Assembly: GCF_007904085.1 (NCBI RefSeq)
Contig: NZ_CP042326.1
Span: 1,612,001-1,676,000 of the forward strand
Source: Euhalothece natronophila Z-M001
GTDB taxonomy: Bacteria > Cyanobacteriota > Cyanobacteriia > Cyanobacteriales > Rubidibacteraceae
Direction: 5' to 3'
DNA length: 64,000 nucleotides
The notes under the pieces: generated by a model
The model's database searches: none
Told to the model about the DNA's origin: nothing
Seen by the model: the letters and a program-made list of their open reading frames with translations, nothing else
Program-made: the position numbers and the translations under genes
In this document: positions 1-64,000 of the stretch, in pieces
How positions within the stretch are numbered: position 1 is the stretch's first letter
Layout: the number at the start of each line of letters is the position of its first letter

Positions 1-607
1 CAATTTGTTCATGAACTGCTGTCATCTGACGCTGAAAAAATGACCGTTTTACTAAGTCACAATAGATGAAGTGATGAGGGAACAATTCGCCAAGCGTTTC
101 TAATAACTCCCAGCGTTGTCTTTGAGTTAAATACATCAAGACTCCCTCCAAGATCACATGAGTGGTCTCGGGTTGAGAAAAAGAGGATAAGTGATCCTTG
201 AGAGATTCCTTAGCAAAATCAATGGGAATTCGTACCAGCGAGTTAGGAGACTGATGGGAAGGGAGATGACGCTCTTTTTCAGCAAGAATTGCTGGTTCAT
301 CAACTTCCAGCCAATTCCCTCCTGAGAGACGAAAAGCGCGGGTATCAAACCCAGCTCCCATGACAACGACTTTCGCCTTAGAGTCTTTTTGTAACGCTTT
401 CCGAATTAAGTCATCAATGATTGCATGCCTTCCCGCTGTACTAAAGTTCGGTCGGTTAAGTGATGCAAATTGCTTCCAAATTTCCTTAGCTTCATCAGTC
501 ATCAAGGAGGGGGCTAGCCAATCATTACACACTGGTTCACCCTGTTGAGCATCCCAAGCACGAACCCCTAACGGATAATAGGCAGTTTTAGTTACTTGAT
601 TATCCAT
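1..607 (-). CDS. class I SAM-dependent methyltransferase, LCMT/PPM1-like (partial, C-terminus off the left edge)
   Basis: The frame is open from an ATG at 605-607 to the window edge (202 codons), so only the N-terminal part is seen. The SAM-binding loop reads GAGFDTR at residues 84-90, followed by an acidic strand end EVDEP (101-105) and ILEGVLMYL (152-160). This order is typical of the leucine carboxyl methyltransferase-like family often annotated as putative S-adenosyl-L-methionine-dependent methyltransferase (TIGR00027-like). These are cytosolic O-methyltransferases, mostly of unknown substrate. The next gene downstream is outside the window. The family call is good; the substrate is unknown. 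Confidence 0.8.
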   Translation of the reverse strand, partial: MDNQVTKTAYYPLGVRAWDAQQGEPVCNDWLAPSLMTDEAKEIWKQFASLNRPNFSTAGRHAIIDDLIRKALQKDSKAKVVVMGAGFDTRAFRLSGGNWLEVDEPAILAEKERHLPSHQSPNSLVRIPIDFAKESLKDHLSSFSQPETTHVILEGVLMYLTQRQRWELLETLGELFPHHFIYCDLVKRSFFQRQMTAVHEQI

Positions 608-772
608 AAAAAGTCATCTAATTTCCTCATACATATTTTAGAAAACTTTAACCTAATTTTCTAAAACGTAATTAATTTAGGTGATGTATTAATCCGTATG
701 CTAAATGCTTAAGATGAAGATTGGCTCTGACAAAAAGTAGTGTCACTGGTACAATTCCAAAGTAGAACTTAG

Positions 773-1900
773 CTAGATTAATCCTCTTTTTCTAAGAGAG
801 CCATTGGCTTGTTCACGTACATATTTATCTTGATCCTGAGCAAGTAGTTGAAGGGTGGGAGAGGGAGTATTGGGGTTAGAGGCAACTTTTTGGCGTACCA
901 ATCTATCTTGATCCCGAGCAAGTGGTGGGAGCAAGTTAAAAGAACTGTTAGGGTCAGATGCGATTTCTTTGTGTACCTTCAAAACAAACTCATTGATTTG
1001 TTCTTTTAACCATTTTCGTTCTGAATAGGGTCGATTGATGGCTATAGCGTAGTGTTTCATTTCCTTAGATAAGTCTAACCAAGATTTGGGAAAATATGGA
1101 GTAAATTCAAAAGGTAAGAACTCGTTGTCTGTTTTGTAAAAGGTAGAAAAATACGAATCAGACATTTCTTCTGTGTTATGAATGTTTTTTAATTCTGCTG
1201 TTTTACCGTAATCAAATTTCTCGTATTTTAGTTTCCATAGCAGTTTCCATTGGGTTTTTAGGGTAAAATTTTTCTCGTTAACACTTAACGTGGTTCCCCT
1301 GAATATATTTTTGATTCCTTTGACAATTAGTGTAATTCCAGAACGTCCTACTATCAGAAATAGCATCCAAAATAGGAAATCAGTATCCATCCAATCGATA
1401 AGCTCAATAAGTATTATTAGACATAGCCCAATAATAGGATATGCTAATCCTAATCCAATTTGAAGAAGATTTAATTTAGTTAATCCCGGTGCTGGAACAA
1501 TGATTTCTAAAGAGTTTTCAGTACGTTTTAAGCTAATATTGCTATTTGGCGGTTTAGTAGTTTTCTGATTGATTTCGGCTTCGACATTAGTTTTGATGTC
1601 AGGTTCTTGTTGTAGGAACACTTTGAAAGGGATCTGGCTCAGACCCATTTGCTCGAAAAGGTTTAACTTTGGATACGCCTTGAAGACTACCGTTTTGTCA
1701 GGGGTATAGTCGTTCAGGCTTAAATGTGGCGTTGTTTGACCGCCCTCTATCTTACCCCAAATCTCACGACCGATTTCCGGCACTTCAAAGACAATCGTTT
1801 CCCCCTGCTTAATTTTTCCCAAGTGAATCTCATCAACGAAGATTTCAAGTGCTCTAATTCCGTAGTCACTGTTCTGCCATTCTACTTTGATTTCTTTCAT
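773..1900 (-). CDS. hypothetical membrane protein with C-terminal leucine-rich-variant/HEAT-like repeats
   Basis: The protein has 375 residues and I do not recognise it as a whole. Residues 1-75 look like a beta-rich cytosolic domain. Two hydrophobic segments lie at about 147-168 and 175-195, forming a membrane hairpin. The region 200-300 is soluble and aromatic-rich. The last 60 residues hold two tandem repeats (LARDQDRLVRQKVASNPNTP, then LLAQDQDKYVREQA) of the leucine-rich-variant type, which in other proteins form a small alpha/3-10 solenoid for protein contacts. It starts at ATG 1898-1900. It stands alone on the minus strand with loose spacing to both sides. A membrane-anchored protein-interaction role is only inferred. 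Confidence 0.6.
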   Translation of the reverse strand: MKEIKVEWQNSDYGIRALEIFVDEIHLGKIKQGETIVFEVPEIGREIWGKIEGGQTTPHLSLNDYTPDKTVVFKAYPKLNLFEQMGLSQIPFKVFLQQEPDIKTNVEAEINQKTTKPPNSNISLKRTENSLEIIVPAPGLTKLNLLQIGLGLAYPIIGLCLIILIELIDWMDTDFLFWMLFLIVGRSGITLIVKGIKNIFRGTTLSVNEKNFTLKTQWKLLWKLKYEKFDYGKTAELKNIHNTEEMSDSYFSTFYKTDNEFLPFEFTPYFPKSWLDLSKEMKHYAIAINRPYSERKWLKEQINEFVLKVHKEIASDPNSSFNLLPPLARDQDRLVRQKVASNPNTPSPTLQLLAQDQDKYVREQANGSLRKRGLI

Positions 1901-2047
1901 AGCACTGATTATTTGTATGCAAGATTTTGGCGAAGATGAACCTGCTAAAGTAGAAATAAATCGTAATGGAATTAACTGTAAAATGGGTCAAGAAAGATAG
2001 TAAAAGAAAGTAAGAAGCGAATAGTAAAGTGTTTAAACCATTAATCA

Positions 2048-2188
2048 CTATTTAATTAATTCAATGATGGGTTCTATCAATGGCTCTCTTATGACACCAT
2101 AAGACAGAAAAAGTCCCAGAGCCATAAGTGGAAATCCAATTAAATAACTGACTAAACGATAATCTTCTTTAATTTTAATTTTTTTTTT
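2048..2188 (-). other. frameshift extension of the 2152-2610 gene: second membrane helix in the alternative frame
   Basis: If one A is gained, or the reader slips by -1, on the ten-A run, translation goes on as KIKIKEDYRLVSYLIGF and then PLMALGLFLSYGV, ending EPIIELIK with a TAG at 2048-2050. This gives a roughly 187-residue protein with a membrane helix at each end. The hydrophobic helix and orderly end argue that this frame was or is translated. A run of ten A is long enough for polymerase slippage as well as for mutation or sequencing error. The sequence cannot tell programmed recoding from a disabling indel. Confidence 0.5.
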
Positions 2189-2610
2189 CGATTTGGATCT
2201 TTAACAAATTTATTAATTTTTCTTATTTTAATCTTTTTACATAAAATCGTAAAAAGATAATGAATGTGTGTCACATTAATATCTATCATTGGTATTTTTT
2301 CATCATTAGTAATTAACATAATTTGATACCCATCACCATACGATATAAGTGGTTCTCCATCATAATTTGGATTTGGTGTGGCGCTTGAGCGATAGTCCAA
2401 TTCCGCACCTTGAAGATTTTTAATTTCCTCGACATTTCTAAAAAATAATCCTGCTTTTTTAAGTTCGCAATAAATTCCAGATGAAGGAGTACGATGACAC
2501 TTTAAAATAGAGACTCTGCCACCTAAATATACAACAGCAAATCCAATTATTGTTGGTATCGAGCATAATAGGAAAAGCAATAAACTCCAAAAAAAACCAC
2601 TTATATCCAT
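2152..2610 (-). CDS. hypothetical membrane protein, apparently truncated at an A10 run
   Basis: The 152-residue frame starts with a membrane segment (residues about 7-30, ending in VVYLGG). It continues as a soluble domain with a DINVTHIHYLF stretch and ends in a lysine-rich tail. I do not recognise the family. The tail is produced by reading straight through ten A residues (T10 at 2179-2188 on the plus strand). In the other frame the sequence continues as a plausible second membrane helix down to 2048 (separate entry), so the annotated C-terminus may be artificial. The neighbours are an LRV-repeat membrane protein and a partition-type pair. It is probably accessory DNA of unknown function. 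Confidence 0.55.
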   Translation of the reverse strand: MDISGFFWSLLLFLLCSIPTIIGFAVVYLGGRVSILKCHRTPSSGIYCELKKAGLFFRNVEEIKNLQGAELDYRSSATPNPNYDGEPLISYGDGYQIMLITNDEKIPMIDINVTHIHYLFTILCKKIKIRKINKFVKDPNRKKKLKLKKIIV

Positions 2611-2789
2611 TTATTATATAATTGATAACTTTTACTATAAATATAATAAATTATGGAGATTTACATTTAACTAAATGTTTAAGAAATATTTAACCGATGG
2701 TTCTAATTGATTTCAATCAGAATTAGAGTCAAAATTATCAAAGTAAAGAAGAGTTCCTATGGGTGAAACAAGTCGTAAAACGTAACCCT

Positions 2790-3113
2790 TCACCTCTCCA
2801 AATCTTTGCCTGCTTTGGTTGGTGCAATTTCTGGTTTTTTATATTTAGCAAACAAGTCGTTTAAAGCCTCAGCAATTAAATTGTGCATTGTTGTATCTTC
2901 CTGTACCGCTAAAATTTTTAACTGATCCCGAACTTCCTTGGGAAAATGTCCTGTAATGGGGCGTGTATTTTGACGACTGGGGGGGACAGTGGAAGAGTTG
3001 CCAGAATTTTTGTCACCTGATGGTTGTAGGTTAGCACTTTCTTGACGATATCGTGTGCTATGGCTAGTATCAGCCAAGGCATTTGAAAGATCAGGTTTTT
3101 TCTTTTGGCTCAT
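2790..3113 (-). CDS. ribbon-helix-helix protein, partition/antitoxin-like partner of ParA
   Basis: The protein has 107 residues. Residues 1-50 are polar and low-complexity (many S, N, Q, P), probably a flexible arm. Residues about 54-95 form a ribbon-helix-helix: a short strand (GHFPKEV), then two helices around DQLKILAVQEDTTMHNLIAE. It lies 36 bp downstream of the ParA gene on the same strand. Small RHH proteins with floppy arms pair with ParA ATPases in plasmid partition (the ParG/omega type), bind operator-centromere repeats and repress their own promoter. That role is inferred from the pairing. An antitoxin function is possible, but no toxin gene is adjacent. Confidence 0.7.
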   Translation of the reverse strand: MSQKKKPDLSNALADTSHSTRYRQESANLQPSGDKNSGNSSTVPPSRQNTRPITGHFPKEVRDQLKILAVQEDTTMHNLIAEALNDLFAKYKKPEIAPTKAGKDLER

Positions 3114-3149
3114 AATTAGAATTTACTACAATTTTACTTATCTACAATC

Positions 3150-3773
3150 TTACTTATTTACATTATGACAAATAGACTTGTATACATTTAGAATTTCTTC
3201 AGCCGCTTTGCCCTGTGGCTCGTACTCCAAAGCTGTCAGTCCTAACGCTCCAGCATCTCCAAAAGCTGCGCGACTACCCAATTGAGCAGAAGCAACTGTC
3301 AAACCGATTTGTTGGATCGCCCGTTTCGCTTGCTCATGCCGAGTCCCCCGTGAAGGAACAGCATTTAAGACAACCAATGTTGATTGATTTCCTGCGTATT
3401 GGATAAGCTCCTGAGTATTACGAAGAGTTTCTAAATCATAAATTTGCGGTCGGCATGGAATAATAATCAAGTCAGCCACTTTCGCAGCCGCAAGGGAAGC
3501 CTGCTCCGAACGCGGTGGCGTATCCAAAATAATTAAATCTACGCCCTCTTTTTCGGCGCGTTCGATCGCCTTATTAAGTCGAGCGGGTTGCACATCCACA
3601 ATGACAGGTCGATCAACTTCACGTCGATCTCCCCAATTACAGGCAGTAGCTTGTGGATCAAGGTCGTAAATAACAGTGGTCTCTCCAGCTTGTTCAGCAG
3701 CAACAGCAAGGGATAAAGCTAAAGTAGTTTTACCTGCGCCACCCTTTTGAGTAATTAGGGCAATTTTTTTCAT
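3150..3773 (-). CDS. parA: ParA/Soj-family partition ATPase
   Basis: The 207-residue protein has a deviant Walker A box KGGAGKTT at residues 10-17, an early DLDPQATAC motif and a Walker B-like LIILDTPPR near residue 85. This is the short ParA form without an N-terminal HTH, as found on plasmids (ParF/delta type), so its partner rather than ParA itself would bind DNA. ParA dimerises on ATP and moves partner-bound DNA. It starts at ATG 3771-3773 and leads a two-gene operon with the RHH gene. The 130 bp upstream hold repeated TACATGTA boxes. It may be a remnant of an integrated plasmid or a chromosomal orphan. Confidence 0.88.
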   Translation of the reverse strand: MKKIALITQKGGAGKTTLALSLAVAAEQAGETTVIYDLDPQATACNWGDRREVDRPVIVDVQPARLNKAIERAEKEGVDLIILDTPPRSEQASLAAAKVADLIIIPCRPQIYDLETLRNTQELIQYAGNQSTLVVLNAVPSRGTRHEQAKRAIQQIGLTVASAQLGSRAAFGDAGALGLTALEYEPQGKAAEEILNVYKSICHNVNK

Positions 3774-3782
3774 AGCTAAATA

Positions 3783-3905
3783 TATACATGTATAAATGTC
3801 TAACTATAGACTCTTTTTTCGAGTCATCCACTGACGCTTCTATTATAGACATGTAGAATAGAATAAAAATCTATATTAAGACTGTGCTATATGTATACAT
3901 GTAGA
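3783..3905. promoter_or_regulatory. repeated ACATGTA boxes upstream of parA (candidate operator/centromere)
   Basis: Three related boxes lie upstream of parA: a perfect palindrome TATACATGTATA at 3783-3794, ATAGACATGTAGAA at 3845-3858, and TATACATGTAGA at 3894-3905. A looser TGTCTAACTATAGAC lies between the first two. Iterated short palindromes next to a ParA/RHH pair are typical of partition sites and of autorepression operators. That role is inferred from position and repetition. The boxes also run into the start of the small interrupted ORF on the plus strand. Confidence 0.5.
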
Positions 3906-3926
3906 AAAATTGCCACGGAGGTAGCA

Positions 3927-4091
3927 GTGGTTCAATTAAAAAAGTGGAAAATGATTGGGTAACTGGGGGTTCTACCAACTTATGAAAACAAGAGTATTGC
4001 AGAACTCCGAGATGCAGAAGCAAAACGAGAAGAAAAAATTGCGGCGATTATGTCGTCACGACAGAACGCTAACTTTGCCCAAGATGAATAG
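3927..4091 (+). pseudogene. small gene with one in-frame stop, divergent from parA
   Basis: A GTG at 3927 is preceded by GGAGG (3917-3921) at 5-nt spacing; an in-frame ATG also exists at 3891. The frame reads VVQLKKWKMIG, meets a TAA at 3960-3962, and then continues in the same frame as LGVLPTYENKSIAELRDAEA to a TAG ending at 4091. The second half is a charged helix. A single C-to-T change (CAA to TAA) would explain the stop. The full product would be about 54 residues. It faces away from parA and shares its control region, so it may once have belonged to the same plasmid module. The family is unknown. Confidence 0.4.
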
Positions 4092-4178
4092 ATTTTGTCT
4101 TTAAACAATGGTGATGGCTCTTGTCATTCAAGGGTCATCTTTACTCTTAAGTATTAGATACTCAAGCTGAGGATTATT

Positions 4179-5135
4179 ATGTACCGTAAAATTCTAGTCC
4201 CTCTCGATGGCTCAGAAGCTGCCGAAGCCATTATTCCCCATGTGGCAAATTTAGCTAAATATGATGGGGCTCAGGTTATTTTTGCCCAAGTAATTGAACC
4301 AGCAACTCGTAGTGGCATTATTAATATTGAGCAAGATCAAGAGGTCACCTTTAAGCCTCAAAAAATTGATGAAGCGAAGAACTATTTAACTCGCTGGCAA
4401 GAACAGTTTGCTCAGGACGGCTTATCAGCAGACATTCTCCTACTACGAGGGGTTGCTGTTGATGCCATTCTCCATGCCATTGAGCAGATGGATATTGATG
4501 TCTTGGCTTTTACTAGTCAAGGGCGTTCAGGGCTGAAAAAAGCCATTTATGGGAGTGTTAGTGCAGCGCTTCTTAATCGCGCACCTTGCCCAATGTTAGT
4601 GGCAGATTCTAAAACGAAGGTGAGCTTAAAAACCAATAATCGGATTTTAGTCCCTCTCGATGGCTCTAAAGAATCAGAGAAAATTCTGTCTCATGTTCAA
4701 CATATTGCCCAGTTGTATGAGGCAAAGTTAATTTTGGTGAGAGTTGTCCGAAGTGCCAGCTATAAAGCAGCGTTTGTTAATTTAGACAAGGAAATTAAGG
4801 AGGAAGTTGTTCCTGAACATTTATTAAGTCAGCTTGGGAAGCATCAGGAACTAGAAAAAATTAAGGAAGCGAAAAAGTATTTATTAAATTGGAAAAGTCA
4901 ATTCCAAGAGCAGGGAATTGATGTGGAGGTGAACTTGTTATATGGTCAGCCCATTGATAGTATTTTGGCTGTTGCCGAAAGAAGTGAGGCTGATTTAGTT
5001 GCCATGACCAGCCAAGCTAAAGCCGGGTTAGATGAATTTTTATATGGTAGTGTTGCTTCTGGCTTATTAAATCGTTTAGGTCGTCCCATGTTTATTATTC
5101 ATGAAGGTAAGATTCCTGTGAGGAATTTTGCCTAG
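4179..5135 (+). CDS. universal stress protein with two UspA domains
   Basis: The 318-residue protein is a tandem of two UspA folds, about 1-145 and 153-312. Both begin with the same strand (KILVPLDGSEA and RILVPLDGSKE). Both end with the nucleotide-loop type signature, a serine/threonine-glutamine stretch followed by G-rich turns: SQGRSGLKKAIYGSV in the first and SQAKAGLDEFLYGSV in the second. UspA tandems are cytosolic, often ATP-binding, proteins induced by stress. The gene is monocistronic, starts at ATG 4179 and ends 30 bp before a strong bidirectional terminator. A second two-domain Usp lies at 34277-35128. Confidence 0.9.
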   Translation: MYRKILVPLDGSEAAEAIIPHVANLAKYDGAQVIFAQVIEPATRSGIINIEQDQEVTFKPQKIDEAKNYLTRWQEQFAQDGLSADILLLRGVAVDAILHAIEQMDIDVLAFTSQGRSGLKKAIYGSVSAALLNRAPCPMLVADSKTKVSLKTNNRILVPLDGSKESEKILSHVQHIAQLYEAKLILVRVVRSASYKAAFVNLDKEIKEEVVPEHLLSQLGKHQELEKIKEAKKYLLNWKSQFQEQGIDVEVNLLYGQPIDSILAVAERSEADLVAMTSQAKAGLDEFLYGSVASGLLNRLGRPMFIIHEGKIPVRNFA

Positions 5136-5164
5136 CCCAGAGGTTTTTGTAATTACTTTGTTAC

Positions 5165-5200
5165 CCCCCATTATCACTTTTATGAATGGGGGAATTTTTA
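5165..5200. terminator. bidirectional intrinsic terminator between usp and argG
   Basis: The stem CCCCCATT (5165-5172) pairs with AATGGGGG (5185-5192), followed by AATTTTTATTTTT on the plus strand. It lies between convergent genes. The minus-strand reading has a weaker U-tract, so it serves chiefly the usp gene. Confidence 0.8.
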
Positions 5201-5225
5201 TTTTTGAGTTAGTTTAAAGCGAGGC

Positions 5226-6428
5226 TCATTTTTTGTTGAATTTTGACCACACTTTAGTGGGTAATCCCCAAACATAGATAAATCCTTCGGCAGCCTTGTG
5301 ATCAAATTCATCTTGAGAACCATAAGTTGCTAAATCTTCGGCATATAAGGAATTTTCAGACTGACGACCCACAACCATGGCATTCCCTTTATAGAGTTTT
5401 AGGCGCACTGTTCCAGTAACACGCTCTTGAGTTTGCTGAATAAACCCTTCTAGAGCCTGTTTGAGAGGACTGTACCAAAGTCCACGATAAATGAGTTGAG
5501 CATAGGTTTCTTCGATACCTCGCTTGTATTGTGTTACATCAGCGGTGAGGGTTAAACTTTCTAGATCGCGATGAGCTAGAATTAACGCTAGCATAGCCGG
5601 TGCTTCGTAAATCTCTCGGGATTTAATGCCCACAACTCGGTTTTCCATCATGTCGATGCGACCAAAACCATGTTTGCCAATGTGTTCGTTGAGGGTTTCA
5701 ATGAGGGCAACAGGTTGGTAGTTAATGCCATTGACGGTTACAGGAATCCCTTTTTCAAAACCAATATCAATATATTCTGCTTCATTAGGAGTTTGCGCGA
5801 TCGCGCTAGTCATACTATAAACTTCTTCTGGTGGTTCTACCATCGGATCTTCGAGAGAGCCGGCTTCGATGCTGCGTCCTAGAATATTTTGATCGATACT
5901 GTAGGGAGAAGATTTTTTGACAGGGGCGGGCAGTCCAAATTTCTCCCCATACGCGATCGCGTCTTCCCGACTCATTCCCCATTCTCGGGCAGGCGCAAGA
6001 ATTTTCAAATCTGGATTTAACGCCATAATCGACACATCAAAGCGCACCTGATCATTACCTTTCCCAGTACAACCATGAGCAACTGCATCTGCTCCGTGTT
6101 TTTGGGCTGCTTCTACTAGCATTTGGCTAATTAAGGGGCGAGCGAGGGCTGTAGATAAGGGATACTGATTCTCATATAAGGCATTGGCTTGGATAGCAGG
6201 GAAGGCAAACTCAGTAATAAACCGTTCCACCCCATTTTCCACTAAGGAAATTGAAGCCCCTGCTGTCATTGCTTTTTCTTTAATCGGATTTAAGTCTTCT
6301 CCTTGCCCTAGATCTGCTGCTAGGGTGATCACTTCTTTTACGCCCCATTCTTGTTTTAGATAAGGAATACAAACCGAGGTATCTACGCCCCCGGAATAAG
6401 CTAAAACTACTTTATCTGCGCGACCCAT
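5226..6428 (-). CDS. argG: argininosuccinate synthase
   Basis: This enzyme joins citrulline and aspartate with ATP to argininosuccinate, the next-to-last step of arginine synthesis. From the ATG at 6426-6428 it has 400 residues, the normal family length. The open frame reaches back to 6482, but those 18 extra residues are hydrophobic and unlike the family. The N-type ATP pyrophosphatase P-loop is [10 protein letters not shown] at residues 9-18. [13 protein letters not shown] and [13 protein letters not shown] are the usual substrate-binding stretches. It stands alone on the minus strand. argD, for another arginine step, is 30 kb away. Confidence 0.96.
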
Positions 6429-6540
6429 ATTCATTATGCTAATAAACGACAAATTACTTAATATACAATGTACAATATACAAGACGCAATTTATATACTA
6501 ATATTTGCTGTTTTAAAAGCCTCAAATAAAAACGCTCTGT

Positions 6541-7188
6541 ATGATCAAAAAAATTGCTTTTTCCATTATTTGGCTTGGCTTTATTTCCTATGCCTTCCTT
6601 TTAGCCCCTCCTAATAATGCTAATACTTCAGAATTAATTGAAAAACTTATTAACTTTGAACTAGAAGGAATTAATCCTTTAATCGTAGCAATTTTTAATC
6701 TTATGGGAGTTTTACCTTTAATCTATGCTCCTTTATTAATCATTGATGGCAATGGGCAAAAATTACCCGCTTGGATCTTCACATTTATATCATTTGGAGT
6801 GGGAGCATTTGCAATTTTACCTTATCTTGCTTTTCGGGAACCAGACTTTAGTCAAGAAAAAACAAATTGGTTTATAAAAATTCTAGATTTTCGTTTGATC
6901 AATCTATTATTAGTAATTCTATTTGTCGTTATTTTTACTTCAGGAATTATAGAAGGAGACTGGAATGAGTTTGTAGTGCAGTGGCAAAACAGCCGTTTTA
7001 TTCACGTCATGAGTTTAGATTTTTGCCTATTAATTTTGCTATTTCCAGCACTGCTTCTAGATGATTTAGGTCGTCGCCAGATTAATCATTCGCTATTTTT
7101 TAAAACAATTATCTGGATTCCTTTGATTGGAACATTTCTCTATCTTTGCCTACGTCCTTCCCTTCCTGAAAAAATGAGCAGTGAGTGA
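6541..7188 (+). CDS. conserved cyanobacterial membrane protein of unknown function
   Basis: The 215-residue protein has about five to six membrane segments: residues about 4-22, 45-68, 74-95, 111-130, 149-170 and 180-200. Characteristic stretches are the loop ELEGINPLIVAIFNLMG and the polar turn DGNGQKLPAW between helices two and three. I recall this pattern from a family shared by cyanobacteria and plastids, without a known role. The gene diverges from argG, with about 110 bp between the two starts. It is probably in the thylakoid or plasma membrane. Confidence 0.65.
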   Translation: MIKKIAFSIIWLGFISYAFLLAPPNNANTSELIEKLINFELEGINPLIVAIFNLMGVLPLIYAPLLIIDGNGQKLPAWIFTFISFGVGAFAILPYLAFREPDFSQEKTNWFIKILDFRLINLLLVILFVVIFTSGIIEGDWNEFVVQWQNSRFIHVMSLDFCLLILLFPALLLDDLGRRQINHSLFFKTIIWIPLIGTFLYLCLRPSLPEKMSSE

Positions 7189-7373
7189 GGAATTAGATAC
7201 TAACGGAACTCTTGGAAACTCAGGAATAAAAGAGAGATGACAATTAGGGATAAGCATCACCTCGCGATCGCGTCGTCAACTGTCATAATAAATAATACGG
7301 TAAATCAAAAGTTAAAAATATTGTTACCATTTAGGGCTCAATTATAGATACTTGTGACTAGCATTATTATAAA

Positions 7374-8012
7374 ATGACGAAATTACAACAAAACAGAGAA
7401 CCCCTAGCGAATTTAATTCTTTATTATTTATTCAAATGGTCAGTAGTAAGTCCAGCCTTTAATCTTTATTATCGAGGGAAACTCTATGGACGAGAAAATG
7501 TCCCCAAAACAGGGGGATTAGTGGTAGTTAGTAATCATGCCAGTTTATGTGATCCGCCTTTGTTATCTTGTTGTGTCGGTCGTCCTGTTGCGTATATGGC
7601 AAAGGAAGAACTTTTTAATATTCCTATACTCAAACAAGGTATCTCCCTCTATGGGGCTTATCCTGTGAAGCGTTCTGCTGCAGATCGCAACGCCATTCGA
7701 GCAGCCCTCAAAACTTTAGAACAAGGGTGGGCTGCAGGAATCTTCCTTCAGGGAAGCCGCACTCCTGATGGACGGATAACAGACCCCAAGTTAGGAGCGG
7801 CGATGATTGCAACTAAAGCTAAAGTCCCCATTTTACCTGTTAGTTTGTGGGGAACGGAGAAAATTCCCCAAAAAGGAGTCCGTTTTCCAGCAATTACGGC
7901 TCGCATTGGTGAACCGATTTCTCCACCAGTCTCTAATAAACGGGAAGCCCTAGAAAGTGTTACCCAAAAATGTGCTGACGTTATTAATACGATGCATGCT
8001 CAAGGAAGATAG
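7374..8012 (+). CDS. plsC: 1-acyl-sn-glycerol-3-phosphate acyltransferase family protein
   Basis: The 212-residue, PlsC-like protein carries the catalytic motif NHASLCD (residues 54-60, the HX4D box), a P-loop-like KEELFNIP (77-84), and the third motif as FLQGSRTPDG (124-133). In most PlsC proteins the third motif is F-P-E-G-T-R; here Gln replaces Glu and Ser replaces Thr, so the substrate contacts may differ. The last motif VPILPVSLWG is normal. PlsC acylates lysophosphatidate to phosphatidate at the membrane. Assignment to the family is firm. Which acyltransferase paralogue this is, and its true substrate, are less sure. Confidence 0.85.
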   Translation: MTKLQQNREPLANLILYYLFKWSVVSPAFNLYYRGKLYGRENVPKTGGLVVVSNHASLCDPPLLSCCVGRPVAYMAKEELFNIPILKQGISLYGAYPVKRSAADRNAIRAALKTLEQGWAAGIFLQGSRTPDGRITDPKLGAAMIATKAKVPILPVSLWGTEKIPQKGVRFPAITARIGEPISPPVSNKREALESVTQKCADVINTMHAQGR

Positions 8013-8056
8013 TAGGGATAACTAATTGTACTCAAACTTCAAAAAATGCTTTGAAC

Positions 8057-8794
8057 TCAAATCCCACTGCCATATAAAAATTCCTCAAGATCGCGATCTT
8101 TGATCTGACACTGAGGGGACTTTTCATCAGAAGCAGATACCACAGAGGCAGTCCAATTTTGTTGTTGCTGTAAGTTTTGCACTTCTTGTTCTAAACTTTC
8201 AATACGATCCACTAAAGCCCTAATCACATTAGCTTCTGAGTCAGGAAGACTACCATGTTCGAGGGGGTTAACCCGCACGCCAGAACGATAAACAATGCGT
8301 CCCGGAACTCCTACAACCGTGCAATTTGAAGGAACATCTCGCAATACAACTGATCCCGCGCCAATGCGGACATTATTACCAATTTGGAGATTTCCAAGAA
8401 CTTTAGCTCCTGCACCCACAACAACATTTTCACCGAGAGTAGGGTGACGTTTTCCACTTTCTTTACCTGTTCCACCAAGAGTAACACCTTGGTAAATTAA
8501 GGCATAATTTCCAATAATCGCTGTTTCCCCAATCACCACTCCCATTCCATGATCTATAAAAACGCCTTTCCCCATTTGTGCGCCAGGGTGAATTTCAATC
8601 CCAGTAATAAAACGAGAAAAGTTAGAAATAATTCGGGGAATCAGGGGTAAACCGATACAATACAACCAATGAGCTAAACGATGAAATAAAATAGCTTGCA
8701 AGCCGGGGTAACAAGAAATTACTTCCAGCCAATTACGAGCCGCGGGGTCTCGTTCAAAAATAATCCGAAAGTCTGCGGTGAGAGTAGAAAACAC
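8057..8794 (-). CDS. cysE: serine O-acetyltransferase
   Basis: This enzyme makes O-acetylserine from serine and acetyl-CoA, the first step of cysteine synthesis. The N-terminal helical domain (FERDPAARNWLEV, then AILFHRLAHWLY) is followed by a left-handed beta-helix of hexapeptide repeats, with DHGMGVVIGETA and GKRHPTLGENVVVGAGA holding the catalytic His residues. I chose GTG 8792-8794 because family members start with a short lead before the FRIIFERDP stretch. A TTG at 8806 adds four residues. The C-terminal 60 residues past the beta-helix are a Q-rich, coiled-coil-prone tail. sir, which supplies sulfide, lies 9 kb away. Confidence 0.92.
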   Translation of the reverse strand: MFSTLTADFRIIFERDPAARNWLEVISCYPGLQAILFHRLAHWLYCIGLPLIPRIISNFSRFITGIEIHPGAQMGKGVFIDHGMGVVIGETAIIGNYALIYQGVTLGGTGKESGKRHPTLGENVVVGAGAKVLGNLQIGNNVRIGAGSVVLRDVPSNCTVVGVPGRIVYRSGVRVNPLEHGSLPDSEANVIRALVDRIESLEQEVQNLQQQQNWTASVVSASDEKSPQCQIKDRDLEEFLYGSGI

Positions 8795-8882
8795 AGCTCT
8801 TCCCAAAATGTCACTCTAGTAGGCTACAAATTATTGTATCGTGTATGACCTTTTGTGAAAATCTCTCTTTTGTTTGAGGATC

Positions 8883-9053
8883 ATGATTATTCAAGTGTTA
8901 GTAGTTTTTATTACATTAATCACCGTAGGCTCTTGTCTGACAGATATCATGGTTTATTTCCCATTAAACCTTTTACAACTTCTACAGTGGCTTTTTGGGT
9001 ACATTCCCCTTGCTCTAGGAGCAATTGTTCTAATTTGGTTTTTTGGAGATTGA
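8883..9053 (+). CDS. small two-helix membrane protein
   Basis: The 56-residue ORF is preceded by GAGGA a few bases upstream of ATG 8883. It has two hydrophobic helices, about residues 2-20 and 38-54, with a short amphipathic middle (DIMVYFPLNLLQLLQW), and ends WFFGD. The hydrophobic pattern and ribosome-binding site favour a real gene over a chance frame. It runs away from cysE and towards the tRNA-Ser gene. I do not recognise the family. It could be a small subunit of a thylakoid or plasma-membrane complex. Confidence 0.6.
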   Translation: MIIQVLVVFITLITVGSCLTDIMVYFPLNLLQLLQWLFGYIPLALGAIVLIWFFGD

Positions 9054-9073
9054 AATTCTTAAGTTTTTAAAAC

Positions 9074-9161
9074 GGAGAGGGAGGGATTCGAACCCTCGAG
9101 AGGGCGTAAACCCTCTAACGCCTTAGCAGGGCGCCGCTTTCAACCACTCAGCCACCTCTCC
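9074..9161 (-). tRNA. tRNA-Ser (GCU anticodon)
   Basis: The 88-nt class II tRNA reads on the minus strand. The acceptor stem GGAGAGG pairs with CCTCTCC. The anticodon loop CTGCTAA carries GCT, between GCGCC-type and GGCG stem halves. A long variable arm (GAGGGTTTACGCCCTC) follows, and the T-arm is GGTTCGAATCC. No 3'-CCA is encoded, as is usual in cyanobacteria. It reads AGC and AGU serine codons. Confidence 0.96.
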
Positions 9162-9224
9162 AAGGTATTTAACGATTTTCAATCTTAGCTGATTTTTAGG
9201 TTAATGTCAAAGGAAGTAACTTTT

Positions 9225-9257
9225 AAAAATAAAAAAGCTGGATCAATTAATCCAGCT
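9225..9257 (-). terminator. intrinsic terminator after the secreted-protein gene
   Basis: On the minus strand the stem AGCTGGAT/ATCCAGCT (9236-9243 with 9250-9257) is followed by a U-rich run TTTTTTATTTTT. It lies just past the stop of the 9275-9841 gene and upstream of the tRNA. Confidence 0.8.
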
Positions 9258-9274
9258 TGCTTGAAAACCGAGGT

Positions 9275-9841
9275 TTAATTACTAGGTTGCACAAATTCAC
9301 CCATAAAGTGAGTAAAGGTTTGGGTTCCAAATTCACCGGGCATTTCCCCATGGGTTTCATCATCAGCATGATAGGCAACTCCCATCATGTCATAACCATT
9401 ATCTGCGGAAACCGTAATAGTTGCAGTAGCATTTCCTTCACTATCAGCACGGAATTCGTTTTCAGGAACGCCCCCTGCTGGCCCCATATCCATTCCCACT
9501 AATTGTTCGTTAACATACCAGAAAGTGTAGAGTCCATCTGGAACTAAGCCACTGGCTTCTAATTCTACTGTATAAGCATCAGGACTTACATCAACCACTT
9601 TTGCTTCTGTAGTGCCACTAGTCCATTCTTGTTAAGAATAGCCATCAGGTGTTCCATCGTCAGTGGTTGGCATTAATTGAACGGAAGAACCGAGTGCTAA
9701 TAGGCTCTCTTCACTTTCGAGAGGCGAGGAAGACTGGCTACGCGCTTCTGGAACTAAGCCGAGAGCTAATCCGCTTAGAGTAGCAGTGGTAACAGCAGCA
9801 ATAATTGATTTTTTGAGGTTAGACGTTTTTGGGCTAGTCAT
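9275..9841 (-). pseudogene. secreted protein gene interrupted by a single in-frame TAA
   Basis: From ATG 9839-9841 there is a signal peptide (KKSIIAAVTTATLSGLALG, cleavage likely near ARS-QS), then 34 residues up to a TAA at 9632-9634. The same frame then runs on without a break as QEWTSGTTEAKVVDVSPDAY to a normal stop at 9275. The full product would be 188 residues plus the stop position. The downstream part (VELEASGLVPDGLYTFWYVN, then NATATITVSADNGYDMMGVA) looks like a beta-sandwich exported domain. A CAA-to-TAA change would suffice. Promoter side and terminator are intact, so the loss is recent, a sequencing error, or read through. The function is unknown. Confidence 0.7.
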
Positions 9842-10007
9842 AATGATTCCTTAATACAAGTGAACTTTACCTATCGCTTCACTATTAACAATCGCTTGCT
9901 TAACTGAGAGAACGCTGAACTCGCTGTGAGAATAAGGTAAACTTTATCTAAATGGTTTTAAGTTGATAATTTCTGTCCGATTACGGTGCTAATTTTGAAA
10001 ATACTTT

Positions 10008-11147
10008 ATGTTTCGATTATTAATTTCTTGTCTGCTTCTCATTACCTTAACTGCTTGTAGTTCCCCATCTCAAAGTCAAGCTCAAGCCCAAGAACGAGTA
10101 TTTCCTGATGTTTCTGTGGAATTTTTAGATGGTTACGAAATTCCGAAGCAAACATTTAAAGACACGCCTGTTGGGGGCTTATCAGGAATTACCTATAATC
10201 CAAGTGAAGGGATATTCTATACGGTATCTGATGATCGCAGTCGGTACGCCCCTGCAAGATTTTATACCCTTGATATTAATTTTAATAACACCGAAATTGA
10301 AGAAGCTACAATTAAAGATGTGACCTTTCTCAAAACAGAAGAGGAAGAATTTTTTGATCGGGGAACTATTGATGCAGAAGGGATTGCTTTTGCGCCCGGG
10401 GATACGGTATTTATTTCTAGTGAAGGGAATACTAATCAAGGGATTAATCCTTTTATTCGGCGATTTGATATTGCAACGGGAAAACCACAGCAAAATCTTC
10501 GTTTACCGAAACGATTTTTATTACCAGAAAGCTCAGAAGATGAACCAAGAGGGGTAAGAAATAATCTCGGATTTGAGTCTTTAACGATTAATCCTAGTGG
10601 TGTTTATAGCCCAAATAGTGATTCTTTTCGTGTCTTTACAGCTACTGAATCTTCCCTAGCTCAAGATCAACTTCCTAAAGACTCAGATGAGTTAACTCGC
10701 ATCCGTTTTCTACATTATGTAGTGAATTCCATTGGCCCAGCGCTTCCTATTGCAGAACATCTTTATCTCTTAGATGAATCACCTTTAGGCACAGTCTTAA
10801 ATGGACTGACGGAACTCTTAGCAATTCAACCAGAAGGCTATTTTCTTAGTTTAGAAAGAACTTACGGCTTAGAAGGATATGGGGCAAAATTATTTTTAGT
10901 TGCGGTGGGAAATGCTACGGATACTTCAGGAGTGGAGAATTTTAATACTGAGTTAGGAGATTTGCAACCCTTACGGAAAAAAGAACTTTTAGATTTTTCA
11001 GAACTTGATTTCGATATCTATAATTTAGAAGGATTAGCGCTTGGCCCCCGTTTAGCCGATGGTAGTCAGAGTTTATTGGTCATTAGTGATGATAATTTTC
11101 GAGAAAGTGAACCAACTCAGCTTTTATTATTTCGCTTGAATAGTTAG
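10008..11147 (+). CDS. phytase-like esterase domain lipoprotein
   Basis: The 379-residue protein has a lipoprotein signal, with the lipobox LTAC placing the lipidated Cys near residue 17. The rest is a beta-propeller of the esterase-like-activity-of-phytase family (pfam13449 type): GGLSGITYNPSEGIFYTVSD near the start, DAEGIAFAPGDTVFISSEG, NLGFESLTI and NLEGLALG mark successive blades. Such proteins are exported and may hydrolyse phosphoesters, though few are tested. It diverges from the interrupted secreted-protein gene with about 165 bp between them. The fold call is good; the substrate is unproven. Confidence 0.85.
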   Translation: MFRLLISCLLLITLTACSSPSQSQAQAQERVFPDVSVEFLDGYEIPKQTFKDTPVGGLSGITYNPSEGIFYTVSDDRSRYAPARFYTLDINFNNTEIEEATIKDVTFLKTEEEEFFDRGTIDAEGIAFAPGDTVFISSEGNTNQGINPFIRRFDIATGKPQQNLRLPKRFLLPESSEDEPRGVRNNLGFESLTINPSGVYSPNSDSFRVFTATESSLAQDQLPKDSDELTRIRFLHYVVNSIGPALPIAEHLYLLDESPLGTVLNGLTELLAIQPEGYFLSLERTYGLEGYGAKLFLVAVGNATDTSGVENFNTELGDLQPLRKKELLDFSELDFDIYNLEGLALGPRLADGSQSLLVISDDNFRESEPTQLLLFRLNS

Positions 11148-11229
11148 TCATTAGTCATTAGTGTACTATAGCAATATGATGTCATTTGTAAAAACTAGCT
11201 CAACATTACGTAGGCTGAAAGCCGTGCCG

Positions 11230-11280
11230 AAGGCTTCCCCCCCACCCCCCTTACTAAGGGGGGAATTAAAGGGGGGATCT
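11230..11280. repeat. G/C-rich intergenic hairpin repeat before recJ
   Basis: CCCCCCTTA (11245-11253) and TAAGGGGGG (11255-11263) form a perfect inverted repeat around one base, followed by a second GGGGGG after AATTAAA. Dispersed elements of the form CCCCCC-TTA-N-TAA-GGGGGG are common between genes in cyanobacteria. It could stop transcription or shape RNA. There is no clear U-tract after it. Confidence 0.5.
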
Positions 11281-11333
11281 CAACTAAAAATTTACAACTG
11301 ATTTAGGATTGCTATTGAAGCGCCGCAAATATT

Positions 11334-13679
11334 ATGTCTAATTGGAAAATTGCTCCCCAAGAAATGCCTCCCCAATGGTTTACAAAAGCGATCGCAAATT
11401 ATCATCCTGACTACAGCCACTATATTGCTCAATTGTTATGGCAACGGGGAATCTGCGATTTAGGATCTTTAGAGCCATTTATTGATTCAAGTCAATATGT
11501 TCCTACCTCTGGATTTGATGGATTTGGGCAACAAATGAAAGCAGCGATCGCGCGTTTAGAAAAAGCATGGCAAAATCAAGAAAAAGTAACAATTTGGGGT
11601 GATTTTGATGCGGATGGGATTACGGCAACCAGTGTGCTTTGGGAAGGGTTAACTCCCTTTTTTCCTATGTCGGGACAGCTTTCTTATTATATTCCTAATC
11701 GTCTTACTGAATCTCATGGCTTAAATCAGCAGGGTTTAGAAACCTTGGCTCAAGCAGGGGTAACATTAGTTATTACTTGTGATACGGGTAGTACAAATTT
11801 AGAAGAAATTAGACAAGCCAAAACTTGGGGAATTGATGTTATTGTAACTGATCATCATACGTTACCAGCAGAGGACCCAGAAGTGGTGGCAATTCTTAAC
11901 CCTAAATACCTTAATGAAACCCATCCTCTCTATCATCTTTCTGGGGTTGCTGTGGCTTATAAGTTAGTGGAATCGCTTTATAGTTCTTTTCCTGAAATCC
12001 CTAAACAGTCAGCCGAAGAATTATTAGATTTAGTTGCCATTGGTTTAGTCGCTGATTTAGTAAAGTTGCAGGGAGATTGTCGCTATTTAGCTCAAAAAGG
12101 TATTAAAAAACTGGCAAAACAAAGAGAGAATCCTACTAGACCAGGGGTTGCTGAGTTATTAAAATTATGTAAAAAAGTCGGCGATCGCCCTATGGATATT
12201 TCTTTTGGTTTGGGCCCTCGCATTAATGCCATTAGTCGGATTCAAGGGGATGCCAGTTTTGCCGTAGAGTTATTAACCAGTCGAGAGGAAAAAACTTGTC
12301 AACGATTAGCCCAAGAAACGGATATCGCAAACAGTCGTCGGAAACAATTACAAAAAGAAACGGAAAATGCGGTTAAAAAACAAATTGAAAAAATTGATTT
12401 ATCTACCACTGGTGTAATTGTTTTAGCTGATCCAGAATGGCATCCAGGGGTGTTAGGATTAGTGGCTGGACAAATTGCTCAAGCCTATGCTCGTCCTACA
12501 ATTCTTTTAAATCTTTATCAGGGCGAAGATGGGGTAACATTGGCTCGGGGATCAGCGCGATCGCTGCAAGAAATTGATCTCTATGATTTACTTCATTCTC
12601 AACTTCATTTACTAGAACGTTTTGGCGGTCATCCTTTTGCCGCTGGACTTAGTATAAAAGCTGAAAATCTCCCGTTATTCCGAGAAGCAATTAATCAACA
12701 ATTCCGACAAAAATATGGCAATTTAGAATTAGAACCCACGGTCAATATTGATTTAACTGTAACTGTTGAAGAATTAGGAGAAACGTTATTTCAAGCCATT
12801 AAATTACTTGAACCCTATGGCATGGGAAATCCCACTCCCCATTTACTACTTAAAAATTGCTGGTTTAGCGAAATTAAGAATAAAAACATACAAGATAATC
12901 GCGGTAAAACAGTTAATTATATTCGCACTGCCTTCAAAATTTGTGATGAAACCAACCCTAAAGGATTTTCTGGTATTTGGTGGGGGCATCGTCAAGAAGA
13001 TTTACCCGAAAACCAATATTGTGATGCAGTTGTAGAATTAGATTTTAATAGTAATACATTCAATTTTAATAATAAAATAGATTATTATCATGTGCGGTTA
13101 ATAGACGTAAAGCCAGCTAATGGGCAGCCTGATCATCAGGAGTCTTTGCATTCAAAAAGCGTTTTACTGTTAGATCAGCGTCAAGAAAATATAGATCACA
13201 AACATTTAGACACACATCAACCGATTATCAAATTAGAAAATTGTCCACGGAGTTGGAGAGAATTAAGCCAAGGAATTAGATCAGGAGTTAAAAATCAATC
13301 CGCCGTTGCGTTAGCCTATTCTTCACCCTTGAGATCATCTCCCACGGAAAGTTGGAAAACTTTACTGGGAATTGCTCTTTATCTACAACGAACTGAAAAA
13401 AGCGTTACTCGACAAGCCCTAAAAGAAAAACTACAGTGCAGTGAAAAAGTATTGCAATGGGGATTAAAAGCCCTCCGTAGTGTTGGTTTCGTGATTGACG
13501 GAGAAGACTCTATTAAGGTTTCCGGGGAATTAAACTCTGATTGTCTGGATAACGATGACGTGCAAAACTTTTTAGAAGCAATACAAGAGGAACAATTCCG
13601 TTGTCAGTACTTCTTAGAAGTTCCTTTAGAAACGATCAAAAGTGAAAGCAATCATCTATACTCCATGCCATTACCATAG
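11334..13679 (+). CDS. recJ: single-stranded-DNA-specific exonuclease RecJ
   Basis: RecJ degrades ssDNA 5'-3' in recombination and repair. The DHH phosphoesterase core is visible: DFDADGITA (about residues 87-95) and VTDHHTLP (about 180), with metal-binding Asp and His residues. The DHHA1 part carries the ERFGGHPFAAGLS signature near residue 425. A following OB-like region and a long C-terminal extension bring it to 781 residues, longer than the E. coli enzyme (577) but usual for cyanobacteria. The last 150 residues include a winged-helix-like stretch (SVTRQALKEKLQCSEKVLQ). The start is ATG 11334. hslO follows 45 bp later and may be co-transcribed. Confidence 0.94.
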   Translation: MSNWKIAPQEMPPQWFTKAIANYHPDYSHYIAQLLWQRGICDLGSLEPFIDSSQYVPTSGFDGFGQQMKAAIARLEKAWQNQEKVTIWGDFDADGITATSVLWEGLTPFFPMSGQLSYYIPNRLTESHGLNQQGLETLAQAGVTLVITCDTGSTNLEEIRQAKTWGIDVIVTDHHTLPAEDPEVVAILNPKYLNETHPLYHLSGVAVAYKLVESLYSSFPEIPKQSAEELLDLVAIGLVADLVKLQGDCRYLAQKGIKKLAKQRENPTRPGVAELLKLCKKVGDRPMDISFGLGPRINAISRIQGDASFAVELLTSREEKTCQRLAQETDIANSRRKQLQKETENAVKKQIEKIDLSTTGVIVLADPEWHPGVLGLVAGQIAQAYARPTILLNLYQGEDGVTLARGSARSLQEIDLYDLLHSQLHLLERFGGHPFAAGLSIKAENLPLFREAINQQFRQKYGNLELEPTVNIDLTVTVEELGETLFQAIKLLEPYGMGNPTPHLLLKNCWFSEIKNKNIQDNRGKTVNYIRTAFKICDETNPKGFSGIWWGHRQEDLPENQYCDAVVELDFNSNTFNFNNKIDYYHVRLIDVKPANGQPDHQESLHSKSVLLLDQRQENIDHKHLDTHQPIIKLENCPRSWRELSQGIRSGVKNQSAVALAYSSPLRSSPTESWKTLLGIALYLQRTEKSVTRQALKEKLQCSEKVLQWGLKALRSVGFVIDGEDSIKVSGELNSDCLDNDDVQNFLEAIQEEQFRCQYFLEVPLETIKSESNHLYSMPLP

Positions 13680-13724
13680 AAAATAGTCGTCCATGTAAAG
13701 AAATGTAAGGGCATTAACAAGATA

Positions 13725-14621
13725 ATGGCAGATCAGTTAATTCGGGCAACTGCAGCTGGGGGAGGTATTCGAGCTGTAGGTGTTATTTCCACACGCTTAA
13801 CCGAAGAAGCGCGACAAAAACATAATCTCTCCTATGTGGCAACCGCTGCTTTAGGAAGAAGTATGTCTTCAGGGCTATTATTAGCGTCTAATATGAAGCA
13901 AGAACAATCTCGGGTCAATCTTCGCATTAAAAGTAATGGCCCTTTAGGCGGGCTTTTAGTGGATGCTGGTACTGATGGAACAGTACGTGGCTATGTGCAA
14001 AACCCATCAGTGGAGTTACCCCCTAATGACAAAGGAAAACTGGATGTGGGTGGCGCTGTTGGGCGTGATGGCTATCTTTATGTAGTGCGAGATGTGGGCT
14101 ATGGTTATCCCTACTCAAGTACCGTAGAATTAGTCTCTGGAGAAATTGGAGACGATGTAGCAAATTATCTCGTAACTTCCGAACAAACTCCCTCAGCTTT
14201 ATTAGTAGGTGTATTTGTGGGCGCAGAAGGCGTAACTGCCGCCGGAGGAATTTTATTACAGGTTTTACCCCAAGTCTCTCATGATGAAGACTTAGTCAAT
14301 ATTTTAGAGTCAAGGGTAGGTCATTTATCAGGATTTACCCCTTTGATGCGACAGGGAAAAAGTCTTTCAACCATTTTTGAAGAGTTATTGGGGGATATGG
14401 ACTTGCATATTTTCCCCGAGGTGCAAATGCTACGTTTTCATTGTGGTTGCACCTTTGAACGGATGATGCGAGCTTTGAAACTTCTTGGTGTTGATGAGTT
14501 AGAAGATATGATTGAAAAAGATGAAGGGGCAGAAGCAACTTGTCACTTCTGCGGTCAAGTTTATCAGGCAAGTCGAGAAGAATTGCAAGAACTTGTAGAA
14601 GAGATGAAAGTAGAAAGTTAG
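13725..14621 (+). CDS. hslO: redox-regulated chaperone Hsp33
   Basis: The 298-residue cytosolic holdase is switched on by oxidation. The N-terminal domain (LIRATAAGGGIRAVGV, then GRSMSSGLLL) is typical. The C-terminal zinc switch shows the expected four cysteines, CGC in FHCGCTFERM and CHFC in EATCHFCGQVY. Oxidation of these releases zinc and unfolds the linker. It lies 45 bp after recJ. The length and all cysteines are normal, so it should be functional. Confidence 0.95.
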   Translation: MADQLIRATAAGGGIRAVGVISTRLTEEARQKHNLSYVATAALGRSMSSGLLLASNMKQEQSRVNLRIKSNGPLGGLLVDAGTDGTVRGYVQNPSVELPPNDKGKLDVGGAVGRDGYLYVVRDVGYGYPYSSTVELVSGEIGDDVANYLVTSEQTPSALLVGVFVGAEGVTAAGGILLQVLPQVSHDEDLVNILESRVGHLSGFTPLMRQGKSLSTIFEELLGDMDLHIFPEVQMLRFHCGCTFERMMRALKLLGVDELEDMIEKDEGAEATCHFCGQVYQASREELQELVEEMKVES

Positions 14622-14634
14622 GCTGTTTTCCCCC

Positions 14635-14970
14635 TTAAAAAGAAACTTTGGTCCGCAACCACCTAGTAATTAGTTGTGGACCATTGCGTTTAAACCACCG
14701 CCAAGCTACAGCACGAAATGCTGGCTTAGATAGGCGAGCAATCATTTTTAAGAGGCGATTCATAGGACGAAATCTTACTTTCTTATTAATAATATTAATT
14801 GAGCCTACGTCGTATAAGCGGTTTAATACGTCTTTAACAGTTGCCTCTTCTCGTTCCACTAAATTGTCTAGCAACAGCAGAACTTCGTGCATTTTCTCTT
14901 CTTTGATTCGCTCTTCTTCTAAGCGTTTTTCGAGTTGTAGTTTAACGGTTTTTTCTGCTGGCACTAGCAT
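14635..14970 (-). CDS. conserved hypothetical protein, coiled-coil start and basic C-terminus
   Basis: The 111-residue protein begins with a charged helix (KTVKLQLEKRLEEERIKEEK). A middle stretch, REEATVKDVLNRLYDVGSIN, could be a small helical fold. The C-terminal 40 residues are strongly basic and Trp-rich (AVAWRWFKRNGPQL). It lies convergent to hslO and 26 bp downstream of the VKOR gene on the same strand, so the two may be co-transcribed. The pattern looks like a cyanobacterial conserved protein, possibly membrane-associated through the amphipathic tail. No function is known to me. Confidence 0.65.
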   Translation of the reverse strand: MLVPAEKTVKLQLEKRLEEERIKEEKMHEVLLLLDNLVEREEATVKDVLNRLYDVGSINIINKKVRFRPMNRLLKMIARLSKPAFRAVAWRWFKRNGPQLITRWLRTKVSF

Positions 14971-14996
14971 TAGAATTACTATACTTATAATTCCCT

Positions 14997-15977
14997 TTAA
15001 CGAGAAGGTAGTTCATACTTAAAATCAGTTGACCCTTCGTAATCAGAAAGTTCAGCTAATTCTTCTAGAGTTTGGGTTCCACGATACATTTCTCCATTAA
15101 TTTCCCAACTGGGATACGATTCAACCCCTGCTTCTTGGCAGGTTTCAGGTTGAGGATCTCTGCCACGTGGATCACATTCAATATAATTAATTTTATCAAA
15201 GGCTGTTTCTCCGAACAATTGTTTTTGTTCGTAACAGTGAGGACACCAGAAAGCCCCGTAATTTTTTGCACCAATTTCAGTTAAATGCTCGGCTAGGGCA
15301 ATTTCAGCATCTCCTGAGGTAGTAGTGGTTTCCCATCCGTCTGGAGGTTGTGGTGAACTATCTGCTACAGGGATGACATTAGACTCTTCAGCAGAAGCCC
15401 CGCCAGTATTTACGTCAGCATAAACGCCTAACGTTCCAACAAATGTTACGAGAATAACAATAGCACCAATGAATAAAACTTGTCCTAGATCATCCCACTC
15501 TTTTCCTAATAAGGTTAAGGATAATAAACTAATTGAAAATATAGCTGATCCAATACAATAGGGGCACGATTGTTGTAGTTCAGTGGCTAGAATATACATT
15601 AAATAGCCACTAAAAACGGTCATGGCAGTGCTGCCAATGAGCAAAAATAGCCAACTCCATTCTTCAATTTGATTACGCAGTTTTTTGTTGGTATCACGGT
15701 TAATGACTAAAGGAGTTAGGGCAAAGACGGTCATCGCACTGTAAGCCAAGAAGCCAAATAAACTTAATGGTAAGCCAAAAACAGTGGCATACTCACTGGT
15801 GAGAACATTACTACAAGCACCACTAGCTGGTTCTGCACCAGGGGCGCAACCTACAGGCTGACCGGTGAAACTTTGTACAGTGAGATAAGCAGTTAGCACT
15901 GCCCCTAAAACAGCGATCGCGCCGATTATTGGGCGAGACCATCGCTGAATCCAAGGAGTCGAACGTCGTCTTGTCAT
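14997..15977 (-). CDS. vitamin K epoxide reductase (VKOR) fused to a thioredoxin-like domain
   Basis: The 326-residue disulfide-forming enzyme has an N-terminal VKOR domain with about five membrane helices (residues about 16-36, 63-87, 107-130, 135-155 and 160-185). Its loop cysteines lie in QPVGCAPGAEPASGACSNVL and its active CXXC is SCPYCIG. After a Ser/Pro-rich linker comes a thioredoxin-like domain with AFWCPHCYEQK and a further pair of Cys (ECDPRGRDPQPETC). In cyanobacteria this fusion oxidises periplasmic or lumenal proteins and passes electrons to quinone. A good AGGAGG precedes the ATG. Confidence 0.93.
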   Translation of the reverse strand: MTRRRSTPWIQRWSRPIIGAIAVLGAVLTAYLTVQSFTGQPVGCAPGAEPASGACSNVLTSEYATVFGLPLSLFGFLAYSAMTVFALTPLVINRDTNKKLRNQIEEWSWLFLLIGSTAMTVFSGYLMYILATELQQSCPYCIGSAIFSISLLSLTLLGKEWDDLGQVLFIGAIVILVTFVGTLGVYADVNTGGASAEESNVIPVADSSPQPPDGWETTTTSGDAEIALAEHLTEIGAKNYGAFWCPHCYEQKQLFGETAFDKINYIECDPRGRDPQPETCQEAGVESYPSWEINGEMYRGTQTLEELAELSDYEGSTDFKYELPSR

Positions 15978-16213
15978 AATGTTAATTTTCCTCCTAACAC
16001 ATCACGCTTTGAAAGATCAGGACAATTCAATCCTAGCGTGAACTGTTCTTTAATGAACGTGAGTCCGACTTCACTCAAATGAAGAGTTACTTAAATAGTA
16101 TTGCCTTAGTAAGTTCTTTTCCAATTTTGCTTTAGCGTTTAAGGGATGTCAACTGAAAAATGCCAAACTTAATGACCCACTAATCGCGATCGCGCAAAAA
16201 ATGATGAAAATAG

Positions 16214-16792
16214 CTATGGTGCAACTGGAACAATTACTCCTATTCCTTCCAGTAAAATATAGACTGCAGCTCCTATTAATAAAAAACCACCTGTTACTTC
16301 TGCTTTGTCTTCAAGAAAGTTCCCAAAATAATGTCCGAGGAAAACACCCATAAAAGATAAAACAAACGTAACTAAACCAAAACTTGTTACAATCATTGGT
16401 AAGGGCAAGCTAATAATCGATAGTCCTAATCCTGCTGCTAATACATCAATACTGGTTACGATGGCGAGTCCGAATAAAGTTTGGTTATCTAAAGGATTAA
16501 ACGTAATTTCTCTATCAGGAACTAACGCCTCATAAATCATTTTAATTCCTAATCCTATTAAAATTAATGCAACTACCCAATGACTATAGGCTTCAACCAG
16601 TTCTCGAATGCCTAATCCCGTAATCCAACCGATTAGGGGCATTACAATGTGAAAAACACCAAAAAATAAGGCAATTTTTAAAGCTTTATAGAACTTGATA
16701 TGCTTAATGAACATACCACTGCTTAACGAAATAGCAAAGGAATCAGCTGCCAAGGCAACTGACATTAAAGCGATCATAATAATTGGTTCCAC
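16214..16792 (-). CDS. mntP: manganese efflux pump MntP family (copy 1)
   Basis: The 192-residue inner-membrane protein has six predicted helices. The signature DSFAISLSSG near residue 17 and its internal counterpart SIDVLAAGLGLS near residue 110 place conserved Asp residues in the membrane, as in MntP exporters. It expels Mn2+ and protects photosynthetic cells that hold large Mn pools. It lies 124 bp downstream of a closely similar gene on the same strand. Its Gly-rich ends and length are normal. I looked for a yybP-ykoY type Mn riboswitch in front of it and saw none. Confidence 0.88.
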   Translation of the reverse strand: MEPIIMIALMSVALAADSFAISLSSGMFIKHIKFYKALKIALFFGVFHIVMPLIGWITGLGIRELVEAYSHWVVALILIGLGIKMIYEALVPDREITFNPLDNQTLFGLAIVTSIDVLAAGLGLSIISLPLPMIVTSFGLVTFVLSFMGVFLGHYFGNFLEDKAEVTGGFLLIGAAVYILLEGIGVIVPVAP

Positions 16793-16916
16793 TTTTAAGA
16801 ATTAAACTATCCATTAACCAATTCAATTTTAATGAATACATTTTTCATTTTGTCATCATAAAGCATTAAAAATAGTCTAAATTAAATCATATTTATTTCA
16901 TTTTTATGTCATATTT

Positions 16917-17483
16917 TTAAGAATTAAATATTCCTAAACCTTCTAATAATATATTTGTTCCTACACCAATTAAAACTACGCCCCCAACATATTCAACTTG
17001 ATTTTCAAATAAATGACCAAAATAATGTCCCATAAAAACCCCAATTATAGAAAATAAAAAAGTAATAAAGCCAATAGTAGTCACTACCACAATTAAAGGA
17101 ACTTCTAAAATAGAAAGTCCAATTCCAGCTGCTAGTCCATCAATACTTGTCGCAACAGCAAGTCCAATTAATGTATAGTTCTCAAGAGGATTAAAAGAAG
17201 CTTGTTTTTCTTGAGTAAATCCCTCATAAATCATCTTCAATCCCAGTCCTACCAGTAAAACAAAAACTAGCCAGTGACTAACACCGTCAATAAGTTCTCG
17301 AAAGGCCAACCCCGTAAACCAACCTAAAATGGGCATGATAGTTTGAAATACTCCGAAAAATAAAGCAATCTTTAAAGCCTTATTAAGTTTAATTCGTTTA
17401 ATTAACAACCCACTGGTTAAGGAAACGGCAAAAGCATCAGCCGCTAAGCCTGCTGATAGTAAGCCAATTGTGATAATCTGCAT
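16917..17483 (-). CDS. mntP: manganese efflux pump MntP family (copy 2, tandem)
   Basis: The 188-residue, six-helix protein is aligned end to end with the downstream copy (DAFAVSLTSG against DSFAISLSSG, and SIDGLAAGIGLS against SIDVLAAGLGLS). The two differ enough that the duplication is not recent. It is the first gene of the pair and diverges from sir, so its promoter lies in the 179 bp between them. Two copies could form a heterodimer or differ in induction or membrane location (plasma versus thylakoid). Specificity for Mn is taken from the family. Confidence 0.88.
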   Translation of the reverse strand: MQIITIGLLSAGLAADAFAVSLTSGLLIKRIKLNKALKIALFFGVFQTIMPILGWFTGLAFRELIDGVSHWLVFVLLVGLGLKMIYEGFTQEKQASFNPLENYTLIGLAVATSIDGLAAGIGLSILEVPLIVVVTTIGFITFLFSIIGVFMGHYFGHLFENQVEYVGGVVLIGVGTNILLEGLGIFNS

Positions 17484-17662
17484 TTTTCGGTTTACTCAAA
17501 AGAACTCACGCACAAATTGGTTCTAATCGTAGCTTATTATTTGTTTACGCTTGTCAGAGATTGGAAAAATGATCCACTCACGATATGATGGAATTAATCA
17601 CCATAATTCCCAGTGAGTTATCGGTGATCCAAATAAGCAGCGATTAAATAATTTAAGCAGTA

Positions 17663-19564
17663 ATGGTAGCATCGAAATCCGATAGAAAAGCTAAACCATC
17701 TAAATTAGAAGGGATCAAAGAAAATAGTAACTTTTTACGGGAACCCTTGGCGAGTGAGCTGAAAGAAGATAGTAATTACGTTAGTAAAGATGCCATGCAA
17801 ATTTTGAAATTTCATGGCTCTTACCAACAAGATAACCGTGATAATCGACAAAAAGGACAAGAAAAAGACTATCAGTTCATGCTACGGACGCGGAGTCCAG
17901 CAGGCTTTATTCCACCAGAACTGTATCTCACCCTTGATGACCTTTCCAAAGAATATGGAAATCAAACCCTCCGCGTGACGACTCGTCAAGGTTTCCAACT
18001 TCACGGCATACTCAAGAAAAACCTAAAAGATACGATTAGCCGTATTATTCGTAATATGGGGTCAACTTTAGGAGCGTGTGGGGATTTAAATCGTAACGTC
18101 ATGTCTCCTCCAGCCCCATTTAAAAACAAGCCAGAATACCAATATGCTTGGCAATATGCAAATAATATTGCTGATCTGCTACGCCCCCAAACTGAAGCGT
18201 ACTATGAAATTTGGCTAGATGGAGAAAAATTCCTCAGTGCTGAGGAAGCCCCGGAAGTCCAAGCGGCGCGGGAACGCAATGCTAATGGGACGAATTTCCA
18301 AGACGGGGAAGAACCAATTTATGGCAAGCACTATATGCCCCGAAAATTTAAGTGCTGTGTCACAGTGCCAGGGGATAACTCCATTGATGTTTATACCCAT
18401 GATGTGAGTTTAGTTGTCATTACCGATCAACAGGGAGAATTACAAGGGTTTAATGTTCTTGCTGGTGGTGGTATGGGTCGAACTCACAATAAAGAAGAAA
18501 CCTTTGCCCGAATGTCTGATCCCCTTGGCTATGTGGATAAAGCCGATGTATATGACTTATTAAAAGCCATTGTCGCTACCCAAAGAGATTACGGCGATCG
18601 CGTGCAACGTCGTACTGCGCGCATGAAATATCTTCTCCATGATTGGGGTGTAGATAAGTTCCGTAAGAAAGTAGAAGAGTATTTTGGCAAATCCATTGCC
18701 GAATCAAAACCGCTTCCAGACTTTAAGTATGAAGATTACCTAGGCTGGCATGAACAGGGAGACGGAAAACTTTTCTTTGGCTTATCGGTAGAAAATGGTC
18801 GGGTTAAAGATGAAGGCAGTTTCCGCCTCAAAACCGCCCTGCGGAAAATTGTGGAGAAATATCAGCTTCCGATGCGGTTAACGGCTAACCATGACATTAT
18901 TCTTTATGAAATTAATCCTGAAAATAAAGCTGATATTGAAGGGATTTTAAATGATCAAGGTGTAGTAACTGATCCCACAGAATTGGATCGTCTTGTACGC
19001 TATTCTATGGCTTGCCCGGCACTACCTACCTGTGGACTTGCTATTACCGAGTCAGAACGGGCTTTACCTGGAATTTTAGAGCGTATTCGGGGACTATTGA
19101 AAAAGCTGGGAATGTCTAACCAAGAGATTGTTATCCGTATGACCGGTTGCCCCAATGGCTGTGCGCGTCCTTATATGGCCGAATTAGGCTTTGTGGGGGA
19201 TACCCCTAGTAGTTATCAAGTTTGGCTTGGTGGAACGCCAAATCAGACGGAATTAGCCCGTCCTTATATAAATCGGATGCCTACAGAGGAGTTAGAATCC
19301 TATATTGAACCAATCCTTGCTTTCTATAAACAAAAGGGCAAGAAGCAAGAAAGTTTTGGTGAGTTTTGTAATCGGGTTGGTTTTGAGGCAATTCAAGAGT
19401 ATAGCGCCAGTTATAAGCCACAGAGTAAGCGTCGAAAAGACCGCCGTCACCGCATTAGCATTTATGAAGATTTACATGAACGCTTGAAGGCTACTGCGGA
19501 AAAACGAGGGACAAGTATGACCAAGTTAGTTTCAGAAGCCTTAGAAAAGTATTTAGACGAGTGA
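17663..19564 (+). CDS. sir: ferredoxin-sulfite reductase with C-terminal ribbon-helix-helix extension
   Basis: The 633-residue cytosolic enzyme reduces sulfite to sulfide with six electrons from ferredoxin. The siroheme/4Fe-4S ligands are seen as CPALPTC (near residue 451) and [13 protein letters not shown] (near 496). [12 protein letters not shown] is a typical siroheme-binding stretch. After the reductase core, the last 46 residues (588-633) begin with a basic patch ([10 protein letters not shown]) and form a strand plus two helices ([18 protein letters not shown], then [14 protein letters not shown]), a ribbon-helix-helix-like DNA-binding fold. Plant plastid SiR is known to compact nucleoid DNA, so DNA binding here is plausible but unproven. 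Confidence 0.95.
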
Positions 19565-19603
19565 GGGCTTAGTTTGGAGGTTTCATCCAAACGTAAGAAG
19601 CCC
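19565..19603 (+). other. long hairpin right after sir
   Basis: GGGCTT (19565-19570) pairs with AAGCCC (19598-19603). Inside it, GTTTGGA pairs with TCCAAAC around a seven-base loop. It begins within one base of the sir stop and probably forms the 3' end of the sir mRNA. No U-tract follows, so it may stabilise RNA rather than terminate it. Confidence 0.5.
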
Positions 19604-19678
19604 AAGCCGAAGGTAATTATCGCTGAAATTAATGGGTTGACAAGCTACATTATTGATTGATGTGGCTTGCTTCCCGCT

Positions 19679-20461
19679 ATGAAACACTTATACCAATTTA
19701 GCCTCATGTCCTCCCAACGAGACCTCCTTCGCCAAATTCTAAACGCGATCGCTGTTTTTGCCGCTTTTGGCGTTAATATACTTGCCAATGTGCGACCCCT
19801 GCGAGGGTTAACCCTAGGGGAAATCTCCAACCAAGTATTTGGAGAAGTATTAATTACCCCTGCTAACTACGCCTTTGCCATTTGGGGGTTAATTTATCTG
19901 GGCTTATTTAGTTTTGCCATTTATCAGGCACTACCAGCGCAACGTTCCCAACCCTTATTCCGCCGTCTCGGTTACTGGCTAGTGGTGGCGAGTGTGGCAC
20001 AAATTGCTTGGGTGTTTTTATTTCAACTGGGCTTCTTTGGCTGGTCATTTTTAGCTATGGTGGTGATTTTATTCCCCTTGATGCAGATTTATACCAAATT
20101 AGATGGACTGAAATTGGGGAAACGAGAACGTTGGTTTGTTAAATTTCCCTTAACTATATACTTCGCTTGGATTAGTGTGGCAACGATTGTCAATGGGGGA
20201 GTCTCTTTAACCCATTGGGAATGGGCGGGATGGGGGATTTCTCCTGAAGTTTGGACAGTGATTATGATGATCATTGGAGGCGCGATCGCGCTTTGGATTG
20301 CCTGGACTAGGGGTGATATTCCATTTATAGGCGTGTTTATTTGGGCTTTAAGCGCAATTAGTATCCGTCACCTTGATAACCCCCTTATTGCTGCCACTGG
20401 CTTCCTTCTCAGCTTAATTTTGGCAGTTACTACCATCCTTAGTCGTAAAATTTACCAGTAA
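19679..20461 (+). CDS. TspO/MBR-like tryptophan-rich membrane protein
   Basis: The protein has about 260 residues from ATG 19679; a TTG at 19667 and an ATG at 19706 are alternatives. It has seven to eight hydrophobic helices and many Trp. ITPANYAFAIWGLIYLGLF is the hallmark of the extended TspO-like 'tryptophan-rich sensory protein' family, followed by VAQIAWVFLFQLGFFGW and the WISVATIVNGGVSL stretch. TspO proteins bind porphyrins and carotenoid products and act in stress signalling. This longer type is less studied. It follows sir by about 100 bp on the same strand but is probably separately expressed because of the hairpin. Confidence 0.75.
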   Translation: MKHLYQFSLMSSQRDLLRQILNAIAVFAAFGVNILANVRPLRGLTLGEISNQVFGEVLITPANYAFAIWGLIYLGLFSFAIYQALPAQRSQPLFRRLGYWLVVASVAQIAWVFLFQLGFFGWSFLAMVVILFPLMQIYTKLDGLKLGKRERWFVKFPLTIYFAWISVATIVNGGVSLTHWEWAGWGISPEVWTVIMMIIGGAIALWIAWTRGDIPFIGVFIWALSAISIRHLDNPLIAATGFLLSLILAVTTILSRKIYQ

Positions 20462-20547
20462 TCAGTTGTTGTTTGTTATTCGTTGTTTGTCCTTCGTCCT
20501 TTGTTCTTTGTAGCCCAATGACCAATGACTAATGACTAATGACTAAT
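20461..20547 (-). repeat. heptamer repeat array (TAATGAC type), copy A
   Basis: The array holds degenerate repeats TTGTT/TTTGTCC/TTCGTCC at its left, then CCAATGACCAATGAC followed by three TAATGAC heptamers. Read on the minus strand it has the same order as the array at 23869-23940: ATTAGTC units, then ACAAAGG-type units. Such short tandem repeats are common between cyanobacterial genes. It sits directly after the TspO-like stop. Confidence 0.7.
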
Positions 20548-22182
20548 TTACTTCAAACGCCCAGATCGCCAAATACTCACAATTAACCAAAAGCCAATAA
20601 AACTAGCAGCCGCAAATAAAACATTACTAATTAAAGATAATTGCGGCGTTTGAGCATTCGCTGAGATTGTCGCAGCCCCAATAATTAAAGCAGCAACAAT
20701 AATACTAAATGAAAGGCGGTTAGCAGAATCATCTAAACTTTTTCGCAGGGAATCTAATTCCCGAATATTTAAGTTCCAACTAATGGTTTCAGAGGTAACA
20801 CGATCTAATAATAATTCTAATTGTCGTGGGCCCTGTAAAGATAAACTTTTTAGGTCTAATGTTGTTCTTAATAGTGTTGGAATGGGGTTACTGCCAAAGA
20901 TTTGATTCCGAAATAAATCCGTCATTAAGGGTTTAACTTCTTCTAATAAATTCACTTCAGGATTAAACCCTCTGGCTAAACCTTCTAAGTTTGCTAAACT
21001 TTTAGCATAAAGCCCCATGTTGCTAGGTAACTTAACATTGTTTTTACGAGAAACTTCTAAAATTTCATAAAAAACTTCACTAAAATTGATTTGGGAAATA
21101 CTCAGATTATAATACTTCCGCAACATTCGATCATAATCATTTTCGAGATTAGTTAAATTAACGCCTACGGCACTTTCTGAAAGTTCTAAAGTTAATTCAC
21201 TGCAGCGTTGGGCATCAATATCTACCACCGCCAGTAACATTTCCGTTAAAATTTGTTGCGTGCGCGGATCAAGCCGTCCAATCATGCCACAATCAATTAG
21301 GGCAATGCGTCCATCTTGCAGATAAAAAATATTCCCAGGATGGGGATCGGCGTGGAAAAAACCATCCAGATAAATTTGTTGGAAAAAGACACGAAATAAT
21401 AAGGTTGTAATTTCTTGGCGGCGTTTTTCTTGAGATTCAGGAATGTCAGCTTCTAAAATGGGACAACCTTCTAGCCATTCCATTACCATTAATTTTTCTG
21501 TGGTGACATCCCAATAAATTTTAGGAATCACAACTTGTTTCGTATCAAACCACCGACTATTGGTTAAATTGCTTCGGAGTTGATCGGTATAGCCAGCTTC
21601 TTGGGTAAAATCGAGTTCAGCGCGGAGGGCGTTTGTAAATTCTTCAGCAAGGGCAACCACATCATAGTCTTCTCCAAAGTCAGTACGAGAGACTAAGTCA
21701 GCAACGCCTTTAATTAGGGCAATATCTTGTTCCACTACTTGATCAATGCCCGGACGTTGAACTTTAACCGCCACTTCTTGTCCATTTTTGAGGGTGGCGC
21801 GGTGGGTTTGCGCGATTGAACCCGCTGCAACAGGTTCACGATTAAATTCAGAAAAAATGTCTTCCACAGGGGCATTTAATTGGTCTTTTAAGACACCTTC
21901 AATGCGACTCCAAGCAACACTAGGAACATTGGCTTGTAATGCAGTGAGGGCTTCCACATAGTCTGCTGGAATAATATCAGGGCGAGTGCTTAACAGTTGT
22001 CCAAATTTGACATAAACTGGCCCCAAATCTACAAGGATATTACGGAGAACTGTCGGTGTCGGTAACTCAGGAGATTCTGCTTTGCCAACGGTGAGAAGAC
22101 GGCGCATATAATCCCAACCGTTGCGGAAAACAACTTCTAAAATTTCTCGTTGACGACTGGTATTTTGAGTAAGGAAGACCAC
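20548..22182 (-). CDS. ABC1/UbiB-family atypical kinase
   Basis: The 544-residue ABC1K protein has the family's N-terminal KxGQ-type motif in VYVKFGQLLSTRPDIIP, the Ala-rich nucleotide loop PVAAGSIAQTH, the lysine strand VAVKVQRPGI, and the metal-binding tail HADPHPGNIFYLQDGRIALID. Two hydrophobic segments close the C-terminus (about 495-517 and 520-538). ABC1 kinases act in prenyl-quinone (plastoquinone, tocopherol) metabolism and thylakoid stress. Which of the several cyanobacterial paralogues this is cannot be told. It lies 45 bp downstream of manC on the same strand. Confidence 0.92.
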   Translation of the reverse strand: MVFLTQNTSRQREILEVVFRNGWDYMRRLLTVGKAESPELPTPTVLRNILVDLGPVYVKFGQLLSTRPDIIPADYVEALTALQANVPSVAWSRIEGVLKDQLNAPVEDIFSEFNREPVAAGSIAQTHRATLKNGQEVAVKVQRPGIDQVVEQDIALIKGVADLVSRTDFGEDYDVVALAEEFTNALRAELDFTQEAGYTDQLRSNLTNSRWFDTKQVVIPKIYWDVTTEKLMVMEWLEGCPILEADIPESQEKRRQEITTLLFRVFFQQIYLDGFFHADPHPGNIFYLQDGRIALIDCGMIGRLDPRTQQILTEMLLAVVDIDAQRCSELTLELSESAVGVNLTNLENDYDRMLRKYYNLSISQINFSEVFYEILEVSRKNNVKLPSNMGLYAKSLANLEGLARGFNPEVNLLEEVKPLMTDLFRNQIFGSNPIPTLLRTTLDLKSLSLQGPRQLELLLDRVTSETISWNLNIRELDSLRKSLDDSANRLSFSIIVAALIIGAATISANAQTPQLSLISNVLFAAASFIGFWLIVSIWRSGRLK

Positions 22183-22226
22183 AGTTTCTCTCTCTTGTTT
22201 GAATGTTAAAGGATATTACATCACCC

Positions 22227-23288
22227 TTATAACAGGTTGTGGAAACGATTGTCTGCTTGTAGTTCTTTTAGAAGCTGTTTAATATCCTGAGTGCGATCTT
22301 TTTTGACAACGAGGGTAACACCGCGATCGCGCACTATCACCACATCTTCTAAGCCTAAAGTTACTACAGTTTCTTCAGGATTAGCGTTATAAATAATACA
22401 ACCTTGGCTATCTACGCCGAAATGAGTTCCCACCTCTACATTCGCCTTTTCTCCTTTCAATAATCGTTCTAGTGCCTTCCAGTCTCCCAAGTCATCCCAA
22501 CCAAACTCACTAGGAATCACATAAGCCAGTTGGGTTTTTTCCATTAAGGCATAATCAATGCTATTTTTGGGGAGATCGCTATAGGCGGCTTTTCCTTTTT
22601 CCTGTAAAGGAGTTACAATTTCTGGGGCGTGTTGCTTTAATTCAGCCAAGACAACTTCAGCGCGAAAAATAAACATCCCACTATTCCAGCTAAAGCGTTG
22701 GGTATCAATAAAAGATTCTGCGGTAGCGCGATCGGGTTTTTCTGTAAATCGTGTTACCTGATAAGTGGATAACCCTTGATAATTTCCTGTGGTGTTTCCC
22801 TGTTCAATATAGCCATATCCTGTTGCAGGATAACTGGGTTTAATGCCAAGGGTGACAATGGCAGCTTCTTGTGTGGCTAATTCGACTCCTGCCGCGATCG
22901 TCTGTTCAAATTTTTCCGTATCCCCAATCCAATGATCAGCCGGGAAAAAAGCAATGATTGCATTCTCTCCATACCGCTTGGCAATTTCAAGAGTTGCCCA
23001 AGCCACCGCCGGTGCAGTATCTTTTCCTTCAGGTTCAACTAAGCAGTTTTCTGGGGGAAGTTGGGGTAATTGATTTTGTACCCCTGAAGCCAACATTTCT
23101 GAAGTGATGACCCAAATATTATTCCAGCCTGAGGCGAGGTTTAATAATCGGTGTGCAGTTGCTTGCAAAAGCGTGTTTCCGCTACCATCAAGAGATAAGA
23201 ATTGTTTTGGACGTTGACGGCGACTCAGGGGCCAAAAGCGTTCTCCTTTTCCCCCTGCAAGAATAACTGGGATAATAGCAGTAGTCAT
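22227..23288 (-). CDS. manC: mannose-1-phosphate guanylyltransferase
   Basis: This enzyme makes GDP-mannose from mannose-1-phosphate and GTP for polysaccharides and glycans. The start is ATG 23286-23288 (353 residues). The open frame extends to 23366, but those extra residues are hydrophobic and overlap the divergent gene. The nucleotide-binding start ILAGGKGERFWPLSR and the RPKQFL box are perfect, and AFFPADHWIG and FTEKPDR are the other signatures. Unlike many ManC proteins it lacks the C-terminal isomerase (cupin) domain, so phosphomannose isomerase must come from another gene. Confidence 0.93.
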   Translation of the reverse strand: MTTAIIPVILAGGKGERFWPLSRRQRPKQFLSLDGSGNTLLQATAHRLLNLASGWNNIWVITSEMLASGVQNQLPQLPPENCLVEPEGKDTAPAVAWATLEIAKRYGENAIIAFFPADHWIGDTEKFEQTIAAGVELATQEAAIVTLGIKPSYPATGYGYIEQGNTTGNYQGLSTYQVTRFTEKPDRATAESFIDTQRFSWNSGMFIFRAEVVLAELKQHAPEIVTPLQEKGKAAYSDLPKNSIDYALMEKTQLAYVIPSEFGWDDLGDWKALERLLKGEKANVEVGTHFGVDSQGCIIYNANPEETVVTLGLEDVVIVRDRGVTLVVKKDRTQDIKQLLKELQADNRFHNLL

Positions 23289-23358
23289 TATTAATGAACT
23301 GAGAAACAAGTATTTGATTATTATAAGTGATAGGTAAAGACATAACAAATAAGGAATT

Positions 23359-23868
23359 ATGATCAAGAAATTATTAAAACGACTTTTCTACCTTGCTCTT
23401 GCTTTTTTATTAGCTGGAATTTGGATTTTACTAGATGCTAAACCAGCAGTTGCTCAAGATAAAAGTGTTAATTATACCCACACTGTTGTATCCGATCGCG
23501 ATTTTTCTAATGAAGATTTAGTTGGGGCAGTTTTTGCGGCTGCTGATATGCGTCGTACAGATTTTCATGGCTCAAATTTAGAAAATGCCATGTTTACCCA
23601 AGGGAAATTAATTAATGCTGATTTATCAGGGGCAAATTTAAGTGGGGCGTTAATGGATCGCGTTGTTTTTGATGGCTCAGATTTAAGAAATGCCATCTTT
23701 ATTGGCACAGTGATGAGTAGTAGTAGTTTTGAAAATACTAAAATTGCTGGTGCTGATTTTACTGATGCCATTTTAGATCGCTATCAAATTAAGTTATTTT
23801 GTGAAAAAGCTGAAGGAGTAAATCCTGTAACTGGTGTTTCCACCCGAGAGAGTTTAGGCTGTCGTTAG
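23359..23868 (+). CDS. lumenal or periplasmic pentapeptide-repeat protein
   Basis: The 169-residue protein has a signal peptide (basic KKLLKRLF, hydrophobic core, cleavage near AVA-QD). After it come about 14 pentapeptide units of the A(D/N)LXX type (for example [13 protein letters not shown] and GADFTDAIL), which fold as a right-handed square beta-helix. The tail [24 protein letters not shown] has two Cys that could form a disulfide. This layout matches thylakoid-lumen pentapeptide proteins of cyanobacteria and plants (TL15/TL17 type), whose function is unclear. It diverges from manC. Confidence 0.85.
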
Positions 23869-23940
23869 TCATTGGTCATTAGTTATTAGTCATTGGTCAT
23901 TAGTCATTAGTTTACAAGGGACAAAGGACAAAGGACAAAC
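23869..23940 (+). repeat. heptamer repeat array (ATTAGTC type), copy B
   Basis: Six or so (ATTAGTC/ATTGGTC) heptamers are followed by GGGACAAAGGACAAAGGACAAA. It is the inverted counterpart of the array at 20461-20547. The two enclose the ABC1 kinase, manC and pentapeptide genes. It ends just before the TauE-like gene, next to its likely ribosome-binding region. Confidence 0.7.
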
Positions 23941-23948
23941 AAAAAAAA

Positions 23949-24845
23949 ATGAGTTTAGAATTTTGGTATATGTTCCCCATAGGAATAGCTATTGCGACTA
24001 TTGCGATGGCTTCGGGAGTGGAAGGAGCTACGTTTTTTACGCCTTTGTTTTTATTAGGATTAAAATTGCCAACTGCTGTAGCAATTGGAACGGGTTTAAT
24101 TACTGAAGTTTTTGGGTTTAGCAGTGGGCTATATGCCTATATCAAAAAGGGATTAATTGATTATCAATTAGGACGAATGCTACTGCTATTCAGTATTCCT
24201 AGTGCCTTAATTGGAACTTGGGTGGCGGGGTTTATTCCTTCAGATATTTTAAAGACTATTTTAAGCATTGGCTTATTAGTGATTGCCACCAGTTTTCTCC
24301 GTTCTCCTGAAGAAAAAACGGTAGAATTATTAGATCAACAAAATACCGATTTTGAAAAAAAAGAACCCGAAACTTGCCTTACAACTAATACGGGAGAAAC
24401 GTTTTGCTATACGATCAGCGATCGTGCAGAAGGGCGATTACTCATTAGTATTGGTGGTTTATTTATTGGTATGATTTCTACAGGGTTAGGACAACTTAAT
24501 GGCTTTTTTCTCATTCAACGCTGTCATATTCCCAGTAAGGTAGCTGTAGCCACAAGTGTTTTTATTGTAGCGATTACTGCTCTCATTGCCTCTGTGGGTC
24601 ATGTTTTTCAATTTATCCAAGCAGGAGGAGAAACATTAAACACTGTTTCCAATTTAGTTATTTTTACCGTTCCGGGGGTTTTAATTGGAGCGCAGTTAGG
24701 ATCTAGTATTGCAAATCGCCTCTCGCAAAAGTTATTAGAAAAAAGTATGGGAGTTCTATTTATTTTTGTGGGGTGTTTAATTTTAGGTGAAGTAATCATC
24801 CGCAATCAAGATCATTTAACTAATATAGTTTCCACTAGCTTTTGA
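23949..24845 (+). CDS. TauE/SafE-family sulfite/anion exporter
   Basis: The 298-residue membrane protein has about eight helices in two halves. GVEGATFFTPLFLLGLKLPT in helix one and its internal counterpart GLGQLNGFFLIQRCHIPSK in helix five form the paired signature of the TauE/SafE family, which moves sulfite, sulfoacetate and related anions. The soluble stretch between the halves (about 123-155) carries two Cys. The nearby sir and cysE suggest sulfur metabolism, but the link is not direct. The promoter must lie within or after the repeat array. Confidence 0.83.
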   Translation: MSLEFWYMFPIGIAIATIAMASGVEGATFFTPLFLLGLKLPTAVAIGTGLITEVFGFSSGLYAYIKKGLIDYQLGRMLLLFSIPSALIGTWVAGFIPSDILKTILSIGLLVIATSFLRSPEEKTVELLDQQNTDFEKKEPETCLTTNTGETFCYTISDRAEGRLLISIGGLFIGMISTGLGQLNGFFLIQRCHIPSKVAVATSVFIVAITALIASVGHVFQFIQAGGETLNTVSNLVIFTVPGVLIGAQLGSSIANRLSQKLLEKSMGVLFIFVGCLILGEVIIRNQDHLTNIVSTSF

Positions 24846-24927
24846 GAGATAATATGGTTCAAAGTTATTTGCTAGGGAAAGAGCAGGATGTGGGATAATT
24901 TGAAAGGAGTTAAAGTAAGGAATTTTT

Positions 24928-25446
24928 ATGGATTTAAAGGCACTAATACGAGATATTCCAGACTTTCCAAAACCGGGAATTATTTTTCGTGATATTACAA
25001 CATTACTGCGCGATCGCGAAGGACTGCGCTACACCATTGATACCTTAAGTGATAAGTTTCAAAAAGCTAACCTGATCCCCGACTATGTTATTGGGATTGA
25101 ATCACGGGGGTTTTTATTTGGACCGAGTCTTGCTTATCAATTTAACGCTGGATTTGTTCCTGTCCGTAAACCTGGGAAATTACCGGCAGCGGTTCATAGT
25201 ATGGAATACGACTTAGAATATGGCAAAGATAAAGTAGAAATGCATCAAGATGCCTTACCACCTAACTCAAAAGTAGTAATTGTTGATGATCTAATTGCTA
25301 CAGGGGGAACGGCAAAAGCAACCGCAGATTTAGTTAACAAAATCGACTGTGAACTATTAGGATTTGGATTTATCATCGAATTAAAAGACTTAGAGGGAAG
25401 AAATAAACTCCCTGATGTCCCTATTATTACTCTTGTTGACTACTAG
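24928..25446 (+). CDS. apt: adenine phosphoribosyltransferase
   Basis: This purine salvage enzyme turns adenine and PRPP into AMP. At 172 residues it has the normal family length. The start [18 protein letters not shown] is typical. The PRPP-binding motif [14 protein letters not shown] lies at about residues 112-125, and ESRGFLFGP contacts the base. A weak AAGGA precedes the ATG. The 107-bp MITE inserts one base after the stop codon, so any native terminator has been displaced. Confidence 0.95.
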
Positions 25447-25447
25447 C

Positions 25448-25554
25448 TATAGTCGTTCCAATTCAGTTCCGTAGTGCAGCCATCTTGGCTGCTACTAGGG
25501 AGCAAGATGCTCCCACTACTTTTAGGTTGCTGTTTTTTATTTGGAATCACTATA
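25448..25554 (+). mobile_element. 107-bp MITE, copy 1
   Basis: The ends TATAGTCGTTCCAA and TTGGAATCACTATA are imperfect inverted repeats (12 of 14 match) and begin and end with TA, as in IS630/Tc1-type miniature elements. Inside are two strong hairpins: GCAGCCA-TCT-TGGCTGC and GGGAGCA-AGA-TGCTCCC. The sequence is identical over 107 bp, by direct comparison, to the reverse complement of 34110-34216. It carries no real gene. A short frame starting MAATREQDAPTTF is part of the element. Confidence 0.85.
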
Positions 25555-25568
25555 ACAGAGCCAACCAG

Positions 25569-25601
25569 AAAAAAAGCGGTAGATCAGTGAGTATCTACCG
25601 C
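25569..25601 (-). terminator. intrinsic terminator of clpC
   Basis: On the minus strand GCGGTAGAT (rc of 25593-25601) pairs with ATCTACCGC, followed directly by a run of seven T. It lies about 50 bp past the clpC stop. Confidence 0.88.
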
Positions 25602-25648
25602 CTTTCTTCAATTCAAGAACTAACAGCAACTAAGGTGATTAACCTAAA

Positions 25649-28123
25649 TTATGATTCTGATCCTTGAGGAAGCAACTCTTGGTTTTCCTGTTTCGGGAAG
25701 ACTTTGACATCTCCCTCGACCACGTCAACGGTGGCGGTATCGCCTTCAGAGAGACGACCCGACAGCATTTCCTCAGCGAGGATATCCTCTAACAAGCGCA
25801 TAATCGCTCGACGGAGGGGACGCGCACCATAGCTGGGATTATACCCTTCTTCCACTAATCGCTCCCGGAACGCTTCGGTGACTTCTAACTTGATATCTTG
25901 TTCAGTGAGACGAGAGAAGACTTCTCGCAACATAATTTCGGCGATTTCTTTGACTTCTTCGCGGTTGAGTTGACGGAAGACAATGATCTCATCGAGACGG
26001 TTCAAGAATTCAGGACGGAAGTATTGTTTCAACTCTTCGTTCACGAGAGACCGGATGCGGTTATATTGGGATTCTGCTTGGTCTTCATTGAGCTCAAAGC
26101 CTAAGCCGCCACCACCTTTTTCAATGACCTTAGAACCAATGTTAGAGGTCATAATTAATAAGGTGTTCTTGAAGTCCACCGTGCGCCCTTTGGCATCAGT
26201 GAGGCGACCATCTTCTAATATCTGTAGAAGCATATTGAAGACATCGGGGTGCGCCTTTTCGATTTCGTCAAAGAGGACTACGGTGTAAGGACGACGGCGG
26301 ACAGCTTCGGTTAATTGTCCTCCTTCGTTATAGCCCACATATCCTGGAGGAGAACCAATGAGCTTGGAAACGGTGTGCCGTTCCATAAACTCAGACATAT
26401 CCAAGCGGATCATAGATTCTTCTGACCCAAAGAAGTAGCTGGCTAGCGCCTTAGTTAACTCGGTTTTACCAACACCAGTGGGGCCAGAGAAGACGAAGCT
26501 AGCAATGGGACGGTTGGGGTTTTTCAAGCCAACACGGGCGCGACGGATGGCACGAGAAACAGATTTAACTGCTTCTTCTTGACCAATGAGACGCTCATGG
26601 AGGGTTTCTTCGAGATGCAAGAGTTTTTGCGACTCAGTTTCGGTAATCTTGCTAACGGGAACGCCTGTCCAAGAAGCGACAATATCGGCAATTTCTTCTA
26701 CATCTACTACAGGACCAACTTGATCATCTTTGCTGGTTTCTGTGTCTTTAGCAGAGGCAAGGTTACGGATTTCGCTTTTGATTTCCATTTCGCGATCGCG
26801 CAATTCTCCGGCCCGATCAAAATCCTGAGATCGGACAGCATCGTCTTTTTGCTTGAGAACCTGACGCAATTCTTGATCTAATTCTTTCGCTGCTGGTGGC
26901 AGTTGCGAATTAATTAAACGCACCCGTGAACCGGCTTCATCCACAAGGTCAATTGCCTTATCAGGGAGATAGCGGTCTGAAATATAGCGATCTGAGAGTT
27001 TCGCTGCCGCATCTAGTGCGCCATCAGTAATCCGTAGTTTGTGATGCTGTTCATAGCGATCGCGCAATCCATGGAGAATTTCCACCGTTTCTTGCACTGT
27101 GGGTTCACCCACCATCACTGGTTGAAAACGCCGTTCTAAAGCAGCATCCCGTTCAATGTGCTTGCGATATTCATCGAGGGTGGTTGCACCAATACATTGC
27201 AATTCGCCTCGTGCTAAAGCGGGTTTGAGAATATTGGCTGCATCAATTGCACCTTCGGCTGCCCCTGCTCCAATTAACGTATGAACTTCGTCAATAACCA
27301 GAATCACATTTCCAGCTTGACGAATTTCATCCATGATTTTCTTCAGGCGTTCTTCAAATTCCCCGCGATATTTGGTGCCAGCAACTAACAGCCCAATATC
27401 GAGAGTTACTACCCGCTTATCTTCGAGAATATCAGGAACGTCTTGATTACCAATGCGCTGGGCTAACCCCTCAGCAATGGCAGTTTTACCAACTCCTGGT
27501 TCTCCAATTAAAACCGGGTTATTTTTCGTCCGCCGACCTAAAATTTGGATAACCCGCTCAATTTCCTCTTGACGACCTACCACTGGATCCAGCTTACTAT
27601 CCCCTGCTAATTGGGTAAGGTTAGAGCCAAATTCATCGAGAGTGGGGGTTTTTGTTCGACCTTGGCTAGAACCGCTAGAAACTTCGGCATTTTCTCCTAA
27701 CATCCGAATCACTTGCGTGCGGACTTTGGAGAGATCAACCCCCAAGTTTTCTAAGACTCTCGCCGCTACACCTTCGCCCTCGCGAATTAAACCGAGAAGG
27801 AGGTGTTCTGTGCCAATATAGTTGTGTCCCAGTTGACGAGCTTCTTCTAGGGATAGCTCTAAAACTCGTTTTGCTCTGGGCGTAAACGGAATTTCTACCG
27901 CGACAAATCCTGATCCCCGTCCGATAATTTTTTCAACTTCGATCCGAGCATCTTTGAGGTTAACCCCCATTGATTTCAGAACTTTCGCAGCGACACCAGT
28001 TCCTTCTCCGATTAAGCCGAGGAGGATCTGTTCTGTGCCAACGAAATTATGACCGAGGCGACGTGCTTCCTCCTGGGCAAGCATAATCACCTTAATTGCT
28101 TTTTCTGTGAAGCGTTCAAACAT
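25649..28123 (-). CDS. clpC: Clp protease ATPase subunit / HSP100 chaperone ClpC
   Basis: The 824-residue Clp unfoldase feeds substrates to ClpP-type peptidases. Two N-terminal Clp_N repeats (residues about 15-65 and 90-140) are followed by AAA1 with Walker [10 protein letters not shown], a UVR-type middle segment (about 420-460), AAA2 with Walker [10 protein letters not shown] and the arginine-finger region NRLDEIIVF. The P-loop-like IGF/VGF ClpP docking loop of plastid ClpC is expected near residue 670 and falls near GGGGLGFEL. It is monocistronic, with a strong terminator. It is essential in cyanobacteria. Confidence 0.96.
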
Positions 28124-28300
28124 AGCCTATTGTTATCACCTGCTGCGTACCCTTGTTACGCTGATTCTAACATAGGCGATCCCGCGCTTTGTATTAACGC
28201 TAACTTTTTGGAGGAGAAATATTCATTTTAATTTTTCCTCGTTTTCAAGGGGTTCGTTGCGAATGACAGCAGGCTTTAGACAATTTTTAATATTCAAACC

Positions 28301-28855
28301 TTAACTACTTTGCAAGATATCCCAGCCTTTCGTCAAGAGGGCAGCGCATCTTTTTTCTTGAATATTTTTCATTTCTTGGGAAAATTCTGGCTCTTGCAGG
28401 CGAGAACGCCATAAAATCAAGGCATCTTCTGGGGGGAGGGGATAATAGTCTTTCCGTCGCCCTGCAATTTCAAATCCCAACTTTTGATATAAGTTAATTG
28501 CTGTGGTATTAGAAGCTCTCACTTCTAAGGTGGCGCGTTCTAGTGACCACTGATGAGCTTGCAGTAGTAAATGGGATAGTAGCAGTTCTCCTAAGCCTTG
28601 TCCACGATAGTTGGGATCAATGCCAAGAAGAGTAATATGGGCTTCTTCTACAATTGCCCAAAAGCAACTCATACCAATTAATTCTTGATGTAAGGGGGAA
28701 GGATCAACTTGAAATATGCCAAGGAGAAGGCTTCTCGGGCTGTCGATTTCTCGTTCATAAGCGCCTTTTGTCCACAGTCCTCCAAAGCAAATTTGATCCA
28801 GTGCGATGATTTTGTCTAGATTGTCTTTGGTTAACTCCTTGATTTCTAGTTCCAT
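28301..28855 (-). CDS. rimI: [ribosomal protein S18]-alanine N-acetyltransferase / GNAT
   Basis: The 184-residue GNAT enzyme is longer than E. coli RimI (148) through a C-terminal tail. The acetyl-CoA loop reads PNYRGQGLGELLLSHLL, and the end of the fold LEVRASNTTAINLYQKLGFE is the RimI hallmark, with Tyr in the catalytic position. It acetylates the N-terminus of S18 or similar proteins. The ATG overlaps the stop of the preceding membrane protein in a TAATG arrangement, so the two are translationally coupled. Confidence 0.88.
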   Translation of the reverse strand: MELEIKELTKDNLDKIIALDQICFGGLWTKGAYEREIDSPRSLLLGIFQVDPSPLHQELIGMSCFWAIVEEAHITLLGIDPNYRGQGLGELLLSHLLLQAHQWSLERATLEVRASNTTAINLYQKLGFEIAGRRKDYYPLPPEDALILWRSRLQEPEFSQEMKNIQEKRCAALLTKGWDILQSS

Positions 28856-29757
28856 TAGTTTTGTGTTAGTTTAGTGAAAGAAAAGGCTAGGGTGGCTGCA
28901 ATTGCTTCTGCGCTGAGACTAAGAAGACGAAATAAAGCAACACTACTAAGGATAATTTCTGGGGAAAAGGTATTACCTAAAAGCGCGATCGCGCTACTTT
29001 CAAAAACTCCAATTCCCCCTGGGGATGGCACAACTAAACCAAAAAACCAAGAAAGACTAAATACCCCTAATAAAAGAGGAAACTGCTCTAAGGTTAAGTT
29101 AGTAAATCCCATAAATATAATAATAAAACCAATCCCTCTTAACCCAACAAATGTTAATTCTCCTAATAAAGGGAACCAAGGGTACTGTTTAATTTGAAAC
29201 GAGGCATTATTAGTGGCTTTTTTCTTGAAACGAGCTACTAGCCTTAAAGCAGGATTAAAGCAATAAGGGTGAATCAAAATTAAAATACTTCCTGCAAATA
29301 AAAAGGGGAGTAATTGATAAAACCAATTTTCTTGATTTTTAAGCCAACTTTGTTGAATAGAGACTAAGGTAATTAGAACCGCTGCTGTCGCCATTAAAAG
29401 TGGTTCTAACAGGGTAGAGAGGGTAGCCGTAGTTAAATCAGTTCCTGTAGCTTGGACTGCTCGAATGCGTCCATAAAAATGCCAAACATTCCCAGGGATA
29501 TATTTGGCTAAATTGGTTTGTAAATAAACAGGTAACACCCAACTTAAAGAAGCAGGTTGTTGTAAAAAATAGAGAATGTTTGCCCAAACGATTCCTGACC
29601 AAATATGAGCAAAAAGAGTTACAAAAAGCGCGATCGCGCTATAATTAAGATGGGATTCTCTTAATTCAATGGCTAAAACATCTTGCCCATGATCATAAAA
29701 AGTTTTAAGCAAGAAAAATAGCGTTATTCCTAAGATAAACCACCGTAAAAGTTTCAC
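28855..29757 (-). CDS. flippase-like membrane protein (lysylphosphatidylglycerol synthase TM region/UPF0104)
   Basis: The protein has about 300 residues and eight or so membrane helices. PSPGGIGVFESSAIALLG near residue 240 is the signature of the YbhN/UPF0104/LPG-synthase membrane domain, which moves lipid-linked groups. I chose GTG 29755-29757, which follows GAGGG and lies 16 bp after the upstream stop. The open frame reaches to 29841 but would overlap the upstream gene by 68 bp. It lies in an operon with the DUF4126 gene (upstream) and rimI (downstream). The substrate is unknown. Confidence 0.78.
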   Translation of the reverse strand: MKLLRWFILGITLFFLLKTFYDHGQDVLAIELRESHLNYSAIALFVTLFAHIWSGIVWANILYFLQQPASLSWVLPVYLQTNLAKYIPGNVWHFYGRIRAVQATGTDLTTATLSTLLEPLLMATAAVLITLVSIQQSWLKNQENWFYQLLPFLFAGSILILIHPYCFNPALRLVARFKKKATNNASFQIKQYPWFPLLGELTFVGLRGIGFIIIFMGFTNLTLEQFPLLLGVFSLSWFFGLVVPSPGGIGVFESSAIALLGNTFSPEIILSSVALFRLLSLSAEAIAATLAFSFTKLTQN

Positions 29758-29773
29758 AATTAAATCTAACCCT

Positions 29774-30340
29774 CTAATTCTTAGTGACGGTTTTTGAACT
29801 GTGATGCCACTTTTTCCAAGCCGAGGAACTACGAATAGCAAGCCAAAGTAACATCATAGCAATTAACCCCCCTTGTTCTGGTGCATTAAACGCATAAATA
29901 ACCAATAAAACTGATAAAATATCCTCCCCCACTGCTACCCAAGGGGGAATCCCTCGCAAGCGAAAAAACCAGCCCACTTGCACTAGCTGTAAAACAAACG
30001 CAAAGAGTCCACCACTAATCCCAATTAACCAAAGTTGGGCTGTACTATAGTCTGCAAATCTTCCCACAGTTACGGCTAAAAGTAAACCTGCCAGTGGACT
30101 CAAGGCTAATTGAATTAACTGTAAAACCCGTTGTCCTAGTAATTGTTTTGATCCTAATAATTCAAATAAAGACCAACTAATTAAAATTGCTAAAACTACT
30201 TGAGGATGGATGCGATCTAACAAGGGAACATTTGACCAAAACTCGCGACTTTCAATAAAGCCAATCATTAGTAAAGGAAGGGCAATTCGCATTCCTGCAG
30301 CAGCGGAAACAGCCAAAACAGCTAAAACTTCAATGATCAT
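29774..30340 (-). CDS. DUF4126-type membrane protein
   Basis: The 188-residue, all-helical protein has six hydrophobic stretches. ALAVSAAAGMR-like EVLAVLAVSAAAGMRIALPL at the start and VALAVTVGRFAD-like stretches near residue 90 resemble the DUF4126 family of small membrane proteins with no known role. It is first gene of the flippase-rimI operon. It starts at ATG 30338-30340. The 250 bp upstream hold no other gene, and its promoter must be there. Confidence 0.65.
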   Translation of the reverse strand: MIIEVLAVLAVSAAAGMRIALPLLMIGFIESREFWSNVPLLDRIHPQVVLAILISWSLFELLGSKQLLGQRVLQLIQLALSPLAGLLLAVTVGRFADYSTAQLWLIGISGGLFAFVLQLVQVGWFFRLRGIPPWVAVGEDILSVLLVIYAFNAPEQGGLIAMMLLWLAIRSSSAWKKWHHSSKTVTKN

Positions 30341-30592
30341 AATTTTAAGTCAATCGAGTTCTTGGTGATCTTTTTTAAAATAAACGAACAATTATCAAGA
30401 TTTTTTGAAAGCTACTCAATGATGTTATTGTTTTAGCTTTCTCATAATAAAGATGCTAAAAAGCAGTATTATTGATTATTCATTTCCTTTTACCTATTGC
30501 TAGCTTGCCTTATCTTTATTATTAAAATATTATAGTTACTCTAGAAGAACTATGGTTTTTAAGGTTAAAAGCCTTTCAAGACGTAAATAATA

Positions 30593-31423
30593 ATGCAAAA
30601 TCGAATTAAACAGATTCAAAGTTTAGCTGCTCCCCTCCGTATTGGTTTATTTATCTTCGTGCTACTGTTAATTTGGCTACCTGTTGCCATTCCCATTCAA
30701 GTATTGTTAGCTGGGGATCAAGATTTGGTTACAATTTTAACAATGGGATGGTTATTTGTTCTTTTTCTGATTTTAGTTCGAGTCACTGAGAAATTCCTTT
30801 ATCAAAAATCTCACCCTTATCAAGCTGTGGGCTTAACGATTAATTCTCGCTTTGGCTTAGACTTATTGCAAGGTTTAATAATTGGCTTAATTTTAACTTT
30901 TACATTATTTTTATTGCAAGGCAGTTTAGGCTGGTTAAATTGGCAAGATAACGCACTTCCTTTTTGGCAATTAATTCTAGAAGGGGCGTTAACGGGAATT
31001 GGTGTGGGGATTGCTGAAGAAGCCCTGTTTCGTGGCTGGTTATTAAATGAATTGCAACGAGATTATTCTTTAAATATTGCTTTATGGGTAAATGCGATCA
31101 TTTTCGCGATCGCGCATTTTATTAAACCCCTTGATGTGATCTTAGAAACCTTCCCAGAATTTCCAGGCTTGGTGTTATTAGGCTTAGTGTTAGTTTGGGC
31201 GCGGCGAAAAACTCAAGGGCAATTAGGGCTTGCTATTGGCTTACACGGCGGACTGGTTTGGGCATACTATATTATTAATGTGGGAGACTTAATTACCTAC
31301 AGCGATCGCGCTTCTCCGATTATTACAGGCTTAGATGGGAATCCCATTTCTGGTATCATGGGCTGGTTATTTCTAATGGGGTTAGCGGTTTGGCTACAAT
31401 GGGAGATTAAAAGATCATCATGA
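30593..31423 (+). CDS. CPBP-family intramembrane glutamic endopeptidase
   Basis: The 276-residue membrane protein has about seven helices. The CAAX-protease/bacteriocin-processing motifs are all present: EEALFRG (about residue 142), FAIAHFI near 178 and the C-terminal GLAIGLHGGLVWAYY with the third His. These residues form the metal-independent glutamate protease site inside the membrane. Its stop overlaps the next gene's ATG by four bases (ATGA), so the pair is co-translated, although the functions seem unrelated. Confidence 0.88.
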   Translation: MQNRIKQIQSLAAPLRIGLFIFVLLLIWLPVAIPIQVLLAGDQDLVTILTMGWLFVLFLILVRVTEKFLYQKSHPYQAVGLTINSRFGLDLLQGLIIGLILTFTLFLLQGSLGWLNWQDNALPFWQLILEGALTGIGVGIAEEALFRGWLLNELQRDYSLNIALWVNAIIFAIAHFIKPLDVILETFPEFPGLVLLGLVLVWARRKTQGQLGLAIGLHGGLVWAYYIINVGDLITYSDRASPIITGLDGNPISGIMGWLFLMGLAVWLQWEIKRSS

Positions 31424-32523
31424 TTCGGATTTATACCCAAATTCAGCAAGGCAATCGCTGGTTAAATCAATATCGTGGCAAACGACCCGCTTTTGCTTGT
31501 GTGTTAGGCTTTACTGAAACTGGACTCCAGCCCAATATTTCTGCTGCCGGGGCAACTCCTGATGATCGGCGTTATACCGCGATCGCGGATGCAGAATGTT
31601 TAGTCAATGGCATTCAACCTCATCCCAAATATCCCTTACCACCGTTAACAGTGGGGGCTTCTCCCACTCTGATTTCGCGCTCTTTTGTAGAAGCCCTTGA
31701 TCTCCCGGTTTATGTCTTAAATGCTGGCTTACCGCATCCCCCTGCAATTCCTCATATTGATCTCGCAGGAATCCCCGCCCAATGTGTTTCTACAGGAAAA
31801 GCAATGCCGCAAGAAAGGGTAGAATACTTATTTCAACAGGGATGGCATTGGGGAGAAGTGCTAGCAACAACAGTGAAAGAGAGTTATTTAATGATTGGGG
31901 AATGTGTTGTGGGAGGAACAACCACCGCACTTGCTTTACTAACAGGATTGAGAATTGCTGCTGCCAATAAAATCAATAGTAGTCATCCCCAATGCAATCA
32001 TCAACAAAAGTGGGAAATTGTGCAAACAGGATTAGCCCAAACTAATTGGTATTTTCAACAACAACCCACTGATCCATTTACCGTTGTTGCAGCAGTGGGC
32101 GATCCAATGCAGATAGTTGTTGCAGGAATGGCATTATCTGCAAGTCGCAAGGTTGGTGTCTTACTGGCTGGGGGAACCCAGATGTTAGCAGTTTATGCGT
32201 TAATGCAATCCCTGATTAAAAATGGCAGTCGTGGGGATTTAGAGAAAGTTGTAGTGGGAACAACCCGTTGGGTTACCGAGGATTTAACAGGGGATACCGT
32301 TGGGCTAGCAAAAACCTTACAGGATGTTCCCTTATTTGCTACAGGATTAAGTTTTGCCGCATCTAATTACCCTCAGCTAACCGTTTATGAAGATGGTTAT
32401 GTTAAAGAAGGAGTGGGGGCTGGGGGTTGCGCGATCGCGGCTCATCTCTATTTAGGGTGGGATCAAACTCAATTATTAAGTAACATAGAGCAGTTACTTC
32501 AAAAATATTCTCAAATCCCTTAA
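31420..32523 (+). CDS. cobT: CobT-like nicotinate-nucleotide:dimethylbenzimidazole phosphoribosyltransferase
   Basis: The 367-residue protein belongs to the cyanobacterial/archaeal CobT branch (TIGR00303-like), which is shorter in motif conservation than enterobacterial CobT. Visible features are KESYLMIGECVVGGTTTALA near 157, AAVGDPMQIVVAGMA near 222, and GVLLAGGTQMLAVYA near 243. It would supply the lower ligand of a cobamide (in cyanobacteria, usually pseudocobalamin with adenine). No other cobalamin gene lies in the window. Its stop overlaps, tail to tail, the stop of the next gene. Confidence 0.82.
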   Translation: MIRIYTQIQQGNRWLNQYRGKRPAFACVLGFTETGLQPNISAAGATPDDRRYTAIADAECLVNGIQPHPKYPLPPLTVGASPTLISRSFVEALDLPVYVLNAGLPHPPAIPHIDLAGIPAQCVSTGKAMPQERVEYLFQQGWHWGEVLATTVKESYLMIGECVVGGTTTALALLTGLRIAAANKINSSHPQCNHQQKWEIVQTGLAQTNWYFQQQPTDPFTVVAAVGDPMQIVVAGMALSASRKVGVLLAGGTQMLAVYALMQSLIKNGSRGDLEKVVVGTTRWVTEDLTGDTVGLAKTLQDVPLFATGLSFAASNYPQLTVYEDGYVKEGVGAGGCAIAAHLYLGWDQTQLLSNIEQLLQKYSQIP

Positions 32524-32888
32524 AAGTGAATCCGTTGGGCGAGGAGTTGTTCTTCTAACGCCGCAATGCGGTTATAAGCGGCCGCTAGTTGAGTGTTGAG
32601 ACGACGAATTTGGATTTCTGGCGAAACTGCCTCCCCATCCGAGGCGGTGTTTCTACTGGTATTGGTGTCGTCATCCACTAAGACATCTTTATGTCCCATC
32701 ATACCGCTAAAGCCACGGTGAGAATTTTCTTCAGAAGAGTTCTCAATAGTGGCATTTTCAGAAGCATTCTCCTTGGAGTGTTGCATTTGCATATCTGTGT
32801 CTATGCGGTTGCTCAAGTGTTCAACCACAGCGTAAAGGCGATCTATTTTTTGTTCTAGGGCAGTGATATGATTTTCCAGTCGATCCAT
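32520..32888 (-). CDS. hypothetical coiled-coil protein
   Basis: The 122-residue protein has a heptad-like helix at the start (MDRLENHITALEQKIDRLYA, then VEHLSNRI), a polar loop rich in N, S, E and T (about 40-90), and a second helix at the end (IRRLNTQLAAAYNRIAALEE). This two-coil, loop-spaced layout resembles small SlyX-like or spacer proteins. It converges on cobT, and their stop codons share bases. I do not recognise a function. Confidence 0.6.
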   Translation of the reverse strand: MDRLENHITALEQKIDRLYAVVEHLSNRIDTDMQMQHSKENASENATIENSSEENSHRGFSGMMGHKDVLVDDDTNTSRNTASDGEAVSPEIQIRRLNTQLAAAYNRIAALEEQLLAQRIHF

Positions 32889-33005
32889 GAAAGATCCTCA
32901 AAGGAGTTGTTCTACGATTTTAGGTAAGATACCTGTTCACTAATTATGATATTCGGTGAGTAACTACTTTTCTAAATATTACAGACTTATTTAATTTTTC
33001 AGTTT

Positions 33006-34127
33006 ATGTTAAACCGTCGTAAATTTTTGTTAATGGTACTGATAAGCGCGATCGCGCCAAGTTTACAGGCTTGTGGCAATGCCGATAATACTGCTAAAGT
33101 TAGAGTTTTAAGTGGTTCTATTCCCTCACAGGTTTTAGGAGCATTTGAAAGGCAATTTGAAGGGGAACAAAATTTAGATTTAAACCCTATTTCTCAGCTA
33201 GAAGACTTATATGAATTCTTAGAAGAGTTAGTGGAAGAAGAAAACTCAAATCGCGCTGATTTAGTCACATTAGGAGATTTTTGGTTAAAAACAGCAATTG
33301 AGAAAGATTTAATTCAGCCTCTTGATCTAGAAGACTTAAGCAATTGGAATGCACTCCCTTCCCGATGGCGAGACTTAGTGAAGCGTGATCAACAGGGAAA
33401 TCCTGATTCAGAAGGGGAAATTTGGGCAGCCCCGTATCGTTGGGGAAATACAATTATTGCCTATAATGAAGATAAATTTCGTCAAGCAGGATACGATCCG
33501 CCCACTGACTGGGAGGACTTATGGCGAGAGGAATTAAAGGAGAAAATCTCTTTACTGGATCAGCCACGGGAAGTCATTGGCTTAACCTTAAAAAAACTGG
33601 GAGAATCTTATAACACAGATGATTTAGATGCAATCTCCAACTTAAAAAGTGAACTAAGCGCCCTACACAAACAAGTTAAATTTTACAGTTCTAGTAACTA
33701 TCTCGAACCCTTAATTCTTGGGGATACTTGGGTAGCGGTTGGATGGTCAAATGATATTTTAGACTTACGCACTCGTTATCCGAATATTAGAGTAATTACG
33801 CCCAATTCAGGAACAGCACTTTGGGCAGATGTTTGGGTACGTCCTAAAGGAAGTGAACGCTTTTTAGAACCCATTTTAGAATGGATTAACTTTTGTTGGA
33901 AAAAGGAAACCGCCAGTCAAATTGGATTATTTACGAATGGCTCTTCTCCAATTTTACTCAATGGCAATCAAGAGGAAATTCCTGATGACTTAAAAGCAGA
34001 TGAGCTAAGAATCCCTCCCTCAGAAATTTTAGAACGGAGTGAGTTTTTATTGCCTTTATCAGAGGAAACAAGAGAAAAATATCAAGAAGTTTGGGAGGAA
34101 ACGAGAATGTATAGTGATTCCAAATAA
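33006..34127 (+). CDS. periplasmic solute-binding lipoprotein (ABC transporter type), C-terminus altered by a MITE
   Basis: The 373-residue protein has a signal of twin-arginine look (LNRRKFLLMVL) and a lipobox with Cys in LQACGNAD. The mature part resembles PotD/extracellular solute-binding family 1 proteins: AAPYRWGNTIIAYNEDKF and the closing VAVGWSNDI and ILEWINFCWK stretches. No permease or ATPase genes are nearby. The last five codons (YSDSK) and the stop lie inside the MITE that begins at 34110, so the native C-terminus has been replaced. The substrate is unknown; polyamine or sugar is possible. Confidence 0.82.
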   Translation: MLNRRKFLLMVLISAIAPSLQACGNADNTAKVRVLSGSIPSQVLGAFERQFEGEQNLDLNPISQLEDLYEFLEELVEEENSNRADLVTLGDFWLKTAIEKDLIQPLDLEDLSNWNALPSRWRDLVKRDQQGNPDSEGEIWAAPYRWGNTIIAYNEDKFRQAGYDPPTDWEDLWREELKEKISLLDQPREVIGLTLKKLGESYNTDDLDAISNLKSELSALHKQVKFYSSSNYLEPLILGDTWVAVGWSNDILDLRTRYPNIRVITPNSGTALWADVWVRPKGSERFLEPILEWINFCWKKETASQIGLFTNGSSPILLNGNQEEIPDDLKADELRIPPSEILERSEFLLPLSEETREKYQEVWEETRMYSDSK

Positions 34128-34216
34128 AAAACAGCAACCTAAAAGTAGTGGGAGCATCTTGCTCCCTAGTAGCAGCCAAGATGGCTGCACTACGGAACTG
34201 AATTGGAACGACTATA
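34110..34216 (-). mobile_element. 107-bp MITE, copy 2 (inverted)
   Basis: This is the reverse complement of 25448-25554, identical at all 107 positions that I compared. It starts inside the 3' end of the solute-binding gene and supplies its last codons and stop. The same TA-bounded inverted ends and the same two hairpins are present. The identity points to recent movement or to gene conversion. No transposase gene lies in the window. Confidence 0.85.
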
Positions 34217-34276
34217 ACACGATCATTCTCATCCCTTTATTTCTTGCTATAGCCCTACACAAAAAGGTTAGGACAT

Positions 34277-35128
34277 TTACTCGCTAATGCGTCGTCCTAA
34301 CAGTACCGGGCAATTAGCATAAACTCTGACATAATCAGATAAAGAAGCTCCCAAAAGCCGATCTAAATCCGGTAAAGTTCGGGCTACACTGGGACGACGA
34401 TCAGGAGATCCCAACATTAAGAGACTGACTTTTTTATCTTCGGCTAGCTCACACAAAGTCGGGCCTGGTTTTCCACCAGCAATGATTCCTTGATAGTTTA
34501 CCCCTTGTCTTTTCGCTTGTTCCACTGCCGGAGCAAGTGTCGGTGTTTTTTCTGCTTCTTGTCCCGATAAAGTTTCTCCTTTTTCCATAGAAGGATCAAC
34601 TTGCACTAACAATAATTGACCAGAGGGAATATCTCGTAATAAAAACAGGGCTAACTCCAAACAGTATTCTGAATCTGCCGATTGATCCACAGCGACCATG
34701 ATACGTTTAAGGCGCGTCACATAAATGTCATCCTTAACCAGTAACATCGGACGACTAGAAAGCTGAAATACATATTGACTCACTGAGTTTTCGAGGATCG
34801 ATTCTAGGCGTTTTAGTCCCCGTGACCCCATAATAATTAAATCGCTTTCTATTTCTTCAGCGACTTCGCAAACTGTAGTTTTCGGGTCACCCTGACGTAA
34901 CATAGTTGAGACTTGGGACGGATCAAGGTGCATTCGTTGAATTGCCCCTGCTAGAAGTTTTCCGCCTTCTTCCCACTTTTCTGTCATTGCTTCACTAGTG
35001 ACCTGTGAAGGAACAACATTAAGAATCGTTACTGACGTATTTTTCAAAGAGGGTAATTGCAATAAATACTGCAACATTTCCTCAGAATGACCTGTACCAG
35101 AGTCTGCAAGCAAAATTTTATTAAGCAT
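34277..35128 (-). CDS. universal stress protein with two UspA domains (second type)
   Basis: The 283-residue protein has an N-terminal UspA domain with KILLADSGTGHSEEML at the start and IMGSRGLKRLESILENSVSQ as its nucleotide-loop region. A second domain follows (RIMVAVDQSADSEYCLELAL, ending SLSDYVRVYANCPVLL). Its first domain lacks the classic LVPLDGS start seen in the Usp at 4179-5135, so the two are different subfamilies. It lies alone on the minus strand, with the MITE downstream. The function is stress-related by family only. Confidence 0.85.
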   Translation of the reverse strand: MLNKILLADSGTGHSEEMLQYLLQLPSLKNTSVTILNVVPSQVTSEAMTEKWEEGGKLLAGAIQRMHLDPSQVSTMLRQGDPKTTVCEVAEEIESDLIIMGSRGLKRLESILENSVSQYVFQLSSRPMLLVKDDIYVTRLKRIMVAVDQSADSEYCLELALFLLRDIPSGQLLLVQVDPSMEKGETLSGQEAEKTPTLAPAVEQAKRQGVNYQGIIAGGKPGPTLCELAEDKKVSLLMLGSPDRRPSVARTLPDLDRLLGASLSDYVRVYANCPVLLGRRISE

Positions 35129-35329
35129 CTTTCGCTTCCCCTCCCAATTGATTATCTAATTTTATACATACCACGGTTTTAGGGGAATTATCGCTTATTC
35201 TGTAATGAGTCTTAAAACTTACGCTGCTTGGTGAACTACCGCAAAGACTCTATGGAGTGTGGATGCCGACTTCTCGCTCACATCAGTTAAAATTAAGGCA
35301 AGCGTATCTATATTATTTTCTCCCTGATC

Positions 35330-35479
35330 ATGGCTACTTTTTCCTCTGATCGCAAACGACGTATTTTTGATCACTTAAAAACCACAACTGAGTTTGTTTC
35401 TGATTCCAAGGAGACTCCTAGTAATCTGAATTCTAGAAAGAAACAGATTATGGAACATATTGAACGTACTCTCGGTTAA
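35330..35479 (+). CDS. small conserved-looking cyanobacterial protein (49 aa)
   Basis: ATG 35330 to TAA 35477-35479 encodes a 49-residue, soluble, charged protein. It begins MATFSSDRKRRIFDHLKTTT and ends KKQIMEHIERTLG. It has the layout 'DRKRR-x-x-x-HL' at the N-terminus and 'RKKQIMEHI' at the C-terminus, a repeated half-motif. I recall similar short proteins in other cyanobacteria but cannot name the family. It lies between two minus-strand genes, 8 bp from the K+ channel stop. Good codon use for the region supports it. Confidence 0.6.
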   Translation: MATFSSDRKRRIFDHLKTTTEFVSDSKETPSNLNSRKKQIMEHIERTLG

Positions 35480-35486
35480 TGGGGCG

Positions 35487-36551
35487 TTATTTTTCTTCGT
35501 GTGGGGGGCGCAATGAAGTCCCTTGATTCGGTACTAAGATGCGATTAATTTGACGTAATTGCGTTGCTGTTCCCATGCAAAAAAGTATGTCTCCTGCTTG
35601 CAGAATTTCTTCTGCTGAGGGACCACCAATTAAAGTTCCATCAGCACGGCGTATGGCTAAAACTAACGCGCCAGACTGTGATCTTAGTCGCGCTTCGCTC
35701 AAACTTTTACCCACAAATGGACAAATTGAGGGATCAAGGAGAAACTCTTCAATATAAAAAGAGCCTTCTGTTCCGGCTAAAATGCCATCTACAAAATCCA
35801 TAACTTGCGGACGTAGGGCAGCAGCCGCTAATCGTCTTGCTCCTGTAAGATGTGGAGAAACGACAGTATCAGCTCCAGCACGTTGTAACTTTTTCACTGC
35901 TTCTTCTGTATTTGCTCTCGCAATAGCACGGATTTTAGGGTTTAATGTTTTTGCAGATAAAATAGTATAAAGATTTTCTGCATCAGAAGAGAGAGACGCA
36001 ACAATACACAATGCATCTTGAACTTTTACATTTTGTAAGGTTTCATCTAAGGTGGCATCTCCTTCTACAGCAATATAATTTGCATTTCGAGCGGCTTCTA
36101 TTTTATCTGGGGCTTTATCAATAATGACAAATTGAATAGACTCAGAGTTAAATTCATTGCAAATTTGCTTTCCCATGCGCCCAAAGCCACAGACAATGTA
36201 GTGAGAATTTAGAGTATCTATCAAGCGTTTTCTTTGCCTCAGTTCAATTCCTTTCTGAAAATAGCCTTGAATAATGGCTTCTGTAAAACGGTTAACAATG
36301 TAACCAATAACCACAATACCAGCTGTAATTAAACCAATTGTAAAAAGTTGTGAGCGTTCTGGTAAGGGGCGAACTTCAGAAAAGCCAACAGTGGAGAGGG
36401 TTATAACTGTCATATAAGCTGATTCTGACCAACTCCACTGTTCAACAAAGTGATACCAAAAAGTTCCCAGAAGAAAGACTCCTGCTAAAGCGAGAGCACC
36501 GAAAAATAATTGCTTTTGTAGCCGTTGATAATTTTTCTCGAGGGAGTACAT
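35487..36551 (-). CDS. potassium channel with RCK (TrkA-N/TrkA-C) domain
   Basis: The 354-residue protein has two membrane helices (about 15-35 and 72-95) around a pore loop with selectivity filter TLSTVGFSEV (usual TVGYGE or TVGFGE). A regulatory TrkA-N Rossmann domain follows (YIVCGFGRMGKQI near residue 116), then a TrkA-C domain (about 265-345). It resembles MthK/Kch channels: K+ passes the membrane tetramer and a ligand on the cytosolic RCK gates it. It runs antiparallel to argD, which lies 110 bp upstream. K+ handling fits a salt-tolerant cell, but no other K+ gene is nearby. Confidence 0.9.
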   Translation of the reverse strand: MYSLEKNYQRLQKQLFFGALALAGVFLLGTFWYHFVEQWSWSESAYMTVITLSTVGFSEVRPLPERSQLFTIGLITAGIVVIGYIVNRFTEAIIQGYFQKGIELRQRKRLIDTLNSHYIVCGFGRMGKQICNEFNSESIQFVIIDKAPDKIEAARNANYIAVEGDATLDETLQNVKVQDALCIVASLSSDAENLYTILSAKTLNPKIRAIARANTEEAVKKLQRAGADTVVSPHLTGARRLAAAALRPQVMDFVDGILAGTEGSFYIEEFLLDPSICPFVGKSLSEARLRSQSGALVLAIRRADGTLIGGPSAEEILQAGDILFCMGTATQLRQINRILVPNQGTSLRPPHEEK

Positions 36552-36662
36552 TAGGTAAATTATCCCATAGCAATTGGGGTTAAGAACACAGATTGGCGAT
36601 AGTAATCAATCTCGAAACTACGCCATTGTAGAATTAAAACACAAAGCACTAAGTATAAAACT

Positions 36663-37886
36663 ATGAGTCTAGAGCAAGCAACATTCAATTCACAAACCTT
36701 TGATCAGTATGTGATGCCCACCTATGGACGATTTTCTCTTGCTATTGATCAAGGAAAAGGCTGTCAAGTTTGGGATACGGAGGGAAAAACCTATTTGGAT
36801 TTTGTTGCTGGCATTGCAACTTGTACCCTTGGTCATGCTCATCCTACTCTGGTGCAAGCAGTTACCAAACAGGTGCGAAAGCTTCATCATGTCTCTAATT
36901 TATACTATATTCCTGAACAAGGGGAATTAGCGCAATGGCTAGTGGAACATTCTTGTGCTGATCGCGCTTTTTTCTGTAATTCTGGAGCAGAAGCTAATGA
37001 AGCCGCGATTAAACTGGCTCGAAAATATGCCCACACAGTTCTCAATATTGATAACCCACTGATTTTGACCACTCATGCTAGTTTTCATGGTCGTACATTA
37101 GCTACGATTACGGCGACAGGACAACCGAAGTATCATAAGAATTTTGATCCCCTTGTTCCTGGCTTTGCTTATGTTCCCTATAACGATATTACTGCGATGG
37201 AAAACGCGATCGCAGAAAATCCGAATGTAGCAGCAATTTTAATTGAGCCTTTGCAAGGAGAAGGAGGAGTTTACCCAGGAGATTTAGATTATTTTATCCG
37301 CTTAAGAAAAATTTGTGATGAGAAAGGCATTTTACTCATTTTTGATGAAGTGCAAGTGGGTGTAGGGCGTAGTGGAAAATATTGGGGCTATGAAAATTTA
37401 GGGGTAGAACCAGATATTTTTACCAGTGCCAAGGGATTAGCCGGTGGAATTCCGATCGGGGCAATGTTATGTAAAGAATTTTGCAATATTTTTCAAGGGG
37501 GTGATCATGCTAGTACCTTTGGTGGGAATCCTTTTAGTAGTGGCGTTGCTTTAGCGGTGTTAAAAACAATTGAAAAGGAGGACATTTTATCGAATGTAAT
37601 TGCTCGCGGTGAACAATTGAGAAAACACCTTCGCGCGATCGCGCAAACCTATCCTGATTTGTTTACTGAAGTTCGCGGTTGGGGGTTAATTAATGGTTTA
37701 CAAATTGCTCCTGAAAGTGATTTAAAATCAATAGAAATTGTTAAATCGGCAATCAAAGAGGGCTTATTAATTGCCCCTGCTGGTGCTAAGGTTTTAAGAT
37801 TTGTTCCACCATTAATTGTCTCTGAAATAGAAGTTAATGAAGCTCGGGAAAAATTAGAAAGTGCAATCCAGTCTTGGATTCAATAA
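36663..37886 (+). CDS. argD: acetylornithine aminotransferase
   Basis: The 407-residue PLP enzyme is cytosolic and transfers the amino group in ornithine/arginine synthesis. The catalytic Lys lies in FTSAKGLAGGIPIGAM. The cofactor residues appear as FCNSGAEANEAAIKLAR and LLIFDEVQVGVGRSG. The length and motifs match the family, and the end PPLIVSEIEVNEAREKLE is typical. It diverges from the K+ channel gene. It may also act on succinyl-diaminopimelate, as in other bacteria. Confidence 0.94.
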   Translation: MSLEQATFNSQTFDQYVMPTYGRFSLAIDQGKGCQVWDTEGKTYLDFVAGIATCTLGHAHPTLVQAVTKQVRKLHHVSNLYYIPEQGELAQWLVEHSCADRAFFCNSGAEANEAAIKLARKYAHTVLNIDNPLILTTHASFHGRTLATITATGQPKYHKNFDPLVPGFAYVPYNDITAMENAIAENPNVAAILIEPLQGEGGVYPGDLDYFIRLRKICDEKGILLIFDEVQVGVGRSGKYWGYENLGVEPDIFTSAKGLAGGIPIGAMLCKEFCNIFQGGDHASTFGGNPFSSGVALAVLKTIEKEDILSNVIARGEQLRKHLRAIAQTYPDLFTEVRGWGLINGLQIAPESDLKSIEIVKSAIKEGLLIAPAGAKVLRFVPPLIVSEIEVNEAREKLESAIQSWIQ

Positions 37887-38051
37887 ACTGAGCTCAATCA
37901 TCAAGAGCAAAGATCAATGAAGTGAAAGTGAGGTTATTATTCTTCTTTTAAAGATAAACTAGTGGTAAAAGAAATATGAATACTTTCAACGATTAAAATT
38001 TCTTAATTTTAATAAAAAGATCACCAAACAGTGTTAACTTGAATTAGTCAA

Positions 38052-38849
38052 ATGAGAAAAGCCTCCCCGCTTTTAATTGCACAAATAACTGATACCCATC
38101 TTTTTGCCTCTTCTCAGGAAGAATTATTAGGGTTACAAACCGATTCATCCTTTAAGGCAGTGCTAAGGGAAATCCAAGCCTTAACTCCTCAACCACAAGG
38201 TTTATTATTAACTGGAGACTTATCTCAAGATGAAACTCTTGCCTCTTACCAAAACTTATACCAACAATTAGAACCTTTACAAATTCCTGCTTATTGGTTG
38301 CCAGGAAATCACGATCAACCTCAATTAATGCAAGAAGCATTAACCAAGCCTCCCACTTATGGAGATAAATCATTCCAATTGGGGAGTTGGCAATTTATTT
38401 TACTTAACTCCGCAGTGCCAGGACGAGTTTATGGTTATCTGAGCTCGGAAACCCTTGAGTGGTTAGATAAGCAACTATACAACAATAGCCATGCTCCCAC
38501 TCTAGTTGCCTTACATCACCCTCCGTTTTCAGTTAACTCCCACTGGATTGATACTAGCCGTTTAAAAAATCCTGAAGATTTATTTAGGGTTTTAGATTGT
38601 CATCCGCAAGTGAACCTTGTGGTATTTGGTCATATTCACCAAAATTTTCAGCGCGATCGCGCCGGTGTACGTTACCTAGCTTCTCCTTCCAGTTCTATTC
38701 AATTTAAGCCAGAATGCGATAGGTTTGCCCTTGATGAGCTTCAGCCAGGTTATAGGCTATTTTGGCTTTACGAAAATGGCGAGTTTGCGACTACCGTTAA
38801 AAGAGTGGAATTTAGCTACACTGTAGATTTAGCGGCTACAGGATATTAA
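38052..38849 (+). CDS. cpdA: CpdA-like metallophosphoesterase (3',5'-cyclic nucleotide phosphodiesterase family)
   Basis: The 265-residue protein has all five metallophosphoesterase motifs in order: ITDTHLF, LLTGDLSQD, LPGNHDQPQ, ALHHPP and VFGHIHQNF. The order and spacing fit the CpdA class III phosphodiesterases, which bind two metals and cleave cAMP. The substrate here is not shown. A perfect inverted repeat ATTAAAATT/AATTTTAAT (37992-38013) lies 40 bp upstream and could be an operator or RNA hairpin. Confidence 0.88.
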   Translation: MRKASPLLIAQITDTHLFASSQEELLGLQTDSSFKAVLREIQALTPQPQGLLLTGDLSQDETLASYQNLYQQLEPLQIPAYWLPGNHDQPQLMQEALTKPPTYGDKSFQLGSWQFILLNSAVPGRVYGYLSSETLEWLDKQLYNNSHAPTLVALHHPPFSVNSHWIDTSRLKNPEDLFRVLDCHPQVNLVVFGHIHQNFQRDRAGVRYLASPSSSIQFKPECDRFALDELQPGYRLFWLYENGEFATTVKRVEFSYTVDLAATGY

Positions 38850-39000
38850 CTGCATTTTTTCAAGTTATGCGACACTAGCCAGTTAATTAATCCTCAATTA
38901 ACAAATCAGTTAAAAAAACTGAACAAGCCTATTACTTAGAATATATCTCATCAAGAGCAATCTGTGAAGAAACCTAATTTTGGAGTGATTATAGGAAGGG

Positions 39001-39162
39001 TTATTTTCTAGAGATGACCCAAATTGCATGAACTAAGCCAGGGATATATCCTAATAGGGTAAGTACAATATTAACCCAAAAATCAATTCCAATTCCTACT
39101 TGTAAAAACACTCCTAAGGGTGGAATTAGTACCGATAAGAGTATTCTAATTAAATCAGCCAT
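39001..39162 (-). CDS. YqaE/Pmp3-family small membrane protein
   Basis: The 53-residue protein starts at ATG 39160-39162 after GGAGAT. Two membrane helices enclose the family signature: ILLSVLIPPLGVFLQVG in the first and WVNIVLTLLGYIPGLVHAIW in the second. Pmp3-type proteolipids modulate membrane potential and appear in salt and cold tolerance in yeast and plants. It fits a halotolerant cell, but that is inference. The ORF is below the size limit of many gene finders. Confidence 0.9.
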   Translation of the reverse strand: MADLIRILLSVLIPPLGVFLQVGIGIDFWVNIVLTLLGYIPGLVHAIWVISRK

Positions 39163-39227
39163 AATTAAACATCTCCAAGTATTATTTATTCTGTAATCAT
39201 AGCGTAGTGGCTGTTAAATATTTATGA

Positions 39228-39605
39228 CTATTGTTGAGATTGTCGTCCTAATTCATAAATACCAAAAGCCATACAAGCTAAAAGCCCCACACTGATTGCC
39301 CAGCTACGACCTAAACTGGCTTCAACCCCGTAATTACAGAAGATACCTATTATTAGAAAAGGGAAAATGCTAAAAATTGAAGCGTAAAACGCATTTTGAG
39401 ATTCTCGAGCTTCTCGGGTTCGTTCAAATTCCTCAGTTGAAAAATACAGCGATCGCTCCGCAAAGTTAAACCAACGCATTAGCTGAGTCATCAACCAATC
39501 ACGTAACGAAGATAAACTCAAATAAAGGGCAAATGCCCAAAGAGTAATCCCTGCTATAGTATTAGGCTCAATATTGATCTGGGGAAGCATTTCTAGCATA
39601 ATCAA
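39228..39605 (-). CDS. hypothetical membrane protein (about three TM)
   Basis: The 125-residue protein has hydrophobic segments at about 16-35, 76-93 and 100-118. A charged, helical middle, FNFAERSLYFSTEEFERTRE, lies between the first and second. It starts at ATG 39603-39605 with two further Met close by (residues 3 and 6). It precedes the Pmp3-like gene on the same strand with about 65 bp between. The family is unknown to me, and the pattern suggests a membrane-anchored cytosolic helix. Confidence 0.55.
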   Translation of the reverse strand: MIMLEMLPQINIEPNTIAGITLWAFALYLSLSSLRDWLMTQLMRWFNFAERSLYFSTEEFERTREARESQNAFYASIFSIFPFLIIGIFCNYGVEASLGRSWAISVGLLACMAFGIYELGRQSQQ

Positions 39606-39719
39606 GAAGGTCGTGTAGCAACATAATTTTGCATCGTTTTACGAATTTTAACAAATCCCCTGTTTTTTGTCTTACCATACTGAGAGAAGGACTCCGTACG
39701 ATCGGGCAGATCGGAACGG

Positions 39720-39900
39720 CCCCCTCTCTTTCTCTCCCAGTGGGGGAGATTTAAGAGGGGAAAACGCTTGGGGAGATGGAACCGCTACTGTTGTTGGAGA
39801 AGTCCAATCGCAGCAAGTTCCGTCGTCTTGTGAACCTAGTTCATAAGTTAGAACCAAGAATCCCCTCGCCTTTAGGCAGGGGAGTGTCAACTCCTTAGAC
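39720..39900 (+). pseudogene. probable IS200/IS605-family remnant (TnpB tail and right-end hairpin)
   Basis: The 340 bp between the 125-aa gene and ubiD hold no intact gene. A plus-strand frame at about 39757-39846 reads GENAWGDGTATVVGEVQSQQ and ends at TAA 39844-39846, which resembles the C-terminal tail of cyanobacterial TnpB proteins (from memory). Shortly after, CCCC-T-CGCC-TTTA-GGC-A-GGGG (39862-39882) and GGAG-TGTCAA-CTCC (39881-39894) form hairpins like those at the ends of IS200/IS605 elements. All other parts are missing. The minus-strand frame across it is a shadow. Confidence 0.45.
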
Positions 39901-39948
39901 AATCAATGTTCATCTGGAATCCTCACCCCTAGCTTTCTAAATAGCAAA

Positions 39949-41454
39949 TTAAAGATCATAACCAAATAGGTTAGCATTTACTTCTTCTAAATTAATGTCT
40001 CCCAAACCATACTCTTCCCAACGCTGATCGACAGTTTTTGCCATTTCTGGATCAGATTCCAAGGGTTTACCCCATTCATGTTCCGTTTCAGGGGGAATTT
40101 TAGTGGTTGCATCAATCCCCATTCTGCCTCCTAAACCAATTTTTTCACTAGCAAAATCTAAACTATCAAAAGGGGTTTCTGGGAGAATAAATACATCTCG
40201 GTTGGGATCAACCTTGGAAGAAATTGCCCAAACTACCTCCCGTGGATCACGGATATTAATCCCATCATCAACCACAATTACAAACTTAGTATAGGTAAAC
40301 TGAGGTAAAGCACTCCAGAAAGCAAGGGCTGCCCGTTTAGCATGTCCAGGATAGGCTTTTTTAATGGAGATAATAGCAGCTTTATAACTTAATGCCTCCA
40401 TGGGGAGGAAAAAGTCTGTAATCTCGGAAACCTGTTGCCGTAAAATCGGGGTATAGATGCGGTTTAAGGCAATGGCAATAATTGCTTCTTCTTTCGGGGG
40501 ACGACCGCTAAATGTAGTGAGATAGATGGGATTTTTGCGGTGGGTGACGCATTGAAAACGAATTACAGGAGAATCCTCCACGCCGCCATAATAGCCCATG
40601 TGGTCGCCAAAGGGGCCATCTGGTAATACTTCCCCAGGAGTAATGGTTCCTTCTAAGACAAATTCCGAGTCAGCAGGAACCTGCAAGTCAACAGTTTTAC
40701 AATTAGCTAATTTTACTCCAGAACCGCCATAGAGTCCAGCAAATAACCATTCTGAGAGATCCACTGGAATTGGGGTTGCCGCTGCCATAATAATGAGGGG
40801 ATCTACTCCAAGCGCGATCGCGATTTCTAATTTTTTCCCTTGTTCAGCTGCCTTACGTAAATGTCTCGCCCCACCACGCACCGACAACCAATGCACAGTC
40901 ATGGTATTTTTAGACTGAAGCTGTAAGCGATACACTCCCACATTGGGGGTTCCGGTTTCTACATCCTTGGTAATCACTAAGCCAAGGGTAATAATTTTTC
41001 CTCCATCATCTGGATAAGGGCGCAAAAGGGGTAAACGATTAAGATCAACTTCTTCTCCTTTTTCTACCACTTCCTGACAGGGTGGGAAAAAATCGCGCCC
41101 CGGTTTAGCTTTTGCCACATCAAAGAGTAATTTTCCAAACTCTACCGCTTGGGAAATTTTCTTCGGCGGTTTCGGCTGTTGAAGCATCCCCAATTTTTCT
41201 CCCAAGGTTTCTAACTCTTGGGGATCATCTCGGTTCATTGCCCAACAAACCCGTTCTAGCGTTCCCATGAGATTAATTGCCACAGGGTAGGATGCTCCTT
41301 TAACATTCTCAAATAGGAGTGCTGGCCCTCCAGCTTTTAACATCCTATTAGCAATCTCAGTAATCTCTAACTCTGGATCAACTGGGGCAGTAATTCGTCG
41401 CAGTTGCCCTTTTTCCTCAAGCTGTTTGATAAATTCTCGTAAATCTCGCGCCAT
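39949..41454 (-). CDS. ubiD: UbiD-family prenylated-FMN decarboxylase
   Basis: The 501-residue cytosolic enzyme begins MARDLREFIKQLEEKGQL. The active-site region reads GPFGDHMGYYGGVEDSPVIR near residue 275, and RVCWAMNRDDPQ and VYRLQLQSKNTMTVHW supply the prFMN contacts. In cyanobacteria the family is linked to plastoquinone biosynthesis (decarboxylation of 4-hydroxy-3-polyprenylbenzoate), and the cofactor requires UbiX, which is not in the window. It starts at ATG 41452-41454 and diverges from the NYN gene. Confidence 0.92.
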   Translation of the reverse strand: MARDLREFIKQLEEKGQLRRITAPVDPELEITEIANRMLKAGGPALLFENVKGASYPVAINLMGTLERVCWAMNRDDPQELETLGEKLGMLQQPKPPKKISQAVEFGKLLFDVAKAKPGRDFFPPCQEVVEKGEEVDLNRLPLLRPYPDDGGKIITLGLVITKDVETGTPNVGVYRLQLQSKNTMTVHWLSVRGGARHLRKAAEQGKKLEIAIALGVDPLIIMAAATPIPVDLSEWLFAGLYGGSGVKLANCKTVDLQVPADSEFVLEGTITPGEVLPDGPFGDHMGYYGGVEDSPVIRFQCVTHRKNPIYLTTFSGRPPKEEAIIAIALNRIYTPILRQQVSEITDFFLPMEALSYKAAIISIKKAYPGHAKRAALAFWSALPQFTYTKFVIVVDDGINIRDPREVVWAISSKVDPNRDVFILPETPFDSLDFASEKIGLGGRMGIDATTKIPPETEHEWGKPLESDPEMAKTVDQRWEEYGLGDINLEEVNANLFGYDL

Positions 41455-41557
41455 AATGACAAAATATTAAGCCTTTCCTTTTCTGATCATAGCTATCCTG
41501 AATGAGTTATATCTGAAGTTGGCAATTTTTTAAGTAATTGATTAAAATTTCAAGATA

Positions 41558-42883
41558 ATGCCAAAATGTCCACAATGTCACAGTCAAAGCTATCGCAAAA
41601 ATGGACGCGTGCGAGGAAAGCAACGTTATCGCTGTAAAGATTGTGGACGACAGTTTTTAGAAGAAGCTTTAACTGTGGAATCTCCCCCTGAAGCATCAAA
41701 CTCAGGTGTCAGTATTCTTCTACTAGATTTAGAAAATATCAGACTTGATCGCGGTGCTGAAAGTTACTTACAGGAATTAGCCTTTTATCCATTACAGATC
41801 AAACTGGCTTTTGCCAACTGGGGAGAACCTGCCGTTAGTAAGCAAGATATTGATCTCTACGAACGGGGATATTTTTTAGTTCATGTTCCAGGTGGTAAAA
41901 ATAGTGCTGATGCGCGGATGATGACCTTAGGATCATCAATTCGGCTTCATTATCAAAATGTTCAAGAAGTCTTTGTTTGTTCCTCGGATTGGTTACTGAC
42001 TAATTTATGTAATGAATTATTGAGTCAAAATCTACGGGTGTGGCGAGTGCGTCGTCAAGACAAAGTTTTAGAAATTGAAAATCGCATGACTGGAGATACC
42101 TATGCTTATTCTTTAGAATTAAATCAAGGAATTCCTGAGACAAAAGCATTAATGTTACAATTGGAAAATTTACTTGCAAAAGAAAAACAATCTATTAGTC
42201 ATAAAATTGATGAAATTGCTCATTTAGAGACATTATTACAAGCAAGAAAAAAAATCATTAAAGATAATAAATCAGTAGATACTCAAGCAACGATTGCATC
42301 TACCAATGAAAACCTAAATGGCAATTCTTCTTACACTTTTTTTGGGGCAAATGAGTTAGAGGAAGCAGTTATTAAAATTATTGAAGAAGTTGAACAAAAT
42401 TCTCCTCATAAAACAATTACCCCTTCTGTAATTTCAAATTGTTTTAAGTCTCGCTTTGGAATGACAGCCAATGAAGTTGTCAAAACTTTTAATTTAGAGG
42501 CTAATTTTACGAAGTTTATTGAAAAAAGCTCTCGTATCACCTTAAAAAAAGCTAATGGAAAGAAAAATAAGAAAGTTACTGCTAAGGTAGAAAAAATCAA
42601 TACTAATTCAGGTCAATCCATAAATAGTTCATTAGAGCTACGCCAAATTTTAATTAATATTGTTGAATCTTTTCTATTAGAGACAGGAGAATCTTCAATT
42701 TTGTTGACGAAACTTGGGGCAAAATTTAAGGAAGTATATGGAAAATCAGTTTCTACTGTAATTAAATCGTTACAACTAAAAGGAAAGTTTACTAATTTTT
42801 TAATGTCCTGTGAGGAATTTCATTTAGAAAAAGTTGGGACCGTCTATAAAGTTTCCATAAATAATAAGACTATCCAGAAATAA
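41558..42883 (+). CDS. zinc ribbon - NYN nuclease - double LOTUS (OST-HTH) protein
   Basis: The 441-residue protein has an unusual domain order. Residues 1-36 are a transposase-type zinc ribbon (IS1 InsA-like) with C4, C7, C26 and C29 (CPQCHSQSYRKNG, then RYRCKDCGRQF). Residues about 50-200 form a NYN/PIN-like nuclease with the acid residues D57 (LLLDLEN), D118 (GKNSAD) and D144 (CSSDW). Two LOTUS/OST-HTH domains follow, about residues 265-335 and 360-435. NYN domains cut RNA, and LOTUS domains bind RNA or G-rich structures. The combination suggests RNA or mobile-element surveillance; that is inference. It is flanked by ubiD and an SLH lipoprotein, with no transposase. Confidence 0.85.
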   Translation: MPKCPQCHSQSYRKNGRVRGKQRYRCKDCGRQFLEEALTVESPPEASNSGVSILLLDLENIRLDRGAESYLQELAFYPLQIKLAFANWGEPAVSKQDIDLYERGYFLVHVPGGKNSADARMMTLGSSIRLHYQNVQEVFVCSSDWLLTNLCNELLSQNLRVWRVRRQDKVLEIENRMTGDTYAYSLELNQGIPETKALMLQLENLLAKEKQSISHKIDEIAHLETLLQARKKIIKDNKSVDTQATIASTNENLNGNSSYTFFGANELEEAVIKIIEEVEQNSPHKTITPSVISNCFKSRFGMTANEVVKTFNLEANFTKFIEKSSRITLKKANGKKNKKVTAKVEKINTNSGQSINSSLELRQILINIVESFLLETGESSILLTKLGAKFKEVYGKSVSTVIKSLQLKGKFTNFLMSCEEFHLEKVGTVYKVSINNKTIQK

Positions 42884-42963
42884 TATGACAATGGATTAAT
42901 CTTTTCTACAGATTGGTAGGAAGAGTCTGTAGTGAACAAATGATTAATAACTAATGACTAATT

Positions 42964-44175
42964 TTAATTTTCTGCTAGTAACTCATTAGCAGAAATAATT
43001 TCTCCTTGGGTTCCAAATGACCAAAGAGCTGCTGCAGCTTCGGCACGAGTAACTTCCCTTTGTGGTTGCAACAACTGCGTATAACCATATACCCGACGCA
43101 GGTTAGAATCCTCTCCGTTACGATAATCAGCAGCAATTGCCCCTAATGCTTCCGAGTCAATAGCATTAGCATCACGAAAGCCCCATGTATCCTCGATGGT
43201 TTCTACATCTACGGAAGGGAGACTACGACGGATATCTAAGGGAACTTTCCACAATAAGAGAGTTTCTCGAGTCAGGGAACGATCAGGGCGAAAGCGGGTT
43301 ACATCATCATCACCTGTCAGTCGTGAGGGAATTAATCCTGTTTCCGCTAATCCTTGGATAATGGGAAAGTCAGGATCATTTTGAGAAATATCTTGAAAAG
43401 CACGGGTTTCGGCTTGATTTACAGGACGAATTTGTTGGCTAGAGCGATCGCTGTAAAATTCATTATTTGCTTGAAATAACCAACGGGCAAAAGTGCCACG
43501 AGTAATAGGCTCATTGGGAGCAAACTCTTCTTCCCCTTCTTCTAGAGGAGTTAAAATTCCTAGTTCTGCAAGATCTTCTACTTTTTCTTGTAACGCCTCA
43601 GGGGTTTCGTCTAAATCATTAAAATTCCCTGCAAACTCTCTAGTGGTGTCTTCTTCTACAACTTCTTCTTCGGTGGTATCTTCTGTTGTCTCTTCTTCAG
43701 GACTTCTGCGTTGATACTCAATTAAAATTGTATGACTAGGTTGTGGGGTTTGGGCATCTGCTACTAAAACACTCAGGTTCAAAGAGCGCGATCGCGCCTC
43801 CATAATTTCTTCCCCATCTTGCCCTTCTGTAAAGGGGGTTTCAACTTCCCAATTATCTTCCCCTAACTCCTGTTCATAGAAGGCAATAATTTCTTCCATG
43901 GAATCAGGTGATAACCATTGTAGTCTTCCAAAAGCCTCTTCCTCATCAATTTGTTCATCCACTAACTCAGCATTGGGATAAAGAGGAATCTCATCAGGAA
44001 CATCTTCTGTCGGTTCAGTTTGTGTTACTTCCTCTTCATTGTCAGGGGAGACATCTTCTTGTTCCTCTAATTCCGAATCGGCAGCGAGGCGTTGTTGTAA
44101 CCCTTCTCCACAGCCAGTGATTAGAGTAAAACTAATGAGTATGATAAGAGCAGATTTATAAGACAATGAAAACAT
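42964..44175 (-). CDS. S-layer homology (SLH) domain lipoprotein
   Basis: The protein has 403 residues from ATG 44173-44175; the open frame reaches to 44238, but this Met sits before the signal and behind an AAGGAT. The lipobox LITGC gives a lipidated Cys. An acidic E/D/P-rich stretch (about 20-70) leads to a small domain with LYPNAELVDEQIDEEEAFGR (about 55-150), then another acid-rich linker. SLH-type repeats fill about 200-400 (LAELGILTPLEEGEE, TRGTFARWLFQANNEFY, REVTRAEAAAALWSFG). SLH proteins in cyanobacteria bridge outer membrane and peptidoglycan. Its exact role is unknown. Confidence 0.85.
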   Translation of the reverse strand: MFSLSYKSALIILISFTLITGCGEGLQQRLAADSELEEQEDVSPDNEEEVTQTEPTEDVPDEIPLYPNAELVDEQIDEEEAFGRLQWLSPDSMEEIIAFYEQELGEDNWEVETPFTEGQDGEEIMEARSRSLNLSVLVADAQTPQPSHTILIEYQRRSPEEETTEDTTEEEVVEEDTTREFAGNFNDLDETPEALQEKVEDLAELGILTPLEEGEEEFAPNEPITRGTFARWLFQANNEFYSDRSSQQIRPVNQAETRAFQDISQNDPDFPIIQGLAETGLIPSRLTGDDDVTRFRPDRSLTRETLLLWKVPLDIRRSLPSVDVETIEDTWGFRDANAIDSEALGAIAADYRNGEDSNLRRVYGYTQLLQPQREVTRAEAAAALWSFGTQGEIISANELLAEN

Positions 44176-44358
44176 ATCCTTTTTTAATGTAATGGATATT
44201 CTTCTTTTAAGATAACGTATTGCTCTAAGTTCCACCAAATCATAGGCTGCTCACTGCAAACCTACTTATGGTACTCTGCCACGGAACTTGCAAGTAGATT
44301 AATCTCTCAGTGAAAAAAAGATAAAGTAAAGTATAAGTTTTGAGTATCAGCAAAAATT

Positions 44359-45696
44359 ATGAAACGTTTGTTAATGCACAACCCCATTGCTGTAGCCTTA
44401 TTATGGGTTACTGCTTACTTGCTAATTACCCTATTTCCTCTAGCAGTCGTATTATTATATCCTGCGCCAGAGAATCGCGAGTTTTGGGTTGACTTTTCTG
44501 TTGCCCTCGGGTTTATTGGCTTAGCGATGATGATTTTACAATTTGCTCTCACTGCTAGGGTTAATCGCATTGAGGCTTCCTACGGAATTGACATTTTACT
44601 CCAATTTCATCGCTACACTTCTTTAGCTGCTTTTGTCATGGTGGTGATCCACCCGATCATTTTATTTATCGTCCAGCCAGAAACTCTAGAATTACTAAAT
44701 ATCCTAGAAGCACCTTGGCGAGCAAGATTAGCCGTAATTGGTACTCTTGCGTTTTTCATAATGGTGGCGACCACAATTTGGCGTAAACCTTTGAAAATTC
44801 CTTATGAACCTTGGCGGGCTGCCCATAGCATTCTTGCGGTGATTGCTGTCGGGTTTGGTTTTGGACATACCTTAGGGGTTGCCAATTATCTCAGCTTCTT
44901 TTGGAAAGTTGTTCTTTGGTCAGCAATGATTTTAGTAGCCCTTTGGTTGATTACTTATGTCCGTTTAGTAAAACCTTGGCTATTAACCAAACGCCCGTAT
45001 TTAGTGGAGGAAGTTGTCCCTCTTAGAGGTGATGTTTGGAAATTAGCCTTAAGACCAAGTGGTCATGAAGGCTTTACCTTCCAACCTGGTCAGTTTGCTT
45101 GGATAACGTTAGGTATTCATCCTATTCGGATGCGGGAACATCCCTTTTCTATGTCTTCTAGTGGTGATCATCCTGAGCGTATTGAATTTGGAATTAAAGC
45201 TCTCGGAGACTTCACTCGGAGCATTAAAAATATTAAACCTGGAACAAAAGCTTATTTAGACGGTCCCTATGGAGTTTTTACAACTGAGCGTTATTGGGAT
45301 AGCGCTGGTTTTGTCCTGATTGCTGGCGGTGTTGGGATTACACCCATGTATAGTATGCTTGTCACAGCAGTAGAGCGTCAAGATGATCGTCCTTTTCTTT
45401 TGATTTATTCGGCTCGGAGTTGGGAAGATTTTACTTATCGAGAAGAATTAGAAGTCATCAAAACCAAATTAAACTTGCAAATTATTTATGTCCCTCGACA
45501 TGGTGATGAGAACTGGACAGGGGAAACTGGTTATGTAGATAAAGATCTTTTAGAACGTTATATTCCTATTCATCGAGGCAGTCGCCAGTATTTTATTTGT
45601 GCTGCCCCAGTGATGATGGATGCTGTAGAGGCAGGGTTATTGTCTTTAGATGTGCCAGTAACTAACATCCACATGGAACACTTTAACTTAGCTTAA
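44359..45696 (+). CDS. ferric reductase-like transmembrane flavoprotein oxidoreductase
   Basis: The 445-residue protein has about six N-terminal helices of the ferric-reductase domain with paired His (FHRYTSL, VIHPIILF, WRAAHSILA, GFGHTLG) for heme. A FAD domain follows (IRMREHPFSMSSS is the RxxxFS box near residue 262), then an NAD(P)H domain (IAGGVGITPMYSM, then YFICAAPVMMDAVEAGL). It would pass electrons from NAD(P)H across the membrane to Fe3+, quinone or O2. It is followed after 18 bp by a small membrane ORF that may be its partner. Confidence 0.88.
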   Translation: MKRLLMHNPIAVALLWVTAYLLITLFPLAVVLLYPAPENREFWVDFSVALGFIGLAMMILQFALTARVNRIEASYGIDILLQFHRYTSLAAFVMVVIHPIILFIVQPETLELLNILEAPWRARLAVIGTLAFFIMVATTIWRKPLKIPYEPWRAAHSILAVIAVGFGFGHTLGVANYLSFFWKVVLWSAMILVALWLITYVRLVKPWLLTKRPYLVEEVVPLRGDVWKLALRPSGHEGFTFQPGQFAWITLGIHPIRMREHPFSMSSSGDHPERIEFGIKALGDFTRSIKNIKPGTKAYLDGPYGVFTTERYWDSAGFVLIAGGVGITPMYSMLVTAVERQDDRPFLLIYSARSWEDFTYREELEVIKTKLNLQIIYVPRHGDENWTGETGYVDKDLLERYIPIHRGSRQYFICAAPVMMDAVEAGLLSLDVPVTNIHMEHFNLA

Positions 45697-45714
45697 AAAG
45701 AGAGGAAAATATAG

Positions 45715-45858
45715 ATGCGCTATAGTCTAATGTTACAACTCGTAGTTAGTACCAGTATCGTTTTAGTGGTAGTGGCTGCTTTTTTTGCTTGGTTGCAAAA
45801 CCGTCCACAAAGTTCCATCAATGAAGCAAGTAGCTCAGTTATCATCCGTTCTCAGTGA
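45715..45858 (+). CDS. small single-helix membrane protein next to the ferric reductase
   Basis: ATG 45715 to TGA 45856-45858 encodes 47 residues. A basic start (MRYSLMLQ) is followed by a 20-residue hydrophobic helix (STSIVLVVVAAFFAWL) and a polar C-terminal tail (NRPQSSINEASSSVIIRS). GAGAGGAAAA lies about 10 bp before the ATG, and the gap to the upstream stop is 18 bp, so it is likely co-transcribed. It may be a subunit or anchor of the oxidoreductase. It is too short for many gene finders. Confidence 0.6.
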   Translation: MRYSLMLQLVVSTSIVLVVVAAFFAWLQNRPQSSINEASSSVIIRSQ

Positions 45859-45927
45859 ACTATGCAACAGATCAGTAAAAATTAGGGGCTAGCGTAGCCT
45901 ATATTGTCGCTAGCGTTCATAAGTTAA

Positions 45928-46377
<450 letters not shown>

Positions 46378-46604
46378 CGCCAGGGTCGTTTCATTCTTCT
46401 GAAATCACCCTCAGGTGGGGAGATGGGGAGATAGGAAAGCAATTTAGCTACTTTTTCTTAAGAAGAAGTAAAATCAGAAAAAATAATCGCGATATCCCAC
46501 TATGTAAGGTTTCAGGCGATTATTTTCAATTTTTACCCCAAGAATGAAACAGTCCTGCTGGCTAATCCCTAAGATAGATAATTTTTAAAATACTCTTAAA
46601 AAAC
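46378..46604 (+). other. gene-free stretch between the HIT gene and the psbA promoter
   Basis: No coding frame with a plausible ribosome-binding site is visible. The first bases, CCCCCAGGCTAACGCCAGGG (from the end of the HIT gene), could form an imperfect hairpin. Further on there is a TTCTTAAGAA palindrome. The region is AT-rich and likely carries upstream elements of psbA. Confidence 0.4.
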
Positions 46605-46660
46605 TTTACAAATTGAAATAAGTATCTTATATTGGATTCATAGCGTTAAATAAAAACGCT
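46605..46660 (+). promoter_or_regulatory. psbA promoter and 5' UTR hairpin
   Basis: A -35-like TTTACA (46605-46610) and a -10-like TATATT (46628-46633) are separated by 17 bp. Transcription should start near 46640. The predicted leader begins with AGCGTT-AAATAAA-AACGCT (46642-46660), a stem-loop close to the 5' end, as seen in other cyanobacterial psbA leaders that stabilise RNA. The ATG is 45 bp further on, with no strong Shine-Dalgarno. Confidence 0.65.
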
Positions 46661-46705
46661 AAATTATATCCATCTTATCTTGTCGAAAACGGACTTATAT
46701 CCAAT

Positions 46706-47788
46706 ATGACAACCACCTTACAACAACAGCAAAGCCAAAACGTTTGGGAACGGTTTTGCCAGTGGGTGACCAGCACCAACAACCGCCTTTACATTGGTTG
46801 GTTCGGTGTCTTAATGATCCCCACCCTCTTAACCGCAACCACCTGCTTCATTATCGCCTTCATCGCAGCACCTCCTGTAGATATCGACGGCATTCGTGAA
46901 CCCGTAGCTGGTTCTCTCCTCTACGGAAACAACATCATCTCTGGAGCAGTAGTTCCCTCCTCCAACGCCATCGGACTGCACTTCTATCCCATCTGGGAAG
47001 CAGCTAGCCTTGACGAATGGCTCTACAACGGTGGCCCCTATCAGCTCATCGCCTTCCACTTCTTAATCGGAGTCTTCTGCTACCTCGGACGTGAGTGGGA
47101 ACTCTCCTATCGTTTAGGAATGCGCCCCTGGATTTGCGTAGCCTTCTCCGCACCAGTAGCAGCAGCCACCGCAGTCTTCTTAATCTATCCCATCGGACAA
47201 GGAAGCTTCTCCGACGGAATGCCCTTAGGAATCAGTGGAACCTTCAACTTCATGTTCGTGTTCCAAGCTGAGCACAACATCTTAATGCACCCCTTCCATA
47301 TGCTCGGTGTTGCCGGGGTATTCGGAGGCGCCTTATTCTCCGCCATGCACGGTTCTCTCGTTACCTCCAGCTTAGTACGTGAGACCACCGAAAACGAAAG
47401 CCAAAACAACGGCTACAAATTCGGACAAGAAGAAGAAACCTACAACATCGTTGCAGCACACGGTTACTTTGGTCGCTTAATCTTCCAATACGCCAGCTTC
47501 AACAACAGCCGTAGCCTCCACTTCTTCTTAGCAGCGTGGCCAGTAATCGGAATCTGGTTTACCGCGTTAGGTGTAAGCACCATGGCGTTTAACCTCAACG
47601 GATTCAACTTCAACCAGTCTGTAATTGACAGTCAAGGACGTGTCATCAACACTTGGGCAGACGTATTAAACCGTGCAAACCTCGGATTTGAGGTCATGCA
47701 CGAACGGAATGCTCATAACTTCCCCTTAGACTTAGCATCTGGTGAAGCAACTCCTGTTGCCATGCAAGCACCTGAAATCAACGGCTAA
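46706..47788 (+). CDS. psbA: photosystem II reaction centre protein D1
   Basis: The 360-residue D1 protein of the thylakoid PSII core is complete. It has Tyr-Z (Y161), Mn-cluster ligands D170 and E189, H190, H198, and the C-terminal cleavage after A344 with a 16-residue extension ([16 protein letters not shown]). Residue 130 is Glu (the high-light D1:2-type state). F147 replaces the common Tyr and F184 replaces the common Ile; F147 also occurs in Thermosynechococcus PsbA2. The codon use is strongly biased to C-ending codons, a sign of high expression. It has its own promoter and terminator. Confidence 0.98.
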
Positions 47789-47813
47789 TCTCTAATTAGT
47801 TAGTTCGATTTTC

Positions 47814-47839
47814 CCCCCTCTTTCCGGAGGGGGTTTTTT
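47814..47839 (+). terminator. intrinsic terminator of psbA
   Basis: CCCCCTC (47814-47820) pairs with GAGGGGG (47827-47833) around TTTCCG, followed by six T (47834-47839). It lies just past the psbA stop and between convergent genes. The minus-strand reading gives AAAAAACC... and no U-tract, so it serves psbA only. Confidence 0.9.
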
Positions 47840-47846
47840 GTCGTTG

Positions 47847-48743
47847 TTATTCTAGAAATTGTAGTTCTCCTTGATTGCCATCTAAGGTTACTATTTCCCC
47901 CACAGGTAAAGCAGCATTGATACCATCATGTCCAAAGGGTAACTGAGACACAATCGGGCAGTTTAAGTCTTGAGCGCGATCGCGCAGTACCTCCTCTACT
48001 GACCCACTAACCGTTCCTGTAGGGGCTTCACAGCGACTAAACCGCCCCAATGCAATCCCTGCCACTTTATGCAATAATCCTGATAATCGCCATTGGGTTA
48101 ACATTCGATCAATTCGATAAGGAGATTCAGCCACATCTTCTAAAGCAAGAATAACGCCTTCTAAAGATGGCTGTAAGGATGTTCCTAATAAATGAGTTGC
48201 TACGGTTAAATTAGCTGGGAGGAGTCTTCCTGTGGCAATACCACCTCCCCAACCTTTTCCTTGTAAGGGGGATAAGGTTTGATTTTCTAAATAGTGAAAT
48301 AAGCGTTCAATTGACCATGGGGGTTCTTGAGAAAGGGTGGTTAAAACTGGGGCGTGTAAGCTGATAATTTTTTGCTGATATAAGCTCCACTGTAATGCGG
48401 TAATATCAGAAAAGCCTAATAACCACTTCGGCGGTAATGCTCGCTCCCATGACCAATTTTCTAGCAAGCGCATACTACCATAGCCACCGCGACTACAGAC
48501 AATTGCTTGATAGTCTGGATTTGTCCAAGCCTCGGATAACGCCTGACGACGTTGCTCATCTGTTCCTGCCAGATAGCCCTGTTGTTCGTAGGGAGAAATG
48601 AGTTTGATCTGGTAAGCGCGATCGCGCCATATTTTTAATCCTTTTTCAAAAGTCTCCTTATCCCGTAACGCACCACTGGGGGAAATTACCGCAATAGTAT
48701 CTCCTGATTTAAGCGGTTTTGGACGAAGAAAGCTAGTATTCAC
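47847..48743 (-). CDS. S66-family LD-carboxypeptidase (murein tetrapeptide or MccF-like)
   Basis: The 298-residue enzyme has the catalytic triad signatures: Ser in VCSRGGYGSMRLL, Glu in EDVAESPYRIDRM and His in QLPFGHDGINAALPVG. Family members remove the D-Ala from murein tetrapeptides or inactivate microcin C. It is read by GTG at 48741-48743. It lies 5 bp after the SH3 protein gene, so the two are probably co-transcribed; both fit cell-wall work. Confidence 0.87.
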   Translation of the reverse strand: MNTSFLRPKPLKSGDTIAVISPSGALRDKETFEKGLKIWRDRAYQIKLISPYEQQGYLAGTDEQRRQALSEAWTNPDYQAIVCSRGGYGSMRLLENWSWERALPPKWLLGFSDITALQWSLYQQKIISLHAPVLTTLSQEPPWSIERLFHYLENQTLSPLQGKGWGGGIATGRLLPANLTVATHLLGTSLQPSLEGVILALEDVAESPYRIDRMLTQWRLSGLLHKVAGIALGRFSRCEAPTGTVSGSVEEVLRDRAQDLNCPIVSQLPFGHDGINAALPVGEIVTLDGNQGELQFLE

Positions 48744-48748
48744 AAGGT

Positions 48749-49201
48749 TTAATCAACTTGTTGGACATTTCCCGCTTTTACCCAAGCCTCTTGACCCGTA
48801 TCAGGTACGTAAACTCGTTGCCAATCGCCCTGCCTTTCAATAACCACTAATTTATCATCGTACTGCACACCGCCAACTCTTGATGACCCCTCGGCTGGCT
48901 CATCTCGTAAACTTAAGCCATCTGACCAAGTTACTCGCGCTTCAAAGGCTTGTTCCCCAAACCGATCCTGAATCGTTTCCGGCTCTGGTTCTGGTTCTGG
49001 CTCTGGTTCAGGCTCAACGGCTGTCTCTTCTTCTACTTCTGAAGGTTCTTCAGACTCTTCCTCTTGCTCATAAACAGGCATCGGAGGGTTTTGTGCAAGT
49101 TGATTGAAAAAGAAGTAAGCTGTGGCAGCTCCAGCGCCGGTTAAAACTAGCACACCAACCAAAAAGCCTAAGATAAATTGTATAAAACCAGAAAAACTCA
49201 T
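48749..49201 (-). CDS. membrane-anchored SH3-domain protein with an EP-rich stalk
   Basis: The 150-residue protein has one N-terminal membrane helix (residues about 5-31, GFLVGVLVLTGAGAATAYFF). A flexible acidic stalk (about 38-78) consists of E, V and P with a repeated EPEPEPEP run. A C-terminal bacterial SH3 domain (about 85-148) follows, with LSLRDEPAEGSSRVGGV and GDWQRVYVPDTGQEAWVK. SH3 domains of this type bind peptidoglycan. Its place before an LD-carboxypeptidase supports a wall-related role. Confidence 0.78.
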   Translation of the reverse strand: MSFSGFIQFILGFLVGVLVLTGAGAATAYFFFNQLAQNPPMPVYEQEEESEEPSEVEEETAVEPEPEPEPEPEPETIQDRFGEQAFEARVTWSDGLSLRDEPAEGSSRVGGVQYDDKLVVIERQGDWQRVYVPDTGQEAWVKAGNVQQVD

Positions 49202-49216
49202 AGGTAAAATAAAGAT

Positions 49217-50710
49217 TTACAGACTAAGGGCATTATCACGGGAGGCTTTACGAGCTTTGCCAGCACTGACCCATTCTTTTAAGAATTGTATTTCTTCTTG
49301 AGCAGTACGAGCAAGAGGAACAATTTGACTGGCGGCTTGTAAGATGTCTTCTGTGGTAAAGTCACGATTTTCACTAAACCCAAGGTGCATGGCTTCAATA
49401 ATCGTTTGTTCGATTTCTGCCCCAGAAAAATCAGGAGTTTCGTAGGCAAGTCGTTCTAAATCATAGTCTTTAACATTATAGGGGCGGAGGTGGGAAAGGT
49501 GAACTGAGAAAATCTCTTTTCGCTCTTTTTGGGTGGGTAAATCCACAAAGAAAATCTCGTCAAATCGTCCTTTCCGTAACATTTCTGGGGGAAGAGCGCG
49601 GACATTATTAGCTGTAGCCACCACAAACACAGAAGAGGTTTTTTCTGCGAGCCAAGTAATAAATGTTCCGAAAACACGACTGCTTGTTCCTGAGTCTCCC
49701 TGTCCCGTTAACCCAGAAAAGGCTTTGTCAATTTCATCAATCCAAAGAACACAAGGGGCTAGGGCTTCTGCGAGGGTGATCATTTGACGGGTACGAGATT
49801 CTGATTCCCCGACTAAGCCCCCAAATAATCGTCCCACATCAAGGCGTAATAGGGGCAGATGCCAATGGTGGGCAATGGCTTTAGCGGTAAGTGATTTTCC
49901 TGTGCCTTGAATCCCCACTAAAAGCAGTCCTCGGGGGTGAGGTAAACCGTAGGTACGAGCGCGATCGCTGAAAGCTCCACCTCGACGCAAGAGCCAATTT
50001 TTAAGGTTATCGAGTCCCCCAATATCAGAAATTTCTTCACTAGCAGGATAGAAATCCAGAATTTGCGTTTGACGAATGGATTGCCGTTTTTCTTCAACGA
50101 CTAAGTCCACATCTTCGGGTTGTAATGCCCCATGAGCAGCGATCGCGCGGGTTAAAACTCGCCGAATCCGTTCTAAAGATAGCCCTCGTGCAGAACGGAC
50201 AAAGGCATCAATTTGTTTTTCGGGTAAGGTTTGGGGAATGCTACTAATTAGCTGTTCAATTTCGGTTTTAATTTCCTCGTTATTAGGAAGGGGAAACTCG
50301 ACAACCGTTAGCACTTCTGTTAAGTCAGAGGGAATAGACACCTCAGGAGAGACTAAAACAACGTTAATGGGGAGAGATTTTAGCTTCCGCGAAAGATTCC
50401 GCAATTTCCGAGCCACAGAAATGTCTTCTAAAAAGCGGTGAAAATCCCTTAAGATGATAATTGCCCCATTGCCAGTAGGAAGTTTTTCCACATATTCCAG
50501 AGCTTGTAGGGGGTTACGCTGAGCAACGCCTGCATTATTAGGATTATCTTGATAACCATCCACAAAATCCCAAATATAGAGAGCGCGGTTGCCGACATTT
50601 TTGGCAGAAGTCGCGATCGCGCTTTCCACCCGTTCCTCTTCAAAAGTGGGAATATAAATTATGGGATAACAAGCTCGCAATAGTAGCTCAAACTCTTCAG
50701 CGAAACTCAT
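49217..50710 (-). CDS. AAA ATPase, Ycf46-like
   Basis: The 497-residue protein starts at ATG 50708-50710, preceded by GAGGAATAAAG, right after the stop of the DUF177 gene. An upstream Met at 50764 would overlap that gene. The N-terminal third (SFAEEFELLLRACYPIIYIP) is the Ycf46-specific domain. The AAA core has Walker A GIQGTGKS and Walker B CVLWIDEIDKAF. The end (ARTAQEEIQFLKEWVSAGKA) is also family-typical. Ycf46 is conserved in cyanobacteria and some algal plastids, and is implicated in CO2-dependent growth; its molecular role is unclear. Confidence 0.9.
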   Translation of the reverse strand: MSFAEEFELLLRACYPIIYIPTFEEERVESAIATSAKNVGNRALYIWDFVDGYQDNPNNAGVAQRNPLQALEYVEKLPTGNGAIIILRDFHRFLEDISVARKLRNLSRKLKSLPINVVLVSPEVSIPSDLTEVLTVVEFPLPNNEEIKTEIEQLISSIPQTLPEKQIDAFVRSARGLSLERIRRVLTRAIAAHGALQPEDVDLVVEEKRQSIRQTQILDFYPASEEISDIGGLDNLKNWLLRRGGAFSDRARTYGLPHPRGLLLVGIQGTGKSLTAKAIAHHWHLPLLRLDVGRLFGGLVGESESRTRQMITLAEALAPCVLWIDEIDKAFSGLTGQGDSGTSSRVFGTFITWLAEKTSSVFVVATANNVRALPPEMLRKGRFDEIFFVDLPTQKERKEIFSVHLSHLRPYNVKDYDLERLAYETPDFSGAEIEQTIIEAMHLGFSENRDFTTEDILQAASQIVPLARTAQEEIQFLKEWVSAGKARKASRDNALSL

Positions 50711-50712
50711 CT

Positions 50713-51222
50713 TTATTCCTCCCCATCTGACAATTGTTCTTTTAACGCTGCCAAACCTGCCCAACGTTGATCCACAGGGGGCGGTTCGACATAATCATAG
50801 TCCCCAGGGGAAGACTCTTCACTTAAACTGCGAATGGGAATTTGCAAACAGAACTGTTCATAGAGCCAACTTTCGGGATCAAAATAGCCCTGTGCTGGCA
50901 AACTTTCTGTTAACTCTTCCAAGGGAACTTCTACCTCTTTATTCGCCCCCAAATCTTCATCGGGGTGATCCTTGAGCCAAATTAGCTCACTGGTATCTAC
51001 TACTAGGCGTTGATTGTATTGTTGTAAACTGCGATCGCAGATTAAGGTTTTAATCGTTTCCGCGATCGCTGATACCTCTAAATACGTCCCATAATGAGTA
51101 ATCACCACAGTTCCGCGAATGGGAGTTAGGGTGTCTAAGCCCGGGAGAAAGTCTTTAATTTCAACTTGTTCACTTTTCCCGGGGGCTTTAAGCAGTCGTG
51201 GGATATAAATTGGTTCAATCAT
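50713..51222 (-). CDS. YceD/DUF177-family protein
   Basis: The protein has 169 residues from ATG 51220-51222; another in-frame ATG at 51246 overlaps the previous stop as TGATG and would add eight residues. The start MIEPIYIPRLLKAPGKSEQV and LEVSAIAETIKTLICDRSLQQYN are typical of DUF177 (YceD), which acts in 23S rRNA metabolism and is linked with rpmF in other bacteria. ELPAQGYFDPESWLYEQFCLQ-like sequence and a PPVDQRWAGLAAL end complete the family. It sits between jag and ycf46. Confidence 0.85.
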   Translation of the reverse strand: MIEPIYIPRLLKAPGKSEQVEIKDFLPGLDTLTPIRGTVVITHYGTYLEVSAIAETIKTLICDRSLQQYNQRLVVDTSELIWLKDHPDEDLGANKEVEVPLEELTESLPAQGYFDPESWLYEQFCLQIPIRSLSEESSPGDYDYVEPPPVDQRWAGLAALKEQLSDGEE

Positions 51223-51245
51223 CGCTTTCGTTCTAAGCGCAAGCA

Positions 51246-51749
51246 TCAGTTGCTTTTTCGTTGTACCACCAAATGGCGATAAGGTTCTTGACCTCGACTC
51301 AATGATTCTAACCCATCATACTCTTTAAGAAAGTTATGAATTTGCCGTCTTTCCGCTCCAGAAAGAGATGTTAACTCAACGGTTTCCCCAGTTTCTAGCA
51401 CTTGCCAGGCTGTTTTTTCTGCTAACACGCGCAATTCTTTTTCCCGTTGTTGTCGATACCCCTTAAACTCAACCGTAAGAGGGGTTTGCTCTTCTGGCGC
51501 TAAACCTAAATTTAGCAAAGTATTCGCTAAATATTGAAGGGAATCAATAGTTTGTCCCTTATCTTTGAGTAGGGCTTTGGCTTGTTCTTCACTTAATTTA
51601 CTTTCATCAATAACCAACCAAGGAGTTGTCTCCCCAATGGTCATCTCTTCAGTTGTTTCGGGTTTAGACAGTTTAACAGTGGTCGGGGTTCCCATCAGCG
51701 CTAAAACCTTTTCTAGCCACTGTTGGCCCCGATTCAACGTTTGCTCCAT
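51246..51749 (-). CDS. Jag/KhpB-like RNA-binding protein with R3H domain
   Basis: The protein has 167 residues from ATG 51747-51749, preceded by AAGGATCACT. The open frame extends further up into yidC, but those residues are basic read-through. The N-terminal Jag-like segment (MEQTLNRGQQWLEKVL), a KH-like middle and a C-terminal R3H motif (ERRQIHNFLKEYDGLESLS) are present. KhpB-type proteins bind RNA and support cell growth. The place after yidC is conserved in many bacteria. Its start overlaps the end region of yidC by 14 bp. Confidence 0.87.
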   Translation of the reverse strand: MEQTLNRGQQWLEKVLALMGTPTTVKLSKPETTEEMTIGETTPWLVIDESKLSEEQAKALLKDKGQTIDSLQYLANTLLNLGLAPEEQTPLTVEFKGYRQQREKELRVLAEKTAWQVLETGETVELTSLSGAERRQIHNFLKEYDGLESLSRGQEPYRHLVVQRKSN

Positions 51750-51762
51750 AGTGATCCTTAAA

Positions 51763-52911
51763 TTATGCCTTCTCTTTTTCCTTCTTGCGAGAACGTTTTT
51801 CAAAAGGCAGGGTATCCTCTCCTTTTTGCTTTTTCTCTTCCTTCTCTTGTTCATCTACCAGCTTTTGTAAATTTTCTGGTAGTGGCTCTCGCATGAGAAT
51901 TAACGTTTGCATGGTTTGGAAGATATTAGCGAGGACAATATACATTAGTACCCCAGCCGGTAGTGGGAAGAATAAAAACATTCCCGTAAACAAGATGGGG
52001 GTAATTTGGCTAATCAACTGTTGTTGAGAATTTGAGCCACTACTATTGGATTGTCCAGAAAGTTTTTGGTTAGCGTATAAGCTAATACCAAAGAATAGCA
52101 CCATGCCAAGGATATCCCAGTGGATTGTCCCATCTTCACCCACTGCACCCACGCGGCCAAGGGCTTCAATAAAGAGAAAGCCTTCATTTTTTGCCACCCC
52201 AGGGAGAGTTGCCTTAAGAGTAACCTCTCCAGGCGCGATCGCGCGGATTGTTCCATCTTCTTCAATTTGTACTCGTTCTTGTCCTTTTACCACTTCCCAA
52301 CTGGGGGTTAAGTCTCTTTCCACCTCCTCAGTTAAAGCCTGCAAAGGTTTTCCTTCCTCAGTTTGGAACTCGAACTTCGTAGTTTCTCCAACCCCTAAAT
52401 TTTGGCTAGGAAGCACCCCTAAAATTTTGTAATGAATATCCTCATTGATATAAACATTCTCGGCTTTTGTCGTTACTGTTTCGGGCTGTACCGACTCAAT
52501 TTGCTCTTTCGGGAACACCTGCATATCCACCGTATAATCCACATCAGCAAACGGCGATCCCCGTAAAGTGGCAAATAAAGCAAATAAAATCGGCATTTGC
52601 AGAATCACCGGGAAGCAACCAGCTAAGGGATTTCCATACTCCTTATACACCTCGCTCATGGCTTGGCGTTGTTTTTCTGGATCATCCTTATAGCGTTCTT
52701 GTACTTCCTTTACTCGTTTCTGCATTGCTGGTTGAGCCACTCGCATCCGTCTCATACTACGAATCGAAGTGGCACTCAACGGATATAAAGCAAAGCGAAT
52801 TACCAAAGTTAAAGCAATAATTGCAAAGCCATAACTAGGAACAATCCCGTGGAAAAAATCCAGGATTGGCAGCATTATGTTGTTAGATAGAAATCCGATC
52901 CCAAAATCCAT
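51763..52911 (-). CDS. yidC: membrane protein insertase YidC/Oxa1/Alb3
   Basis: The 382-residue insertase has five or so membrane helices: residues about 5-27 and 28-45, then [18 protein letters not shown], then a pair near the C-terminus. The cytoplasmic helical hairpin [20 protein letters not shown] and the conserved Arg in [10 protein letters not shown] are visible. A beta-rich lumenal insert (about 130-245) is the long type of cyanobacterial YidC. The C-terminal tail is basic and could bind ribosomes. It serves both thylakoid and plasma membranes. It is part of the rpmH cluster. Confidence 0.95.
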
Positions 52912-52993
52912 GCTTTAAGCGTCCTGCGCGTACTGTTTTCTCTGTTTCACTGTATCGAATCTTATCTTGATTCGTTACCCCTCTTTTACCAAT

Positions 52994-53389
52994 TTAACGA
53001 GTTGTAATCGCTTCTAAGGGCTTTCCGGTTTTATTAGCAACTTTATCCGCAATATAATCATGAATTTCTCGATATCGAGGAACTGCTCGCATTTCTAAAC
53101 GACTTTTATCATTTAAGGTTAAAATAATATCTCCCCATAAACCAATCCCCCGAGGAATTTTCACTAATTTGGTAATTTCGGTATAAACCACATCCGTTTG
53201 GTCGCGCCCACGCCAACCCCCAATTACAGAAAGCCGCCGATCTGTAATCCGATACCGCAACCATAACGCCCGAACAATCGCCCCCACTGTAAACGGTAAA
53301 AAAATCACCGTCAAACCCAGCAAAGCATTAATAATTAAATCCCCAACGTGGGGACCCCCTTCATAATAAACCGTTTCTTTAATCCCCAT
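52994..53389 (-). CDS. PH-domain membrane protein
   Basis: The 131-residue protein has one or two membrane helices (about 20-45), followed by a bacterial PH-like (DUF304) domain: YRITDRRLSVIGGWRGRDQT, then IPRGIGLWGDIILTLNDKS. It lies between rnpA and yidC, overlapping rnpA by 11 bp, a conserved cyanobacterial position. It may help insertion or membrane organisation; that is inferred from the place only. Confidence 0.82.
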   Translation of the reverse strand: MGIKETVYYEGGPHVGDLIINALLGLTVIFLPFTVGAIVRALWLRYRITDRRLSVIGGWRGRDQTDVVYTEITKLVKIPRGIGLWGDIILTLNDKSRLEMRAVPRYREIHDYIADKVANKTGKPLEAITTR

Positions 53390-53753
53390 GTAATACCTCT
53401 GATTTGATTAATAACTGTTTTAATTCTCGCAAAAAATCTTCATATTTGCATCCTTGCGCTTGCGGCTTAACAATTACCACAATTTTCCACCCCGATGGCA
53501 AATTGGGGAGAAAAGAGCGCATAATTGCCCTAATTTGGCGTTTAATCCGATTTCTAACCACAGCTTTCTTACTCACCTTTTGGCTAATAGAAATCCCCAC
53601 TTGAGTTGGCGGAGGAGAAACCTCCCCCGAACTCTCAGCAACTGCCTTCCAAGTGCGAAGTATAAAATATTTGCCAGAAGCGCGTCCTCCCTTCTGGTAA
53701 ACCGTTTTAAACGCCTTGCGATGTTTGAGCCGATTTGCTTTCGGTAAGCCCAC
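53379..53753 (-). CDS. rnpA: ribonuclease P protein component
   Basis: The protein has 124 residues from GTG 53751-53753 (start GLPKANRLKHRKAFKTVYQK); an in-frame TTG at 53759 adds two. RnpA supports the RNA subunit in trimming tRNA 5' ends. The RNA-binding signature KKAVVRNRIKRQIRAIMRSF is intact. It follows rpmH by 17 bp and overlaps the PH gene by 11 bp, so it is co-translated. The start residue choice is based on the usual MGLPKANRL beginning in cyanobacteria. Confidence 0.94.
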   Translation of the reverse strand: MGLPKANRLKHRKAFKTVYQKGGRASGKYFILRTWKAVAESSGEVSPPPTQVGISISQKVSKKAVVRNRIKRQIRAIMRSFLPNLPSGWKIVVIVKPQAQGCKYEDFLRELKQLLIKSEVLHGD

Positions 53754-53770
53754 TACCAAAACTGGTCAAT

Positions 53771-53908
53771 CTAAACGGATAAACGCGCCCGACCTTTCTT
53801 TCTGCGAGCATTAATCACTTTTCTACCATTACGAGTCCGCATTCTAGCGCGAAAGCCAGACTTCCGTTTTTGCTTTAAGCGAGTGCCGCATAGCGTGCGT
53901 TTTGTCAT
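53771..53908 (-). CDS. rpmH: 50S ribosomal protein L34
   Basis: The 45-residue, very basic protein starts [18 protein letters not shown] and ends KGRARLSV. It is the typical small L34 with [23 protein letters not shown] and RRKKGR. AGGAGG precedes the ATG by seven bases. It is first gene of the rpmH-rnpA-PH-yidC-jag-DUF177-ycf46 cluster. It is too short for many ORF thresholds. Confidence 0.97.
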
Positions 53909-53962
53909 TGCTATTTTCCTCCTAGTATCAAATTCCGAACTAACATTGTAACAAAATAGAGA

Positions 53963-53983
53963 CGGGGAGCGATTTGCCCCCCG
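53963..53983 (-). terminator. intrinsic terminator of dnaK
   Basis: On the minus strand CGGGG pairs with CCCCG around a nine- to eleven-base loop, followed by TCTCTATTTTG. It lies 28 bp past the dnaK stop and before the rpmH promoter region. Confidence 0.65.
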
Positions 53984-54010
53984 ACAGTTTACCCGAAAAA
54001 TGGGAATTTA

Positions 54011-55939
54011 TTACTTAGTTTCAGAAAATTCCGCGTCAATAACATCATCGCCATCAGACTTACTGCTAGACTCGGCGGAACCACCATTGGCATCAGCACC
54101 CGTGGTATCAGCACCCGTTGCACCAGCGGCTGCCTCGCCATCTTGCTGATAAGCACTAGAACCAATGCTATACAGGACCTGTTGCAATTCTGGCGTTAGT
54201 TTCTGAATTTGCTCATCATCTTCTTGAGAAATTGCTTCTTTGAGTTGACTAATTAAGTTTTCAGCCTTGCTTTTCTCTTCTGAGGGAACTTTATCACCGA
54301 GTTCATTGATTTGCTTCTCAGCTTGATAAACCAAGGAATCCGCTTGATTTTTCCGTTCAATTCTTTCGCGACGCTGTTTGTCTTCCTCGGCATTTTTCTC
54401 AGCTTCATTAACCATGCGTTCCACTTCTTCTTCAGGAAGGGTGGAAGCACCAGTAATACTGATGGATTGCTCTTTGCCACTGCCTTTATCTTTCGCAGTG
54501 ACATTAAGAATACCATTGGCATCAATATCAAATGTTACCTCAATTTGAGGCACACCACGAGGGGCTGGAGGAATGCCATCAAGGCGGAAGGTTCCTAAGC
54601 TCTTGTTGTCTTTAGCAAATTCGCGCTCCCCTTGCAGAACGTGAATTTCTACGTTCGTTTGCCCATCTACCGCAGTGGAGAAGGTTTCCTGTTTCTTCGT
54701 GGGGATAGTGGTATTGCGTTCAATCATTGTGGTCATGACACCACCAAGGGTTTCTACCCCTAAAGAAAGTGGCGTAACGTCAAGGAGGAGAATGTCTTTA
54801 ACCTCTCCAGAGAGAACCCCACCTTGGATAGCTGCACCAATAGCAACTACTTCATCAGGGTTAACGCTAAGATTGGGGTCTTTCCCTAACTTCTTGTTCA
54901 CTAACTCTTGAATTGCAGGAATCCGAGTTGACCCCCCAACCATGACAATTTCATCAATTTTACTCTTGTCAATTTTTGCGTCTTTGAGGGCGTTTTCCAC
55001 AGGAATACTGCAACGGTCAATTAAGTCTGAGCAAATTTCTTCAAACTTAGCCCGAGTTAAGCTCATATCAAGATGTTTTGGTCCCTCTTGCGTTGCGGTA
55101 ATGAAGGGGAGGTTTACATCTGCTTGACTAACACTAGAAAGCTCAATTTTTGCCTTTTCGGCAGCTTCTGTTAAGCGCTGTAGGGCTTGTTTGTCTTTAC
55201 GGAGGTCAATGCCTTCTTGTTTCTTAAATTCTTCAGCGAGATGGTCAACAATCTTCTTGTCAAAGTCATCCCCACCAAGGTGAGTATCACCAGAAGTTGC
55301 TAGCACTTCAAATACACCGTCTCCAACTTCTAAGATGGAAACGTCAAAAGTTCCACCGCCAAGGTCAAATACAAGAATTGTCTCATTTTCTTTCTTGTCT
55401 AAACCATAAGCTAAAGAAGCGGCGGTTGGCTCGTTAATAATCCGTTTTACATCTAAGCCAGCAATTTTTCCTGCGTCTTTGGTCGCTTGACGTTGGGAGT
55501 CATTAAAGTAAGCAGGAACGGTAATTACTGCTTCGGTCACATCTTCTCCGAGATATTTACTGGCATCTTCTACCAGTTTCCGTAGTACCTGCGCAGAAAT
55601 TTCTTCTGGTGCAAACTGCTTATCTTGGTTAGGACATTCTAATTTAACGTTATCACCGCTACGAGTTACACTATAGGAAACTTCTTTAGTTTCTTCTTCA
55701 ATTTCATCTGCTTTGCGACCAATAAACCGCTTAACAGAATAGAAAGTGTTTTCTGGATTCATCACCCCTTGCCGTTTGGCAATTTGACCCACAAGGCGAT
55801 CGCCGTTTTTGGCATAACCAACAACAGAGGGAGTGGTGCGGAAGCCTTCTGCGTTAGAGATAACAGTGGGCTTTCCCCCCTCCATCACAGCGACACAGGA
55901 GTTGGTTGTTCCTAAATCAATACCGACTACTTTTGCCAT
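54011..55939 (-). CDS. dnaK: molecular chaperone DnaK (HSP70)
   Basis: The 642-residue Hsp70 starts [18 protein letters not shown]. The ATPase domain has [13 protein letters not shown], and the substrate domain begins near residue 390 ([15 protein letters not shown]). The C-terminal lid ends in a G/A/D-rich tail and [10 protein letters not shown], the co-chaperone docking end. It resembles the essential cyanobacterial DnaK2 form. No dnaJ or grpE lies adjacent. No CIRCE repeat is visible in the 330 bp upstream. Confidence 0.96.
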
Positions 55940-56266
55940 AAGAGATTTTCTCCTTTAACTTGCTACAATAAATTCTTTAATCTGGAGTTTTAAGTTCTAC
56001 CCTCTATTCTGGGGAGTTATAGGCATGGTTTAAAAGTGCTGGATACCGAACAAAGAGATGACGGTTGGGGATTTTTAGACAGAGATGCTCTCTCGCCTAT
56101 TACTTAACTGAGATTGTTGCTACCTAGTGAAACCAGTACCAGATCAGGCTAAACTAAGGGGTATTATTCTCTTAGCCTTTTCTTTTAATGGCATCTCCTT
56201 TTAGATAAAGGGGGAAAAGCAAATTAAAATTAGGTTGTTGGTTCAGGATTAAGGAGAAATGTAAAA
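55940..56266. other. control region between dnaK and the response regulator
   Basis: These 327 bp separate divergent genes. A dnaK ribosome-binding site (AGGAGAAAATC on the minus strand) is seen, and AAGGAGAAATG precedes the regulator ATG. I see no CIRCE inverted repeat and no coding frame. A G/C-richer tract lies near the regulator start. Both promoters should lie here. Confidence 0.45.
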
Positions 56267-56827
56267 ATGTCACAACGAATATTAGTCATTGATGACAGTA
56301 AAATCATCAGAATGCGGGTCAAAGATATGCTACCATCGGATAACGTGCAAATTCTCGAAGCTAGAGATGGACAAGAGGGGCTTGATCTAATCCATTCTAA
56401 GCTCCCCCAACTAATCATTTTAGATTTTCTACTTCCGAAAAAAAATGGTTGGGAAGTTTATCAAGAGCTTCAAAAAAATCCGAAACTGAAAAATATTCCT
56501 CTTGTCTTAATGTCAGGACGCAAGGAGGAAGTAACGGAAAAAATTTCGGAACCTTTTGAGCACTTTGCCTTTGTTGAAAAGCCTTTTGAACGAGAACAAC
56601 TGGTCAAAGCAATTAAGGAAGCAAGAACAAAAGTTGCTCGCCAACAACCAGCTGCTACTTCTGAACCACAGGCGACTCCCACAACAGAGGATGGAGAGGA
56701 AGTTGAGGCACTAAAAGCGCAAGTGGCAAAATTAACCCAAAAGGTGGAAACCCAGCAAGGTCAAATTGAAAAAATGCAAAAGCAAATGAATCAGCTAGTG
56801 AGCTTCATTAAGAATAAAATGCGTTAG
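56267..56827 (+). CDS. response regulator (CheY-like receiver) with C-terminal coiled coil
   Basis: The 186-residue protein has a receiver domain (1-122) with the acid pair VIDD (8-10), phospho-acceptor D53 in LIILDFLLPKKNGW, and the conserved Lys in FVEKPFER. After a Pro/Thr-rich linker comes a coiled coil (about 140-183, EVEALKAQVAKLTQKVETQQ). It has no DNA-binding output, so it probably acts by protein contact. No kinase gene is adjacent. Confidence 0.87.
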   Translation: MSQRILVIDDSKIIRMRVKDMLPSDNVQILEARDGQEGLDLIHSKLPQLIILDFLLPKKNGWEVYQELQKNPKLKNIPLVLMSGRKEEVTEKISEPFEHFAFVEKPFEREQLVKAIKEARTKVARQQPAATSEPQATPTTEDGEEVEALKAQVAKLTQKVETQQGQIEKMQKQMNQLVSFIKNKMR

Positions 56828-56899
56828 TAAAGTTTCTGTTAGAAGCAATATTATTAACTTGTTGACTATCTTGAAGCTAAGCTCGTTATCCTAGATTCT

Positions 56900-57082
56900 A
56901 TGGAAGTTTTTTTTATTTTCAAAGTTGTTCTATTATCGGCAATTATTTCTACAGCAATCAAGTTACTAGCCCCCTATGTAAATTTACATCCTTCTGCAAG
57001 TCTAGCCATTGCTATCGTGTTGAGTCCTGCTGTTATTCTAGGAATAGTATTGTGGCAAAGGTTTGTAAAGGCTAATTCATAA
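56900..57082 (+). CDS. small two-helix membrane protein
   Basis: The 60-residue protein has a first helix, FKVVLLSAIISTAIKLLAPY, and a second, ASLAIAIVLSPAVILGIVLW. Between them is the turn VNLHPSAS. The C-terminus is basic and polar. It lies between the response regulator and the AI-2E permease (15 bp upstream of the latter), so it is probably in that operon. It is similar in layout to small cyanobacterial hypothetical proteins and has no known function. Confidence 0.65.
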   Translation: MEVFFIFKVVLLSAIISTAIKLLAPYVNLHPSASLAIAIVLSPAVILGIVLWQRFVKANS

Positions 57083-57097
57083 TGAGGGTGATCAAAA

Positions 57098-58126
57098 GTG
57101 ACTTTAGGAAAGTGGATGGGAGTAGTTGCTCTAACTTTGTCATTATATATTTTATGGCAAATTAGACAATTAATTCTATTGATTTTTACAGCAGTTGTTA
57201 TTGCCAATGCCCTAAATATTTTAGTCAGAAAGTTACAAAGATTTAACTTTCAACGTTGGTTAGCTGTTGTTATTTCTGTACTAATTCTGTTAATTTCAAG
57301 TATTACATTTGTTTTAGTAATTGTTCCCCCCGTTATTGGACAGTTAGAAGAACTATTTCAATTAGTACCAGAGGGAATTGGACAACTTGATGAATGGCTG
57401 ATTTTTTTAGAAGAACAAATTTCTCCAGAAATATCAGAGTTTTTACCAACTATTGAGCAAATTATACAACAAATTCAGCCGATATTTAATCGCTTATTAG
57501 GGGAAGGATTAACCTTTTTCTATACTACGGTTGGGATTATTCTGAATATTTTACTAGTTTTAGTGTTGAGTATTATGTTACTAGCTGATCCCACTCCTTA
57601 TCGAAAAGGGTTTATTCGTCTTTTTCCTTCTTTTTACCGACGGCGTGTTGATGAAATTTTATTATTATGTGAAAAATCTTTACAGGGATGGCTTGTAGGG
57701 ACTTTGTTTAGTATAACCTTTTTATTAATTTTAAGTTTTATTGGTTTATCCATACTAGGGATAGATTTAGCATTAGCCCAAGCAATGCTGACGGGACTTT
57801 TAACCTTTATTCCTAATTTCGGTCCCGTTTTAAGTGTCATCCCTCCTACAGCGATCGCGCTTTTAGATGCCCCGTGGAAAAGTTTAGCCGTTTTAATTTT
57901 TTATATTATTTTGCAACAAGTGGAAGGGAGTCTCCTCACCCCCTTAGTGATGGCGCAACAAGTTTCTTTATTTCCAGCTTTTACCTTATTAGCACAAGTG
58001 TTTTTTGCCACTTTCTTTGGATTTTTAGGGTTATTTCTTGCCCTTCCCTTAACCGTTGTTTGCCAAATTTGGATTCAAGAGGTGTTAATTAAAGATGTTC
58101 TTGATAACTGGACAGGGAATAATTAA
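57098..58126 (+). CDS. AI-2E family transporter
   Basis: The 342-residue protein has seven to eight membrane helices and starts at GTG 57098. The family signature is seen in LTFIPNFGPVLSVIPPTAIAL near residue 238, and FFATFFGFLGLFLALPLTVV near the end. Proteins of this family (TqsA, YdiK, and Na+/H+ antiporter-like members) are exporters of various small solutes or ions, and the AI-2 role is not general. It is converged upon by a 50-residue minus-strand ORF, with a 4-bp overlap at the stops. Confidence 0.86.
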   Translation: MTLGKWMGVVALTLSLYILWQIRQLILLIFTAVVIANALNILVRKLQRFNFQRWLAVVISVLILLISSITFVLVIVPPVIGQLEELFQLVPEGIGQLDEWLIFLEEQISPEISEFLPTIEQIIQQIQPIFNRLLGEGLTFFYTTVGIILNILLVLVLSIMLLADPTPYRKGFIRLFPSFYRRRVDEILLLCEKSLQGWLVGTLFSITFLLILSFIGLSILGIDLALAQAMLTGLLTFIPNFGPVLSVIPPTAIALLDAPWKSLAVLIFYIILQQVEGSLLTPLVMAQQVSLFPAFTLLAQVFFATFFGFLGLFLALPLTVVCQIWIQEVLIKDVLDNWTGNN

Positions 58127-58275
58127 ATTTCATTAATTTTGATGCCAATATTTTGGAAGGATTGCTCTATTTTGTGTGCTAAGTCAAGGCGAGATTGTTT
58201 TTTGTAGAGCGCGATCGATTGTGGTATTTCTATCAACAGTGTTTGGCTTTCTAGAGTAGTGGGTGCTTGTAGCAT
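58123..58275 (-). CDS. 50-residue ORF with perfect Shine-Dalgarno at the end of the T7SS-like cluster
   Basis: ATG 58273-58275 is preceded by AGGAGGTGAAA, the strongest ribosome-binding site in the window. The product, MLQAPTTLESQTLLIEIPQS to a NIGIKINEI end, is soluble with a helical middle (ALYKKQSRLDLAHKIEQSF). It ends 4 bp into the convergent AI-2E gene. It lies 80 bp after the third WXG-like gene on the same strand and may be the last gene of that set. Its small size and layout could suit an antitoxin, immunity or chaperone protein. That is speculation. Confidence 0.6.
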   Translation of the reverse strand: MLQAPTTLESQTLLIEIPQSIALYKKQSRLDLAHKIEQSFQNIGIKINEI

Positions 58276-58355
58276 TTTCACCTCCTAGGTAGGTTTCTCT
58301 GTATCTATGCACCAAAAACATGACGAATGACTTTAGTTAAGATCGCCAACTCATT

Positions 58356-59039
58356 TTAATTAGGGGGAAAATAATCTCGGGATTCTTTGGGCTGACTATT
58401 AGTGTAATCCATAGCTTTACCTCGTTTGTTTATTCTTCTGTTCCTCTCTTCTTCCCATAATAAATAGCCTTCTTTCAAAGCATCATCATCATCTAAACCC
58501 ACTAAAATTGGTGACCAGTAATCATCTTCGCAACAAATAACAACTTCATGTTGATTAGAAAATTCGCAAGGTAAAACGACTTGGGTAGGCAAAAGTAAAG
58601 TACCTACTCCTAAAACAGCCTTAAAGTGGTCGAGCTGTTGTTTGACCTTTTTTCGGTTAATTTTTTTATTATTTTGGCTATCCTCCTGATAAGTTTGTTG
58701 AGATTTTGCAGAAGACTCTAAGAAGTTGGACTGAAGTGGAGAAGGTGAGAAACCATCAAGATATAGTGCTAAGTATGCTAGCTTATTACTAGACTCAATT
58801 TGCCTTTGTAAAAAGTCTTGATGATTAATTAAATCATGACTAGCCTCCTCATATAGGTAAGCAATTTTTTCGTATAAAGGGGCAAATTTATCATACTCTT
58901 GGTCATACCAAGTAGCTTCTAAGTTACTCCACTGATTTGACACATCATCCCATCTGCTAGTTAGCTCTTGCTTAAATTTCTCAAGAGTTCTCTTAAAAAT
59001 TTCAGTATCTTGTAAGCTAAAGGAAAAGTGTTGTGACAT
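58356..59039 (-). CDS. WXG100-like protein with an added C-terminal domain
   Basis: The 227-residue protein begins (1-90) as a helical hairpin like the WXG100 protein at 62392-62688: both start with an FSFS stretch, both have QWSNL followed four residues later by a W-x-D turn (here W44-Y-D46), and both continue with EKI. Residues about 105-135 are a polar linker. The C-terminal 90 residues (QLDHFKAVLGVGTLLLPTQ, then EVVICCEDDYWSPILVGLDD) look like a small alpha/beta domain I do not recognise. It may be a secreted effector or adapter with a WXG-type export domain. It is the last large gene of the cluster. Confidence 0.65.
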   Translation of the reverse strand: MSQHFSFSLQDTEIFKRTLEKFKQELTSRWDDVSNQWSNLEATWYDQEYDKFAPLYEKIAYLYEEASHDLINHQDFLQRQIESSNKLAYLALYLDGFSPSPLQSNFLESSAKSQQTYQEDSQNNKKINRKKVKQQLDHFKAVLGVGTLLLPTQVVLPCEFSNQHEVVICCEDDYWSPILVGLDDDDALKEGYLLWEEERNRRINKRGKAMDYTNSQPKESRDYFPPN

Positions 59040-59060
59040 AGTAATTATGATTTGACGTAT

Positions 59061-60164
59061 TTATTTAGTCATTGCATTAAATACTAACTCAGAAAATTTA
59101 GGAAAAATTTCCCAATTCTGTGCATATGCTTCATTTTCTGTAAAAATTGCTAGAATGTATTTTACTTCTTGATCGGGAGTTTCAATATAAGCAACTTCTT
59201 GGCGAGTATTGGGTGTCCAACCTGCTTTTGATAAAAGCCTAACATCAGGAGATAAACTCTCTCCAAAAAAAGCGAGTACTGGATTAAACTCAAAATTAGG
59301 ATCAATATCTCTCCAATACTCTGGATTTAAATTTCTTTCTAAGTTATTTTTAATTTTTTGGCTATATTGAGAAGAAATTGCTTTCTTATTAACAATTTCA
59401 TACATTAATCTGGCAGAGTTATTAGTAGTCAGTTTATTCCTAATAGGGTTGTTTTCATCTCGCTCTCCTAAGTATCTCATTTTTAGCTCTCGTCCTTTTG
59501 GTGAGTCACCATATTCTTCTAAATAAGGAATTGGATATGTCTTTTGGCTAATATTAATATTGGAATAATTCGCTCTTTTAAAGAAAGAATTAAGTTGTGA
59601 TCGTTTTTTAAGCCATTCCTTAAATTTTTCTTCTGGTAACATTCTCCCAGACTCAGTACCAGTAATTTTATCAATAACTTTACTAGCGTCCTCATTGTCG
59701 GATTTCGTAATCATTTTGCTCATTGAACTAGACAAATCTGGCTCTAAATTAATCAGAGTATTATCTACATATGAATAGGCTATTACTAACCAAAAAAGTT
59801 TAGGTATGCTGGCTGGATATCTAGAAACATCCCCTTGATAATAAGCAAAAGAATTTTGATTCATATCAATAATAGTAATTGAAATGTCTTCTTTTGGTAG
59901 ATTATTTTGGGTACTTAGCAGTAATAAACTATCTATTATTTGTTCTAGTTTTGGGCTTGATTTCAAGTTGGGTGGAGTTTTAACATTATAGGCTTCATTT
60001 TTTTTATCATTTGATAACTTGGTTGAATTCTGTGAATTTGAATCTGAACGATTTTCGTTGGCTTCTTGAGCAATTTCTCGTAAGCAACTAGAGAGCAAAA
60101 TATTGATAATTAAAAAAGTGAAAACAATAAAAGCACCTTTTGCTTTTGGTATTTGCTGTAGCAT
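59061..60164 (-). CDS. serine-hydrolase (class A beta-lactamase-like) lipoprotein
   Basis: The 367-residue protein has a signal with lipobox LLSSC (C27). A polar, N/S-rich linker (about 30-70) leads to a penicillin-binding/beta-lactamase-like fold. The SxxK motif is S119-I-P-K122 in YPASIPKLFWLV. The KTG-like box is altered to KAG in LSKAGWTPNTRQ. The rest (TKSDNEDASKVIDKITG) fits the class A-like family. It would act on peptidoglycan or peptides outside the membrane. Its place in the T7SS-like set suggests opening or remodelling the wall for secretion; this is inference. Confidence 0.78.
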   Translation of the reverse strand: MLQQIPKAKGAFIVFTFLIINILLSSCLREIAQEANENRSDSNSQNSTKLSNDKKNEAYNVKTPPNLKSSPKLEQIIDSLLLLSTQNNLPKEDISITIIDMNQNSFAYYQGDVSRYPASIPKLFWLVIAYSYVDNTLINLEPDLSSSMSKMITKSDNEDASKVIDKITGTESGRMLPEEKFKEWLKKRSQLNSFFKRANYSNINISQKTYPIPYLEEYGDSPKGRELKMRYLGERDENNPIRNKLTTNNSARLMYEIVNKKAISSQYSQKIKNNLERNLNPEYWRDIDPNFEFNPVLAFFGESLSPDVRLLSKAGWTPNTRQEVAYIETPDQEVKYILAIFTENEAYAQNWEIFPKFSELVFNAMTK

Positions 60165-60182
60165 TTAGCTTATTCCTTAAGG

Positions 60183-60611
60183 TTACAGTCGGCAAGATTT
60201 ATTAGGATTACCACGTTGGTTGATTACATTTTGCGTCTCGTAATTTGATATTTTCCATTTCCCTTGTTCATTACGCAAGTTATAACGTACTAATCTTTTA
60301 TCATCTATAGTATTGTCATCTTGACTAGGTCTTCCATTCATACAGAAAGTTCGTTGTTCTCTCACAATAACTTCGATATGACCAGAATTTCCATTTTGGT
60401 AAAAATTACCAGCATTTTCTATTCTTTGTAGGTTATAGGTATAGTAACCTCCATTATTTTTTAGCCAATCAATAGAACCTTTATTATTTGTTAAGGCTTC
60501 TCCTGTTAAGAGTTGTTTTGATAGTCTTTTGTTATAGGGAGGGGCAAACATTTGCTGCTTAGAGCTTTGCCAACGTTGAATGAGAGCTACTGCTTCTTGA
60601 TCACTCAGTGA
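60183..60611 (-). repeat. duplicated IMS-domain coding DNA, copy 1 (3' part of the kinase gene)
   Basis: The 429 bp encoding the kinase C-terminal domain align without gaps to 61669-62097. Long stretches are identical, and the protein copies match at 114 of 142 positions. It is a direct repeat in which one end is fused to the kinase. Confidence 0.85.
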
Positions 60612-61568
60612 TGGATTCTCTTCTTCTGAGTATTCGAGTTCAGAAATATTGTTTCCTAGTAAAAAACTGATAATCATCAAAGAGCTCACTCCAGCTAAAC
60701 TTGCTAGTTTACCTACTGGTGAAACAGTTTTTTCTTGATTAGTGTTATAATTATGAGGCAGGGCTTGCCAAGCTACTTGTGCTGAAGGAAATCGTCTCTC
60801 TTGAGTGGGTTCTAAATTTTTATCGAGCCAATTAGCAAATGGTTTAGAAATTTGAACTTTCTGACTAAACTGAATCTTAAAATCTTTTTGAGGGAATTCT
60901 GACGGGGACTTTTCTGTTAGCAGAAATAAAATTGTAGCAGCTAAACCGTATAAATCAGTTGAGCAATTAGCTTCCCCTCGTAATTGTTCAGGGGCAATAT
61001 AACCATATGTTCCCACAATTGTTCTTGCTACCGTTGAAGAATGACGATGAGCTTGTACAGCACCAAAATCAACTAAGAATAAGGTATTTTCTTGGTCTTG
61101 AGATGGAGTTTCATAAATTAGATTTTCAGGTTTAATATCTCGATGAATAATTGGAGGATTAAAGGTTTGTAAATAAACCAAGATGTCTAGCACAGAATGG
61201 GCAATTTGCTTGACTTCTTCCTCTTGAGGGTTCCAACCTTTTTTTATGAGACTTGCAAGAGATTTTCCTGGGGCTAACTGTTGAACCAAATAGTAGAGAC
61301 GATCATCGGCAGTTTCGATTTCAAAATCATCAAAGTATTTGGGAATACAAGGATGACTAAGTTCTCTTAAAATGCTAGCTTCTCGTTTAAATAGCTCTTC
61401 TTGTTTCCAATCATTAAGCTGACTTAGTGATAATACTTTTAGTGCAACCTGTTGCTGGTTAGTTTGATCTTGAGCTTTATATGTAAATCCGCTTCCACCT
61501 TGACCTAAGATATCTAAAATTTGGTAACGATTAGCAATTATCTGCCCTGGCTGATATTTAGTAATCAT
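60183..61568 (-). CDS. Ser/Thr protein kinase - TM - IMS (ARC6-like) domain protein
   Basis: The 461-residue protein has an N-terminal kinase (about 14-275) with all key residues: GQGGSGFTY loop (22-30), K44, HRDIKPEN (142-149), DFG (167-169), and APEQL. One membrane helix follows (about 287-304). The C-terminal 142 residues (320-461) are an IMS/ARC6-like domain, present also, 80% identical by hand count (114 of 142), in the next gene upstream. The kinase faces the cytosol and the IMS domain the periplasm. The layout resembles EssB of type VII systems (pseudokinase, TM, external domain), but this kinase looks active. Confidence 0.9.
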   Translation of the reverse strand: MITKYQPGQIIANRYQILDILGQGGSGFTYKAQDQTNQQQVALKVLSLSQLNDWKQEELFKREASILRELSHPCIPKYFDDFEIETADDRLYYLVQQLAPGKSLASLIKKGWNPQEEEVKQIAHSVLDILVYLQTFNPPIIHRDIKPENLIYETPSQDQENTLFLVDFGAVQAHRHSSTVARTIVGTYGYIAPEQLRGEANCSTDLYGLAATILFLLTEKSPSEFPQKDFKIQFSQKVQISKPFANWLDKNLEPTQERRFPSAQVAWQALPHNYNTNQEKTVSPVGKLASLAGVSSLMIISFLLGNNISELEYSEEENPSLSDQEAVALIQRWQSSKQQMFAPPYNKRLSKQLLTGEALTNNKGSIDWLKNNGGYYTYNLQRIENAGNFYQNGNSGHIEVIVREQRTFCMNGRPSQDDNTIDDKRLVRYNLRNEQGKWKISNYETQNVINQRGNPNKSCRL

Positions 61569-61668
61569 TGCTATATAACATCTAATATTCTAATTTTGAT
61601 TAAAAGTTGATTAGCGAATCTTAACCACTTAAGAGGGTATTTCAAAGTTAATTCTAGTGAAAAAACGG

Positions 61669-62097
61669 TTACAGTTCGCAAGATTTATTAGGATTGCTAC
61701 GTTGGTTGATTACATTTTGCGTATCATAGCTTGATATTCTCCATTCTCCTCGTTCATTACGCAAGTTATAACGTACTAATCTTTTATCATCTATAGTATT
61801 ATCATCTTGACTAGGTCTTCCATTCATACAAAGAGTTCGCTGTTCTCTCACAACAACTTCGATATGACCAGAATTTCCATTTTGGTAAAAATTACTAGTA
61901 TCTTCTATACTAGTTAGGTTATAGGTATAATAACCTCCATTATCTTCTAGCCAATCAATAGCACCGCTATTATCTGTATAGGCTTCCCCTGTTAAAATGC
62001 GGGATGCTAGTCTTCTGTTATAGGGAGGTGCAAAAATTTGCTGTTTAGAGTTTTGCCAACGTTCAATGAGAGCTACCGCTTCTTGATCACTAAGCGA
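61669..62097 (-). repeat. duplicated IMS-domain coding DNA, copy 2
   Basis: It is the second copy of the 429-bp segment, encoding residues 84-225 of this protein, and aligns without gaps to 60183-60611. The two copies are in direct orientation 1,486 bp apart and could recombine. Confidence 0.85.
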
Positions 62098-62346
62098 TGA
62101 TTTCTCTTGCTGCGAAATTTGTCCATTCTGGGGACGGCTGTCTTCTTCACTACTTGATGAGGAATCACTAGATCTATTTTGTGTTGATGATCCTCCTGAA
62201 TCTGAACCAAAATTGGAAAAAATTGATGAAAACTGACCTCTAAGATTAGGATTGTTAAAGTTTAATATAAAAATTATCATGATGATACCAGTAATAATGC
62301 TACCAATACTAATCAAGTTTTGCCTTTTTATTTTGTCCTGATCCAT
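61669..62346 (-). CDS. membrane-anchored IMS (ARC6-like) domain protein
   Basis: The 225-residue protein has an N-terminal membrane helix (about 11-28, LISIGSIITGIIMIIFILNF). A Ser/Asp/Gly-rich flexible stretch (about 45-83) follows. An IMS domain fills 84-225 (SLSDQEAVALIERWQNSKQQ at its start). It has Cys in TLCMNG and near the end (NPNKSC) that could pair outside the cytosol. AGGAGG lies a few bases before the ATG. IMS domains occur in ARC6-like division and scaffold proteins. Here the domain is probably periplasmic and part of the secretion complex. Confidence 0.82.
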   Translation of the reverse strand: MDQDKIKRQNLISIGSIITGIIMIIFILNFNNPNLRGQFSSIFSNFGSDSGGSSTQNRSSDSSSSSEEDSRPQNGQISQQEKSSLSDQEAVALIERWQNSKQQIFAPPYNRRLASRILTGEAYTDNSGAIDWLEDNGGYYTYNLTSIEDTSNFYQNGNSGHIEVVVREQRTLCMNGRPSQDDNTIDDKRLVRYNLRNERGEWRISSYDTQNVINQRSNPNKSCEL

Positions 62347-62391
62347 TGCGTTTTCCTCCTTTTTAATATCAACAAATAAAAATCAACCTTT

Positions 62392-62688
62392 TTATAGACT
62401 TGGCAAATTACCTACTTGACTACTTATTTTTTCTTGCTTCTCGATCATTTCTTCCACAAACTTAATATGCTTCTCGTTTGCTTGTTCTGCATCATTATAG
62501 GTGCTTAATATTTTTTCAAATATATCTTCAAAGTCATTTCGCTGTTTATCTTCCCAAGATGATTTTAAATTACTCCATTGGTTTTGAAGCTGTGATTTTT
62601 CTTGACGTAAGTTTTCTTGGCATTTTCTTAATTCTTGCAAAAAAGATTGTGCATCTTTAATGCTAAAAGAAAAATTATTAGAAGCCAT
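62392..62688 (-). CDS. WXG100-type (Esx-like) small helical protein 2
   Basis: The 98-residue, all-helical protein forms a hairpin of two long helices with the turn at W45-E-D47 (W-x-D variant of WXG). QWSNL (37-41) precedes the turn. The end, EKQEKISSQVGNLPSL, is a flexible tail. AGGAGG lies just before the ATG. It closely resembles the N-terminal part of the 58356-59039 protein. Such proteins form dimers and are exported by or are part of type VII systems. Confidence 0.82.
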   Translation of the reverse strand: MASNNFSFSIKDAQSFLQELRKCQENLRQEKSQLQNQWSNLKSSWEDKQRNDFEDIFEKILSTYNDAEQANEKHIKFVEEMIEKQEKISSQVGNLPSL

Positions 62689-62708
62689 TTTTCCTCCTAC
62701 TTAATTAA

Positions 62709-62984
62709 CTAGGTTTGCTCATTCATCTCTTTCACTACTTGATAAAACTTTTCGATATATTCTAGAGCATCATCTCCATTTTTAGCAGCAGTTTTTAAGT
62801 CGTCTAAAGTTTGTGTAAATTCTTTGCTAAATCGCTCTTTACTTTCTCCTTGCCAAGAGTCATCACATTTTTCCCATTTTCGCTCTAATGATTTCATTTG
62901 CTCTTGAATAAAATCTTGAAAATCTTCCAAGATTCTTAAAAATTTTTCTAACTCTTGTTCATCAACGTCAATATCTCTAGACAT
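62709..62984 (-). CDS. WXG100-type (Esx-like) small helical protein 1
   Basis: The 91-residue, helical hairpin protein has the canonical turn W44-Q-G46 (DDSWQGESKE) in the middle. The charge pattern and length (about 100) match WXG100 proteins such as EsxA/EsxB. An AGGAGG precedes the ATG, and the gene starts 11 bp after the EssC-like gene ends. It probably pairs with the next WXG100-like protein as a heterodimer. Residues at the C-terminus (FYQVVKEMNEQT) include a Tyr-x3-x-E-like spacing that can act as an export signal in ESX systems; that last point is inference. Confidence 0.87.
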   Translation of the reverse strand: MSRDIDVDEQELEKFLRILEDFQDFIQEQMKSLERKWEKCDDSWQGESKERFSKEFTQTLDDLKTAAKNGDDALEYIEKFYQVVKEMNEQT

Positions 62985-62995
62985 AATTTTACCTC

Positions 62996-64000
62996 CTAAT
63001 AACGTTTTTGAAATTGTTCACTATAACTAGATAGTTCTTCTTTAGTGGGAACTGCGTAAGGTTTGAATTTTTCTAAATAATTAGATGCGTCATCATAAAA
63101 ATAGGCTCTCATCCTTGGTAATTTTTGAGCATAAGTTTCTCCAAACATTAAGCGAGAGTCAGATTCAGACATTGTTAAACCTACACGCAAGTCAAAATGA
63201 GTCAACCAAGAGCGATCATCAGCAGTCATTTTGAGAAAAGTTTTAAGGTCTTCTACCCATAGTATGGTATGAATACCTAGTTCAGAGCCTTGGGAAATAA
63301 GCTGACTAACTTTTTCTGCATCTTCTGATAACTCCTCACGATTGCGACGACCCATTGTTGGGCGTAAGTTTTGAGCTTGATTCAAACTTCCGATAGCATA
63401 GATAAAAAATATCGTTTCTCCAAAATCTTCTTCGTCTGGATTTTCGTTGCGCTTGTTAAGACGGCTGTCAAATTCTTCATAAACTTCTCTTAAAAGCATT
63501 GTTGACTTTAAAATTTGCTGTTCTTTATCAGAGAAACGCTTGGCGATTTGAATAGAGAAGTAAGGGCTAAAACAATCTCGAAAGTGAGTTGTCATCTCAG
63601 TCCAATAATTATCCTCATCAGGAATAGATAAATCAATAATTTTGAATTGAGCTGTCTCTGGCTTACGGGAATGAACTAAACTAACTAGGATACCACTAAG
63701 AATGCCAAAAATAATTTCTTCAGATGAACCCACTAAAAGCATATTACTACGAGGACGAGAGCGGAAAATTGCTTTAGTATGATTCCCAATTCGCATTGCT
63801 TCTCCGAGCCAAGCAACACTAGGAGCTTCTTGAACAATCCAATCTTTTTCTTTTAAAACCTGTTTATTTAACTCTTTCAATGAGAGCCATTGAGGGATTT
63901 CTGATAATTGCTTTAATTGACGATTCTGATTGAGATTAGTGGGTTGCGAACCATTAAATACCACCAGAGGTTCTGAGCGTTGATAGTTATTTTCCTCTGC
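62996..64000 (-). CDS. EssC-like FtsK/SpoIIIE ATPase, C-terminal part (partial, runs off the right edge)
   Basis: The frame is open from the stop at 62996 to the window end (334 codons), so the N-terminus lies outside. A GTG at 63964 is only an internal codon. The visible part is one FtsK/SpoIIIE-type domain: a degenerate nucleotide loop (NMLLVGSSEEIIFGILSGIL), an FIYAIGSLNQAQNLR-like strand, SQGSELGIHTILWVEDLKTF and RVGLTMSESDSRLMFGE, ending in PRMRAYFYDD and EKFKPYAVP. This matches the last, non-hydrolysing ATPase module of EssC/YukB-like T7SS motors. Such modules bind WXG100 substrates. It is followed by two WXG100 genes, as expected. Confidence 0.87.
   Translation of the reverse strand, partial: AEENNYQRSEPLVVFNGSQPTNLNQNRQLKQLSEIPQWLSLKELNKQVLKEKDWIVQEAPSVAWLGEAMRIGNHTKAIFRSRPRSNMLLVGSSEEIIFGILSGILVSLVHSRKPETAQFKIIDLSIPDEDNYWTEMTTHFRDCFSPYFSIQIAKRFSDKEQQILKSTMLLREVYEEFDSRLNKRNENPDEEDFGETIFFIYAIGSLNQAQNLRPTMGRRNREELSEDAEKVSQLISQGSELGIHTILWVEDLKTFLKMTADDRSWLTHFDLRVGLTMSESDSRLMFGETYAQKLPRMRAYFYDDASNYLEKFKPYAVPTKEELSSYSEQFQKRY

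Follow-up and report, generated by a model that had tools for sequence, protein, structure and literature searches.

In bacteria, an NYN-type nuclease (DUF88/LK-nuclease) joined to one or two OST-HTH/LOTUS domains was described in 2010 as a stereotyped architecture, and in the available part of that account (PMC2848206) such proteins are not linked in a conserved way to any known RNA-processing system, Zn-knuckles beside the nuclease are mentioned, and the MARF1-type RNases of eukaryotes are considered to derive from the bacterial proteins. MARF1 (Limkain b1), composed of NYN, RRM and several LOTUS domains, is a demonstrated endoribonuclease that requires its NYN Asp cluster for cleavage, according to the available text of PMC6294520, and the same applies to a CRISPR-associated NYN protein, according to that of PMC11346440. 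The window analysed here, i.e., the whole stretch of 64,000 nucleotides from Euhalothece natronophila Z-M001, contains a gene whose product is related to these proteins, and which starts with a zinc ribbon of transposase type (Table 1). As for the bacterial proteins of PMC2848206, the window protein has an NYN/LK-nuclease domain with conserved Asp residues and C-terminal OST-HTH domains, the latter recognized from PF12872 matches in relatives, fold and profile, and it likewise lacks a conserved link to known RNA-processing systems; unlike in the parts of that account available, where Zn-knuckles accompany the nuclease, a transposase-type ribbon comes first. Among solved structures, MARF1 has the NYN fold most similar to that of the window protein, and its LOTUS domain also ranks among the nearest, but the window protein has no RRM (none among the 13 Pfam families matched up to E 1), two LOTUS domains instead of eight, and a zinc ribbon in front. 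With the N-terminus of IS1 InsA and IS1595 transposases it shares the ribbon sequence (NF050000), but there is no InsA HTH or transposase, and the ribbon is fused to a nuclease. The LabA-type NYN proteins of cyanobacteria are presumably relatives as well. Rae1/YacP and the CRISPR-associated ribonuclease have the NYN endoribonuclease domain in common with the window protein, the latter also the Asp cluster, but the words LOTUS and zinc do not occur in the available text of PMC11346440. NYN-LOTUS proteins are already known in bacteria; the ribbon-bearing branch, in which zinc ribbon, NYN and LOTUS are combined, was not found in the open-licence literature searched, where three papers, PMC3710099 among them, contain NYN, zinc ribbon and RNase. 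Nor was a tested function for bacterial NYN-LOTUS proteins found in the available text of that literature.

Table 1. Positions in the window of the ribbon-bearing gene, its parts and its divergent neighbour.
Feature	Position	Strand	Basis or remark
Zinc ribbon-NYN-LOTUS-LOTUS gene	41558..42883	+	ORF, ATG start, 441 aa
IS1/IS1595-type zinc ribbon, residues 1-36, Cys 4, 7, 26, 29	41558..41665	+	NF050000 E 1.5e-13; predicted strands E12-18, E21-26, E32-34
Linker, residues 37-49, short, poorly conserved, without InsA HTH	41666..41704	+	pN/pS 0.63 in Nostocales
NYN (PIN-like) nuclease domain, residues 50-192, D57, D118, D144	41705..42133	+	Pfam, invariant Asp; fold: MARF1 NYN Z 13.7, VPA0982 Z 11.7
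Long helix, residues 193-239	42134..42274	+	AlphaFold2 helix H195-239
First LOTUS-like winged helix, residues 262-346	42341..42595	+	AlphaFold2 models; profile match with second domain
Second LOTUS domain, residues 354-437	42617..42868	+	Tejas 10.3, TDRD7 9.9, TDRD5 9.7, MARF1 LOTUS 8.5
ubiD, divergent neighbour	39949..41454	-	UbiD Pfam E 1.1e-77; same in 28/60 loci

The domain order and residue numbers given in a preliminary description of the locus are borne out by the NF050000 match, the invariant Cys and Asp residues, the AlphaFold2 model, and profile and fold comparison. The whole-protein model, based on an alignment of 31 sequences, has a mean pLDDT of 83.5, with values of about 83–88 for the ribbon strands and mostly about 90 or above for the NYN fold, followed by two winged helices. 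Structure prediction places ribbon strands in the first 36 residues, as the same description requires.

In the nuclease part, PF01936 NYN matches the window protein with E 5.6e-4, under the gathering threshold of Pfam, and an NYN match at E ≤0.1 is obtained for 27 of the 30 aligned proteins. The NYN sequence profile gave no significant match in the PDB. Asp57, Asp118 and Asp144 are invariant in two alignments (30/30 and 31/31 proteins) and follow the same order as MARF1 Asp358, Asp426 and Asp452, the last two being separated by 26 residues in both. According to VIA-align, the NYN model is closest to MARF1 NYN (PDB code 5yaa, Z 13.7, 3.0 Å, 133 residues; 6fdl, Z 13.1), and VPA0982 (2qip) has a Z of 11.7.

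The preliminary description had also assigned two OST-HTH domains, which agrees with the winged-helix models, the fold ranks, hhalign and the PF12872 matches of relatives. There is no Pfam match for LOTUS in the window protein itself; PF12872 OST-HTH matches 13 of the 30 aligned proteins (best 1.5e-4). When the region of the two winged helices was folded separately (mean pLDDT 79.5), the second domain was found nearest to the LOTUS domains of Tejas (Z 10.3, 2.1 Å, 72 residues), TDRD7 (9.9), TDRD5 (9.7), Oskar (8.8) and MARF1 (8.5), with generic winged helices ranking after these at Z of about 7 to 8. For the first domain alone, generic winged helices come on top (Z 8.1), and it is called LOTUS-like because profile comparison ties it to the second domain (hhalign 99.4%, E 7.5e-22). 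The LOTUS assignment as such relies on the fold Z-scores and on the Pfam matches of relatives, since Foldseek E-values are weak for both models (best 1.4e-3 and 1.2e-3, the latter to a non-LOTUS chain). Comparison of the second-LOTUS sequence profile with the PDB retrieved no LOTUS chain, the best match being annexin at E 0.036.

Because MARF1 and the CRISPR-associated NYN protein cut RNA in an Asp-dependent manner, an RNA endonuclease is proposed. By analogy, we consider it probable that the gene, vertically inherited and chromosomal, encodes an endonuclease that acts on RNA on its own and belongs with the NYN-LOTUS proteins of bacteria, with the LOTUS domains and the ribbon as recruiting modules. 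Judging from family and fold, the NYN domain would cut RNA with the aid of a metal held by Asp57, Asp118 and Asp144; the two LOTUS domains may bind RNA and deliver it to the nuclease; and the zinc ribbon may be a further module of this sort that most probably recruits nucleic acid, considering that related ribbons occur in transposases and that basic and polar residues are conserved in it.

The ribbon (residues 4–35) scores 51.1 bits with NCBIfam model NF050000 IS1_IS1595_Zn, against a curated cut-off of 28 (E 1.5e-13), and the earlier assignment to the IS1 type was thus right. PF03811, the InsA ribbon model of Pfam, gives a weak match to the window protein (E 0.012, under the gathering threshold) and matches 7 of the 30 aligned proteins (best E 8.3e-9). 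Cys4, Cys7, Cys26 and Cys29 are present in all ten ribbon-type proteins of the alignment, and each of the non-Cys positions Lys14, Asn15, Gly16, Gln22, Tyr24, Lys27 and Phe33 is kept in 54 or more of the 56 distinct ribbons compared. The IS1 transposase model NF033558 reaches 42 bits (cut-off 100), matching in the ribbon part alone, and no InsA HTH follows the ribbon among the Pfam families up to E 1 in the window protein, where the stretch between ribbon and NYN is poorly conserved and about 13 residues long according to the alignment and AlphaFold2. A protein from Hormoscilla sp. GUM202 (L046, 5488–7158) has two tandem zinc ribbons before NYN.

As judged by codon comparison, the ribbon is constrained about as strongly as the NYN domain, the Cys-less group excepted. 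The pN/pS values, which are pairwise and hence non-independent, are 0.19 for the ribbon, 0.22 for NYN, 0.63 for the linker and 0.39 for LOTUS in 30 Nostocales genes, 0.31 (ribbon) and 0.20 (NYN) in ten Microcoleus genes, and 0.25 and 0.18 in six genes from Trichodesmium/Okeania and kin; six Cys-less genes give 0.73 and 0.22. The LOTUS part is under weaker constraint (0.39 to 0.63). In some Microcoleus/Tychonema relatives the zinc ligands are lost, and the ribbon is therefore taken to be dispensable in these. Seven loci (L041, L059, L073, L078, L084, L087 and L098) have a near-identical, CGATCG-rich stretch (MKNPRRSPDRFR) in place of the first ribbon codons, which we take to resemble the HIP1-type cyanobacterial repeat. 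The Cys-less genes interleave with intact ribbon genes on both trees described below, which suggests recombination. In three other loci (L010, L093 and L094), a frame change or broken frame parts the ribbon from NYN; pseudogenes, sequencing errors or a programmed frameshift are possible explanations.

The preliminary description had called for a search for the same architecture across cyanobacteria. A scan with the single protein gave no genome match, and a scan with the alignment gave 80 loci in named cyanobacterial records: 59 with the ribbon in frame, 7 with a Cys-less remnant, 1 (L094) with the ribbon in another frame and 13 with neither ribbon nor remnant, which group with the helical type described below where placed on trees. 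An assembly artefact, also raised in that description, is ruled out by the in-frame ribbons of these 59 loci, complete chromosomes included. Among 60 relative genomes, 11 are of the ribbon type (one, G039, with the ribbon in a different frame) and 24 have an NYN match only, without ribbon. Of 386 genomes, at least 59 have a match to the NYN region of at least 130 bits, 58 of them from the order to which the window belongs, and at least 18 have the ribbon, every one from that order. Of the five plasmid records that match, four do so in the ribbon only, and the fifth, from Brasilonema, in the NYN part (41%); viral contigs and phage records yielded no relative.

Unrooted trees were built from the NYN columns alone. 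In a quick tree of 114 rows, one branch with SH-aLRT 100 parts the ribbon type, including Cys-less genes, from the others. Twelve rows labelled "other" in that tree comprise helical-type, Cys-less and frame-broken genes, and were regrouped by eye for a careful tree of 56 chosen rows, which leaves out two long-branch rows (L031 and the helical L038) and has a single change between ribbon and no ribbon (100/100), recovered as one change in 200 of 200 bootstrap trees. The ribbon is 78–84% identical to orthologues of the same genus, and 58 and 53% identical to two IS1-like ribbons in the same genome; with the single change on the tree, this rules out copying from a local IS1. On the sequence evidence, the ribbon is inherited along with the gene, and not copied from resident elements.

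In the paralogues (L099–L112 and tandem partners), a helical N-terminal domain of about 100 residues replaces the ribbon. One of these, L103, was scanned alone, and NYN was its sole Pfam match; no NCBIfam model matched. Ribbon and helical types occur together in 12 loci (two of which, L012 and L038, seem to be the same contig), and tandem duplication with an exchanged N-terminus is therefore the simplest reading of how the two types arose. Since the closest paralogue has a helical domain and not a ribbon, it is probably through the N-terminus that substrate or partner is chosen.

The preliminary description had suggested a surveillance nuclease for mobile-element ends or their RNAs, which would recognize IS ends or IS transcripts through the ribbon. 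The IS1/IS1595 type of the ribbon agrees with such a role, as does the accumulation of retrotransposon RNA in MARF1-null oocytes reported in the available text of PMC6294520. However, end-specific DNA binding by InsA requires both zinc finger and HTH (available part of PMC12428005), and the HTH is absent after the ribbon. The median number of IS1 matches is 2 in the 11 ribbon genomes, after subtraction of one self-match each, against 5 in 49 others, but the difference is non-significant (p 0.33, with no kinship correction), and one ribbon genome has 26. The window's genome, in which IS1-like fragments are present (L002 and L003), has no IS1 match over the cut-off, so that the gene is retained where IS1 is scarce, the ribbon/no-ribbon split occurs once on the tree, and no PADLOC defence model matches the protein. 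Because the InsA HTH is missing, a dependence on IS1 is not visible and the housekeeping neighbours offer no defence context, the surveillance role is unsupported and we regard it as highly improbable; the protein may still act on transposon RNA through LOTUS or ribbon.

Genomic neighbours, which the preliminary description had suggested inspecting, are housekeeping genes with no defence or mobile context. The conserved block contains a divergent ubiD, one or more NYN genes, pst, SDR or glyoxalase, HAD hydrolase, CPP1-like and response regulator genes, with varying completeness. Counts were made over 60 loci (the 59 ribbon loci and L041, the six other Cys-less loci being left out), which are mostly Nostoc and Microcoleus kin and hence non-independent. 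In 28 of these, the closest upstream gene is a divergent ubiD. A pst gene takes the closest upstream position in 24 and the closest downstream position in 12, always on the strand of the gene, and the flank examined contains some pst gene in 41. Where 3.5 kb could be examined on both sides (47 loci), pst is present in 38, and ubiD or pst in 45. From gene content and order, the gene is placed in an old chromosomal housekeeping block, in neither a defence nor a mobile region. In the window, only ubiD of this block still adjoins the gene, and there is no pst beside it. No Rfam match was found in window positions 38000–46000. A photosynthetic reaction-centre protein (psbA-like) is encoded near the locus at 46706–47785.

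The Pst association could point to a phosphate-starvation RNase that recycles RNA or controls pst transcripts. The pst genes in the flanks of 41 loci, those closest to the gene being on its strand, and the PstB, PstC and PstS models that match representatives, speak for this, but the block order varies, the window gene has no adjoining pst, and the 60 loci are mostly Nostoc and Microcoleus kin. Moreover, with the consensus used and a score of 22, a Pho box was found in none of the 60 regions upstream of the ribbon gene (mean z 1.4), against 2 of 23 regions upstream of pstS (mean z 3.9). A phosphate-related role is consequently quite unlikely. An anti-phage effector, suggested by the NYN nuclease that accompanies type III CRISPR (available part of PMC11346440), is extremely improbable considering the conserved housekeeping synteny and the lack of relatives in viral contigs and phages. 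In addition, PADLOC gave no family up to E 1 for the window protein and no match for nine of ten neighbours, the tenth being IetA-like (49220–50764, E 1.6e-26).

In another reading, the ribbon would bind DNA without end specificity, and the RNase would be tethered to the nucleoid and cut nascent RNA or R-loops. Related ribbons occur in DNA-binding transposases (NF050000; PMC12428005, in its available part), and Lys14, Asn15, Gly16, Arg17 and Lys27 are conserved. However, RNA or proteins can equally be ligands of zinc ribbons, and we consider DNA tethering unlikely. In a fuller version, to which we assign a slightly better but still small chance, a captured transposase ribbon would have made an ancient MARF1-like RNase DNA-tethered, acting on nascent RNA or R-loops, with the helical paralogue serving another substrate. 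If so, the two types would represent a modular pair in which a swap of the N-terminal domain retargets the nuclease. The conserved paralogue pair with differing N-terminal modules, together with the natural series of intact, duplicated and Cys-less ribbons, makes substrate choice by these RNases testable, and the ribbon-bearing branch is a case in which selection has retained a transposase-type ribbon in what is predicted to be an RNase of the host.

Follow-up and report, generated by a model that had tools for sequence, protein, structure and literature searches.

A predicted membrane-spanning protein kinase in a cyanobacterial T7SS-like operon resembles EssB in layout only

Does the pseudokinase EssB of the T7SSb have a catalytically live cousin outside the Gram-positive bacteria? 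The question is raised by a gene at positions 60183–61568 of the window, by which we mean the whole 64,000-nucleotide stretch of Euhalothece natronophila Z-M001 DNA that was analyzed. A sequence-only reading had taken its product, a kinase with a membrane helix and an external part, for a possible counterpart of EssB.

The kinase gene and its comparison with EssB

The gene is a 461-amino-acid open reading frame that occupies exactly 60183–61568 on the minus strand (reading from 61568 to 60183); the plus strand across the same interval is closed by many stops. The protein was examined by Pfam, motif positions, hydropathy and AF2 modeling. Pfam identifies a Pkinase domain (aa 15–242, E=1e-36) and an ARC6-like_IMS domain (aa 326–441, E=1.1e-23), E-values that rule out chance matches. 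The kinase motifs are complete, with a Gly loop at 22–27, K44, HRDIKPEN at 142–149, DFG at 167–169 and APE at 192–194, and this full set marks the domain as one of the Hanks Ser/Thr type. The sole strong hydrophobic segment is a predicted TM at about 288–306, with a moderate mean Kyte-Doolittle value of 1.74 for the best 19-mer. In the AF2 model, the kinase and the external domain mostly have pLDDT >80 and the TM and linker are poorly modeled. The external domain has an alpha+beta fold, and its profile matches the structures of ARC6 and CDP1 at E of about 1e-4. Judged by sequence, the gene is an intact protein kinase of ordinary cyanobacterial type, predicted to span the membrane once, and its external part is a recognizable ARC6-like IMS domain rather than an unknown one. 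The protein is presumably an active kinase, with the IMS domain lying in the periplasm. Two elements of the sequence-only reading are borne out here: the three-part topology, on the minus strand, and the presence of all catalytic residues (K44, HRD at 142–144 and the DFG motif). PADLOC matched the protein to the anti-phage kinase PD-T4-6 (E=9e-58), a match put down to generic kinase-domain similarity.

Is this protein a relative of EssB? The layout is certainly the same: EssB/YukC of the T7SSb also has a cytoplasmic kinase-like domain, one TM and an external domain, and also sits beside a T7SS ATPase. Layout and operon context are what could be said for a true EssB/YukC homologue with retained catalysis (leaving aside the distant descent of all kinase folds), an explanation that we regard as barely credible. 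In EssB all the kinase motifs are degraded (PMC12599244), whereas K44, HRD and DFG are intact in the window protein. The extracytoplasmic domain of EssB is described as helical (PMC3694306), whereas the alpha+beta IMS domain belongs to another fold class. Nor is there a match in sequence: BLASTP of the window protein against a genuine YukC from another genome gave E=1.5 and no meaningful alignment, Pfam lists no YukC in the kinase protein, and the YukC/EssB model PF10140 was unmatched in the whole genome, the B. subtilis control being positive. With YukC as the query, the crystal structures of EssB/YukC (6z0f and 4ano) are recovered, but the best 60 structure-sequence matches to the window kinase are ordinary kinases alone. 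The fold comparison with EssB proposed in the sequence-only reading was run with the kinase model and placed PknB-type kinases nearest (PknB at the top, Z 23.2); EssB was absent among the matches listed, which tells only of ordinary kinases ranking higher and is no evidence by itself. The kinase domain is, moreover, nested among cyanobacterial STPKs, as described below. Homology to EssB was rejected on the grounds of sequence search, family model and operon content, and the idea of a live EssB cousin or core counterpart is likewise unsupported: the likeness is one of overall layout only, and the protein is not a relative by any test made. The accompanying suggestion that the two evolved in parallel fares better in one respect, in that the layouts may have converged; shared descent is unsupported.

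The surrounding operon and its sister loci

The kinase gene is one of a series of genes that lie on the same strand with intergenic gaps of 11–100 bp, consistent with an operon. The EccC/EssC-type ATPase gene is cut by the window edge, with its C-terminal part at 62996–64000 and the full 1021-aa gene at L009:4997-8062 (minus strand); upstream of it lies a gene for a small coiled-coil membrane protein of 148 aa with a hydrophobic C-terminus (L009:8083-8529, minus strand). After the ATPase gene come WXGa (62709–62984, minus strand), a 91-aa WXG100 protein with a WQG motif that matches PF06013 above the cut-off (E=2.6e-6), and WXGb (62392–62688, minus strand), a WXG100-like protein of 98 aa that has WED in place of WXG and falls below the Pfam cut-off. 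Next is a 225-aa protein (61669–62346, minus strand) consisting of an N-terminal TM (aa 11–29) and an ARC6-like IMS domain, with no kinase. No gap in the operon is wider than the 100 bp that separate this gene from the kinase gene, and the latter starts with an ATG without a clear Shine-Dalgarno sequence, so that it may be expressed separately. The kinase gene is followed by a Beta-lactamase2-fold serine hydrolase (PF13354 by Pfam, 367 aa, 59061–60164, minus strand), with an N-terminal membrane anchor or lipobox (SSC) and the SxxK, SDN and KxG motifs kept as SIPK, SDN and KAG; its family suggests a penicillin-recognizing serine enzyme that would act on the cell wall. The last gene encodes a 227-aa protein (58356–59039, minus strand) with a WXGb-like N-terminus (phmmer, 2e-14) and a C-terminal extension, a candidate substrate of the machine.

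Does this operon belong with the T7SSs? It has the EccC/EssC-type multi-domain ATPase and, in WXGa, a WXG100 protein above the Pfam cut-off; together with the diverged WXGb, these confirm the WXG100/FtsK-type setting noticed from the sequence alone. By profile, the top solved relatives of the ATPase family are 4nh0, EccC5 and YukB, and 4nh0 is also the best fold match to the predicted structure of the homologue in locus L033. Of the three FtsK-like domains of the ATPase, the middle one alone has a Walker A motif, and the protein has no clear TM. The ubiquitin-like protein YukD/EsaB was not found (PF08817 was unmatched across the whole genome); the T7SSd likewise has no YukD (PMC11217815). The ATPase and WXG100 genes match the "mobile versions of T7SS" noted by Zhang et al. 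2012 (PMC3482391, Table 1 note 6), which have solo WXG proteins and a YueA-like ATPase of three domains, the middle one active, and occur in cyanobacteria and other phyla. The window operon resembles them in its three FtsK-like domains, the Walker A motif restricted to the middle one, its WXG100 genes, cyanobacterial host and sporadic distribution, but the table note names no kinase, IMS or beta-lactamase-fold partner. The GC content of the locus is 34.1%, against 38.6–44.8% in nearby 8-kb windows, and the ATPase family was found in 10 of 390 genomes of the class, with no match, or weak partial ones, in the five congeners searched. The low GC and sparse distribution fit a mobile element, and the operon is probably a small, mobile system related to T7SS. 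Keyword literature searches turned up no paper dedicated to T7SS in cyanobacteria.

A scan with the ATPase alignment yielded 80 loci. Three of the cyanobacterial ones (L032, L033 and L034) keep the order ATPase, WXGa, WXGb, TM-IMS and Beta-lactamase2 hydrolase. The cytoplasmic part of their IMS protein varies: there is none in L032, and L033 and L034 have what appear by eye to be ankyrin-like repeats; of the four, the window alone carries a kinase in that place. Given this exchangeable cytoplasmic domain (none, ankyrin-like or kinase), the TM-IMS/hydrolase pair looks like a conserved functional piece. Most of the ATPase operons sampled are without the pair: it is missing from L028, L131, L132, L133, L135, L036, L038, L029 and L137, and from the distant L030 and L136 (the stretches of L035 and L027 end too early to be scored). 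A tree of the ATPases puts the window and L032–L034, which carry the pair, in one group of nine that also includes non-carriers. TM-IMS and the hydrolase are thus a recurring accessory and the kinase is particular to the window lineage in this sample; none of them is core. The hydrolases of T7-like operons were not recovered as a single clade, which would fit repeated entry of the pair into these operons or its exchange by recombination.

Other genes of the sister loci bear on the operon core. In L032, a protein with an ADP-ribosyltransferase domain (L032:7210-8478, plus strand; PF01129, 6e-9) is encoded directly after WXGb and is a candidate exported toxin. L038 has a GIY-YIG nuclease-like domain followed by a C-terminal WXG-like region (L038:14378-15196, plus strand), an order opposite to that of the usual WXG toxins. 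These candidate toxins support an export role for the operon core. In several operons, a pair of genes that by eye are nucleotidyltransferase-like and HEPN-like, resembling an MNT-HEPN toxin-antitoxin, lies between the ATPase and WXG100 genes (L027:7673-8342, L131:7286-7919 and L132:8080-8749; the first gene only in L028:12135-12428). In L033, an STPK that stands alone and belongs, broadly, to the kinase group of the window protein is encoded just upstream of the T7SS-like operon, in the same direction (L033:7808-8995, plus strand).

Origin of the fusion and role of the protein

Where did the kinase come from? Its kinase domain is 47–60% identical to those of many cyanobacterial STPKs with differing C-termini. 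A tree built from 50 kinase domains nests it, on well-supported (starred) branches, in this general group of cyanobacterial STPKs, together with two kinases of the same genome. The IMS half has a different history: it pairs with the adjacent TM-IMS gene with 100/100 support, the C-terminal parts of the two proteins being 77% identical, and that gene (61669–62346) is a tandem duplicate that has no kinase. The sequence-only reading would have given up the EssB connection for a kinase in a general STPK clade without a conserved neighborhood, and for the most part this is the picture obtained: the kinase lies within such a clade and is absent from the sister operons, but TM-IMS and the hydrolase are conserved there.

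The IMS/hydrolase pair is also found elsewhere. In a search with the hydrolase as query, an IMS gene directly adjoins the hydrolase in 12 of 29 sampled loci. Among ten larger stretches, seven (L203, L204, L206–L209 and L211) have a kinase-TM-IMS gene directly before the hydrolase, and the other three have an IMS protein without a kinase; no ATPase or WXG100 homologues were flagged among the neighbors listed for these ten. The window has the same arrangement: a single protein joins kinase, TM and IMS, and a PF13354 gene comes next on the same strand. It shares this domain order, with the hydrolase gene immediately after, with cyanobacterial pairs such as that on a plasmid of Picosynechococcus sp. 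PCC 7003 (AWQ21_RS16445/RS15620), but the kinases of those pairs are in another STPK clade and they had no ATPase or WXG100 genes among the neighbors seen. The tree does not give the kinase domain a common descent with this kinase-TM-IMS/Beta-lactamase2 group: the window kinase sits in another supported clade, apart from the main kinase-IMS clade (100/99), and the kinase-IMS fusion therefore occurred more than once. The simplest account is that TM-IMS was duplicated and that a local STPK domain was then fused to one copy, separately from the other fusions. On a Picosynechococcus plasmid, a kinase-TM-IMS gene and hydrolase lie near genes that weakly match Tubulin_2 and FtsA/MreB (L172:919-12825), possibly another envelope or conflict system.

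What, then, might the protein do? The kinase domain of a general cyanobacterial STPK family would have been fused to a duplicated TM-IMS gene within a mobile T7SS-like operon. The IMS domain would act in the periplasm with the beta-lactamase-fold hydrolase and the TM-IMS twin, presumably as partners, and these would read or locally remodel the cell wall. The kinase would then relay the state of the envelope, through phosphorylation, to the ATPase/WXG100 machine on its cytoplasmic face. We lean, by a little, toward this reading as a whole, that of a receptor-like kinase with a periplasmic IMS domain signaling to the machine, in which the protein may be an accessory subunit, sensing the envelope or serving as an anchor, and may regulate a T7SS-like machine by phosphorylation.

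Across cyanobacteria, however, the IMS/hydrolase pair is a module of general occurrence, and finding it in the window is alone no proof of a role in secretion. Any such link may be incidental, since the pair is common without ATPase and WXG genes, and the chief rival explanation is that the kinase-TM-IMS protein and its hydrolase are a general envelope-signaling pair that lies beside the T7SS-like genes without acting on them. The varied neighbors of the pair and its absence from most T7SS-like operons speak for such a bystander. Against it, four operons from a single ATPase clade have the pair in the same position and orientation, and the retention of TM-IMS with a changing cytoplasmic part better suits a locus-specific role; we consider the bystander possible, if somewhat unlikely. 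It seems improbable to us that the protein is an EssB analogue in structure, serving as a scaffold between the cytoplasmic ATPase and parts in the periplasm, with catalysis in second place. The layout is that of EssB, an ATPase without a clear TM needs an anchor, the ankyrin-like repeats that sister operons have in place of the kinase suggest a binding role, and the YukC pseudokinase is known to bind the ATPase (PMC9600267). However, most operons have a separate gene for a TM-containing coiled-coil protein ahead of the ATPase gene, in some cases fused to it, which makes that protein the likelier anchor, and the intact catalytic motifs argue for kept catalysis. The operon is a compact setting in which to ask if phosphorylation controls WXG100/EccC machines.

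Active kinases beside other T7SS-type ATPases

A live kinase in an EssB-like layout within a T7SS has already been published for Gram-positive variants. TscD, TsdD, TseD and TsjD are kinases with this layout in the T7SSc, d, e and j of Bacillota and Actinomycetota, and TscD is reported to keep its active site conserved while sharing no sequence identity with EssB (Garrett et al. 2024, PMC11217815). Like the window protein, these kinases combine a cytoplasmic kinase domain with a TM and an external portion and are encoded among WXG100/EccC-type genes. Their external parts, in contrast to the cyanobacterial IMS domain, are helical or TPR, and they are conserved core members of their systems, whereas the window kinase is confined to a single lineage, in an operon in which no YukD was found. 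New, in that no description was found in the open-licence literature, are the occurrence in a cyanobacterium, an IMS domain as the external part, a cytoplasmic slot that can be exchanged and an origin by fusion. The pattern of a kinase beside a T7SS ATPase is thereby extended from Gram-positives to an operon of diderm cyanobacteria, where the EssB-like layout arose through gene fusion, not descent.

Active Ser/Thr kinases might have been recruited repeatedly as phospho-regulators of EccC/EssC-type machines (as kinase-TM-IMS proteins, as planctomycete fusions and as kinases of the TscD/TsdD type), the EssB pseudokinase being a remnant of, or parallel to, a kinase-controlled ancestor; this is a speculation to which we give a rather low probability. 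In the planctomycete case, four genomes have an N-terminal Hanks kinase in frame with a T7SS-like ATPase (plus strand; L040:7322-12607, L046:7556-12598, L059:7252-12153 and L052:2-4546, the last with its 5' end cut), with HRDxKPxN intact in all four and an internal start for the ATPase possible. Three of these four kinases were placed in the kinase tree and form one supported clade. Such fusions make the link between kinase and machine testable in a single protein. A distant ATPase of the family also occurs in Vibrio, Shewanella and related genomes (L070, L072, L077, L078, L080, L083, L086, L089, L095 and L103), with small helical-looking proteins encoded on either side of it in L077.
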